From positions 1 to 38,299 of the IMG/VR virus record IMGVR_UViG_3300046004_001147: DNA of 38,299 nucleotides, one strand, 5' to 3'. The position numbers and the translations under genes were made by a program. Within the stretch, counting starts at the first letter, position 1; each line of letters opens with the position of its first letter. The notes beneath the pieces are model-generated. The model saw nothing but the letters and a program-made list of their open reading frames with translations. It did not search any database and was not told the origin of the DNA. This DNA comes from a virus. Below, piece by piece: positions 1-38,299 of the stretch.

Positions 1-577
1 GGCGTCGCCTAATCAGGCCGTTCATTTTCTTGCCGTCATTATAGACCCACGACATGAAGGCTTCCTCCGCGCCGGGATAGTCACCGGCCTTGTGACGCTT
101 CAGAAGCGTGGAATCGCCAAGTCCTTCGGCTTTCGTGTCCTCGTCAATGTCCAGCCCGACGTTATAGGCAAAGCTGACAAGCGAATCGAATTGGCTTTGC
201 GTGGTCTTAGCGCCAGCGAGAAGCGCGTTCACGCCAATCTCAAACTTGGCCAAGTCCTGCGCGAACTTAGCGTCCGCATATTCCTTCGTCCAGACCGTTC
301 CGAGCGGGATTGCCCGGCCCTGAAGGTCGGACGTTGACCCCCACCCGCAAGTGATCGGCAGACCGTTTCGGCTTCCGGGGTCTTTGTAGGACGTGAGTTT
401 CAGCGTCTCGAAACTATGGATCAGGTCAATCGCCACACGACTAGCGCCGCGACCCGTCCCGCTAGGGCTTGCAGCGGCCACCACAGAGCCAAAAGCACGG
501 TTTATGGCGTCAACGTCTCCCTGCGTCAGCGGAGCGCCTTTTATGGCCCTTACAGCGTCGAATAGCGCCTTGCTCAT
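1..577 (-). CDS. phage lysozyme (GH24 endolysin), cut by the left end of the window
   Basis: The protein cleaves the peptidoglycan glycan backbone at the end of infection. Translation from the ATG at 577 gives an N-terminal helical extension, then a GH24-like core. The core has Glu57 in an HSFET context, Asp66 in YKDP, and Thr76 before a CGWGST stretch, which matches the spaced Glu-Asp-Thr catalytic set of T4-type lysozymes. A later segment, QFDSLVSFAYNVG, is also typical of the family. No signal peptide is seen, so export would need the holin. The frame is open at position 1 and continues in the terminal repeat copy at the right end (stop at 38143-38145), giving a protein of about 201 residues. 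The start follows the TAA of the holin-like gene by one base. The GH24 assignment is secure; the exact catalytic Thr is inferred. Confidence 0.9.
   Translation of the reverse strand, partial: MSKALFDAVRAIKGAPLTQGDVDAINRAFGSVVAAASPSGTGRGASRVAIDLIHSFETLKLTSYKDPGSRNGLPITCGWGSTSDLQGRAIPLGTVWTKEYADAKFAQDLAKFEIGVNALLAGAKTTQSQFDSLVSFAYNVGLDIDEDTKAEGLGDSTLLKRHKAGDYPGAEEAFMSWVYNDGKKMNGLIRRR
3..128. repeat. terminal direct repeat, left copy (126 bp)
   Basis: Bases 3-128 are identical to 38174-38299, an offset of 38171. The repeat lies inside the lysozyme gene and joining the ends restores that gene. This suggests a circular assembly graph cut open with a k-mer overlap. A circularly permuted headful-packaged genome would give the same picture. 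A true short terminal repeat inside a gene is less likely. Confidence 0.95.
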
Positions 578-578
578 A

Positions 579-785
579 TTAAACGTCCGTCGTGGTTATA
601 GTCGGAGGGCCGGTTTCCGTCGTTGTGGTGACCTTGTTGCCGCCTCGCGCCATCCATCCACCGACTGCCCCGACAGCCGCAGCCGCTACCGTCTCGCCGT
701 CACCGTGGATGATAGCCGCCACGCCGATTACGCCTAGCACGATCAGCCCCGCAATGGCCGTTACGTCGATGTGCAGATCATTCAT
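579..785 (-). CDS. small membrane protein, candidate holin
   Basis: This 68-residue protein has a hydrophobic segment at about residues 9-28 (AIAGLIVLGVIGVAAIIHG) and a second, Ala/Gly-rich one at about 32-47. A Thr-rich polar tail follows. Size, two membrane segments and a position directly before the lysozyme fit a class II-type holin that lets the lysozyme cross the inner membrane. The start overlaps the previous stop in a TGATG junction, and the lysozyme begins one base after its stop. The family was not identified from sequence alone, so holin is an inference from context; the two upstream membrane proteins are alternatives. Confidence 0.6.
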   Translation of the reverse strand: MNDLHIDVTAIAGLIVLGVIGVAAIIHGDGETVAAAAVGAVGGWMARGGNKVTTTTETGPPTITTTDV

Positions 786-973
786 CAGGTCAAACCCAAC
801 ACGTTAGAAATCTTAGGCAAGAGCAACGTCAGAACCACCCCGAACCCAACCGCCGCGCCCATCTGCCAGCGTTGCAGGGACATCACCCCGTCCATCTGTT
901 TCTCTAGGTCTATAACCCGGTCAGTCAGCCTCGCCACTCGGTCGGCTACTACGTCTAACGTCGGGCCGCTCAT
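785..973 (-). CDS. small coiled-coil plus membrane-anchor protein in the lysis cassette
   Basis: This 62-residue protein has an N-terminal amphipathic helix with heptad-like hydrophobics (about residues 6-30). One membrane segment lies near the C-terminus (about 38-54, GAAVGFGVVLTLLLP). The layout resembles haemolysin XhlA-type lysis accessory proteins, with the coil inside the cell and a C-terminal anchor. It overlaps both neighbours by a few bases and so should be co-translated with the membrane protein before it and the holin candidate after it. Its role in lysis is inferred from layout and position. Confidence 0.6.
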   Translation of the reverse strand: MSGPTLDVVADRVARLTDRVIDLEKQMDGVMSLQRWQMGAAVGFGVVLTLLLPKISNVLGLT

Positions 974-1464
974 TGGTGAGCATCCGCAGCAAAAGGCAGA
1001 CCCCAGCGACTAGACAAATAAGCGCGAAGCCGATCCAGACCATGACCTACCCCGACACACCCAAGGGCCAGAAGCTGAACGATAAAAAACGCATTGACCG
1101 CAACAACGTATAGATACAGCCCCTGTTGCGTCAGCCCCCCTAGCTTCCACATGTTAATAGCCACCACATGCAGCATAAGTTGGGCGACAAGGCTCCCAAC
1201 CATGACAACCTTCCAGCCCTCACGGCTTTTCTGCCAAGCCCGGTAAATCATCCCGGCTAGGAAGCAATCGAGAACCGGAGCCGCCAAGATTGCCTCTGGA
1301 AACCCGTACATCGTCACCAACAGATTATTGATGACGAACACGATGGCCAGCAAGGCGCTAACTCCCATCAGGTCCGCATACCTCTCAGGCTTTGACCGAT
1401 AGGCCAGAAAGCAGGCGAGGAAGACGAATGCTGTGGCTGCGGTGTACGCTATCATGAGACTCAC
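970..1464 (-). CDS. four-helix membrane protein of unknown function
   Basis: This 164-residue protein is strongly hydrophobic with about four membrane segments, near residues 5-22, 34-55, 84-105 and 118-145, separated by short charged loops such as RSKPERYADL. It starts in an ATGA overlap with the preceding 86-residue gene and ends overlapping the next. No family was recognised. Position beside the lysis genes suggests a holin, antiholin or superinfection-related membrane protein, but nothing in the sequence decides between these. Confidence 0.6.
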   Translation of the reverse strand: MSLMIAYTAATAFVFLACFLAYRSKPERYADLMGVSALLAIVFVINNLLVTMYGFPEAILAAPVLDCFLAGMIYRAWQKSREGWKVVMVGSLVAQLMLHVVAINMWKLGGLTQQGLYLYVVAVNAFFIVQLLALGCVGVGHGLDRLRAYLSSRWGLPFAADAHQ

Positions 1465-1721
1465 GGCTTGATCGGTCCATCAGGGTCGTCAACCGGCGGC
1501 TTTGAATTCCCGCCGCTGAACAAGACCACGTTGTCCTCGGGATAGACTTCCTTGAAAGCCCGTTGTGCACGGTCCTGCAAGAAGTGAACGCGCCGCGCCT
1601 GCTTTTCGGTCCGTTTGGCTACGGTTTCCGCCTTCACGGCAATCGCCAGCATCTCATTAACGAGCGCCTCTAGCTTCACCTGCGCCGCACCTATGGCGTC
1701 GATATGCTCTTGAGGGGTCAT
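1461..1721 (-). CDS. small helical protein after the tailspike, unknown function
   Basis: This 86-residue protein is mostly one long charged helix (about residues 5-60) followed by a Gly/Pro-rich acidic tail. The helix has Ala/Lys heptad-like spacing. A GGAA Shine-Dalgarno lies five bases before the ATG. It sits between the tailspike and a four-helix membrane protein. No family was recognised. Confidence 0.6.
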   Translation of the reverse strand: MTPQEHIDAIGAAQVKLEALVNEMLAIAVKAETVAKRTEKQARRVHFLQDRAQRAFKEVYPEDNVVLFSGGNSKPPVDDPDGPIKP

Positions 1722-1729
1722 GCTGATTC

Positions 1730-3547
1730 CTAGTTAGAGCTACGGCTGATTTCATACCACAGAGACGACGCCCCAGCAGCCGTCCCGCAAATCAGGACGT
1801 TAGTATCATTCGCGTCGGCATTGAAGACGCTAGGCGAATAGACATTGCTTTGCTTAACCTGCGTCGATCCTGTCATCCGCAGCGTCACAATCTGACCCAC
1901 GCCAGCCGGGAGGATTTGCAGGATGCTGGTCGCGCCGGAGTTCAGCACAAACACCGACTGACCATCGGTCGCATCAAGCGTAATGTCCGTGCCGGTTTGC
2001 GTATCAATGACCTGAGCGCCAGCCTTCGGGAATATCGTGTTAGACCCGTTTTGCGTCGGGTTCACATACGCAGCAACGCTCCACGAACCCGAACCTTTCA
2101 CAGCTTGGAAACGGTCAATGATAGCGTCAGGCGTTCCGGCTCCTGTCGCGTTCAGCGTCACCGCAGAACCTTGAGCACCAGACCCTGTGTTGACCGCCTT
2201 GCCGCCCCTCAGTTGAAAGCGGCTGCTTTCCTGAACGAAGACGTGCTGAATCACGCTCCCGCCGTTGTTCGCAGCGGAGGAAAACGATTGGAACGCGGAA
2301 ACGATCACGTCATCGCAACTCAGAATCTTGAGTGCTGAATATGACCCACCCGGCGCAGTCCCCCAGTCCTTCACCAGAACGTTGTTAATCTGGACCTGAG
2401 AATACCCGGTGCAATAAACCCCCGTAGAGCCAACGCCATCAATGACTCCATTGGATACAACAACACCAGACCCGCCCGACGTAGCAGCGCCTTGGAACGC
2501 AATCTCAATCGCCCCATTGGTCGCGCTCGCGTCAGCATCCAGCGCAACGTCCTTCAGGTAGAAATCTGAAATGACGATGTTGGTGTTAGAGGCTGTCGTG
2601 CCCGTGTTTCCGGCAATAGCGGACTTTCGGAAGCGGCGCGCACGGAGACCCGTGACCATCGCCCCGGCAACCTGATCGCCCATGTAAACAGCGTGACGGC
2701 CCTGCCCCGTAATCAGGGAGTCAAAGTCGTTATTCTGCGAGCGGACATTGTTCCCCGAGAAAACATGGCCATAACCGTAATCGGTCGAGGTTCCATACAA
2801 GCCCTTCCCAACGCAGTTTCGGGCAATGAAGCCGCCCGCCATGTTGGAATGGATAAAGCTATTCCATCCGTTCGTTCCGGGGATCGAGCCCTTGAACCGA
2901 CCACCATCGACCACCCCGCCCATGTCGTCCGTCGATGTAGAACCGAACGGAGCCGTACCTCCCGCGTTGGAGTTCCACAGGATAGCCGTGTGGTTACCTG
3001 CTGCTTGTGTAGTCGCCACACCGATCAGTCCGGGATTAATCAGCTCCGCATCAAGAATGCCGTGCGGGCAGGCAATGCCGTTCGTTCCCGAGGTAGCAGC
3101 TTGGAACCACGCGCCGTCCTCAAACACCATCTTTTGCTGTTGCAACGCGAACAGAACCGGCGAGGCTATCGAATAGATACCGGCAGGAACCCACACATTC
3201 TTATGGGCTGCGAGACAAGCATTGATCGCCGTCGTGGCGTTGTAGGTCGAGGTTCCCGCGATAATCGCCGCTTGTTCTGCAACTGGGATGAAGTCAAAGA
3301 CCGAGACAAAATCCCGCATCTTGTCTTGTGCGGTCCGAGCAACAGCACCCGTTCCGCTTTGCAGGAAGCCAAGCAGCGCAGACCCGCCTGACGCGGAGAA
3401 AAACGCCTTGATGTAGTCAGCAAAGGTTGAGGCTGTCAGACGACGAAGAGGGCCGGGCGAGCGATAAGCCGCCAGCACGTCCCCATCAACGACCGGAGCC
3501 GTAAGAGCCGAAAGCTCAGGATAAGTCTTGCGAGGAATATCGACCAT
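1730..3547 (-). CDS. tailspike protein with right-handed beta-helix
   Basis: This 605-residue receptor-binding protein probably recognises and may cut host surface polysaccharide. The N-terminal part has the motif GAVARTAQDKMRDFVSVFDF at about residues 67-86, which is the widely shared junction before beta-helix tailspike domains in podoviruses. Downstream is a long run of short strands rich in Gly, Asn, Val and Ile (about 110-480) with repeated turn-like GG/NG patterns, as in pectate-lyase-like parallel beta-helices. A C-terminal beta-rich part (about 495-605) would form the trimer cap. No catalytic residues can be assigned by eye. The ATG overlaps the TAA of the upstream fibre-like gene, so both are co-translated. 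Confidence 0.85.
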   Translation of the reverse strand: MVDIPRKTYPELSALTAPVVDGDVLAAYRSPGPLRRLTASTFADYIKAFFSASGGSALLGFLQSGTGAVARTAQDKMRDFVSVFDFIPVAEQAAIIAGTSTYNATTAINACLAAHKNVWVPAGIYSIASPVLFALQQQKMVFEDGAWFQAATSGTNGIACPHGILDAELINPGLIGVATTQAAGNHTAILWNSNAGGTAPFGSTSTDDMGGVVDGGRFKGSIPGTNGWNSFIHSNMAGGFIARNCVGKGLYGTSTDYGYGHVFSGNNVRSQNNDFDSLITGQGRHAVYMGDQVAGAMVTGLRARRFRKSAIAGNTGTTASNTNIVISDFYLKDVALDADASATNGAIEIAFQGAATSGGSGVVVSNGVIDGVGSTGVYCTGYSQVQINNVLVKDWGTAPGGSYSALKILSCDDVIVSAFQSFSSAANNGGSVIQHVFVQESSRFQLRGGKAVNTGSGAQGSAVTLNATGAGTPDAIIDRFQAVKGSGSWSVAAYVNPTQNGSNTIFPKAGAQVIDTQTGTDITLDATDGQSVFVLNSGATSILQILPAGVGQIVTLRMTGSTQVKQSNVYSPSVFNADANDTNVLICGTAAGASSLWYEISRSSN

Positions 3548-4602
3548 TATGCGAATCCAGAGACGCTGATTTCAGTGGGGTTGCCGACGACATTTTCCCA
3601 ATAAACAACAACCGTTGTCGTTGTTTTTGCACCGTAGGTAAATCCCGCCGTTCCTCCACTGGGAGCGCCGTTGGTAGTGCCGTGCACGGCATAGGTCGCA
3701 TTAGGCAGCGCGTTTGTGAAGGTTGCCGTGCACGACGACAAAGCCCCCGCAACCGTTAGCGTCGATAGGCTCGCTACGTTGACGCCGTTGGTGAAGGTAG
3801 GCTGCGAGCCGTTCACGTTGGTCGTGGTGATGACGCAGCCAAACGCCCGGCCATAGCCGACTTGGAACGTGCCCGCGCCGGTCAGCACCTTGTATTGATC
3901 GCCAGCCGCAGCAGCCGGAACAACCCCTTTCGTCCCCGCAACCGACTGCGTAGCACCGACAACTGGGTCCAGAAGCGTCGTGACTTGAGCGCCGGTAACG
4001 TCCTCAACCGCACCCGTGCCAGCTGTGACGCGACCCTTGATCGTGGACGTGGCGACCGTCGCTAGTTTGGCATTCGAGAAGGATGCGTCAGGAACCGTGA
4101 TCGACCCGCTAAAGGTCTGGTTTCCCGTAAACGTCCCTGTTGCTGCAACCGTCAGCGTATCGCCGGAGGCGTTGCCAATCGTCGTGTTGCCGTCAACCGT
4201 CAGGTTGCCCGTCAAAGTCAGGTTGCCCGTGATCGAAGGCGAGCCGGAGAACACCACCCCAACCGGGAACGTTACAGTCGAGGACGTGGCAGTCATCACC
4301 GCAACGCCACCGACCGCCAATCCAACCTGATTAGCAACGGGGAAATACCAACCCGTATCGGGGTCGCTGATCGGGGAGATAGCCGGAGCAGACAGCAAGC
4401 CGTCAGATACAGAAATGCCTTGGGCAAACGGGATGCGAGCAGAGGCCGTGGTCTGGCCGTCCGAGGCAAGCGATTGCGTTATGGCCGTCGCATAGTCAGC
4501 CTGCGTCGTGTTCCAGTCATCCGACAGAATCGGCGTGTCTGCCGTTGCCGGGTTCCATGTGTTTGAGGGGGGCGAATACGATCCGCTGCCATTCCGGGGC
4601 AA
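3547..4602 (-). CDS. tail fibre-like protein
   Basis: This 351-residue protein is rich in Thr, Val, Gly and Asn. It has a stretch of near-repeats (SITGNLTLTGNLTVDGNTTIG at about 125-145) typical of trimeric beta-structured phage fibres. The N-terminal segment (TADTPILSDDWNTTQADYAT) resembles virion-attachment regions. The C-terminal part is Thr/Val-rich. A TTG is used as start: it lies seven bases after a strong AGGAGG, better than any internal ATG. It precedes the tailspike with a one-base TAATG overlap, so it may act as an adaptor or side fibre. Confidence 0.75.
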   Translation of the reverse strand: MPRNGSGSYSPPSNTWNPATADTPILSDDWNTTQADYATAITQSLASDGQTTASARIPFAQGISVSDGLLSAPAISPISDPDTGWYFPVANQVGLAVGGVAVMTATSSTVTFPVGVVFSGSPSITGNLTLTGNLTVDGNTTIGNASGDTLTVAATGTFTGNQTFSGSITVPDASFSNAKLATVATSTIKGRVTAGTGAVEDVTGAQVTTLLDPVVGATQSVAGTKGVVPAAAAGDQYKVLTGAGTFQVGYGRAFGCVITTTNVNGSQPTFTNGVNVASLSTLTVAGALSSCTATFTNALPNATYAVHGTTNGAPSGGTAGFTYGAKTTTTVVVYWENVVGNPTEISVSGFA

Positions 4603-4604
4603 AT

Positions 4605-6812
4605 CTAGTCCTCCTGTCCAGCGCCGACGGCTACACCCGCACGAATACGGTTAGCGCCACGGGGACGATTGATCGCACGGGTCAGCCGAGCGTTGAAGTC
4701 TTCCGAGTTGGCCATAAGCATCTCAGCCAGAGTTTCTGCGTTGCGGCGGGCGGTCCAGTCGTCAATCCCTTGTGCAAGCCTTCCGGGGATGCCGGGAAGG
4801 TTGGTGAAGGACTGCGCTACGCCCGTCGCCAGATTGCCGCCGCTAAGAGCGTTGATGGCCTCGGTATTGAAAGCCGTCTCAGAGCCGCCGCGATGACGCT
4901 GACCCGTCGCTTGCAGAACCTCAACAAGTTGGGCCATCGGGTCCGAGCCGCGCGCAACAGGGGCGTTTGGATTGAGCGCGGGGAAGGCCATGTTAGGATC
5001 AGGCCGGTTCACCACGTCCAGCGCGCCCATGACGGTGCGGCGCTGTTCGGGGTTGCCAAACGCGCGAGCCGCAAAGTTCGCCCCGCCGAACTGATTGTCA
5101 CCCGTGGCGAGCTGCTGCTGTGCTTCCATCGCCTGACGGGCCAGATGTTGACGAACGAGCGGGCCACCGACAGATGGGTCAATCTCGCCCATCAACTCAA
5201 GAGCGCGAGCGGTTTCAGCCGCTTGGCCTTCAAAGGGCTGTGCGGGGAACAAGGCTTCTGTCTGGCCTGCAAGGTTTGGCTGCACGTCTGATTGGCCAGC
5301 AATCGCACCGATAGGCCCACGCCGCAGCGGGTCAACAAACGCTTCACGTCCGGTAGCGACAGTCTGACGAGCGGCGGCAAACTCCGGCGACGTATCGCCT
5401 GCAAGTTGTCGGGCAAGCGCAGCCGCTTGGTCACGTTGAGATGCAAGCGTGTTGTTTCCGGCTGGGTTCATAACACCGGGCCGGGCTTGCTCTCCCATCG
5501 TATCAAGTTGCTGAATCACGCGGTTGACGGTCGAAAGGTCATCCGGCCCACCAGCCACAAGCGCGGCAAGCTCTGGATTTGCCATCAACTGTTCAGCGGC
5601 GGCGCTATACGACGGATTGGCTTGCAAGCGGACAAGGTCCGCAGGGTCCAGCGTTTGGCCCGGAAGTTGGTCGTAAAGAGGCTGTGCGCTTTCGTTTACG
5701 CGGCGACGCATGGTGTCCAGAACGCCAGTTGCGGCCTCTTGGGCTTGGCCAGCAACTTGCGGCCCGCTTGTCGGCGGCGCGATGCGGTCCAATTCATTAC
5801 CGATAGCCCGTTCAACTTGCGCCGGACGATTGGCAAAAAACGGAGCCATGCGGGAAGTTTGGCCCTCGACAACGCGCTGCAAGCGGCCAAGCCCCGTTCC
5901 GCCACGCGTGACTTGCTGCACAGCGTCCGCGTTTGATAGATCAACGCCAAGGAGTGCGCCACGCTGACGCAGAGCCGCAGCCAATTCCAACTGTTGAGGC
6001 GTGACGCCTTGGGCTGCGTTACGAAGTGAAATGTCTGTGCCGCCGCGAACGGCATTAGCGCCGCCGACAGCAAGCCCTCCGACAAGGCCAGCACCAAGAC
6101 GGGCCAGACCTTCGGCTTGCGTGTCACGTCGTCCGCCGCTCATACCGCGCGCAACCTGTCCCGCTGTCTCGGATGCCGCAGCAGGAACAAGCCACGATGC
6201 GGCTTTAGCCCCCGCCCCACCGGGGGCGATTAGGCCGGGCAGAAACTCGCCAGCCGTTCGCGCATACTCACCCGCTACGCTTTGCGGCTGGTAATAGTCT
6301 CGACCAAGGCTCCGGCGCAGTTCATCGTTCAGTTGCTCGCCGGTAGGCCCAACGACGCCAAACCCCGGAATGTACTGGCCCGGCTGACCGCCGATCAGTT
6401 GACCAAGCGTTCCCTGCATCCCAACCATGCCCGTAGCGCCCTCGACAACGCCAGTCGGGATCGACTTGGCAATGTCTTCGGCAACAGAGAACGGGCGCTG
6501 ATAAACGCCCCGCGCAAGAGGCTCGTCTCCGGGGCGCGCTTGCCCTTCAGTCGGCGGGGAGGGCAGAGCATAAACCGTGCCGTCCGCGCCTTTGACCCAC
6601 GTTCCCTGCGCAAGCCCGGCCACAGTCGCACGGTCTGCCGTCGCAAGGTCAATCGGGTTGTCCTCGGTCATTCCCGGTTCGGAGTAATATTCCGAGTCCT
6701 CGGGACCGCCGAAGTTTTCCTGCATTACGCGCAGGATTTCGTTATCAGGCGTCCCGGCGGGAAACTTGATCGTCGTGCCATCAGGGGCAACGATTTCGAT
6801 GTCTGGTTCCAT
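4605..6812 (-). CDS. large internal virion / DNA-ejection protein candidate
   Basis: This 735-residue protein begins with an EIVAPDGTTIKFPAGTP segment followed by an IL-x-VMQ helix. Large putative internal virion proteins of podoviruses often begin this way. The rest is Ala/Gln/Arg-rich and predominantly helical (about 240-700), with an Ala/Gly-rich stretch at about 185-260 that could insert in membrane. Its position after the tail hub and before the fibres, and its size, fit a protein packaged in the capsid and ejected with DNA to span the envelope. No lytic motif was seen. It begins directly after the TAG of the 479-residue gene. Confidence 0.65.
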   Translation of the reverse strand: MEPDIEIVAPDGTTIKFPAGTPDNEILRVMQENFGGPEDSEYYSEPGMTEDNPIDLATADRATVAGLAQGTWVKGADGTVYALPSPPTEGQARPGDEPLARGVYQRPFSVAEDIAKSIPTGVVEGATGMVGMQGTLGQLIGGQPGQYIPGFGVVGPTGEQLNDELRRSLGRDYYQPQSVAGEYARTAGEFLPGLIAPGGAGAKAASWLVPAAASETAGQVARGMSGGRRDTQAEGLARLGAGLVGGLAVGGANAVRGGTDISLRNAAQGVTPQQLELAAALRQRGALLGVDLSNADAVQQVTRGGTGLGRLQRVVEGQTSRMAPFFANRPAQVERAIGNELDRIAPPTSGPQVAGQAQEAATGVLDTMRRRVNESAQPLYDQLPGQTLDPADLVRLQANPSYSAAAEQLMANPELAALVAGGPDDLSTVNRVIQQLDTMGEQARPGVMNPAGNNTLASQRDQAAALARQLAGDTSPEFAAARQTVATGREAFVDPLRRGPIGAIAGQSDVQPNLAGQTEALFPAQPFEGQAAETARALELMGEIDPSVGGPLVRQHLARQAMEAQQQLATGDNQFGGANFAARAFGNPEQRRTVMGALDVVNRPDPNMAFPALNPNAPVARGSDPMAQLVEVLQATGQRHRGGSETAFNTEAINALSGGNLATGVAQSFTNLPGIPGRLAQGIDDWTARRNAETLAEMLMANSEDFNARLTRAINRPRGANRIRAGVAVGAGQED

Positions 6813-8252
6813 CTACTCAAGCTGGCCCGTGTTGGGGTTATATCGGCGCGTTTGCCCGTTAGACCGGCGTGGAGCGGGCGCAGACGGTGCAGGACGACGC
6901 GGCGCAGGAGCGCGTGGTGCTGGCGTTCTAGGGGCGGGAGGCGCAGGCGCTTCATCACTCCCGACCACGTTGCGCGGATCAATACCGTAGCCTTCCGCCA
7001 TGCGGGTAAAGTCAGCGACGCGGCTTTGATACGATTGCTCGTAAGTGCCAAATTGCGCCCGTCCGACAGCGACAATCTCGGCCCGCTGTTGAGGCGTAAG
7101 CCGCTCACCCGTGACCACGCGGTTATAAAGGCCGCGAATGTTCTCCGGAACGCCGCCTGAGTTTTGCACCGTAGCGGCCTCGCCCTCGCGAACGGTAGAG
7201 CCGGGGTCAAAGATTTTCATGACGCCAAAGATGCCGCCAACGTCACCAATGCCGGTCCCTTGTGCCAACGATGCCTCGACCTTCTGGAAGGCTTGGCGAA
7301 CGGTGCGATATTCTTGCGTTGCGCCTTGGTACTCGCGACGAAGCTCGCGCTCGTTTCTGATTCGGTTCTCGCCTGCTGCCGGGTCTTGAGGACCGCCGCC
7401 AATAGGTTGAAGACGGCCATTAGGGCCAAGCTCGTATCCCGACTCTTGACGGTTGACGACAGACACGACGCCTTCAGGGCTGCGCGTCAGCAGCGTACCA
7501 GCCGGAACGGCGTAACTGTTGCCTTGGCCCGCCACGAACGTCTCGTTTTGCGCCTCGTTAGGAATACCACCTTCAAACGCCGGGCGCATATTTCCAAACT
7601 GATCGCGGAGATACGGAACGCCGTTAACATCAACGTCCTTCCACTCGGGAGGCGCGGACATACGGCCCTCAATCTCACCGATGACACCTTGCGCCCATGC
7701 AATCTGACCCGGATCACCACTCGACAGCGCACGGCGAACAAGGTCTGCTTCACCCGGCGTGATGCTTAGCGCATTGCGCGGAGCCGTAGCGGGTGCCGCT
7801 TGAGGAGCGGGCTGCGCGGGAGGAACGTCTGCCATAGGAGCAGGTGCGGCGGCCATGCCAGCGGGTGCGGCGGGAGGCATAGGTGAACCCGCTACCGCAG
7901 CAGCAGGGGCAACAGGAGCCTCTTGCGGGGCCATCGTGTTAGTAACAGGCGGAGCCATCGGCGTGGGCGCGGGAGGTTCACCGCCACCGCCAAGCAGGCG
8001 AGCAAGCGCAAGATTCCCCGCTTCCGCTTGTCCAGCGAGGCGTTGTTGGTTTTCTTCCTTCACCCGACGATCAGCACGGTTGGCGCTGAACTGCGTGATG
8101 CCTTGGCCGAGCAGACGGGCCGCAAGCTCGCCGTAACCGCCCTTAATCTCGACAGGCTGGCGCTGTTGCTCAAGCAGTTGGGCCAGCATGGCGCTACGGC
8201 GCATAGCCGGGGTTTCGATCATCTGCGGGGCAGGCATGGGAGCGCGGGCCAT
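6813..8252 (-). CDS. Pro/Ala-rich virion protein, probable ejection or tail component
   Basis: This 479-residue protein has an N-terminal helical part (about 1-90), then a long Pro/Ala/Met linker (about 90-160, repeated PAAPAG-like units). A mixed helical domain covers about 160-420, and a second Pro/Ala/Arg-rich tail follows (about 430-465). Such low-complexity linkers are common in internal virion proteins of podoviruses. It lies between two proteins of ejection/tail type and is directly abutted by both. No family was recognised; function is inferred from position. Confidence 0.6.
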   Translation of the reverse strand: MARAPMPAPQMIETPAMRRSAMLAQLLEQQRQPVEIKGGYGELAARLLGQGITQFSANRADRRVKEENQQRLAGQAEAGNLALARLLGGGGEPPAPTPMAPPVTNTMAPQEAPVAPAAAVAGSPMPPAAPAGMAAAPAPMADVPPAQPAPQAAPATAPRNALSITPGEADLVRRALSSGDPGQIAWAQGVIGEIEGRMSAPPEWKDVDVNGVPYLRDQFGNMRPAFEGGIPNEAQNETFVAGQGNSYAVPAGTLLTRSPEGVVSVVNRQESGYELGPNGRLQPIGGGPQDPAAGENRIRNERELRREYQGATQEYRTVRQAFQKVEASLAQGTGIGDVGGIFGVMKIFDPGSTVREGEAATVQNSGGVPENIRGLYNRVVTGERLTPQQRAEIVAVGRAQFGTYEQSYQSRVADFTRMAEGYGIDPRNVVGSDEAPAPPAPRTPAPRAPAPRRPAPSAPAPRRSNGQTRRYNPNTGQLE

Positions 8253-9323
8253 TTAGAGCTTCCCGTAATCGACCATGAGGAAGCCCGTCCAGTGCCGGAC
8301 AACCGCGTCAATCCCCATCTTGAGAACGTCCTGCGCCATCACGCCGACGTGGCGCTTGCGGCCCCAAATGTAGCGGAACTCGTAAACCGGCAGTCCGCTA
8401 TCCATCGTGCCGACGCGGACAATATCGCGCTTCAAGCGACGATCAGACGCGCCGATAGCCGCGCCACCAAGCGAGAACAGCCCGCTCATAAGAGCGTTTT
8501 GCTGACCCACACGCGTCTGATAGTTTTGGTTCTGCTGATTCAGGCTCATGGCGTTAGCGCCAAGCACGTCAGTTTGGCCTACGCCTGTCGGACTGTATTG
8601 AATGCCCTGCGGCATACCGACTTGACCCGTTCCGAGAAGGGCTTGCAGTTGGGCTAGGGGCTGGTTTTGGACGTATGCCCGCTCTTGAAGGCCCTGCGTC
8701 CGCGCCTGATTACCGAATGTCCCACCGGCAATAGCGTTTTGAATAGCGCGAGATTGTTCCGCGCCACCAGCCTGAATGGACTGATTGCGGGCCTCTCCGT
8801 AAGCGTCGCTTCTATCTCGTTCAAAATCTTGGCGAAGATTTCGCGTCGCCTCGCTGTTTGCGCCAAGACCCTGAGCGGCCAATCGCGCATCCTGCGAGCG
8901 TTCCATTCGGTCAAACTGCGGGTCAAGGCGACGTGTCTGGCTCGCATAAACCGAATCCTCAAACCGTTGGCGGTCAAAGTCGGGAGAGTTGAAGCCTTGA
9001 AGTTCCGGCAGGCCCTCGGTGTTCAAGCCTTGGCCAAGCGCATCGTTGACGCGGCCAATCTGCTGACCCGCCGTGTCCAGCGCGGAGCCGTAAACCGACG
9101 TTGAGCGGTCGTAATTCTGCTGCTCTCCGGGGGAAAGCATCGTCTCTTGGCGGTAGCCACCGGGTGCGGTCGAGTCAGCGACATAGCGAACGGACCCTTG
9201 TGGGCCGCTGGCGTTCACCATGTTTAGACGCTGTTGCTCTTGGGCAGTCGCGGTATTAGCCGCGCCTTGGGCGTTGGCTAGTTGGACGGGATCAGGGGCT
9301 GCCGGGGGGCGGGGCTTGCTCAC
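8253..9323 (-). CDS. virion protein with C-terminal S74 intramolecular chaperone domain
   Basis: This 356-residue protein has a Gln/Asn-rich helical N-terminal region that resembles phage internal virion proteins. It ends in a 64-residue module beginning SDRRLKRDI (residue 293 on). This matches the peptidase S74/endosialidase chaperone signature: the Ser for autocleavage (S293) and the Lys five positions later (K298) are both present. The later HVGVMAQDVL and VDYGKL segments are also typical. The chaperone domain drives trimer folding and may be released. GTG is the start; the gene overlaps the end of the GNAT gene by about 30 bases. Confidence 0.75.
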   Translation of the reverse strand: MSKPRPPAAPDPVQLANAQGAANTATAQEQQRLNMVNASGPQGSVRYVADSTAPGGYRQETMLSPGEQQNYDRSTSVYGSALDTAGQQIGRVNDALGQGLNTEGLPELQGFNSPDFDRQRFEDSVYASQTRRLDPQFDRMERSQDARLAAQGLGANSEATRNLRQDFERDRSDAYGEARNQSIQAGGAEQSRAIQNAIAGGTFGNQARTQGLQERAYVQNQPLAQLQALLGTGQVGMPQGIQYSPTGVGQTDVLGANAMSLNQQNQNYQTRVGQQNALMSGLFSLGGAAIGASDRRLKRDIVRVGTMDSGLPVYEFRYIWGRKRHVGVMAQDVLKMGIDAVVRHWTGFLMVDYGKL

Positions 9324-9759
9324 TCACACGATCCTTGTTGAAGCGGTGGGCTTGCCACTCGCTTTTGAGAAGACCGGATATGATGCAGTCATCGTCACCG
9401 AATCCACCGCGAATAGTCCCCTCGTGTTTGAACCCAAACTTTTGGAGGAACTGGCGAGCGCGACGCAGTTTCTTCGGCGTCAGGCTGGTGATCCGGTTGC
9501 AATCGAGTTGATCGAAAGCGTAGCGCATGATGCCCGTAACAAGGCGAGGCGTCAACCAGTCAGGCCGAATAGCGGCAAAACTGACCTCTATGTTGCGATA
9601 TTGGGGCTGATACTGATTGAATACGACGCCGCCAATGAGATTATCGTGCTTATCGACAACCCCGATAGCCTCGCATGGCCCCCAATCCAATCCATGCCCG
9701 ATCTGGTCCGCTACCCATTGAGCGACGAGAGGGGAGAACGGGCCAGAGACTAGCCTCAA
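9292..9759 (-). CDS. GNAT-family N-acetyltransferase
   Basis: This 155-residue protein has the layout of GNAT enzymes, which transfer acetyl from acetyl-CoA to an amine. A beta-rich core (VFNQYQPQYRNIEVSFAAI, about 46-64) is followed by a helix starting at TPRLVTGIMRYAFDQL. Then come a strand NRITSLTPKK and the classical late segment RQFLQKFGFKHEG...R. Proteins of this type often sit among podovirus tail genes, where the substrate is unknown; a capsid, tail or host protein is possible. A TTG start overlaps the TGA of the tail-hub gene (TTGA), and no nearby ATG exists. The 3' end overlaps the S74 gene. Confidence 0.8.
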   Translation of the reverse strand: MRLVSGPFSPLVAQWVADQIGHGLDWGPCEAIGVVDKHDNLIGGVVFNQYQPQYRNIEVSFAAIRPDWLTPRLVTGIMRYAFDQLDCNRITSLTPKKLRRARQFLQKFGFKHEGTIRGGFGDDDCIISGLLKSEWQAHRFNKDRVSEQAPPPGSP

Positions 9760-11456
9760 AGCTGCCCGCCTGTCTGGTTCTGGTACTTCACATTGAAGGC
9801 GATAATCTCACACGGGGCATTCGAGTTGCGCGCCGCCTGCATCGCAACAATCCCGGTTTCGTCATACGAAACCACCGTGTCGTCATCTACGGCAAGGTCC
9901 ATGTACAGGACGGGCGTCGGCGTCACGCGGAGCCGTACAGCGCCGCAGTAACCAATCCCGGTAACGCTAGTCCAACTGTCCCGCGTCTGGACGCTAGGCG
10001 ACCACAGGGCCACATCCCAAAGCCCCGTGTCCCATTGACCGCCCGTGACAGTGATTGTCGTAGGAACGGCAGTCGGAACCCGCTCCTTGAAGTCCGTAAT
10101 GACCTCCACGGCAGGCGCGATGTTGCTGGCAATCCGCAGGATGGGTTGCAGCATTTCAAACTTCTTCAGGTCGCCACGCGAGCCGAAGTAGTTAAACGCC
10201 GTTTTGATGTCGCCCGTAATGCCCGTCAGGTTGTCCGCGTAACCCGTGTCCCAAAGCCCGACGTAATCAGAAGCCCCAAAGTACATCTGGTCGTTGGCCA
10301 CGGCCCAGCAGAAGGCATTGATACCCGTAAACCGGCACCATGCACCCGTCTGCACATTCTGGACGTACTGCTCAGACCGAGACAGGCTCGCCGTGGGAAT
10401 GTTGAAGATGGCCAGTGTTCCCTTCGTATAGAGAACACCCTCCCATCCAAAGTTGCCCCGGAAGCGTTGTGTCGCCTGCTGAAAGGCGTTCTGAATCTTC
10501 TGTGTCAGCGCAACAAGGTTCTCTTGTGCGCGGTCCAGCGTCAGGGCCTGCGAGAGCGGGACAACGCCGTCAGTGGTCAACAGAACAAGGTCAGAGCCGT
10601 ACTTGATGAGCGACCGACGCGACAGCGGAAGGCCAAGGTCATACACCCCGACCAAAGCCCAATTGTTGGCATCCGATGGGTCAAGGCCCTGATAGACCGC
10701 CACTTGACCCTGAGTAGTAACAAAGACAGCCAGATCATCCGCACCCGAGCCGCCGTCCAGCGTCCAAGTGGCTTGGCAGATGATAGACCCGCCCTTGTCA
10801 AAAATCGGGCCAAGGTCCAGCAGATTGGCCTCACCCTGAATGGCAAATGGCTCAAGGAACCAGACCCGCAGGCTGTTTTCCTGCACGAAGAACAAACGGC
10901 CCTTGTGGTCCATCACGTCAACCAACGTGCGCGGATCAAGCGTAATCACGCCCGCCGTTCCGGTGATGACCGTATCGACCCAAGCCGAGCCGTTGTAATA
11001 GACCGGATCAATCGCACCGTTGGCCGCGATCAGGAACGTCCCCGCATCGTTGGCAAAGTTGATCCATTGCCAGCGGGCGTTACCCGACCCGGTATAGACC
11101 TCAACCGGCGCGTCATTCTGGTTGGACACGTCAAAGATTGACCCGCCACAGGCCGCAAAGATGTCGTCAGCCACCGAGGCCGAGCCGCCACGCCAGACCA
11201 TCAGCGTCTCAGTCGGAAGCGGCAAGCCTTCTTGCCACGGCACAAAGCCCCGTCGCAGTTCCACATAGCCCGCGCGGGGAATGAAGTTGTCGAGAATGAC
11301 CGCGTTTTCCGGCGGCATGTTGGCCAAAGGGGACTGCGCATCCCATCCCCCCACCGGGGCCGGAATAGCCTTGCCGATGGAAACCCGCTGCTGATACGAA
11401 CCCCGGATAGGCTGGCGACCGTAACGCTGTGCTGCCTGCCTCATAGCGCGACCCAT
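9756..11456 (-). CDS. tail hub / tubular protein (nozzle-like)
   Basis: This 566-residue protein is beta-rich with many Trp/Tyr/Gly turns. The N-terminal PVGGWDAQSPLANMPPENAV and DNFIPRAGYVELRRGF segments are typical of large podovirus tail proteins that build the central hub or nozzle below the adaptor ring. Neighbours agree: the adaptor-like protein and a small tail protein lie just upstream. Two starts are possible: ATG at 11456 behind a GGGG stretch, or ATG at 11444, which overlaps the upstream TGA. The longer form is given. The exact equivalent (T7 gp12-like or other) cannot be settled by eye. Confidence 0.7.
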   Translation of the reverse strand: MGRAMRQAAQRYGRQPIRGSYQQRVSIGKAIPAPVGGWDAQSPLANMPPENAVILDNFIPRAGYVELRRGFVPWQEGLPLPTETLMVWRGGSASVADDIFAACGGSIFDVSNQNDAPVEVYTGSGNARWQWINFANDAGTFLIAANGAIDPVYYNGSAWVDTVITGTAGVITLDPRTLVDVMDHKGRLFFVQENSLRVWFLEPFAIQGEANLLDLGPIFDKGGSIICQATWTLDGGSGADDLAVFVTTQGQVAVYQGLDPSDANNWALVGVYDLGLPLSRRSLIKYGSDLVLLTTDGVVPLSQALTLDRAQENLVALTQKIQNAFQQATQRFRGNFGWEGVLYTKGTLAIFNIPTASLSRSEQYVQNVQTGAWCRFTGINAFCWAVANDQMYFGASDYVGLWDTGYADNLTGITGDIKTAFNYFGSRGDLKKFEMLQPILRIASNIAPAVEVITDFKERVPTAVPTTITVTGGQWDTGLWDVALWSPSVQTRDSWTSVTGIGYCGAVRLRVTPTPVLYMDLAVDDDTVVSYDETGIVAMQAARNSNAPCEIIAFNVKYQNQTGGQL

Positions 11457-11635
11457 GCCCCCGAGCGGTTCTGATAGCCTTGCGAGCCGATGTAGAACAG
11501 ACGGCCTTCCGGGCTGTCCGCCGCATCAGGAAGCGCCGACCCGTAGCTAGGGCCGTACACCGAAAACAGCGCATTGATCTTCTTGCGCTGCGTCTCTTGG
11601 TTTTTGGTGTCAGCAATAGTCAGAAACAGAATCAT
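11441..11635 (-). CDS. small tail-associated protein
   Basis: This 64-residue protein ends with an EGRLFYIGSQGYQNRSGAW segment. That resembles the short 'label and value' strands found in small virion or fibre-tip proteins. It overlaps the adaptor gene upstream by four bases and the tail hub downstream by up to 16 bases, so it is expressed in step with them. No family assigned; a virion role is inferred from position. Confidence 0.55.
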   Translation of the reverse strand: MILFLTIADTKNQETQRKKINALFSVYGPSYGSALPDAADSPEGRLFYIGSQGYQNRSGAWVAL

Positions 11636-12330
11636 CCGGGGAAGTTCCCCATTTGGATGTTGGTTGGCCAGCCGTAGTAGCTTCCTCCGGTACTGTCGAT
11701 GACAGTATTCCCACCATCACGGGCCATGCGCTGTGTGCGCTCGCTCATGTAGGTCCGGTAGTCTTCTGCATAGTCAAGACCTTTAGACTTCAGGAAGCGC
11801 CAGCGGATGCCGAGCGGGAACAGCATGTCATCCAAATACGTCTCGTCCGTATCGGCAAGAAACTCTTGCTGCGGGACGCCCGCGTCTGACTTGGCCCAAT
11901 ATTTGGTGATGTATTCGTATGCAATCTCTTGTCCAGCCGGGGGCGTCGGGGTCACAAGGAACTGCCCGTCACGCTCTACGAAGGCGAGGAACACCCGATT
12001 GAGTTGGGGCTGAGCCTGAATGGCTTGCCACTCTTGCGGCGTGATCGGGCCATAGACATAGCGCATCGTCGTCCGGTTGAAGAACGAGTTGGCTACGAAG
12101 TGGTCCAGATCAGACGGAACCGCGCTGGATTGCACCGCGCTCGCCACAGTCTCGAACAGATGCTGGCGACGCATGATCTGCCAGTCATACGCCCCCGCTA
12201 GTTCGTCGCCCTCTTCATTGGCCAGCGCAAGAAGCTGCTGAACCTGAATGTCTGTCGAGGCTACGACTTCCGTAGGAAGCGGAAGGGACAAAAGACGGCA
12301 GGACCGGCGAATGATTCCGAGCAAATCCAC
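11632..12330 (-). CDS. head-tail adaptor / tail tubular protein A-like
   Basis: This 232-residue protein has an N-terminal helical part with LLALANEEGDELAGAYDWQIMRR (about 32-54). A central beta-rich region (FLVTPTPPAGQEIAYEY) and C-terminal helices (DDMLFPLGIRWRFLKSKGLDY) follow. This is the pattern of adaptor proteins that form the ring beneath the portal (T7 gp11- or P22 gp4-like). It lies between a small head-region protein and the tail hub, as expected. GTG is the start, six bases after the upstream TAA. The last residues overlap the next gene. Confidence 0.75.
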   Translation of the reverse strand: MDLLGIIRRSCRLLSLPLPTEVVASTDIQVQQLLALANEEGDELAGAYDWQIMRRQHLFETVASAVQSSAVPSDLDHFVANSFFNRTTMRYVYGPITPQEWQAIQAQPQLNRVFLAFVERDGQFLVTPTPPAGQEIAYEYITKYWAKSDAGVPQQEFLADTDETYLDDMLFPLGIRWRFLKSKGLDYAEDYRTYMSERTQRMARDGGNTVIDSTGGSYYGWPTNIQMGNFPG

Positions 12331-12333
12331 GGC

Positions 12334-12630
12334 TTAGACCTTTGGCGGGCGTCCGCGCTTTTTAGGCGTCGGAGGGGTTTCTACAGGTTCGGTAGCCCCT
12401 CCCGGCTCCCCGTCGTTGTCATGGTCGAAAGCCTCAATCGGCGCATGATTGAAAGCGTTGCTGAGATACATAGCATACTCCGCGCCATGTGCCTTCTTGT
12501 CTGCTTCCGTTGCCAGACGCGGGCCGATGACCGACGACGAATCCGCCTGATAGCGGAACATCAGCACACCGCCCTCTTTGAAGAAGGTAGCGCCCGGCTT
12601 ATACATCACGTCGCGTTCAAGATTGCTCAT
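12334..12630 (-). CDS. small virion-region protein with C-terminal AT-hook-like tail
   Basis: This 98-residue protein has a small mixed domain (about 1-65). An acidic, Gly/Pro-rich linker follows, and the protein ends with KKRGRPPKV. The RGRP core flanked by Lys matches the AT-hook that binds the minor groove of AT-rich DNA. Such tails occur on some phage structural proteins, where they may contact packaged DNA. It starts in an ATGA overlap with the upstream gene. Family unknown; DNA contact is inferred from the motif only. Confidence 0.6.
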   Translation of the reverse strand: MSNLERDVMYKPGATFFKEGGVLMFRYQADSSSVIGPRLATEADKKAHGAEYAMYLSNAFNHAPIEAFDHDNDGEPGGATEPVETPPTPKKRGRPPKV

Positions 12631-13148
12631 GCTGCTGCATCCACTTTCTTGGCCTCAAGAGCGAGCGCCAGTTTGTCCTCAAGCTCACGAATCCGCTGCG
12701 TCATTTCCGCAAGGGGCTTTTCGGCGTCCGTCTGCTCAATAAACCGCTGAGCCTTCGCGCGGAGAGCGTGGCCACCCATCGGAACGCACTTGGCAAGCTG
12801 ACTGTCGGAAAGGCCAGCAAGGGCCTCCACGGTGCGAATGTGAACGCTGTTAAGCTCGATGACCTGACTGCGACCAATGCCAGCCCATTCCTCTAGCGGG
12901 GTTCCGCTTTCAGGGGCTTCCATGTTGGCCTTGAACGCGGCGTATTTGGTAGGCCAGCGGTCGCGGTGTTCGTCCTTCACCGCCACGTCAACGATGTTCT
13001 TGTTATCGCCCGGCACGATCAGTTCGACGTACTCAACGTCATTCCAGACCTCGCGGCCTTCCTTCTCCGACAGGAAGTTGTTGCGGACCGGCTTGATATG
13101 AAAACGCGGGATGACCCGATCCCGACCGTCTGGCGCTACATAATCCAT
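12627..13148 (-). CDS. head-tail region structural protein, unknown family
   Basis: This 173-residue protein has a beta-rich N-terminal half (IPRFHIKPVRNNF, VEYVELIVPGDNKN). A helix-hairpin-like part follows (SVHIRTVEALAGLSDSQLAK, about 100-120), and it ends in a coiled coil (about 140-168). A GGAGGT Shine-Dalgarno lies seven bases before the ATG, which directly follows the TAG of the FkbM gene. Position between the capsid block and the adaptor suggests a head completion or scaffold-like protein. No family was recognised. Confidence 0.6.
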   Translation of the reverse strand: MDYVAPDGRDRVIPRFHIKPVRNNFLSEKEGREVWNDVEYVELIVPGDNKNIVDVAVKDEHRDRWPTKYAAFKANMEAPESGTPLEEWAGIGRSQVIELNSVHIRTVEALAGLSDSQLAKCVPMGGHALRAKAQRFIEQTDAEKPLAEMTQRIRELEDKLALALEAKKVDAAA

Positions 13149-13727
13149 CTATGACCTCCAATAGATCGTATCGTTGCCAATCCGCATCTTGCGGGTATAG
13201 CCGGGCAAGTCCGCCTTTGGACCCAGCCCTTTCTCTTCAAGGACTATGATAGGCGAAAACTTCTCGATTGTCGCCATAGCGCCCGCAATCGCGTCAGCCT
13301 CCGCGCCTTCAATGTCCAGCCAGATCAAATCGCATTGATCGAGGTTGAGGCCGTCAATGGTCAGAACAGGAACCGCAGTCCCCGGCAGCGTCTTGTGAGA
13401 ACCGCAGTTGTCCTTGTCGATGCGTAGGACGCCACACGTTCCGACTTCTGACCCGAGCGCGGCATAGTAGGTCGTGACGTTCTCGGCTGTGACGTTGGCC
13501 ACCAAGCAATCAAGGTTGTCCGTGTCCGGCTCAAACGTGATAACCCGATCAAACACCTTGGCCAGCGCGAGGGGATAGACGCCGACATTTCCGCCCGCTT
13601 GAACGCAGACGCGCTTTTCCTTCACCAGCGGAAAGACGACGGGCATAGCCGCCGCGCACTCCGTCACCACCGCAGCACGGCAGCGCACGTCAAAATCAGG
13701 CCACCAAAGGCCGTCGATCTGCTTCAT
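13149..13727 (-). CDS. FkbM-family SAM-dependent methyltransferase
   Basis: This protein of about 192 residues carries the SAM-binding motif CVQAGGNVGVYPLALA followed by an acidic strand end in VITFEPD, both typical of FkbM-type methyltransferases. The DLIWLDIEGAEADAI and PIIVLEEKG segments are also family features. FkbM enzymes O-methylate sugars on glycans, so it may modify a sugar added by the glycosyltransferase two genes upstream. A longer reading frame up to 13835 exists. The ATG at 13727 is chosen because it overlaps the TGA of the 26-residue micro-ORF, and the extension would run through that micro-ORF and into the gene before it. Confidence 0.85.
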   Translation of the reverse strand: MKQIDGLWWPDFDVRCRAAVVTECAAAMPVVFPLVKEKRVCVQAGGNVGVYPLALAKVFDRVITFEPDTDNLDCLVANVTAENVTTYYAALGSEVGTCGVLRIDKDNCGSHKTLPGTAVPVLTIDGLNLDQCDLIWLDIEGAEADAIAGAMATIEKFSPIIVLEEKGLGPKADLPGYTRKMRIGNDTIYWRS

Positions 13728-13804
13728 CGGTTGGCATCCATGTAGATCGCGACAACGGCAATCCAGCACAGCCAGATGGCGAGAAAGGAGAGCACCCACA
13801 TCAT
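13724..13804 (-). CDS. 26-residue single-membrane-segment micro-protein
   Basis: Reading from 13804 gives 26 residues with one hydrophobic helix (WVLSFLAIWLCWIAVVAIY) flanked by Met-Met and a short polar MDANR end. Its ATG overlaps the TGA of the upstream gene (ATGA), and its own TGA overlaps the ATG of the FkbM gene (ATGA), so it fits exactly into the coupled chain. That exact fit and the clean membrane segment are the evidence that it is real. It could place the neighbouring methyltransferase at the membrane or simply bridge translation. No homology is claimed. Confidence 0.6.
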   Translation of the reverse strand: MMWVLSFLAIWLCWIAVVAIYMDANR

Positions 13805-14121
13805 TTTGAGTCTCGCGCTGCAACGTAATCTTCAACGCTATTAACTTTGTCTACCGCTAACCGCAGAGAGCCTAGCGTACATTTTACGGCTTGATCTTCC
13901 GTCATTCCGCGACCGTACCCCGCCTCCTTGTCGCGCTTCCATTGCTCAAGCGCCCAGCCGGTTAAATCACCCTTTTCAGCCATCCACGACTCAACCGCCG
14001 CCTCTCGCGCTGCACGGAACGCCTTGGCGATTAGCGCCGCTTTCTCTTTTTCCTGATCTTCCCACGCCTTCAGAACTTTTCTGGCGGCGTCAGCGTCCTG
14101 TGCGGTCAGTTTTTTCTTCAC
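13801..14121 (-). CDS. charged helical protein, unknown function
   Basis: This 106-residue protein is almost entirely helical and highly charged (AARKVLKAWEDQEKEKAALI near the N-terminus). It contains a Trp-rich stretch (MAEKGDLTGWALEQWKRD) and no hydrophobic core pattern of an enzyme. A GTG start overlaps the stop of the glycosyltransferase fusion, and the stop overlaps the 26-residue micro-ORF. It lies inside the sugar/methyl-transfer cassette. No family was recognised. Confidence 0.55.
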   Translation of the reverse strand: MKKKLTAQDADAARKVLKAWEDQEKEKAALIAKAFRAAREAAVESWMAEKGDLTGWALEQWKRDKEAGYGRGMTEDQAVKCTLGSLRLAVDKVNSVEDYVAARDSK

Positions 14122-15554
14122 CGGAGCAACCTCCCCATGTCGGGGATCAGCCCCTTGCCATGCGTCACCAGTTTAACGCCACGGTCGCGCAAATACAAAA
14201 ACTGCTGCTGCCACTCCATAGCCTGACGGATCATCCACCGGGCGCAAGTGTACGTCTTTCCCGCTATCGTCACCTGCATAGTCTCTTCGCCGTCATTCAG
14301 GCTTTGCGAATAGGCGTGGTGCTTGCCCTCCGCGTAAGAGCTGTCGAAGCCGTAGAGGTGGATTTTCTTGTAGCCCGACAGCCACGCCAGATTGATAGCC
14401 CGAAGCCCTACAGTCCCGCCTCCCGGCACTAGAACGCATGGCCTTTGGTCAGGGCCATCGTCAAACCAAGGTTGGATGATTTCCATAAGCTCAGAGCCGG
14501 AACCCATCGCGTTGTGCCACAGAACAACATCACGCCCCGAAAGCGTATCAAACACGCACGGATGAACCTGTGAAGCGAGGAAATAGCGCACGTCCTTTGG
14601 CGCATCCTCCACCATGTGCAGATTTTCTTCCCGCGCGTCCAACATCACATGAGCGTCCGGCGTGATGCCTTTGGACACCAGAAACCGCAGCGCGTTGTTC
14701 ACGGTGATGATCTTCGCGCCTTTGCGCTTCCAATCGCGGATAGCTCGCACACTGTCCGAAAGCGAGGGACCGCCGCCGACGATGACGCACGGCTTGTCCT
14801 GCTCTCCGAAGCCCGAGAACCACGGCACATCCCGCAGCACGTTTGCCCTGACATTCCCATAGGCGAAGTCGTGCGTGACGTTCATGCCCTTTAGTTCTGG
14901 CATGGCCGTAAAGCCTCCGACCTTCCAGACGCCCGGCACCCACCCCTCAGTCACTTCATGGGGTTTAGGCTCGCCGTGGAAGATGATGGCCTTGGACGAC
15001 TCGGGAGGCCATGCAACGGCGTTGCGATACGACACGAACCATTCAGGCGGAAACGTCTCCCATGCGCTGACTTGGCTAATCCATTCCTGATCGCCGCCGT
15101 TGACCTGACCGGCAGGGAGAAGGCCTTTAAGGCTCTCCGTGGGGCGGTCGATTACTTCACCGTCCAGAAGGAACCGACTCCAAATATCCCGATGCTCGCC
15201 ATGACGCCACCGCATAACGCTGCTGTTATAGGTCGGCCAGTGCCAATCCTTAATAATGCCGTGCGGCAGACCTTCAAGGCGTCCAGTCACGCACACGTCC
15301 AAATCCATGTAAAGGATTTCGGCTCCATTTTCCCACGGCATCCACGCTGAAAACAAGGCTATCTTCTGCCACCAGCCCGGCAGATTGGGAATGTGCGGAA
15401 TAGCCGTGATGCCTTCGGGAAGGCTCTCAGGGTCATCCGTCAGGCACCAGTGGCGCGCTTCTTCGGCTAGATGCCTCGCAATGCCGTCGTGAAGGCGGGT
15501 GACGTACTCAATCGGGTATTTAGTCCCAACGCGGACGCTGACGACGTTAATCAT
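14118..15554 (-). CDS. glycosyltransferase fused to a DUF115 (MptE/Maf-like) domain
   Basis: This 478-residue protein has two parts. Residues 1 to about 205 look like a GT-A glycosyltransferase: a start INVVSVRVGTKYP, the metal-binding DxD in LYMDLDV (D84/D86), NGGDQEW at 152-158 and FHGEPKPHE at 192-200. Residues from about 253 look like DUF115, the 6-hydroxymethylpterin pyrophosphokinase MptE-like/Maf-like fold: the glycine motif VGGGPSLSD (259-267), KIITVNNALRFL and MLDAREEN. Maf-type relatives take part in flagellin glycosylation. Both halves could build or attach a sugar on a virion or host-surface component. It starts in an ATGA overlap and is followed by the FkbM methyltransferase. Domain calls are strong; the substrate is unknown. 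Confidence 0.8.
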   Translation of the reverse strand: MINVVSVRVGTKYPIEYVTRLHDGIARHLAEEARHWCLTDDPESLPEGITAIPHIPNLPGWWQKIALFSAWMPWENGAEILYMDLDVCVTGRLEGLPHGIIKDWHWPTYNSSVMRWRHGEHRDIWSRFLLDGEVIDRPTESLKGLLPAGQVNGGDQEWISQVSAWETFPPEWFVSYRNAVAWPPESSKAIIFHGEPKPHEVTEGWVPGVWKVGGFTAMPELKGMNVTHDFAYGNVRANVLRDVPWFSGFGEQDKPCVIVGGGPSLSDSVRAIRDWKRKGAKIITVNNALRFLVSKGITPDAHVMLDAREENLHMVEDAPKDVRYFLASQVHPCVFDTLSGRDVVLWHNAMGSGSELMEIIQPWFDDGPDQRPCVLVPGGGTVGLRAINLAWLSGYKKIHLYGFDSSYAEGKHHAYSQSLNDGEETMQVTIAGKTYTCARWMIRQAMEWQQQFLYLRDRGVKLVTHGKGLIPDMGRLLR

Positions 15555-15742
15555 TTAGGCTTTACCTTCCCGAATCCGTAATGCTTTCGGAACTCGGCAA
15601 CGACAGCCTCCAGAAACGCCGTAGCGTCGTCTGGGTTTTCAGCAAGCGCAGCTTTCCCAGCATCAACCGCAGCCGCAGCAATATCGTCTGGCACCGGATG
15701 GCGGACGCGGGCAAGGCGAACACACTCATCAACGTCAATCAT
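15551..15742 (-). CDS. small protein of unknown function after the capsid terminator
   Basis: This 63-residue protein is mostly helical, with an N-terminal IDVDECVRLARVRHPVPDDI and a basic KVKPK end. The start at 15742 is preferred over the upstream ATG at 15754. The sequence of that upstream codon forms part of a GGAGGT Shine-Dalgarno sited five bases before 15742. It is the first gene after the capsid terminator and is coupled to the glycosyltransferase gene by ATGA. No family was recognised. Confidence 0.6.
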   Translation of the reverse strand: MIDVDECVRLARVRHPVPDDIAAAAVDAGKAALAENPDDATAFLEAVVAEFRKHYGFGKVKPK

Positions 15743-15754
15743 CGCTACCTCCAT

Positions 15755-15788
15755 AGCAAAACAGCCCCGAGGACGAACCCCGAGGCTG
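15755..15788 (-). terminator. rho-independent terminator after the capsid genes
   Basis: On the minus strand an 11-bp stem (CAGCCTCGGGG pairing with CCTCGGGGCTG, two G-U pairs) closes a UUCGU loop at 15788-15762. It is followed directly by UUUUGCU. It lies 48 bases after the stop of the putative decoration protein gene. A second short inverted repeat (CCCTAG...CTAGGG, 15805-15822) lies before it. It probably reduces read-through from the high-level capsid transcript into the next gene. Confidence 0.8.
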
Positions 15789-15835
15789 CTAAGCTACCAC
15801 CGAACCCTAGTGGAGGCTAGGGAACGACGAAAGGA

Positions 15836-16123
15836 CTAGAGGGCGGTCTTTTTGGCCCAGAAGTACTGGCCAGCAGTCACGCCGCCCGTGGTGTTGACCG
15901 TCCAACCAGCCGAACCCGCATCAGACGACGCAGAGCCGCTGGTGCCGATCAGGATAGTTTGCGTCGAAGACAGAGCCTCCGAAGCGCGGGCGTAAAGGTG
16001 GCTACGCGCGTCATTCCCGTTGATGCGGGTGTTCGTCGCGAAGGCCGGGGTGGACGACTTGGAATCGAGATCAATCCCAGCGGTCGGAGTGGTCGAGAAG
16101 ACCGTAGCGGCAGTCGATGCCAT
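15836..16123 (-). CDS. small head protein, putative capsid decoration protein
   Basis: This 95-residue protein is rich in Ser, Thr, Ala and Gly with strand-like segments (TQTILIGTSGSASSDAGSAG) and no charged helix clusters. It directly follows the major capsid gene. A GGAG Shine-Dalgarno sits eight bases before the ATG, and the gene lies between capsid and terminator, so it should be strongly expressed. Those facts suggest a head decoration or stabilising protein. No family was identified from sequence. Confidence 0.6.
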   Translation of the reverse strand: MASTAATVFSTTPTAGIDLDSKSSTPAFATNTRINGNDARSHLYARASEALSSTQTILIGTSGSASSDAGSAGWTVNTTGGVTAGQYFWAKKTAL

Positions 16124-16147
16124 GTTAGTCGCTCCTTTCGAGAGGGA

Positions 16148-17119
16148 TTAGGACTGGAACAGGACGCCTTGGAGGAAGGCGTTGCTGAGGGTCATGTTAC
16201 CGGCCCACACAATCGGCTTCACCATTGCGTCTTGGTTGATCGAACGGACTTCTTCCAGCGGAACCATGTTGCGGTCCTTGTGAGGACGCCAGTGGATGTA
16301 GCCGGTGTTCAGCATGTACATATGGTTAGCCGGGCAAGCCCCGCCGTAACCACCGTCAAACACCACGTCCGTACCCTTGTACTTCAGCGAGACATAGCCC
16401 GCGTCCGCTTCGTTGGGGTTGGTGACGCGCTGAATGTCCTGAAGCGCCGACTCATAGAAGCCGAAGTAGTTGTCATCGCACAGAATGAGGTCGGGCTTGT
16501 CAGTGCCACGCGAGCATTGGCGATACAGGGTGTTCATGAACCGCACGATGTTGGCAGCCGAAGCAGCCGAACCACCGTCCGAGGTCGCTTGGAACTTCTG
16601 GTTTTGCCAGAACGCCCAAGTGGCGCGGTTGATGCCGCCGACCGTACCCGTGGTCGGATCATCAGCCACCAGAAGCTGAAGGCCGCCGATCTGCTTCCCA
16701 CCCGACGCGGTGCCGTTGGAATACAGGTCTTCAGCCACACCGTTCTGCATGGTTTTCTCGGCGTTCTTGATGCGCGAGGCCAGCAGGTCGATGATCGCAT
16801 CAACGCCGGAGTTTTGCAGTTGCTCCAGACCGCTCATGGTCACGTTGACTGCGATTTGCTTCCAGTCGAACTCAGCAGCCGTGAACACGTCGCTAGGCGA
16901 GATGTTCAGGACTTCGTAACCCGAGTAACGCTGATAAGTGACGTTCTCGGCGTATTCGAGTTCTTGCAGGATGGTGCGGCCACCGGAAACCGGCTTGATC
17001 GTACCACGACGGTTCATACGCGACAGAATCGCGTTGTTGTTGGTGACGTTATCCGCCAGCTTGCCCGTGCGGTTGCGCAGGGTAGTGGTGGCGATTTCCG
17101 AGACATTCGGGGATGCCAT
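16148..17119 (-). CDS. major capsid protein
   Basis: This 323-residue protein builds the icosahedral head. It follows the scaffold gene and precedes a small decoration-type gene and a terminator, the usual setting. The sequence has the typical N-terminal region (TTTLRNRTGKLADNVTNNNA, IKPVSGGRTILQELEYAEN), a central segment with EDLYSNGT, and PDLILCDDNYFGFYESALQD. The C-terminal part has a VFDGGYGG loop and ends with a TLSNAFLQGVLFQ strand, as in many HK97-fold phage coat proteins. A strong AGGAG Shine-Dalgarno lies seven bases before ATG. There is no obvious prohead protease gene or N-terminal delta domain. Confidence 0.88.
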   Translation of the reverse strand: MASPNVSEIATTTLRNRTGKLADNVTNNNAILSRMNRRGTIKPVSGGRTILQELEYAENVTYQRYSGYEVLNISPSDVFTAAEFDWKQIAVNVTMSGLEQLQNSGVDAIIDLLASRIKNAEKTMQNGVAEDLYSNGTASGGKQIGGLQLLVADDPTTGTVGGINRATWAFWQNQKFQATSDGGSAASAANIVRFMNTLYRQCSRGTDKPDLILCDDNYFGFYESALQDIQRVTNPNEADAGYVSLKYKGTDVVFDGGYGGACPANHMYMLNTGYIHWRPHKDRNMVPLEEVRSINQDAMVKPIVWAGNMTLSNAFLQGVLFQS

Positions 17120-17129
17120 CTATGTTCTC

Positions 17130-18158
17130 CTAGGCCGTACCGGCGACTTCCTCAAAAGCCGCGCGAATATCGTCCTCAATTGATCCGTTGGACTTCGGAA
17201 TCGGGGGCTTGCCCGGTGATCCCGTAACGCTGACAGCCGCCCTGCGAGCCTGTGCCGCCTTGTCCTGCGTGGGAGCCGCCGGGGCCTGCGTGGTTTGCAG
17301 GAACGGGCGAATATCCGGCCTCATCCAGCAGGCCATCTCGTAGGCTTCCTTCAGGTCCGTCGCCTTACCGTTCTTCAAGAGGACCGCCATATCGTCGCGG
17401 ACGTTCTCAAAATACAGATTGGCGGGGTCGTTCTGGAAGGCTTCGACTTGGCTGACGATAGGCGCGGTTTGCGCCGTCTGGACTTGGCTTTGCAGGTCAA
17501 GAAGCTGTTGCTTCAGGGTAGCAATCTCGGGGTGGCTGTCCGGTGCGGGCTGGGGCTGATAAGCCTGTCCCTGTTGCGGCTGGGCCGTATTCAAACTCAC
17601 GCCGTATGACTTGGCCAGAAACTCAAGCCCTTGCATCGGGTTCTTTTCAAGCAAGTCTTGTGCTGCGAGCAGCGTTTTGACGGCCTGAACTTCATCCAGC
17701 CCTTGCGCGGCCCATAGAGCGCGGCGAGGGGCAAGCACTTGTTCCAGCGGTTCGTACCGCTTCACTTCCTCAGACTTGCGCCTCAGTCCGTGGTCAATCT
17801 CCTGTTCCCGCTTCGCAACGGCCTGTTGCACTTCCGGGGGCAGTTTATCGAACGTGGCCTTAGCCGCAGGCGACCATGAAGCGGGGGCGCGGATGGCAAG
17901 CTGTTTAGCAGGTTCCGCGACTGCCTCTGAGGGCTGGTCGGTAGTATCTTGCACCGTTTCCGGCTGCTTGGCAATAAACTTGCCGTCAGGACCGCGCTCA
18001 CGGCCATCCGCAGCCTTCTCGGTGTCATCTTGGGGCTGTTCTGCCTCAGCGATAACCGCTTCCGGCGCAACCACCACTTCCTCAACCAGCTCCGACTCAG
18101 GCGCGTTCCCGCTGACCTCAGCCATTGCCGCCCGAATGTCGTCTTCCATGTCGCTCAT
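17130..18158 (-). CDS. capsid scaffolding protein
   Basis: This 342-residue acidic protein is Ala/Glu/Gln-rich. Its N-terminal half is disordered. A helical middle follows (about 110-190, PPEVQQAVAKREQEIDHGLR), then a coiled coil (about 205-235) and a basic Pro/Lys tail. This is typical of scaffolds that template the head and leave it before or during packaging. The gene lies directly before the capsid gene. The N-terminal segment MEDDIRAAMAEV is nearly repeated at the C-terminus as IEDDIRAAFEEV, so both ends may bind the same capsid site. Confidence 0.85.
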   Translation of the reverse strand: MSDMEDDIRAAMAEVSGNAPESELVEEVVVAPEAVIAEAEQPQDDTEKAADGRERGPDGKFIAKQPETVQDTTDQPSEAVAEPAKQLAIRAPASWSPAAKATFDKLPPEVQQAVAKREQEIDHGLRRKSEEVKRYEPLEQVLAPRRALWAAQGLDEVQAVKTLLAAQDLLEKNPMQGLEFLAKSYGVSLNTAQPQQGQAYQPQPAPDSHPEIATLKQQLLDLQSQVQTAQTAPIVSQVEAFQNDPANLYFENVRDDMAVLLKNGKATDLKEAYEMACWMRPDIRPFLQTTQAPAAPTQDKAAQARRAAVSVTGSPGKPPIPKSNGSIEDDIRAAFEEVAGTA

Positions 18159-18484
18159 AGTCTGGCCTCCACCTGATCCATTGCCGTCTTGATGTCCTGC
18201 TTAAGCTCACGGTCAGACAGCACCGCCCGTGGCTTTGGTGTCAGCTTCTCATTGCCGACAATCTCACACCCCGCATCCTTAACTCCGCGCTCATAGGCTG
18301 ACCGGCTATCGTACATCAGCCCGTTGGCGTGGTTTAGAATCGCATCCATACCATCCGACCGTATAGCGGGCATGGGAAGCTCAGAACGCTTCTTGCGAAA
18401 CTGCTCTAGGCAAGCCGAAGGCCACGCGGACACTTCGTGCATGTCGCCACACGCCTTGCAAATGCGATAGGTCGCCCGGCTCAA
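18155..18484 (-). CDS. small protein with N-terminal Cys motif, head region
   Basis: This 109-residue protein has CKACGDMH near the N-terminus and a third Cys at residue 29. That could form a small zinc site, though the fourth ligand would have to be His16 or a distant Cys. A basic middle and a C-terminal helix (SDRELKQDIKTAMDQ) follow. A TTG start overlaps the preceding TGA (TTGA). It sits between the portal and scaffold genes. No family was recognised. Confidence 0.6.
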   Translation of the reverse strand: MSRATYRICKACGDMHEVSAWPSACLEQFRKKRSELPMPAIRSDGMDAILNHANGLMYDSRSAYERGVKDAGCEIVGNEKLTPKPRAVLSDRELKQDIKTAMDQVEARL

Positions 18485-18735
18485 GTGTCCAGCGTCCCAA
18501 GCGCTGACCAGTTGTAGAAGCTCTTGCTATCCGCAAACGCCTGCATGGCCTCGGTGAGATTGGTGTAACTCGCAGTCAGGCGCGAGTTGATGAACCGCAG
18601 TTGCCGCTCATTGAACGAGCCTGCCGGAACGCCCTCTGCATCAAACAGCCGCATCAGGTCTTCGTTGTAGTTCGACGCCGTGGGGAACAGGCTCAGACCA
18701 AGGGCACTGGCCTGTCTCAATCCTTGCTGTGTCAT
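18481..18735 (-). CDS. small protein following the portal, unknown function
   Basis: This 84-residue helical protein contains NYNEDLMRLFDAEGVPAGSFNERQLRFINSR and an aromatic C-terminal stretch. It starts in an ATGA overlap with the portal stop and ends overlapping the Cys-motif gene. Genes of this size between portal and scaffold are common in podoviruses, but I do not recognise the family. Confidence 0.6.
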   Translation of the reverse strand: MTQQGLRQASALGLSLFPTASNYNEDLMRLFDAEGVPAGSFNERQLRFINSRLTASYTNLTEAMQAFADSKSFYNWSALGTLDT

Positions 18736-20873
18736 GCGCTACCTTGCGGGGTTGGATCACGGGCAAGGGCTGCGGCCTTAACCTGTAGCTCTTGACCCTT
18801 CAGTTGCAGTTCCGCAGCGCCAAGCTGGCCCTCCATCTGCGTCCGCTGCTGCTCAATCTGAGCCTGCATCTGTGCCGTCTGGCCCTTCATCTGCTCAACC
18901 TGAATAGCCGTGTCATCAGGCGGCGGCGGACCCGGAGGCTGTGCAGGTGGTTGCGCCTCGGCAGTCTCAAACACCTTGTCGATCACGTCTTCCATCTGGC
19001 GGCTGACGTTGAACGTCCTAGCGCCCTGCTTCAGAATCTCCGCAAACAGCGGGGCCGTGTAAGGGGCAGTCGGGACGATACCAGCCGCAGCCGTCATCAG
19101 GCCCACCACAGCGCCTGTGAACTCTGTAAACGCCGCCTTGGCCGCGTTCTCATCAGGCTCAACCGTCGAGTCAGTCTCAACGTCAATGCGGAACGAACGC
19201 AGCGCATCATTCTTCAGCAGCGATTGCACTTCCTCCCATGTCGGCTGCTTCATCAACTCCAGCATTTCAGGAGGCGGCTCAATGCCGGGCGGAATCGGCA
19301 TCCCCGCCTGTTTGGCCTGCTCGATCATCGGCATGATCTGCTCAATCTGCTGCTTCTCGGCTTGTGTCAGCAGCTTCACATTCGTCATCACCTTCAGCGT
19401 CTCAATGCTGAATTGCTCTGCGATGATTTCAGCCTTCAGGCGGATGGCGTCACGGGCAAACCGTTGCAACTCCCGCTGACGGTCACGAACCCGCAGGCTT
19501 CCCCATTGGCCCTTCAGCCGTTGAGCTGTAGCCGTCTCGTTCGGATTGCTCTCACCCCGGATGATGTCTGACAGGCCGGTGATCTGGTAGATGTCGTTCA
19601 GGATTTGAGCGCGCGTCTCAAAGCACCCCTTCAGCACCTGAATGACCATATCGACCGGAACCCAATCAATCAGGCCCTTGACCCCGCCCTTGTCCTTCCA
19701 AATGTCGTAGGTATCAATGGGGATGAGCTTGTTCTCATTGCCCGGCGAGAACACCAGTTGAAGCTCGCGGTTCGCCTCACCAGCATAGACCCCCACCATC
19801 CGCAGGGCTTCTTGCAGCTTGCCGATCCGGCCCGTCAGGTCGTCAAGCTCTTCGGCCTGATCCTGATACTGGACGTAATCAGCCACCGGAATCGTGCTGT
19901 CATTGGCCGTCGTGGCGTTCAGCGGGCTAGGGCAGGGGAAGAACTCTCGCAGGCCTAGCGGGTCTTCGCGCTCATCCAGAACGCCGCTGGTTACGCCCTT
20001 GCAAACCCAAAACGCGCGCTTGCTCGGCTTGTCCCAAATCTCATAGACCTCACCCGTTTGGTTGGCCTGCTTTTGGGCATCCGTAGCCGTGTCCGAACCC
20101 GTCGAGGTCGTGGTGATCGGAACCTGCTTGGCCTTCTTCGCACCAAACCGCTTCGTAAGCTCGTCCTTCGTCATATAGACGCGACGGGCAACCCACCGAA
20201 CCTCGGACCACTCACGGGACGGGTTGGTCAGGAAGTCTTTCCATGCGACGTGGTCACACTGGACCTCTTCGTAAACCACTTCCTCTTGAGGCTCTCCCTC
20301 CATGCCTTCATGCATGGCTGAATCGTCAGGGCCTTTGCCCTCGACCTCGCCAACCTCGGTAGTGTCCGCGTCTTCCTCGCCTTCGCCCAGTTCAGGGTCT
20401 TGCTCGGCGTTCAGCGTCTTCATGTGCGGGATGTAGCGGACCCACACCTGACCACGGCCCGGCAGCAGATAGTCCAGCACACATAGTTTCAACCGTCCGT
20501 CAAAGTCATACTGATCGAGGCTGAACCCCAAGGCCCGCTCAAGTACGTCCGAAGCCACCTTGCCCACCGGGTCTTCATCCCGATAGCGCCTGTCAACCAT
20601 AGGCTTGGGCTGCTTGGCGTAGATAGCAGGCTGAAGCGTCTGCACATTGGACCACAGCACGGCAAAGCGCCGACGATTAGCGTTGACGCTCAGTCGCCCG
20701 CCATCACGGTTGCGGTTCTCATTCTTGTACCGGCGGACGATGATGTCGCCAGCCTTCCACCACGGCTGCAACTCGCGCTCAGCCAACTGAATCTCATCAA
20801 TCCACTTGGTGACAAGGTCGATGGCCGATTGATCGACGGTTTCGCCGGGGATCGTAAGTTCTGTGGAAGCCAT
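18732..20873 (-). CDS. portal protein
   Basis: This protein of about 713 residues is the dodecameric ring through which DNA enters and leaves the head. It begins with a helical clip-forming region (WIDEIQLAERELQPWWKAGD), then RRRFAVLWSNVQTLQPAIYAKQPKP, a segment found in P22-type podovirus portals. It ends with a long Gln-rich coiled coil (about 640-713) like the barrel or crown of such portals. It lies between terL and the scaffold, as expected. The frame is also open from a TTG at 20885. The ATG at 20873 is chosen because GAGG stands just before it. Confidence 0.88.
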   Translation of the reverse strand: MASTELTIPGETVDQSAIDLVTKWIDEIQLAERELQPWWKAGDIIVRRYKNENRNRDGGRLSVNANRRRFAVLWSNVQTLQPAIYAKQPKPMVDRRYRDEDPVGKVASDVLERALGFSLDQYDFDGRLKLCVLDYLLPGRGQVWVRYIPHMKTLNAEQDPELGEGEEDADTTEVGEVEGKGPDDSAMHEGMEGEPQEEVVYEEVQCDHVAWKDFLTNPSREWSEVRWVARRVYMTKDELTKRFGAKKAKQVPITTTSTGSDTATDAQKQANQTGEVYEIWDKPSKRAFWVCKGVTSGVLDEREDPLGLREFFPCPSPLNATTANDSTIPVADYVQYQDQAEELDDLTGRIGKLQEALRMVGVYAGEANRELQLVFSPGNENKLIPIDTYDIWKDKGGVKGLIDWVPVDMVIQVLKGCFETRAQILNDIYQITGLSDIIRGESNPNETATAQRLKGQWGSLRVRDRQRELQRFARDAIRLKAEIIAEQFSIETLKVMTNVKLLTQAEKQQIEQIMPMIEQAKQAGMPIPPGIEPPPEMLELMKQPTWEEVQSLLKNDALRSFRIDVETDSTVEPDENAAKAAFTEFTGAVVGLMTAAAGIVPTAPYTAPLFAEILKQGARTFNVSRQMEDVIDKVFETAEAQPPAQPPGPPPPDDTAIQVEQMKGQTAQMQAQIEQQRTQMEGQLGAAELQLKGQELQVKAAALARDPTPQGSA

Positions 20874-20933
20874 AGCCCCTCGCAAGCGTTAGCGGGACAA
20901 TAACTTGCGCGGGACCGCTTGTCGATAGAACGT

Positions 20934-22481
20934 CTATGCGCGCTCATAGCCCACATGAACCGGCTGATTAGCCAGCAGATCGTCCCATGTCATATCCTGA
21001 ACGCCTTTGATCGGCTCGGCAGGCTTCACAATCTCGACAGGAAGTTCCTTGTAGCTCATCGCCAGATAACGCTCAGAGTCAGCGCCATGCGAGGCCCAGT
21101 CGTGCAGGGGCTTGTCTTTCCAGACGCCCCGGTCTTCGTCCCACTCCTTGCGGTAGTTACGCAGGCACTTGATACCCTCCGCGCACTCTTCCTCATCGAA
21201 CACGCTGATTGCCAGCAACTCGCGCACCGCGTTGATTCCATCCTCAACCGAGGACAGCGGGACCATCTTCGTGTTCTTGAACTCACCGGTGAACTGCTCA
21301 ATGCGGGTCAGGCCGGTTCCCCACTCCTTCACCCGCACGTCATGGGGCATGAAGTTGCGGCCCATCACCCAACCCATCGCCTCATACTTCTCACGCATGA
21401 ACTTGACGATGTATGGCATCCCCTCGCCCGTACACGACCAGAAGCCAACGTGCCTAACCTGACCCGGCAGTATCTGGAAGAACCAGATGGCGTGACGATC
21501 CCCGACGCCAATGTCGTGAACCGCGTTGACCGGGTAGCCCTCGACAGCCTTGAATGAGCCTATGCGCTGCTCGCTGTCAGCCTTGGCCATTTGCTCTGCG
21601 TAGTACGCCCCCTCAACACTGGCCTCGAAAGCTTCTTCCGGCGTGGACGGATACTCGCGCTTCATGTCAGCGCCCTGAATCTCCGCCTTCTTCGCGTACC
21701 ACGCTTCCTTACGAGGGTTGAGCGTGACGCCCTGATCTCTCAGCTTGTCGAAATAGACACGCATGGGCGCGGTAATGACCACGTCATCCGGGTCCATTTC
21801 ATACGCAGGCTCTCGCCACCACGAATAGAAGTGGAAGCGCCAGTCTAGTTCTGTGTCCGTCACACCCTGCCGTTTACGGGCCTGTGCCGCTTGGCACATA
21901 TCGTAGAACTTGCCCTCTTGCCCTTCAGCGGTGCTTTCAATGAATGCGATCTGTCCAGCCTGTAGCGTGTTCAGCGCGCCGGTCACAATCTCCCGCGCCT
22001 TGTGAGGCATCTTGGCGCAAATCTTGCCGAACTCGGAGATATGCAAGAACTGAAGCGTTCCAGACCGCAGCGACGTGCCAACGCGAATCACGCTGTTGTT
22101 GGCCAACTCCAGCTCAGTCGTGTTGTTTTTCCTGATCGGGTTCGCCGCTTTGATTTGGTCAGGCAGGTTGTCATACGGGAACTTGATCTTGTCCCGGAAG
22201 ATGACCGTCGCATCGTCCAGCGTATGCGCAATCACACCGCAGCGCGTGTCCGGGTAGAACACCGCCATATCCAACATGTAAATCTGGATGAACGTCGTAA
22301 ACCCAAGCTGACGGGCCTTCAGGATGATGTTGAGGTAATGCAACTCATCCAGCAACTCGGCCTGCGCCCAGTTCATCTCGAACTTGACGCGCTTACCCTC
22401 TTTGTCCGTGATCCAGTAGAGATTGTTCAGCCGCCATCGCTGGTCGGTGAAGCAATCAAGAACTTGGGCGGGGACGGCCAT
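20934..22481 (-). CDS. terL: large terminase subunit (packaging ATPase/nuclease)
   Basis: This 515-residue motor protein packages phage DNA into the prohead. The N-terminal ATPase has a deviant Walker A at about 55-63 (KARQLGFTT), a Walker B-like strand LQFLHISEFGK with catalytic Glu150, and the coupling motif STAEG (183-187). The C-terminal RNase H-like nuclease has acidic residues in VHDIGVGDRHAIWFF (D323, D328) and near the end in HDWASHGADSER (D460/D467). It overlaps the end of terS by 26 bases, the standard order. The packaging mode (pac or cos) cannot be told from this sequence. Confidence 0.93.
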   Translation of the reverse strand: MAVPAQVLDCFTDQRWRLNNLYWITDKEGKRVKFEMNWAQAELLDELHYLNIILKARQLGFTTFIQIYMLDMAVFYPDTRCGVIAHTLDDATVIFRDKIKFPYDNLPDQIKAANPIRKNNTTELELANNSVIRVGTSLRSGTLQFLHISEFGKICAKMPHKAREIVTGALNTLQAGQIAFIESTAEGQEGKFYDMCQAAQARKRQGVTDTELDWRFHFYSWWREPAYEMDPDDVVITAPMRVYFDKLRDQGVTLNPRKEAWYAKKAEIQGADMKREYPSTPEEAFEASVEGAYYAEQMAKADSEQRIGSFKAVEGYPVNAVHDIGVGDRHAIWFFQILPGQVRHVGFWSCTGEGMPYIVKFMREKYEAMGWVMGRNFMPHDVRVKEWGTGLTRIEQFTGEFKNTKMVPLSSVEDGINAVRELLAISVFDEEECAEGIKCLRNYRKEWDEDRGVWKDKPLHDWASHGADSERYLAMSYKELPVEIVKPAEPIKGVQDMTWDDLLANQPVHVGYERA

Positions 22482-22890
22482 TGCTGCTTACCGCCTCCAT
22501 CAGCGCCATGAATGGGTTGTTGCCGTTCGCGTCCTCAAGGACGGTAGTTTGTTTGTCGCCATAACGCTTGGGCGCGAGCTTTGAGAGATACCAGCGGTCA
22601 GCATCAAAGGCGAGACGGCCTAGCGCCGCGTCCTTTGCGAGCTTGGCATCCTCGATCAACGCATCAGCCCGGCAATCAAGGCCAATCTCCCGGCTTCGCG
22701 TGTATTGCGCAGCAAAGCCCTCACGGTCGTCAATGACCCACTGCCTTACAGCAGCCTCCGAAGGGAAGGTGTCGTTTTCCTCTGCCCCTAAACGGCAAAT
22801 AGCCCGCAAGGACATACCCTCAGCGAGCTTCTGGCAGATATGGTCCGCAATCTCTTGCGTGTGCACCGTAGGACGGCCTCGGTCGTCCAT
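22456..22890 (-). CDS. terS: small terminase subunit
   Basis: This 144-residue protein recognises the packaging site and regulates the large subunit. An N-terminal helix-turn-helix (EIADHICQKLAEGMSLRAICRL, then PSEAAVRQWVIDD) is followed by a helical oligomerisation part. Then comes a typical segment RWYLSKLAPKRYGDKQ, common in phage TerS-like proteins. It is the first gene after the late promoter at 22950-22978 and overlaps terL. The ATG is preceded by GAGG. Confidence 0.85.
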   Translation of the reverse strand: MDDRGRPTVHTQEIADHICQKLAEGMSLRAICRLGAEENDTFPSEAAVRQWVIDDREGFAAQYTRSREIGLDCRADALIEDAKLAKDAALGRLAFDADRWYLSKLAPKRYGDKQTTVLEDANGNNPFMALMEAVSSNGRPRPSS

Positions 22891-22949
22891 ATGTCCTCAG
22901 TCTGGTTTGCGTCTAGCCTTTGCCGTAGCGTCAGACATAGAGCGAGGGG

Positions 22950-22978
22950 AATATGCCTTGCGTTTAGGCGTTGGTCAA
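22950..22978 (-). promoter_or_regulatory. sigma70-like promoter for the late operon
   Basis: On the minus strand TTGACC (22978-22973) and CATATT (22955-22950) are separated by 17 bases. This is a good match to the bacterial -35/-10 consensus (5/6 and 4/6). It begins one base after the stop of the ART-like gene and stands about 60 bases before terS, the first late gene. Host RNA polymerase would therefore read the late genes. Confidence 0.6.
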
Positions 22979-24604
22979 TCAGAACTCTTGAGCCTGGCCA
23001 CGACGGTCCAGTTCATCGGCTAGGGCTGTGCCTCCGACTCCGAAGCCAAGGCCGCCTATTCCGTACTTCCGCAGGATTTTAACCAGTTCGTCGTTGAACA
23101 GAACGTAGTTGGATGAGCCTTCGCCAGCGGTCCTAGAGCCTCCGTCCAGATAGCGGATACCAGGAACGCCTGCCTCTAAAAGTCTCGCGGAAATCTCCGG
23201 TGCTTTTTGCGTTGGCATAGCCGGGCCACCGGGAATAGCTCTTGGCACGTCCCTTGCCGCCATGTTGTAGGCCCAGCCAGCGTTCTGCCCTTCTCGCGTC
23301 CGAAGGGCCGACAGATAGTCAGCAGCTTCTTGCTCGACGAAATCCCCGTAGCCGTCCACTTCGCCAAGGCCGCGCGCTTGAGCTAAGCGCCGCGCCTGCT
23401 GATAAAGGTCGTACTCATTATCGACCATTAGTCCTACATCGTGCGGGCTTTCACCCCGCCGCAATGCTTCGTCAACAATCCTCCGCAAGGCGGGGTCACT
23501 GATCGGGTCTGGCGCGGCAGGCGCGTCATATCCGTACTCGCGCAACACGTTCCGAACCGGCTCGGGCTGTCGATAGATCGGAGCATCCCAATCCATAAAC
23601 GCGGCAGGGTCGGCGTTAATTCCAACCTCATACATTGAGCCGGTCGGGGTTTTGTCGAACCACTGCCCCGCGTAAGGCTCAAGATCAGCGATTGTGGCCC
23701 TTGCCTCGCTTATGTCTGCCTCGGCAATCATTCGCTCTAGGTCGTCATTCGATGACGCCAAAGTGTTTTCAGCACGGGCCAACTGGTTTCTAGCGCCCTG
23801 CAATGCACTGTCCGCTGAGGGGTAAGCCTGCGCCATTCTCGCAAGGCGCGGGTTGCTTGCCACAATGTCGCCCCCAAGCGACAGGGCAGGCTGTTGCAGC
23901 GCGTCCCTATACGACCGCGCCACGTCCTCGCTCTCAGCAAAGTAAAGCCCGTGGCCGTATGCCTGCGCTCCCTCTCCTGTTCCAATCTTGTCGAGAGAGA
24001 AGCGGTCGAATGAGTGGGGCGAGCCGTGGAAGGCGCGAATAGGGTAATCAGGCTCTACGGGGGCAATCGGCGCAACATACGCTTGCGACGCCTCATCCCA
24101 TTGCGCGTTGGTCGGATAGCCCTCGTCTCCCGGACTAAGAACCCGCGCGCCAGTGTCATTCGGATTGGCCGCCTGATAACGGGCCAGCGCCGCCTCGGCC
24201 TCCGTCTGGCCTACGCTAGTCCGGCTAGGCGCAGGGGCGGAATCAGCCATAAGCTCACCCATGCGAGCCAAGGGCGAATCTGCCCTAGCCCGACGCCCGC
24301 CCCTTGCCGTCCTACCAATAGCGGGAATGCCGGGGATAGCGCCTAGAATGCCTAGGCCAATGCCGCCCCAATCGTTGTTTTGCGCGGCGGTCTGTAAATC
24401 CTCAGCCGCCAGAACATCGCCAAGGCCGGGGGCCATTTCCGTGCCAGAACGCACAATGCTATTGAACAATCCGCCGCCATAGCCGGGCAACTGTCTCTCG
24501 CCATACTCGTTTACGGCTGGCGCAGCCTTTTCTTGCAGGATGTCCATAAGCGCCCGCAAAGGCGCGGGGCGGGACGGATCAGGTCTAGCTCCGTTCCATT
24601 GCAT
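22979..24604 (-). CDS. ADP-ribosyltransferase-like protein of phage polyvalent type
   Basis: This 541-residue protein has a low-complexity N-terminal third (Pro/Ala, with an Ala/Gly hydrophobic stretch GGIGLGILGAIPGIPAIG at about 80-97). An ART-like domain follows: IRAFHGSPHSFDRFSLDKIG (His193), then AYGHGLYFAESEDVARSYRD (Tyr221), and near the end NYVLFNDELVKIL (Glu506). This His-Tyr-Glu order is that of diphtheria-toxin/PARP-type transferases, which move ADP-ribose from NAD to a target. Similar domains occur in large phage polyvalent proteins and MuF-type effectors. A C-terminal Gly-rich hydrophobic segment could insert in membrane. It might be injected with the DNA or act early on a host target. 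The start context is weak, and a second Met at residue 20 is possible. Confidence 0.7.
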   Translation of the reverse strand: MQWNGARPDPSRPAPLRALMDILQEKAAPAVNEYGERQLPGYGGGLFNSIVRSGTEMAPGLGDVLAAEDLQTAAQNNDWGGIGLGILGAIPGIPAIGRTARGGRRARADSPLARMGELMADSAPAPSRTSVGQTEAEAALARYQAANPNDTGARVLSPGDEGYPTNAQWDEASQAYVAPIAPVEPDYPIRAFHGSPHSFDRFSLDKIGTGEGAQAYGHGLYFAESEDVARSYRDALQQPALSLGGDIVASNPRLARMAQAYPSADSALQGARNQLARAENTLASSNDDLERMIAEADISEARATIADLEPYAGQWFDKTPTGSMYEVGINADPAAFMDWDAPIYRQPEPVRNVLREYGYDAPAAPDPISDPALRRIVDEALRRGESPHDVGLMVDNEYDLYQQARRLAQARGLGEVDGYGDFVEQEAADYLSALRTREGQNAGWAYNMAARDVPRAIPGGPAMPTQKAPEISARLLEAGVPGIRYLDGGSRTAGEGSSNYVLFNDELVKILRKYGIGGLGFGVGGTALADELDRRGQAQEF

Positions 24605-24621
24605 CCCGAATAGCGCCTAAT

Positions 24622-24658
24622 CTATCAGCGAAAACGCTGTTTTCCTTACCCCTGATAG
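24622..24658. promoter_or_regulatory. nested inverted repeats at the early/late boundary
   Basis: CTATCAG (24622-24628) and CTGATAG (24652-24658) are perfect inverted repeats. Between them is a second short stem, CAGCG-AAAA-CGCTG (24626-24639), followed on the plus strand by TTTT. The block lies in the 92-base gap before the ART-like gene. A TTGACC with a weak CACTAT 17 bases later is present just upstream on the minus strand (about 24651-24679). It may be an operator or an attenuator that separates the early minus-strand operon from the genes after it. Confidence 0.4.
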
Positions 24659-24693
24659 TGCCTTAGAGGGCTTGGCGGGTCAAGGGTCGTCAT

Positions 24694-24708
24694 GGCTTAA
24701 GCCTTTCT
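24694..24708. repeat. 15-bp direct repeat containing a 10-bp palindrome, copy 1
   Basis: GGCTTAAGCCTTTCT is found here and again at 24965-24979. Its first ten bases form a perfect palindrome. In both places it covers the last codons and stop of a small gene. Confidence 0.7.
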
Positions 24709-24963
24709 GCTTTCGAGTTCTTTGAGTGCGTTTTGCGCGTTCATTTTAACCACCTGACGCGCGGTATGTTCGCCACCCCATGAGTTCCACGGGTCGAACC
24801 CGTCCGGCACCTTGTCGCCTTCCCATTCTTCCGCGCGGTCGATAAACTCTTGAAGCCGCCAATCTGGCATGGCCTCAAAGGGCGTTTGCGGGAGTTTGGC
24901 CTGCTCCTCATAGCCCTCGCGGAAATACGAGCGCGAGTCGCCGTCTGCTTCACGGACTGCCAT
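24697..24963 (-). CDS. small early protein, unknown function
   Basis: This 88-residue acidic protein is rich in Glu, Asp and Trp (WRLQEFIDRAEEWEGDKVPD), with a C-terminal helix KMNAQNALKELESRKA. It is the last gene of the minus-strand early operon. The start lies five bases after the previous stop. No family was recognised. Confidence 0.55.
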   Translation of the reverse strand: MAVREADGDSRSYFREGYEEQAKLPQTPFEAMPDWRLQEFIDRAEEWEGDKVPDGFDPWNSWGGEHTARQVVKMNAQNALKELESRKA

Positions 24964-24964
24964 C

Positions 24965-24979
24965 GGCTTAAGCCTTTCT
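24965..24979. repeat. 15-bp direct repeat containing a 10-bp palindrome, copy 2
   Basis: Second exact copy of the element at 24694-24708. It overlaps the end of the 60-residue gene and ends two bases before the next start codon, so it also lies in that gene's ribosome-binding region. Confidence 0.7.
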
Positions 24980-25150
24980 ATCTCTCATAGCGTTCCATTG
25001 CTTTTGGAAAGCGGGCGGTATGGCGTCGAAACGATCAAGATGCTGGACAACAGGCATCCCTTGGGAGTTACGGAAGGCCAACCACGAATCGCGGGCTTGG
25101 CGGCTTTTTGTGCAGCCGTAGGATCGAACGGCAAATAGCGGGTCATCCAT
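24968..25150 (-). CDS. small early protein, unknown function
   Basis: This 60-residue basic protein (pattern SYGCTKSRQARDSWLAFRN) has no recognisable domain. Its ATG overlaps the end of the small membrane protein gene by eight bases. It ends in AGAAAGGCTTAA, the same end as the next gene, because both carry the 15-bp repeat. Confidence 0.5.
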   Translation of the reverse strand: MDDPLFAVRSYGCTKSRQARDSWLAFRNSQGMPVVQHLDRFDAIPPAFQKQWNAMRDRKA

Positions 25151-25322
25151 GAATGCTTTTCCCGCCGATTTTAATGCAGCCCATCAGATAGACGGTCACG
25201 CCACCAAGGATGAATGACCGCCAATCTCCGGAAAGCCCAAAATATGCCGCTACAGCGATCAAGCCGAGAAACGCCATAAGGAAAACGACGAAAATAACTT
25301 TGCTGTCTGTCTCATAGGTCAT
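25143..25322 (-). CDS. 59-residue membrane protein
   Basis: Reading from the ATG at 25322 gives 59 residues with two hydrophobic segments: VIFVVFLMAFLGLIAVAAYF (about 9-28) and SFILGGVTVYLMGCI (about 36-50). A short Lys/Gly end follows. The ATG lies inside the end of ninB (11-base overlap) and the TGA overlaps the next ATG, so the frame fills the gap exactly. No family was recognised. A small two-pass membrane protein in an early operon could act on the host envelope or in superinfection exclusion. Confidence 0.65.
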   Translation of the reverse strand: MTYETDSKVIFVVFLMAFLGLIAVAAYFGLSGDWRSFILGGVTVYLMGCIKIGGKSIHG

Positions 25323-25707
25323 GGTTATCGCTCCATTCGATACCGTTGCGGCTCCCCCATTCGTACACGATGGAAAGCAGCCCTGAAAACTCTTCCTTGC
25401 TCAAACTGGACGATGACCGGCCTATTCCGACCATGCCCGTCCCGTCGAGGTTTGGAACCATCCGGGTCTCACGGTCCAAGGCGTCCAGAAACAGGATTTT
25501 CCAATCGTCAGCCGTGAGCTTGAGGCCGTGATACTCTCTCTGCCGGGCAATGTCCCCGAGAGCGGCCCATAGGGCGCTGTTCTGGTCGATGCTTCGTGTA
25601 GGGCCATGAAAGACTATCTTGCTCCCTAGAGGGACGCCCTGCGCCCACTTGCTGGCCTTATCCCGGTCAGCTTGTGAACGCAGAGTGATGATTGCCCGGT
25701 CGGTCAC
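25312..25707 (-). CDS. ninB: NinB recombination protein
   Basis: This 131-residue protein matches the NinB (lambda Orf) family. These proteins bind single-stranded DNA and SSB and help load annealing proteins in phage recombination. Family features seen: GPTRSIDQNSALWAAL at 35-50, GLKLTADDWKILF at 61-73, then VPNLDGTGMVGIGRSS at 84-99 and the C-terminal helix. Its operon neighbours are an SSB-tail protein and an ERF annealing protein, a coherent recombination unit. It overlaps the preceding stop by four bases. Confidence 0.9.
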   Translation of the reverse strand: MTDRAIITLRSQADRDKASKWAQGVPLGSKIVFHGPTRSIDQNSALWAALGDIARQREYHGLKLTADDWKILFLDALDRETRMVPNLDGTGMVGIGRSSSSLSKEEFSGLLSIVYEWGSRNGIEWSDNHDL

Positions 25708-26021
25708 CAGAAAATGAACGGTACGTCGTCGTTCAGGTCGTAGTGTTGACGGTCACGGTCACGTCCGGCCACACTTTGCGTACCGCCTTCACGAACGTCC
25801 GAACCTCCGCCTCCACGGCTTTTGTTCTCGGCGTATTCATCGACCTCGATCTTACCGGCCATGAACTTCTTGCCGTCGCGGCCTTCCTTCAGCCACAGCG
25901 CGCCCTTCATCGGGCGACCGTCTAGGGTCAGGCCGGTGATCGTGTAATCGGGGTGGGTTTCTTTTTCCTTCCGGTCATTCTTGAACACAGCCAAGTCACC
26001 GGGGCGTTTTTCGTAAGCCAT
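25704..26021 (-). CDS. putative single-stranded DNA-binding-like protein with SSB-type tail
   Basis: This 105-residue protein starts with a beta-rich stretch (GDLAVFKNDRKEKETHPDY, GALWLKEGRDGKKFMAGKIE). A Gly/Arg/Asp linker follows, and it ends DLNDDVPFIFW. The acidic DDVPF near the C-terminus resembles the SSB tail (DDDIPF) that recruits replication and repair proteins. The family is not certain, but tail and context (between ninB and the ERF gene) support an SSB-like role. A GGAAG Shine-Dalgarno precedes the ATG. Confidence 0.65.
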   Translation of the reverse strand: MAYEKRPGDLAVFKNDRKEKETHPDYTITGLTLDGRPMKGALWLKEGRDGKKFMAGKIEVDEYAENKSRGGGGSDVREGGTQSVAGRDRDRQHYDLNDDVPFIFW

Positions 26022-26066
26022 CTAACTTCCAATCTGTCAGCCGCCAAAGCGGTCCTAATCGACGGG

Positions 26067-26747
26067 TTATTCCGCCGCTTTCAACTCTGCCAATGTAGCA
26101 GAATACTCGCCCCAAAGCACCCGCCGCCACGTCTCCGGGAACTTGGCAACTGTCGGGGTTACGTCGCTAATCAGGGACTCCAGATCGCGAACCGTGGGGG
26201 CAAAATCCAGCCTCGATTTCACATCAATCGATGCAGCCACCAACGCCTCATCCTTCTTGGCGGCATTGGACGTGATTGAGGACGGGTTAGTCAGGTTAGG
26301 CCAGTCGGGGCCGTGCGTGTCCTCTTGCTTGCCGGGCTTGGCTTGCGGCTGACTGCGCGGCATCGACGCCTCCCCGTCATCATCCACGGCAGGCATATTG
26401 AGCATGGCCATGAGAGAGTAACGACGGGCGTAGGTGATAGCCGAACCTGCGGCTTGCGGGTCCATCTTGCCAGCGGGAAGGGAGAAATCAGTTTCCACCC
26501 ATTCGCCGCTCTCATGAATCAGGCGTGTGGTCAGGGTGATGCAGTTGCCGTCCATCGGGCCAGGGCCTTGCATGACCGCCAAACCGTTAGCCTCTAGCGC
26601 ACCGTGCGCGGCCTCGATGACGCTTTCGAGGTTCGCGTACTTGGATTTGAAGAACGGATTATCAGCACCCTTCTTAACCCCCTCAATGGCGTTAATGGCC
26701 TTGACCAGCGCCGGGCTGATTTTCGTTAGCGTGTCGCTGCTTCTCAC
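26067..26747 (-). CDS. erf: ERF-family single-strand annealing protein
   Basis: This protein of about 226 residues anneals complementary strands in phage recombination and circularisation. Family motifs: NPFFKSKYANLESVIE (about 30-45) and QAAGSAITYARRYSLMAML (about 98-116), followed by an acidic linker and a variable C-terminal domain. GTG at 26747 is taken as start: it overlaps the TGA of the preceding gene (GTGA) and stands seven bases after GGAGG. The longer frame to 26792 would overlap that gene by 49 bases. Confidence 0.88.
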   Translation of the reverse strand: MRSSDTLTKISPALVKAINAIEGVKKGADNPFFKSKYANLESVIEAAHGALEANGLAVMQGPGPMDGNCITLTTRLIHESGEWVETDFSLPAGKMDPQAAGSAITYARRYSLMAMLNMPAVDDDGEASMPRSQPQAKPGKQEDTHGPDWPNLTNPSSITSNAAKKDEALVAASIDVKSRLDFAPTVRDLESLISDVTPTVAKFPETWRRVLWGEYSATLAELKAAE

Positions 26748-26944
26748 TTGGCTTCCTCCATTGCCGCGAATTGTTCTAGGGCTTCTTGACACTGCTTTAC
26801 GGCCTCTCGGGCTTCCGGGCAGTTTAGGGTTGATTGGCGTTGGGCCATCAAGGCGACTGACATTCGCGAGGCTGGTGAGTATGCGCCGCCGTCAGCCAAC
26901 CAAAGCTGCCCGTCACGGAAGATAGCTACAGGCTGGTCAGTCAT
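26744..26944 (-). CDS. small early protein, unknown function
   Basis: This 66-residue protein has a short beta start (VAIFRDGQLWLADGG) and a helical Glu/Gln-rich C-terminal half. It overlaps both neighbours by a few bases, and its end carries the Shine-Dalgarno for the ERF gene. No family was recognised. Confidence 0.55.
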   Translation of the reverse strand: MTDQPVAIFRDGQLWLADGGAYSPASRMSVALMAQRQSTLNCPEAREAVKQCQEALEQFAAMEEAK

Positions 26945-27209
26945 CGGCCCGCGCCGCTTCTAGCAAAACGTCCAGATCAGCCGCCGACAAGATACAAAAC
27001 CCGACCGGCGTGTCAGGATACCATTGCAGCATCCAGCATTCGTTGGTTTCAATAGCCTTCTGTTTTTGCTCCTCGCTAACCCAGCAATCATACCCGAAAT
27101 CGTGTTCATCAATCGCTTGCTGAACCGTCAGATAGCAGGCCAGATGATCATTGTGCGTCAGGTGAAGCGAGGCTTCATGCCTAGGCCACTTCGGTTGCCA
27201 CTCACTCAT
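26937..27209 (-). CDS. small early protein, unknown function
   Basis: This 90-residue protein is rich in Trp, His and Asp (WQPKWPRHEASLHLTHNDH; WMLQWYPDTPVGFCILSAAD). The ending DLDVLLEAARADD forms a helix. An eight-base overlap and a GGGAAG sequence precede its ATG. No family was recognised. Confidence 0.55.
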   Translation of the reverse strand: MSEWQPKWPRHEASLHLTHNDHLACYLTVQQAIDEHDFGYDCWVSEEQKQKAIETNECWMLQWYPDTPVGFCILSAADLDVLLEAARADD

Positions 27210-27399
27210 CGTTCTTCCCCTTCGCTAGTGCTGCTTTGCTTAGTCTTGATGTGGCGGACCAGAGGCGAGCGAGCTGCTCCGGCGTTAGATCGGTAAGCCT
27301 CTCGATATTCCCGATAGCCACCGTCAAATCTGACATTGCGCGTTCGTAGGTCAGGGTTTGATTGCGGAGGCCACGGATGGAGTCGATAACGTCAGTCAT
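27202..27399 (-). CDS. small helical early protein, unknown function
   Basis: This 65-residue protein is predicted helical (VIDSIRGLRNQTLTYERAMS), with a C-terminal Lys/Ala-rich end. The ATG at 27399 is chosen over a TTG at 27405: it overlaps the end of the zinc-site gene and is preceded by GAGG. No family was recognised. Confidence 0.5.
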   Translation of the reverse strand: MTDVIDSIRGLRNQTLTYERAMSDLTVAIGNIERLTDLTPEQLARLWSATSRLSKAALAKGKNDE

Positions 27400-27574
27400 T
27401 TTCAAGCGCCTCGCATTGGGCCTCGAAACACGCGCTGCAAATCAGCATTTCCGTTTCCTCGAAAGCCTCAATGTCTGGCGAAAATTCGTCGTCATCGCCG
27501 CAGATAGCGCAGCCGCCTAGATGGCCCGTCACTGCGTCATACAGACGCCAAAGGTGCAAACGGTGGTCGATCAT
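27392..27574 (-). CDS. small protein with two CxxC motifs (zinc-ribbon-like)
   Basis: This 60-residue protein contains CAICGDDDE and CSACFEAQC, two CxxC pairs 27-30 residues apart, which could bind one zinc ion. The acidic linker between them is typical of small regulatory zinc fingers, but no family was identified. The ATG overlaps the previous TGA (TGATG) and has GGAG seven bases upstream. Confidence 0.6.
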   Translation of the reverse strand: MIDHRLHLWRLYDAVTGHLGGCAICGDDDEFSPDIEAFEETEMLICSACFEAQCEALEND

Positions 27575-27906
27575 CACCAAACTCCCGCGTTGAAGGGGTA
27601 GGCGTCCGGGTCAGCAATGGACGACGCCATGCCGAACCAATCCTTGCGCTCCGGCTTGGCCAGTTCCGACAGGCGGTAGTCAGCAGCTACAGCCACCAGA
27701 TAACGGGCCGACGCGGGGAACATATACGCCTGATCGTCAATCCAATCAGCGCGGTCCTCTTCCGGCATATCCGCGGCCTCTTCGGCAAGGGCGTAACCCT
27801 CGTCACGATAGCCAGCCGCGCCGACATAATCGCGATCCGAGAAGCCATCGCCGTTCTCGCTGGCGTAGGCTTCAAAGGCGTCCTGCATCCGTTCAAACTT
27901 GGTCAT
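27574..27906 (-). CDS. first gene of the minus-strand early operon, unknown function
   Basis: This 110-residue acidic protein has helices rich in Asp/Glu/Ala (EEAADMPEEDRADWIDDQAY). The ATG at 27906 stands seven bases after AAGGGAG and is preferred to an upstream ATG at 27930, which would fall on the promoter's -10 region. As the first gene after the promoter it would be made very early, and acidic early proteins sometimes mimic DNA to block host nucleases. That role is speculative here. Confidence 0.6.
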   Translation of the reverse strand: MTKFERMQDAFEAYASENGDGFSDRDYVGAAGYRDEGYALAEEAADMPEEDRADWIDDQAYMFPASARYLVAVAADYRLSELAKPERKDWFGMASSIADPDAYPFNAGVW

Positions 27907-27927
27907 GTCGTTCTCCCTTGTTAGGCA

Positions 27928-27958
27928 CATATAGCCACAGCAGCGGATGGGGCGTCAA
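27928..27958 (-). promoter_or_regulatory. sigma70-like promoter for the minus-strand early operon
   Basis: On the minus strand TTGACG (27958-27953) is followed 18-19 bases later by an AT-rich -10 (CTATAT/TATATG, 27934-27928). The first gene starts 22 bases further on, behind AAGGGAG. Confidence 0.6.
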
Positions 27959-27982
27959 GCGATTTTCTTTGTATTTTTGCGA

Positions 27983-28012
27983 TTGCGTCCGCCACAGCGG
28001 TATGCTTATGAT
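27983..28012 (+). promoter_or_regulatory. sigma70-like promoter for the plus-strand operon, possibly leaderless
   Basis: TTGCGT (27983-27988) and TATGAT (28007-28012) are 18 bases apart. A second overlapping pair is TTGCGA (27977-27982) and TATGCT (28001-28006). The -10 element ends five bases before the ATG at 28018, so transcription would start at or within a base or two of the start codon. No Shine-Dalgarno is visible. Confidence 0.5.
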
Positions 28013-28017
28013 GCGGC

Positions 28018-28185
28018 ATGGCAAACGAACTTCTCGACTACCTTCGGCCTGACGAACGGGAAACCCTCTCCGAAAGCCAAAAGCTCAGGCTCAAGAGCCG
28101 AACGGACGCCGTCTATTACGGGGCCGTTATCAAGCAAATCATGGACCGGGCCAGAGCGCGCCGGAAAGCCAAGGGAGAAGACTAG
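28018..28185 (+). CDS. first gene of the plus-strand operon, small basic protein
   Basis: This 55-residue protein is helical and basic at its end (MDRARARRKAKGED), with an N-terminal NELLDYLRPDERETL. The stop TAG overlaps the GTG of the next gene, and its end holds that gene's GGGAG Shine-Dalgarno. These two facts support the frame. It would be translated from a leaderless or near-leaderless mRNA. No family was recognised. Confidence 0.6.
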   Translation: MANELLDYLRPDERETLSESQKLRLKSRTDAVYYGAVIKQIMDRARARRKAKGED

Positions 28186-28499
28186 TGTTCAATGCACTGC
28201 GCCGCCTCGTCCAGCGTTATGGGTTCTTTAAGAGGGACTATCTGCCGTGCCCTGCTAACCCCGATTGGGCCTCCGCAGACTTCTTTACGGAACATCGCCG
28301 GAAGAATGAGAGGCTTGCCGCTATCGCCTCCGAAATCGCCGCGCTGAACGTAAAGCGCCTCACGGCCAAAGAACAGAAGAAAAACCAGACCATCTTCGTC
28401 CTCCGCATGAACGAGCTTATGCGCGAGCGCCTGACAATCGAGGTTCGCGGCTTTCACGACGCCAAACAAGCCGAACTGAAATCGAGCCTCATCAAGTGA
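28185..28499 (+). CDS. small basic early protein, unknown function
   Basis: This 104-residue basic protein has many Arg/Lys residues in helices (EIAALNVKRLTAKEQKKNQT; MNELMRERLTIEVRGF). GTG is the start, behind GGGAG. It is coupled by overlaps to the genes on both sides. Nucleic-acid binding is possible from charge, but no family was recognised. Confidence 0.55.
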   Translation: MFNALRRLVQRYGFFKRDYLPCPANPDWASADFFTEHRRKNERLAAIASEIAALNVKRLTAKEQKKNQTIFVLRMNELMRERLTIEVRGFHDAKQAELKSSLIK

Positions 28500-28648
28500 C
28501 CCCTCCCCCTACCGTAGCCCGCTGGATGGCTCAGAACGCTTGGCGGAAGCTGGAATGTGGTTGGTCGCTGAAGGGCTGTGCGGATTACTACCGCGTCTCG
28601 CCTTCCGGGCTTGATCTGGCGATCTGGAAGATGAGGGCAGCGCGGTGA
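28496..28648 (+). CDS. 50-residue helix-turn-helix-like protein
   Basis: A 50-residue frame starts at a GTG that overlaps the previous TGA and ends where the GTG of the rusA-like gene overlaps its own TGA. The middle (GWSLKGCADYYRVSPSGLDLAIWKM) has the spacing of a helix-turn-helix. It may be a small DNA-binding regulator. The exact fit in the coupled chain supports it. Confidence 0.6.
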   Translation: MTPPPTVARWMAQNAWRKLECGWSLKGCADYYRVSPSGLDLAIWKMRAAR

Positions 28649-28986
28649 TCGAGTTTCCGTTTCCCGCCAAAGACTTATGGCCTAACTCGCGGCCTCATTG
28701 GGCAGCCAAGGCTAGGGCCGTCAAAAAGGCTCGGGCTTGGTCCTATACAGCGACACTGGCAGCCAAGGTTCCGACGCCCGAAGGCCGGATGAATATACGT
28801 CTGCTAGTCCATCCTCGCACGGCAAACAGGCCAGACGCAGACAATGTCATTTCGGCCTGCAAGGCAATTTTTGACGGCATGGCTGAGGCGCTAGGCGTGG
28901 ATGATAGCACGTTTAACGCCCCCACTGTCACCTTTGGTATGCCTGCCAAGGGTGGAAAGCTGTTTGTCGAATTGGTGCCGGAGTGA
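28645..28986 (+). CDS. rusA: RusA-family Holliday junction resolvase
   Basis: This 113-residue endonuclease cuts four-way DNA junctions during phage recombination and before packaging. The catalytic pattern of the RusA family is clear: RPDADNVISACKAIFDGMAEAL (D64, D66, K73) and GVDDSTF (D86/D87). It forms a logical set with NinB and the ERF protein in the divergent operon. GTG start in a GTGA overlap. Confidence 0.9.
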   Translation: MIEFPFPAKDLWPNSRPHWAAKARAVKKARAWSYTATLAAKVPTPEGRMNIRLLVHPRTANRPDADNVISACKAIFDGMAEALGVDDSTFNAPTVTFGMPAKGGKLFVELVPE

Positions 28987-29360
28987 ACCGCGAACCCGTC
29001 GAAATCCACCCGCGCAAGTCCTTCACCAAAAAGCAACGGTTGGAGATATTCACGCGGGCCGAAGGGCGGTGCCAGTGTGGTTGCGGAAAGAAGCTACAGC
29101 CCGGCTTCCATGTTGAGCATCGCAACCCACTCTGGCGCGGAGGAACGAACGACATTGAGAACCTAGAGGCTTGGATTCCAGCCTGTCACGCCAGCAAGAC
29201 GGCGGGAGAGGCTTCCGACAGAGGCAAGGTCAATCGGCTAATCAAGAAGGCTGACCCGCTTACACGAAAGCCTAGCCGGATGCAGAGCCGCAACGAATGG
29301 CCGAAGGGCCAGAAACTTCAATCACGCGGCTTCCAGAAGAAGCCCAAGGGGGACAGATGA
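28983..29360 (+). CDS. HNH endonuclease
   Basis: This 125-residue protein has the HNH nuclease signature: a Cys cluster CQCGCGKKLQPG at 30-41, HVEHRNPLWRGG with Glu45-His46, NDIENLEAW with Asn60, and ACHASKT with His69. A basic tail (about 80-125) should bind DNA. HNH proteins nick or cut DNA and assist packaging in some phages, but this one stands in the recombination operon beside RusA, not beside the terminase. GTG start overlapping the previous TGA. Confidence 0.85.
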   Translation: MNREPVEIHPRKSFTKKQRLEIFTRAEGRCQCGCGKKLQPGFHVEHRNPLWRGGTNDIENLEAWIPACHASKTAGEASDRGKVNRLIKKADPLTRKPSRMQSRNEWPKGQKLQSRGFQKKPKGDR

Positions 29361-29680
29361 CGCCAGAACACAATCTAGGGATTTTCGCTATGGGCTTGCC
29401 GTGGTGTGAGGAATCCGTAGCCGAGCTTAAGCAGCTTGCAGAGTTGGGGCTGTCTCGCCGGGAAATCGGCCTTCGCGTTGGCAGGACGACTGAATCGGTC
29501 CGCAAAGCTGGCAACGATCATGGTGTCCGGTTTCGGCGCGACGCCTACGGGGGAACTCAAGGGCCTGAACAGATGCCCTACGACAAGCGGGCTGAAATGG
29601 TCGAGTGCGACCGCCGCATGATACGCGCTCTGGCGATGGCGATCTATCGTGGCGAGCATCTTCCGGGAGCGATGCAATGA
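29357..29680 (+). CDS. GcrA-like helix-turn-helix protein 1
   Basis: This 107-residue protein has WCEESVAELKQLAELGLSRR followed by EIGLRVGRTTESVRKAGNDHGVRFR. Tryptophan spacing, the LGLSxxEIG turn and the recognition helix resemble the N-terminal DNA-binding part of GcrA-type cell-cycle regulators (Myb/SANT-like HTH). A second shared segment is DRRMIRALAMAIYRGEHLPGA near the end. The ATG at 29357 overlaps the HNH stop and is taken in preference to an upstream start. It resembles the next gene, suggesting tandem duplication. Confidence 0.65.
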   Translation: MTPEHNLGIFAMGLPWCEESVAELKQLAELGLSRREIGLRVGRTTESVRKAGNDHGVRFRRDAYGGTQGPEQMPYDKRAEMVECDRRMIRALAMAIYRGEHLPGAMQ

Positions 29681-30012
29681 GGCAGCCGAGGAATCACTTT
29701 ACGTCCGTTCAGGACAACACCATCCGAAAGATGAAAAAGCTAGGCTTTAGCCCAAAGGAGATTGGCGAGAAGCTGGACCGCTCGGAATGGAGCATCCGGG
29801 ACCGTGCCGCTGATCTAGGCACCCCTTGGCGGAAAGAGCTTGGCACCAGCATCTTGATGAACTCGACCGCTAACGGGTTTGATCATGAGAGGGATGCAGA
29901 GGCTAAACAGCGTCAGGGTGATGCTAGGCTTGTCCGCGCTCTTGCCTTGGCTATTCAGGCGGGAGAACACTTGCCAGCGGGGACGGTTGTTCCCTTAACG
30001 TTGATCGGGTGA
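29677..30012 (+). CDS. GcrA-like helix-turn-helix protein 2
   Basis: This 111-residue protein is a diverged copy of the preceding one. Its HTH is IRKMKKLGFSPKEIGEKLDR followed by SEWSIRDRAADLGTPWR, and near its end is DARLVRALALAIQAGEHLPAG, close to the same segment in gene 1. The ATG at 29677 overlaps the previous stop. The GTG of the methyltransferase overlaps its own stop, so the regulators and enzyme are made together. Target DNA unknown. Confidence 0.65.
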   Translation: MRQPRNHFTSVQDNTIRKMKKLGFSPKEIGEKLDRSEWSIRDRAADLGTPWRKELGTSILMNSTANGFDHERDAEAKQRQGDARLVRALALAIQAGEHLPAGTVVPLTLIG

Positions 30013-30686
30013 CCATGCGTGAAGAGATTATAGGCGATTGCCGTCTGATTTTGGGGGATTGCCGGGACATTCTGCCGACGCTTGGGCCGGTTGATGCGGT
30101 TGTTACGGACCCGCCGTATGGGATTGGCCGCGACGGCAAGCCCCAATCGACCAGCAGCCACGGAGGCCACAAAGGGTACACGGCGCTGGGGTGGGACAAG
30201 GGCCGGCCAGACCCGGAAGTTTTCGCCGCGATGCTGGCCGCTGCCCCTTCCGTTGTCATTTGGGGCGGCAACTATTTCGCCGACCTTCTCCCCCCGTCAA
30301 GCAAGTGGCTGTCGTGGGATAAGGGCCAGCGCATAGACCAGGCGGACGCGGAGCTTGCGTGGACAAGCCACGACGGGGCGCTTCGCATCATGACCCTGAA
30401 CCGGGCCGAGATTGCCCGTGACGGCGCGGAGCATCCGACGCAGAAGCCCGTCCGTCTCATGGAGTGGACGCTGGAGCAGGTGAAGGCGCAGGGAACCGTC
30501 CTAGACCCGTTCATGGGGTCGGGAACAACGGGCGTCGCCTGTGTCCGTCGCGGCTGCGCCTTCATCGGCATAGAGCGCGAGCCGTCATATTTCGACATCG
30601 CCTGCCGCCGTATCGAGGAAGCCTACAAGCAGCCCCGCCTTTTCGCAGAGCCTGTAGCCAAGCCCATTCAGGAAGTTTTGATTTAG
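30009..30686 (+). CDS. DNA methyltransferase (beta-class, probable N6-adenine)
   Basis: This 225-residue enzyme methylates DNA using SAM. DPPY at residues 34-37 (catalytic motif IV) comes before the SAM-binding motif DPFMGSGTTG (166-175), the order of beta-class enzymes, with HPTQKP at 142-147. DPPY rather than SPPY favours adenine N6. The variable region between (about 40-130) would be the target-recognition part. There is no partner restriction gene, so it is an orphan enzyme: protection against host restriction or control of gene expression. GTG at 30009 (overlap) or ATG at 30015 may be the start. Confidence 0.88.
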   Translation: MTMREEIIGDCRLILGDCRDILPTLGPVDAVVTDPPYGIGRDGKPQSTSSHGGHKGYTALGWDKGRPDPEVFAAMLAAAPSVVIWGGNYFADLLPPSSKWLSWDKGQRIDQADAELAWTSHDGALRIMTLNRAEIARDGAEHPTQKPVRLMEWTLEQVKAQGTVLDPFMGSGTTGVACVRRGCAFIGIEREPSYFDIACRRIEEAYKQPRLFAEPVAKPIQEVLI

Positions 30687-30691
30687 GAAAG

Positions 30692-30722
30692 GCCCGGCGG
30701 TGATGTTCTCAAACCGCCGGGC
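30692..30722 (+). terminator. strong hairpin after the methyltransferase gene
   Basis: GCCCGGCGGT and ACCGCCGGGC form a perfect 10-bp stem with an 11-base loop, six bases after the methyltransferase stop. There is no run of T after it, so it may be a weak terminator or an mRNA-end stabiliser instead. Confidence 0.5.
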
Positions 30723-30734
30723 TAGTCTAGCCGC

Positions 30735-30933
30735 CATAACAAGGGAGGAAGAATGGGGCTTGGCGAGGTTAGCGCCTTGCTTTCGTCCGTGCAATGCTTG
30801 ATAAGAGGGAGGGAGGCGACGCTTCGTGGAAGTCGCGTCAAGCCTCCCTCATGCCAAGGCCGTAGGAGGGCCGTTGACCAATGCGGATATACCGCGACCA
30901 GTTTAACAGCGCAAGCCTTATGGCGGTTCCGTC
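30735..30933 (+). promoter_or_regulatory. structured leader of the replication gene
   Basis: This region contains AGGGAGGAAGA followed by ATG at 30753, which opens a frame of doubtful coding value. It also holds a large hairpin at 30809-30850. The hairpin has GAGGGAGGC/GCCTCCCTC (9 bp) and inside it GACGC/GCGTC (5 bp), separated by a two-base bulge on one side and closed by a 12-base loop. No other gene is evident. The hairpin could control translation of the initiator gene, or be part of an origin. Confidence 0.5.
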
Positions 30934-31683
30934 GTGAGCATAGCGATGATGACCGCCGTCTGGAAAATGGACCTGCCGCCAAGCGAGAAGTTGGTGATGC
31001 TGGCCCTTGCCGACGCCGCCAACGACGACGGCGTGACGTGGATGGCTATACGGTCCAAACGGGCTGGCAAGCTAGACTTCATCCAGAAAACGTCCCTTAG
31101 CGAGCGGACCGTTCAAACGGCCATGCGAAAGCTAGAGGAACGCGGGCTGCTTTCTCGCCAGTTTCGCGACGGCAAAGGCACGATCTACACCGTCCAAATC
31201 GAGGGGTGCAAATCTCGCGGGGGTGCAAATGACGACCAAACCCCCGCAGCAGCTGCACCCAAACCTTCTACTAACCGTCAATCTAAATCAATCTCTAGGC
31301 CGTTCCCGGTTTCATGGGAGCCGAATGAGGAAAATCTGGCCTACGCCGCCAGCAAGGGGCTGACCCCCGAGGAGACAGAACGTGCCCGAGAAGATTTCCG
31401 AGGTCATTTCATCGCTGATGGAAAAAGGACAAGCACTGATTGGAGCCTCAACTGGCAACGATGGTGCCGCGTTGCCGCCGACGACAAACGCCGCCGCAAT
31501 CAGGGCCAAGCTGGAAAGCCAAGCACCGGAGGACACAGACAGAAACCTGCATCAATGGTTGATATCCTCATTGAGCGTCGTGCCGCAGCCGCAAGTCAGC
31601 CTGACCTACCCGACGACGGGTGGCTACCTACGGACAGTGACGGGGTATTCGTTCGAGGGCCTGACGGACGACAACCGTTCTGA
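30934..31683 (+). CDS. winged-helix replication initiator-like protein
   Basis: This 249-residue protein probably binds the phage origin and recruits host helicase. The N-terminal winged helix is clear: AVWKMDLPPSEKLVMLALAD, then TSLSERTVQTAMRKLEERG and a wing LLSRQFRDGKGTIYTV. After a Pro/Ser linker comes FRGHFIADGKRTSTDWSLNW, then RWCRV, a C-terminal pattern shared by O-type phage replication proteins. GTG at 30934 and ATGs at 30946/30949 are all possible starts. Iteron-like repeats lie inside the linker-coding part, as the lambda origin lies inside O. No polymerase or helicase gene is present. Confidence 0.78.
   Translation: MSIAMMTAVWKMDLPPSEKLVMLALADAANDDGVTWMAIRSKRAGKLDFIQKTSLSERTVQTAMRKLEERGLLSRQFRDGKGTIYTVQIEGCKSRGGANDDQTPAAAAPKPSTNRQSKSISRPFPVSWEPNEENLAYAASKGLTPEETERAREDFRGHFIADGKRTSTDWSLNWQRWCRVAADDKRRRNQGQAGKPSTGGHRQKPASMVDILIERRAAAASQPDLPDDGWLPTDSDGVFVRGPDGRQPF
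31203..31310. other. candidate replication origin inside the initiator gene
   Basis: Two exact GGGGTGCAAAT copies occur at 31203-31213 and 31220-31230 (17-base spacing). An inverted TGCACCC follows at 31254-31260. A perfect 8-bp inverted repeat GCGGGGGT/ACCCCCGC spans 31217-31247, and the palindrome GCAGCTGC is at 31249-31256. An AT-richer stretch follows (about 31260-31300). This combination in a winged-helix initiator gene resembles the lambda ori layout. The role is inferred. Confidence 0.5.
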
Positions 31684-31981
31684 GGCTCTACGGGCCGTGC
31701 AAAGCGCCATGACGCCTGCGACGGTCGAAAGGTGCGAGGAACACGTTTCCACGCTCCACGCGGTCACAGCGCACCGTCAGGACAGCGAGAACAGCCTTCG
31801 CCTCATCCTGCGCCTCTACAGCGACTGTCTGGCTAAATATCCGGCTGACGTGGTCAAGGCGGTGGTTGAGCGGTTCATGTACCGACCCGACAAGCCCAAC
31901 TTCTTCCCAACGCTCTCCGAACTAAAGGAGCAATGCGACCGGGCGGCATCACAACGCGAGCAACTTCTAAGGAGCCTATGA
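31382..31981 (+). CDS. second replication-region protein, in an overlapping frame
   Basis: This protein of up to 199 residues has a C-terminal half with SLRLILRLYSDCLAKYPADVVKAVVERFM and FFPTLSELKEQCDRAASQRE. This is a pattern seen in small phage proteins encoded just after O-like initiators and possibly acting in helicase loading. The start GTG at 31382 lies inside the initiator gene, seven bases after GAGGAG. Both frames are therefore read over about 300 bases. Internal starts at 31418 or 31580 would shorten the overlap. The C-terminal part is convincing; the N-terminal part is less so. Confidence 0.65.
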   Translation: MPEKISEVISSLMEKGQALIGASTGNDGAALPPTTNAAAIRAKLESQAPEDTDRNLHQWLISSLSVVPQPQVSLTYPTTGGYLRTVTGYSFEGLTDDNRSEALRAVQSAMTPATVERCEEHVSTLHAVTAHRQDSENSLRLILRLYSDCLAKYPADVVKAVVERFMYRPDKPNFFPTLSELKEQCDRAASQREQLLRSL

Positions 31982-32871
31982 TGACCCGCACGTTTGTTTC
32001 GTTCAGCGGAGGTCGCTCGTCTGGATTGATGGCAAAAATGATGAAGGACCGTCAGCGAGAAACTGGCGAGGAAATGATTTTTGGCTTTGCCAACACAGGC
32101 GAGGAAGACGAACGGACGCTGAGATTCGTTGACCGTTGCGACAAGCACTTCGGCCTAGAGTTGGTTTGGGTCGAGGCCGTCGTTCATCGAGACGAGCGCA
32201 AAGGCTCTACGCACAAGGTCGTTGATTTCAAATCAGCCAGCCGCAACGGAGAGCCGTTTGAGGACGTGGTTTCAAAATACGGCCTGCCAAACAAGTCCTA
32301 TCCGCATTGCAACCGAGAGCTAAAACTAGCTCCGATGCATTCCTATCTCCGATCGGTCGGTTGGGAACCGGGAACCTATGATACCGCGCTAGGCATTCGG
32401 GCCGATGAGGCGGACAGACGTTCTAAGAAGGCCAAAGAGAAGCGGTTGGTTTATCCGCTTATCAAGGCATTCATTCGCAAGCCCGAGGTCTATAGTTTTT
32501 GGAAGCAGCAACCGTTTGACCTTTATCTTCCGGAGCATCGCGGGAACTGCAAATGGTGCTGGAAAAAGAGCCTCCGCAAGCACCTTACCTTGGCCGTCGA
32601 TTACCCCGAGGTTTTCGACTTCCCTCGCAGGCTTGAGACCTATTACAGCGGCGTTAAGCCAGAGCGTGGACCGCAAGCCATATTTCGTCAAGAGATGACC
32701 GTGGCGGAAATTTTCGAGCGGTCAAAACAGCCGTTTGTGAAATTCCGTGACGGGCGCGAGGCTTTCGATCCCGAGCTAGACGCCAGCGGCGGCGGATGCG
32801 GAACCGACTCCTGCGAGATTGACGGCGACGACGATGACTTGATCGACCTTTTCACACGGAGGACGGTATGA
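31978..32871 (+). CDS. PAPS reductase-like (PP-loop/adenine nucleotide alpha hydrolase) protein
   Basis: This 297-residue protein has the PP-loop SGGRSSGLM (10-18), followed by a Rossmann-like part (IFGFANTGEEDERTLRFVDR) and a family-typical PHCNRELKLAPM. Cys clusters NCKWCWKK and, near the end, GGGCGTDSC could bind a metal or an iron-sulphur cluster. Relatives use ATP to activate a substrate, for example PAPS reduction, tRNA thiolation or DNA phosphorothioation. In phages the role is unknown; base modification is possible. The ATG overlaps the previous TGA and follows AAGGAG; a second ATG stands just after. Confidence 0.8.
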   Translation: MMTRTFVSFSGGRSSGLMAKMMKDRQRETGEEMIFGFANTGEEDERTLRFVDRCDKHFGLELVWVEAVVHRDERKGSTHKVVDFKSASRNGEPFEDVVSKYGLPNKSYPHCNRELKLAPMHSYLRSVGWEPGTYDTALGIRADEADRRSKKAKEKRLVYPLIKAFIRKPEVYSFWKQQPFDLYLPEHRGNCKWCWKKSLRKHLTLAVDYPEVFDFPRRLETYYSGVKPERGPQAIFRQEMTVAEIFERSKQPFVKFRDGREAFDPELDASGGGCGTDSCEIDGDDDDLIDLFTRRTV

Positions 32872-33029
32872 AAGACCTTTGGATTGAAGCCTACGACGAG
32901 GCGTTAGAAGGCTGTGAGCCGTTTGAGGAGCCGCCCGACGATGTGGTAGAGGCGTTGTTTCAGGCCCGGCTTGAGCGCCTGTACGATGCTGCTGACAGCG
33001 CGCGGAAGGCTGAGCGGGAACGGGGCTAG
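32868..33029 (+). CDS. 53-residue acidic protein, unknown function
   Basis: This 53-residue frame starts in an ATGA overlap with the PAPS reductase-like gene, behind GGAGG. It is acidic with a helical end (EALFQARLERLYDAADSARK). No family was recognised. Confidence 0.6.
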   Translation: MKDLWIEAYDEALEGCEPFEEPPDDVVEALFQARLERLYDAADSARKAERERG

Positions 33030-33057
33030 AACAGCCATCAAAGCTGACTCGGTGGGT

Positions 33058-33075
33058 ATTTCGCGTCAGCGAAAT
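33058..33075. other. perfect short hairpin in the intergenic region
   Basis: ATTTCGC and GCGAAAT form a perfect 7-bp stem with a GTCA loop, 28 bases after the 53-residue gene. No T run follows on the plus strand. It could be a weak terminator or an RNA-processing site. Confidence 0.5.
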
Positions 33076-33146
33076 GAACAAAAACCCAACAATAACAATC
33101 TCTCACCAGATAGAGGAAGGGGACGGGAGAAAGTGCAGAAAGCGGC

Positions 33147-33172
33147 TTGACGTGGGTGCACGTCGGGTGCAC
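33147..33172 (+). promoter_or_regulatory. TTGACG followed by a tandem GGGTGCAC repeat
   Basis: A -35-like TTGACG (33147-33152) is followed by GGGTGCAC at 33154-33161 and again at 33165-33172, exactly 11 bases apart, so the copies face the same side of the helix. No good -10 follows. The repeats share GGGTGCA with the origin candidate inside the initiator gene. They may be an operator or a second initiator-binding site in front of the accessory gene block. Confidence 0.45.
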
Positions 33173-33198
33173 AGTCTGGACAACAAGGGAGAGACGGC

Positions 33199-33420
33199 AT
33201 GTCCAAGTTCACGAAACGTCAAATGACTAACTGGCTGACGGCGATGGAAGCCGCCAAGCGCGACGGCGTTCGCGTCAACGACACGGATTATTCTGGCGTG
33301 GTTATCGAGCGCGTCCAGCCGACCGTTGGTGACGGCTTCCGCTACGCCGAAGTTGTTGGCTTCCAGACCGTTGGTGCGGCGCGGTTTGCAATGGCTGAGC
33401 TGTACGGGTTCGCCAAATGA
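33199..33420 (+). CDS. small accessory protein, unknown function
   Basis: This 73-residue protein starts with a basic helix (KFTKRQMTNWLTAMEAAKRD) and continues with short strands (GVVIERVQPTVGDGFRYAEV). It has a GGGAG Shine-Dalgarno. It is the first gene after the intergenic operator-like repeats. No family was recognised. Confidence 0.6.
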   Translation: MSKFTKRQMTNWLTAMEAAKRDGVRVNDTDYSGVVIERVQPTVGDGFRYAEVVGFQTVGAARFAMAELYGFAK

Positions 33421-33575
33421 AGCCTAATCCTATCGTTGTCCGGCCTCGCAAAGCCTCTGCTCTTGAAGCTGTCTGGCTGGCCAACGACCGTAACGCCGCA
33501 GCAATGCGGGAGATATTTCACCAATGGGCAGAAGCCTTCTCTATGAAGAAGGAAGGGGAGAAGAACGATGACTAA
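33417..33575 (+). CDS. 52-residue basic protein, unknown function
   Basis: This 52-residue frame starts in an ATGA overlap with the previous gene and ends overlapping the next ATG by eight bases. It is basic at the start (VVRPRKASALEAVWLANDR) and Lys/Glu-rich at the end (MKKEGEKNDD). The fit into the coupled chain supports it. Confidence 0.6.
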   Translation: MKPNPIVVRPRKASALEAVWLANDRNAAAMREIFHQWAEAFSMKKEGEKNDD

Positions 33576-33795
33576 GCCATTTCGCACCGGAGAAAAGTTC
33601 GCCATTGTCGGCGGACCCAACGTCGAGAATGAACCCAAGGGCGAACAACTGTCGTCCTACGGAAGCTGGCGCGTCGTCCGCGCCGATGACTACGAACACC
33701 TGATTTGCGCTTTCTACGGCGGCGCGAGCCTTTCGGCGGCATCAATCTTCTTCGAGGCTATCGAAGCCGATCCGGCATGGAGCGCGGGACAATGA
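33568..33795 (+). CDS. small accessory protein, unknown function
   Basis: This 75-residue protein has mixed strand and helix character (GEKFAIVGGPNVENEPKGEQ; SWRVVRADDYEHLICAFYGG). It overlaps both neighbours. No family was recognised. Confidence 0.55.
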   Translation: MTKPFRTGEKFAIVGGPNVENEPKGEQLSSYGSWRVVRADDYEHLICAFYGGASLSAASIFFEAIEADPAWSAGQ

Positions 33796-34001
33796 TCGAT
33801 ATACACACACACCGCGACCATCGCCGTGAAGCCGCTATGGCGACCGGAAACCGGGACGCAGCTTATCGCGGATGGGATTTCTCCCGTGCCGTTGACGAAG
33901 GCCCCATCTGGCTCCGAGCCCTCTCCGAATGCTTCCGTATCCGCAGTCTGATTATCTTTGCGGTTATGGGTGGTGTTCTGTCTCTGTTTTGGATTTCTTG
34001 A
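33792..34001 (+). CDS. 69-residue membrane-anchored protein
   Basis: This protein has a His/Arg-rich N-terminal part (MIDIHTHRDHRREAAMATGN) and a C-terminal membrane segment (LIIFAVMGGVLSLFWIS) that would leave the soluble part inside the cell. The ATG at 33792 is chosen because it overlaps the previous TGA; an upstream frame to 33705 lies wholly inside that gene. Function unknown. Confidence 0.6.
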   Translation: MIDIHTHRDHRREAAMATGNRDAAYRGWDFSRAVDEGPIWLRALSECFRIRSLIIFAVMGGVLSLFWIS

Positions 34002-34002
34002 G

Positions 34003-34290
34003 ATGACAGCCTCAGACAGCCTGATAGAGCGGCTTGCCGATAGGAAGGGCGTGCTGCTCGCAACGGCTGACCTGTTCGACGTGATCGGCGAGTTCATGGA
34101 GGGCGTCGCAAAGGGCACGTGGGCCGACTACGAGGCCGCACCAGAAACCGAAGCGGCAAAGGGTCCGCTGCGCCAGAAGCACCGCGAGGCCATGCGCATC
34201 CGGGATGACTACCGGAGCGCTGCCAAAGAGAACCGCAGCGATGCCGAGCTTTTCGACACTCTCCTGAAAGCCAAGGAAGCATCTCAATGA
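34003..34290 (+). CDS. helical accessory protein, unknown function
   Basis: This 95-residue protein is helical (DSLIERLADRKGVLLATADL; KHREAMRIRDDYRSAAKENR). The start at 34003 lies one base after the previous stop and is preferred over a longer frame to 33958. No family was recognised. Confidence 0.55.
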   Translation: MTASDSLIERLADRKGVLLATADLFDVIGEFMEGVAKGTWADYEAAPETEAAKGPLRQKHREAMRIRDDYRSAAKENRSDAELFDTLLKAKEASQ

Positions 34291-34532
34291 CTGGATTAGA
34301 AGAGTTGGGTGCACTCCCGGCTGCGCCGTCCGTACCTAGCGATGGTCACGGAGCGGCTGTTGTAGGCGTCGCAGCATGGCGGAAGTTCGCAGCCGACTTC
34401 GACAACATGACCGATGCCCAAGTGGCCGACGAAACCCGCCACTCCCAAAATCAACTTGATGAGGCTGAGGAGTGGCTTGAGGCCGTCGCCGCTTGGGAAG
34501 CTGCCGGGCGACCCCGCAAAGGAGAAGGCTAA
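34287..34532 (+). CDS. small accessory protein, unknown function
   Basis: This 81-residue protein has an Ala/Pro-rich N-terminal part and an acidic helix (MTDAQVADETRHSQNQLDEA), ending RPRKGEG. ATGA start overlap. Its end carries the GGAG for the next gene. No family was recognised. Confidence 0.55.
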   Translation: MTGLEELGALPAAPSVPSDGHGAAVVGVAAWRKFAADFDNMTDAQVADETRHSQNQLDEAEEWLEAVAAWEAAGRPRKGEG

Positions 34533-34753
34533 TGTTAGGCGCAACCATCCACTTCACGATCAACGGGCGCAGCATGGTCGGCGTTCACACCGCAACGGAC
34601 TACGAAGAAATCGAAGTCACAACGGCGGACGGTGAGCAGTTCTACCTGCCGGACGAGTATCTCGACCAAGCTACCACAGCCGCCGAAACGGTCTCGGTGG
34701 GTATGAAGCCCGAAGGGCGTAATGCACCAAGCCTTCCTACAGGTGACGCATGA
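34532..34753 (+). CDS. small beta-rich accessory protein, unknown function
   Basis: This 73-residue protein is strand-rich (ATIHFTINGRSMVGVHTATD; EIEVTTADGEQFYLPDEYLD). The ATG at 34532 overlaps the previous TAA (TAATG) and has GGAG seven bases upstream, so the longer frame to 34493 is not used. No family was recognised. Confidence 0.6.
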   Translation: MLGATIHFTINGRSMVGVHTATDYEEIEVTTADGEQFYLPDEYLDQATTAAETVSVGMKPEGRNAPSLPTGDA

Positions 34754-35661
34754 GCGGGGTAGAGGGGCTGAAGGAGGCGTTGCGGGACATTGCCGCAATG
34801 ACAGACGCGGACAATCCAGACAGCTACCGCTCTGACGACCGCGAAGGATGCCTTGACGCGGTCCACAGTCGCGCTCTCTCCGCTATAGAAGGAGGAGGGG
34901 GTTCATCGGCTGCGCCGATACCTACCTGTGATGAGGAAACACTGCGGCCAATCATCATCGACGCCTATCAAGCGGGGCTTCGGCTGATTCTCGGAACGCC
35001 GCTTCCGCACCAGCAGGCCGAAATCAACAAAACGTCTTCGGCCTACGCGGACCTTGTCTGCGCACAGATCTCCAGCTCCACGCCTTCCGTCGCCACCGAG
35101 CAAGCGGATGGGGGGGTTGTAGTCATTCCGAGCCGGAGTGTGATTGTGGACGCCATCCGCGCCGCGCACGGTCACACGGACGGGCATGACTGGTCGTTCG
35201 ACAAAACCGAACTGGAGGACGCTGGGCGGGCTGTTCTGTCTCTTCTGACCCGCCAAGCCACCCCTCCCGCCACCCCCATAGCCGGGGGATTTGGTTCATC
35301 GCCTGACGGCGATACCCACCGTGCGGCTGATACGGCTGTTGTAGGCGGGCAGATCGCGTGGCGTGTGGGGACGCCTCCGCAAGACGGGTCCACCTTCTAC
35401 GGCCACTGGTGGTCGCCCTGTCGTTGGATGGCCTACAAGCCAAACAGCGAGCAAGCGCGCCGAGGCGTCAAAGGCCGCTGGCAGACGATGAACGAGTTTG
35501 GCGGATGGGTGAACGCCTCCGCGCCGAACGAGTGGGCGACCGAGGCTCAGATCAAGGCTCGCCAGCAAGCCGCCCCTGCCAGCGACACCACAGCTAGGTA
35601 CGAGCCGGAGGCGAGTGACCCCAAAGACGCTGCCAGACGTGATGAGGGAGCGGGACAGTGA
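34750..35661 (+). CDS. modular accessory protein, unknown function
   Basis: This 303-residue protein looks like several short modules joined together. The N-terminal part (about 1-50, LKEALRDIAAMTDADNPDS) is followed by a Ser/Gly linker. A helical DEETLRPIIIDAYQAGLRLI part (60-80) comes next. A SVIVDAIRAAHGHTDGHDWS part follows (127-149) and then a Trp-rich end (GHWWSPCRWMAYKPNSEQARRGVKGRWQ, 218-245). Such mosaic proteins are common in the accessory block of phage early operons. It resembles parts of the 193-residue gene downstream only in style. Confidence 0.6.
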   Translation: MSGVEGLKEALRDIAAMTDADNPDSYRSDDREGCLDAVHSRALSAIEGGGGSSAAPIPTCDEETLRPIIIDAYQAGLRLILGTPLPHQQAEINKTSSAYADLVCAQISSSTPSVATEQADGGVVVIPSRSVIVDAIRAAHGHTDGHDWSFDKTELEDAGRAVLSLLTRQATPPATPIAGGFGSSPDGDTHRAADTAVVGGQIAWRVGTPPQDGSTFYGHWWSPCRWMAYKPNSEQARRGVKGRWQTMNEFGGWVNASAPNEWATEAQIKARQQAAPASDTTARYEPEASDPKDAARRDEGAGQ

Positions 35662-35915
35662 GCGCGCCGACCTACACCGAAGTCCGCGTCCGAGAGTTGA
35701 CCGACCACGGCGACTGGCCTTGGCGCTACGTTGTCGAGGGCCTGACCGAAGAACGGTGGACGAAGCCTTGGCCTTGGTCGAGAGCAAAGGCGCGTGTTGC
35801 CCCGGCATGGGAGCGACTGCGCCACGGTCGCCGTGACTATCAGCCCCTCCAGAGCAGCGATGCCGCCTGTCTTGCCCGGCATTACCGCGCGCAGATGAAG
35901 GACCAACCAGCATGA
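35658..35915 (+). CDS. small basic accessory protein, unknown function
   Basis: This 85-residue protein is rich in Arg and Trp (WPWRYVVEGLTEERWTKPWP; VAPAWERLRHGRRDYQ). GTG start in a GTGA overlap. No family was recognised. Confidence 0.5.
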   Translation: MSAPTYTEVRVRELTDHGDWPWRYVVEGLTEERWTKPWPWSRAKARVAPAWERLRHGRRDYQPLQSSDAACLARHYRAQMKDQPA

Positions 35916-36493
35916 CCCCCGAACAACAAACACCGGCAAGCGTGGTGGAGCGGCTTCGGGAGAACCTGGCCGACAGCAACCCGAGCCGCCTTGTGTGCGT
36001 CGAAAGCGGCGACTTGCAGTCCGTACTGGACGCCGTCGAACGCCTCTCAGCGCAACGGGAGGGGCTGCGGGACTGTCTTCTCGGCATCGCCTTGAGCGAC
36101 CGCTACCGGCGCTATCCAAAGCAGCACGAAGACGGCGGTGTGCGGGGGCAATCTGGCCTCCGAGCCGTCCGCGCGCTGACCGGGAAGCACGGCAGCTACC
36201 TGAACGATGATGAGGTCGTTCGGTTGGACAAAGAAGCCCGAGCCGCCCTCACTCAGGGAGAGAGCCGACAGACCGGGTGGGAGGACATTGCGACGGTGCC
36301 GTTCGGAGAGCGTGTTCTGATTTGGGTCACCGGCAAGTTGCTCCCGGGCGCGCGGTTCGGCTCAGCCTATCGTGGCGAGGGCGGGAAGGTGATCGCCAAG
36401 CCAGAGGGCGGAAACGGCGACTGGACCAAAGACATCACCCACTGGCAGCCCCTCCCTGCCGCCCCTACTCCTGCTGATGGGGGTGGGGAATGA
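35912..36493 (+). CDS. accessory protein with DUF551-like C-terminal domain
   Basis: This 193-residue protein has an N-terminal helical part (SVVERLRENLADSNPSRLVC, 10-29) with an SGDLQSVLDAVERL segment. The C-terminal domain runs GWEDIATVPFGERVLIWVTG ... DITHWQPLPAAP. The opening 'W-x-x-I-x-x-x-P-x-x-x-x-V-L-x-W' and closing 'ITHWxPLP' are typical of DUF551, found in many phages and of unknown function. ATGA start overlap. Confidence 0.7.
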   Translation: MTPEQQTPASVVERLRENLADSNPSRLVCVESGDLQSVLDAVERLSAQREGLRDCLLGIALSDRYRRYPKQHEDGGVRGQSGLRAVRALTGKHGSYLNDDEVVRLDKEARAALTQGESRQTGWEDIATVPFGERVLIWVTGKLLPGARFGSAYRGEGGKVIAKPEGGNGDWTKDITHWQPLPAAPTPADGGGE

Positions 36494-36687
36494 GGGTTCA
36501 TTCCGGCGCAAGCGCCTCCATACCTGGCGAGACTGAGGCTGCGGTTGCGGGTCGCCTTTGGAAGTATCGCTGCTGGTGCGGCAAGCGGTTCACCAACACC
36601 TATGGGCGAGGCGGCACGGCCTACTGTCCGAAAATCTCATGCCAGAAAACCTGCATAGCCGAGTCTCCGGTGGAGACTGACCAATGA
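36490..36687 (+). CDS. small zinc-ribbon-like protein
   Basis: This 65-residue protein contains YRCWCGKRFTN and YCPKISCQKTC, two Cys pairs about 16-20 residues apart with basic residues between, as in a small zinc ribbon that binds nucleic acid or protein. It is coupled by ATGA on both sides and lies just before the second methyltransferase. No family was assigned. Confidence 0.6.
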   Translation: MRVHSGASASIPGETEAAVAGRLWKYRCWCGKRFTNTYGRGGTAYCPKISCQKTCIAESPVETDQ

Positions 36688-37223
36688 GATTTGGCTTTGC
36701 TGACCCGCCCTATCTCGGCTGCGGAAAGAAGCACTACGGCGACCTGCACGACGACGCGGGCGATTGCGACGACCCGGAGTGGCACCGCGCGCTGATCGAA
36801 CGCCTGTCAGATGATTACCCGGACGGCTGGGCGCTCTGTCTTCACTCCGTCAGCCTTCGCACCATCCTGCCGATGTGCCCGGATGATGTGCGGGTCGCGA
36901 GCTGGGTCAAGCCGTTCGCCTCGTTTAAGCCGAACGTCAATCCGGCCTACGCATGGGAGCCGGTCATCTGGCGCGGCGGCCGTAAGCGCACGCGTCAGCA
37001 AGTCACGACGCGGGATTGGCTGGCCGAAAGCATCACGCTTAAGCGCGGCCTCACGGGGGCCAAGCCCCGCCTGTTCTGCCTTTGGGTGATGGACCTGCTG
37101 AACGTCGAACCGGGCGACATTGTGGACGACCTATTCCCCGGTTCCGGCGCTGTCCAAGCCGCCATTAACGAGCGGCTTCGCGTTGAGCCTGCGCCGCTCC
37201 AGCTTTTTGGGGACGCCGCATGA
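36684..37223 (+). CDS. second DNA methyltransferase-like protein
   Basis: This 179-residue protein has FADPPYLGCGKKHYGD (DPPY at 7-10) and, near the end, DIVDDLFPGSGAVQAAI (FPGSG at 151-155). These are the catalytic and SAM-binding motifs in beta-class order. KPRLFCLWVMDLLN stands just before the SAM motif. It is short, so the target-recognition part is small. It differs clearly from the 225-residue enzyme. It may protect phage DNA at another site. ATGA start overlap with the zinc-ribbon-like gene. Confidence 0.75.
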   Translation: MRFGFADPPYLGCGKKHYGDLHDDAGDCDDPEWHRALIERLSDDYPDGWALCLHSVSLRTILPMCPDDVRVASWVKPFASFKPNVNPAYAWEPVIWRGGRKRTRQQVTTRDWLAESITLKRGLTGAKPRLFCLWVMDLLNVEPGDIVDDLFPGSGAVQAAINERLRVEPAPLQLFGDAA

Positions 37224-37300
37224 CTAGAACAGCCGTTGAAGGCCCCTCGGTCGGTACGGAGCGAAGCGAAGTGCACCATGAAACCGGAGAACAACCATGA
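37220..37300 (+). CDS. possible 26-residue leader ORF
   Basis: A 26-residue frame begins in an ATGA overlap with the methyltransferase stop and ends in an ATGA overlap with the next small gene. The product (GPSVGTERSEVHHETGEQP at its end) shows no structure. It may only pass ribosomes on to the following gene. Confidence 0.3.
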   Translation: MTRTAVEGPSVGTERSEVHHETGEQP

Positions 37301-37392
37301 CCACCTCTGACTTCCTTTGGCTTATGGGGTTCTTTGGGGCGGTCTTAGTGGCGTGTCAGGTGTGGCTCTGGGTGAGCGACAGGAAACGCTAG
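37297..37392 (+). CDS. 31-residue single-pass membrane protein
   Basis: The frame encodes one membrane helix (FLWLMGFFGAVLVACQVWLW) followed by a basic VSDRKR end. GGAG stands seven bases before the ATG. It is the last gene of the plus-strand operon, and its TAG overlaps the stop of Rz1 on the other strand at a CTAG palindrome. Function unknown; a toxin-like or lysis-control peptide is possible. Confidence 0.6.
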   Translation: MTTSDFLWLMGFFGAVLVACQVWLWVSDRKR

Positions 37393-37655
37393 AACGGCCA
37401 CCACCAGAGGCGGTTCTGGCTCTCCGCAATAGCAACCACAGCATCCTTCTTGACCGAGCAAATCTCTCGGTCAGCGTCGCTTTGGACAATGGCGCGGCCT
37501 AGATCGCCAACGGTCTGAGCCGTGCTAACGTCAACGGTCGAAATGCAGGGCGCTTTCAGGCTCTCCGGGATGACGATGTTAGCGGCCCCTCCGCACCCGC
37601 TCAAGCTCGGAAGCGAAACCATCAGGCAAACGCTGGTCAGCGCCTTCAATCTCAT
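37389..37655 (-). CDS. Rz1: Rz1-like outer-membrane spanin lipoprotein
   Basis: This protein of about 88 residues has a signal peptide with a basic start (MRLKALTSVCLMVS) and a lipobox LSGC; Cys21 would be lipidated. The mature part is short and ends with NRLWWWPF. It starts inside the Rz gene in another frame, the usual nested layout of spanin pairs that fuse inner and outer membranes at lysis. A longer frame from GTG at 37688 exists, but the ATG at 37655 gives a proper signal peptide. Confidence 0.85.
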   Translation of the reverse strand: MRLKALTSVCLMVSLPSLSGCGGAANIVIPESLKAPCISTVDVSTAQTVGDLGRAIVQSDADREICSVKKDAVVAIAESQNRLWWWPF

Positions 37656-37878
37656 CGACTTCACGTTGCTTTTCCTCTTGCTCGTCACGGATGACAGGGG
37701 TTTCCGCCGCGACCCGGTCTAGCTGCTTTCCAACCGAACCCGCTACCTTCGCCTCATTGAGAGCAGACGGCTTGTTAATCATCGTGAAGATGGCCAGAGC
37801 CAAACACAGGACGACGACGATAGCGCCGATCTGGACGACGCGGGTAGCGGTGCGGTCTAATCCGAACATGGGTTGCAT
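37579..37878 (-). CDS. Rz: Rz-like inner-membrane spanin
   Basis: This 99-residue protein has an N-terminal membrane anchor (VVQIGAIVVVLCLALAIFTM, about 14-33) and a periplasmic charged helix (IRDEQEEKQREVDEIEGADQ). It pairs with the Rz1 lipoprotein encoded in a different frame over its last 77 bases. AGGA stands eight bases before the ATG. In the circular map it follows the lysozyme gene, completing the cassette holin - lysozyme - Rz - Rz1. Confidence 0.85.
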   Translation of the reverse strand: MQPMFGLDRTATRVVQIGAIVVVLCLALAIFTMINKPSALNEAKVAGSVGKQLDRVAAETPVIRDEQEEKQREVDEIEGADQRLPDGFASELERVRRGR

Positions 37879-38142
37879 CCTATCCGTTTTGAGGCATTAT
37901 GGCTAGGCGAGCGGTGACGGATTGTGTCTGTCATGGAGAAGGCCTTTCTCTCGCATTCCGGTACAGGCGCTTCCGACAAGCTGGCCGGTCTTAGATTCTC
38001 GGAGCGGACTGATAGACGAAACGGGTGAGTAGGTTGGTCGATTGAGACTGGCCCAAAGCCCGATCAAGTGATCTGAAACCGGCACAATCGGATAGTAGGA
38101 GCGCACCGGACCCGCTAACTTCGGTTGGCGGGTCCCTTCCTT
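37879..38142. other. non-coding gap between lysozyme and Rz
   Basis: This 264-base stretch has no convincing gene. A 67-residue minus-strand frame (37903-38106, GTG start) is open, but its product has no recognisable features and its start has no Shine-Dalgarno. It holds a hairpin at 38108-38135 and one GATTC (GANTC) site at 37994-37998. It separates the endolysin and spanin genes, an unusually long gap for a lysis cassette, and could hold a small RNA or a packaging signal. Confidence 0.4.
38108..38135 (+). terminator. hairpin with T-rich tail on the plus strand
   Basis: GGACCCGC and GCGGGTCC form a perfect 8-bp stem with a 12-base loop. On the plus strand CTTCCTTTT follows, like an imperfect terminator for transcripts running through Rz from the plus-strand operon. 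It stands just after the lysozyme stop on the other strand and may act in both directions. Confidence 0.5.
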
Positions 38143-38299
38143 TTAGGAACCGTAGAGCGCCGCTTCCGCAGCCCGTCGCCTAATCAGGCCGTTCATTTTC
38201 TTGCCGTCATTATAGACCCACGACATGAAGGCTTCCTCCGCGCCGGGATAGTCACCGGCCTTGTGACGCTTCAGAAGCGTGGAATCGCCAAGTCCTTCG
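38143..38299 (-). CDS. 3' part of the lysozyme gene (second copy of its end)
   Basis: This is the remainder of the lysozyme gene that begins at 577, reached by joining the two ends of the window. Reading the minus strand from 38299, the frame is identical to the left-end copy over the repeated bases. It then continues through an RRAAEAALYGS tail to a TAA at 38143-38145. The codon at the junction is Arg in both copies, but the two bases just outside the repeat differ (GG at 1-2, CC at 38172-38173). Confidence 0.85.
   Translation of the reverse strand, partial: EGLGDSTLLKRHKAGDYPGAEEAFMSWVYNDGKKMNGLIRRRAAEAALYGS
38174..38299. repeat. terminal direct repeat, right copy (126 bp)
   Basis: This is an exact copy of 3-128. 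The unique genome length implied is about 38,171 bases. Confidence 0.95.

Follow-up and report, generated by a model that had tools for sequence, protein, structure and literature searches.

A cassette coding for a fused glycosyltransferase and an FkbM-family methyltransferase was found in the structural block of an uncultivated podovirus, where on balance it probably serves to O-glycosylate a virion protein in the cytoplasm in a Maf-like manner, with the neighbouring decoration protein as a possible target, and then to O-methylate it. Glycosylation and O-methylation of a virion protein had been proposed in the preliminary description; it stands as the best-supported reading and as one that we infer. 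The 38,299 nt analysed (hereafter the window) constitute one virus record with the structural block on the minus strand in the order portal, scaffold, major capsid protein (MCP), decoration protein, cassette, p50-like protein, tail tube, stabilisation protein, acetyltransferase and virion structural protein. This contains, in order, the portal, scaffold, MCP, decoration, p50, tail tube and stabilisation genes by which the Mx8-type podovirus module is recognised. As first described, the cassette lies between capsid and tail genes, with the MCP and decoration protein on one side and tail genes from 12330 onward on the other; glycosyltransferase and methyltransferase genes within a virion gene block are one mark of a phage virion glycosylation cassette and both are found here. 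The features are as follows.

16148..17119, minus strand: MCP, Mx8-type (phrog_9953, E 3e-116), left border of the cargo site
15836..16123, minus strand: S/T-rich decoration protein, 95 aa, candidate acceptor
15760..15790, minus strand: strong hairpin with U4 after it, resembling a terminator and lying between decoration gene and sugar cassette (96-nt region, -46.1 kcal/mol, z -5.4)
15551..15754, minus strand: 67-aa ORF upstream of the glycosyltransferase (GT) gene, with an ATGA overlap with its start; related to cluster c9 in a few relatives
14118..15554, minus strand: fused glycosyltransferase (GT-MptE, 478 aa), with a GT8-like GT-A domain (1-220) and a PF01973 MptE/Maf-like domain (about 225-478)
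13801..14121, minus strand: 106-aa helical ORF, window-specific
13724..13804, minus strand: 26-aa single-span membrane micro-ORF, ATGA-coupled at both ends
13149..13727, minus strand: FkbM-family methyltransferase of 192 aa with an amended start at 13727 (PF05050, TIGR01444)
12627..13148, minus strand: Mx8 p50-like protein, right border of the cargo site (phrog_20268)

Overlapping stop and start codons (ATGA or GTGA) join the cassette genes at each junction, from the 67-aa ORF through the GT-MptE, helical and micro-ORF genes to the FkbM gene. A scan for sigma-70 promoters gave matches at chance level and hence no promoter evidence; it is strand and gene coupling that suggest late expression, and the position in the structural block sets timing at most, not the target. 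A repeat search within the window gave nothing relevant. Other genes observed in the window include a GNAT acetyltransferase (9292-9759, minus strand) located between tail/stabilisation genes, which also occurs in many Mx8-type phages (Mx9, BUCT555, ctMlz233) and is a possible second virion-modifying enzyme, an N6/N4 DNA methylase and a PAPS-reductase-like protein in the early region (30009-30686 and 31933-32871, both plus strand), and a 541-aa protein upstream of the terminase (22979-24604, minus strand) with a weak ART-PolyVal match that falls below the cut-off.

The fusion of a GT-A glycosyltransferase with a DUF115/Maf-like domain, recognised in the preliminary description, was borne out by matches to PHROG 1962 (residues 7-211, E 4e-22) and to PF01973 (residues 249-409, E 1e-26; 93.8 bits for a Pfam gathering score of 34.6). 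Structure prediction of both halves, proposed at that time as a check, gave a Maf fold for one and an LgtC/glycogenin fold for the other. The AlphaFold2 model of the 478-aa protein has a pLDDT of 91.5 and a pTM of 0.64, the latter leaving the relative orientation of the domains unsure. In this model, residues 227-476 match Maf of Magnetospirillum (PDB 5MU5) with Z 22.0 (224 aa aligned, 3.0 Å) and archaeal MptE (8SD5) with Z 16.0, and a PF01973 profile search against PDB sequences ranked them in the same order (6e-12 for 5mu5 and 4e-6 for MptE). The PF01973 half, as modelled, is thus nearest in fold to the Maf flagellin glycosyltransferase, ahead of MptE, which strengthens the domain reading. 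Weak matches to PseD and WaaZ (NCBIfam, PF01973 half) and to the PHROG sialyltransferase family were also obtained, and the PF01973 domain of Maf has been described as resembling the sialyltransferase Cst-II (PMC11339370). With the Maf/PseD flagellin nonulosonate transferases, which are soluble protein glycosyltransferases, the window protein shares the PF01973 domain and its fold, but it lacks the Maf N- and C-terminal domains, carries a GT-A domain in front instead of the three-domain architecture, scores 20.9 bits against the full-length PseD model (cut-off 670) and is encoded in a phage capsid-tail block.

Because PF01973 is named after MptE, the domain might be a true MptE-type pterin pyrophosphokinase, or a small-metabolite or nucleotide enzyme whose neighbours serve a non-glycan pathway. 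The 8SD5 match does place it in the same Pfam family as this 6-hydroxymethyl-dihydropterin pyrophosphokinase, yet the match is weaker than that to Maf by both fold and sequence, NCBIfam gave weak matches to PseD and WaaZ instead, no pterin gene was seen among the ORFs scanned, and PF01973 is repeatedly fused to a GT-A domain; we regard a pterin enzyme as quite improbable.

The GT half (residues 1-215) is predicted to resemble LgtC (Z 17.2) and glycogenin (Z 16.5), both of the GT8 family, with which it shares the GT-A fold and a DxD motif (D84-L85-D86, invariant in the sequences aligned) at a sequence identity of 15-20%. No match to Pfam GT8 was obtained at E up to 1, and a profile search reached glycogenin at 1e-6. 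Its conserved motifs are DLD (84-86), GGDQ (153-156) and H193, and D84, D86, G153-G154-D155-Q156 and H193 do not vary even in sequences of only about 38% identity. All 39 sequences aligned for the PF01973 half have S264, D306, T381 and D404, and at least 90% of them have H413-A414-Y415; these conserved residues are candidates for catalysis. The gene is under purifying selection (pN/pS 0.17 for 38 near-relative sequences; 0.09 for the MCP in near relatives). Maf and glycogenin both glycosylate protein.

The FkbM product exceeds the family cut-offs of both Pfam (PF05050, E 1.4e-11, 45.2 bits for a cut-off of 22.7) and NCBIfam (TIGR01444, 65.5 bits for 37.7) and is likewise under purifying selection (pN/pS 0.22 in near relatives). 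The helical protein, micro-ORF and FkbM gene of the preliminary description are all present on the minus strand, with two amendments. Firstly, the FkbM gene starts at ATG 13727, as in relatives, which share the start M-K-Q-I-D-G, and overlaps, as ATGA, with the stop of the micro-ORF; the TTG listed first, at 13835, was rejected since it lies upstream of the segment common to relatives. Secondly, the 106-aa helical ORF matched only the window's own copy and none of the relatives, and is therefore dispensable to the cassette. Of 39 near relatives, 30 have the micro-ORF (13804-13724, MMWVLSFLAIWLCWIAVVAIYMDANR in the window; MLVLGLLAVWLLWLLVVGIFVNTRR is one of the other forms), always with a hydrophobic span that ends in RR or NR (pN/pS 0.46); near-relative loci devoid of it mostly have another small gene (c3) directly after the GT gene. 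Since it was found in the window's near relatives only, the cassette in general can do without it. DNA repeated as a leader in front of several cargo genes was considered as a recombination element, a reading rejected since this DNA corresponds to the micro-ORF in another frame.

These features bear on a second explanation, in which glycans of the host surface (LPS, capsule, flagellin or S-layer) are altered by the cassette at a late stage of infection and progeny would thereby avoid re-adsorbing to debris or infected cells. The GT half has a strong fold match to LgtC, which acts on LPS as a galactosyltransferase, surface sugars are substrates of FkbM enzymes, and a conserved membrane peptide accompanies the cassette; this peptide could point to a membrane target, which counts against modification of the virion. 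On the other hand, the cassette block has neither a multi-span membrane partner nor a flippase, which also speaks for a cytoplasmic process, a protein glycosyltransferase is the closest match of the PF01973 half, and the site stays between the decoration and p50-like genes through wide divergence. Modification of the host surface is possible, if unlikely.

The same site was then compared in 115 non-redundant Mx8-type loci, the relatives being taken from viral contigs; part of these were retrieved with GT-MptE as query and the sample is therefore enriched, so that the counts given here are not prevalences. PF01973 occurs at the site in 80 loci of this enriched sample, 69 of which have GT-A and 67 a methyltransferase, whereas neither was found in the 35 loci lacking PF01973. 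By combination, 63 loci have all three, six GT-A and PF01973 only, four PF01973 and a methyltransferase, seven PF01973 alone and 35 none. Since the methyltransferase models were built from PF01973-positive loci, a Pfam search was run on 23 ORFs from the larger empty intervals and returned only HNH (with zinc loop), peptidase M15 and HTH matches. The preliminary description called the fusion unusual in a small podovirus. This holds for isolated phages and deposited records: Mx8, Mx9, Bradyrhizobium phage ppBjS10J-1, ctMlz233 and Microcystis phage Mwe-JY13 have no cassette here and carry one decoration or other short gene, in BUCT555 lysis genes occupy the site, no GT-A/PF01973 fusion was found in 50,697 deposited phage records, and a PF01973-half search of deposited phage records with the L123 protein found none. 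It does not hold for the uncultivated relatives, in which PF01973 is frequent in the enriched sample.

Among relatives, methyltransferase type (FkbM, Methyltransf_24 or Methyltransf_25), fusion state and domain order all vary. PF01973 stands alone in L078, L104 and L123, has Methyltransf_25 at its end in L100 and L122 or GT-A at its end, in reversed order, in L125, and forms a single chain with GT-A and Methyltransf_24 in L124. A separate FkbM gene lies downstream in the window group, L217, L220, L234 and L134 and upstream in L232, and a separate Methyltransf_24 gene occurs in L229-L231, L233 and L235. On the MCP tree, the presence of PF01973 needs 8 changes, 4 of which are forced by supported branches for the "none" state, and methyltransferase type changes 5 times among PF01973 carriers. 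That unlike methyltransferases replace one another next to the same transferase is the strongest evidence for a link between the sugar and methyl steps, and the shuffled fusions independently support the coupling of the two first suggested from the window. An independent-pairs test of PF01973 against methyltransferase gave 4 supported pairs and 0 opposite (p not below 0.125), that is an association in the right direction which, with too few supported pairs, is not statistically secured after phylogenetic correction.

Several further observations were made in these loci. The L134 contig, which has GT-MptE, FkbM and the complete structural block, belongs to a MAG of Rhodopila sp. (Acetobacteraceae), a hint of alphaproteobacterial hosts in the case of this relative; its portal match is split (L134:1463-3688; 3061 / 3254). 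In four relatives the MCP gene is split by inserts of ~0.25-0.75 kb (L226:2908-4641, L227:2661-3906, L233:2354-4035 and L235:2905-4517), which are probably introns, inteins or insertions of homing endonucleases. In many distant relatives (L124, L100, L112) the PF01973 gene is followed by a second small decoration-like protein (cluster c4), which is in tandem in L110/L112. Extra cargo beside GT-MptE comprises HNH_3/AP2 endonuclease and DNA methylase genes (L017:9427-9894, L007:1285-1851, L005:10065-10736).

Genes for HNH endonucleases, DNA methylase and lysis are found at the site as well, which would suit a neutral cargo hot spot where the PF01973, GT and methyltransferase genes travel as independent morons and share no function. 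Such a hot spot is improbable given the pN/pS values of 0.17-0.22, the lack of any locus among the 115 with GT-A or methyltransferase but no PF01973, and the occurrence of fusions in several orders. Hypermodification of the phage DNA with a methylated sugar, for which phage glycosyltransferases are known (Pyle 2024, as cited in PMC12619734), appears most improbable: no hydroxymethylase, TET/JBP-like or thymidylate-synthase-like gene was found among the larger early ORFs scanned, the fold matches are to protein and glycan enzymes, and the location is the virion block.

Relatives keep this chemistry at one spot while swapping and re-fusing its parts, and decoration of the virus particle is therefore most likely, modification of the host surface less so. 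The decoration protein, adjacent and likely exposed on the capsid, would be the most economical acceptor, capsid and tail proteins being also possible. Its predicted fold gave modest matches (best Z 7.1, below the level at which they would stand alone), which were used because the top eight were all phage or virus capsid entries, the best of them decoration or head-fibre base proteins. S/T enrichment of the decoration protein or MCP was rejected as an acceptor mark for want of a clear signal; outside the near clade, the decoration protein is about as rich in S/T where the module is present as where it is absent (0.217 and 0.208, respectively), and similar short decoration proteins also occur in loci without it. 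In the mechanism proposed for particle decoration, both domains, if active, would add sugars in the cytoplasm, with no lipid carrier, onto an assembling virion protein, with the Maf-like domain forming the Ser/Thr linkage or carrying out one of two sugar transfers and the GT8-like domain responsible for the other, and the FkbM enzyme would then methylate a hydroxyl of the added sugar. The likely benefit would be a modified particle surface (stability, adsorption, evasion). A more specific variant, rather unlikely as it stands, is that Mx8-type phages aim a flagellin-type (Maf-like) system at their own capsid surface: PF01973 transferases would put a host-made nonulosonate on the decoration protein, the fused GT8 domain would extend it and an exchangeable methyltransferase cap it, the parts being shuffled between phages like a serotype locus.

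The closest phage parallels are found in P1 and in mycobacteriophages. Genes pmgO, pmgP and pmgQ of P1 (hdm genes of P7; also phiNP) form one operon in which homologues of both halves lie near each other: PmgO and the PmgP-like protein of Citrobacter phage phiNP align with the PF01973 profile (hhalign probability 89%, E 2e-6, and 80%, 1e-5, respectively), and PmgQ is a GT-A homologue. All three are non-essential (PMC10695390) and, unlike in the window, they are separate genes outside the capsid-tail gap with no adjacent FkbM seen. Mycobacteriophages with virion glycosylation (Corndog, Che8) have GT and O-methyltransferase genes, those of Corndog lying within the virion genes, between portal and protease, and being proposed to modify the capsid (PMC4351075). 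Their GT genes are separate as annotated, with no PF01973 fusion reported, and the substrate is shown, both the capsid and the tail tube being reported to carry glycans (Freeman 2023, cited after PMC12619734 and PMC11256854), whereas the acceptor here is a candidate. Uncultured Caudovirales "MptE-like" fusions (e.g. A0A6J5PVH5, 700 aa), known as database entries only, probably belong to the same GT/PF01973 family with an extra domain.

The cassette is real and conserved and is a new version of phage virion-modification cassettes, the function of which we infer. Phage enzymes that glycosylate the virion are known chiefly from mycobacteriophages, and a modular PF01973, GT-A and methyltransferase locus would extend this record to a podovirus group known largely from metagenomes. 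If true, it would also give a function to "MptE-like" phage genes now labelled as pterin enzymes in databases and suggest a role for the unexplained pmgO, pmgP and pmgQ genes of P1.
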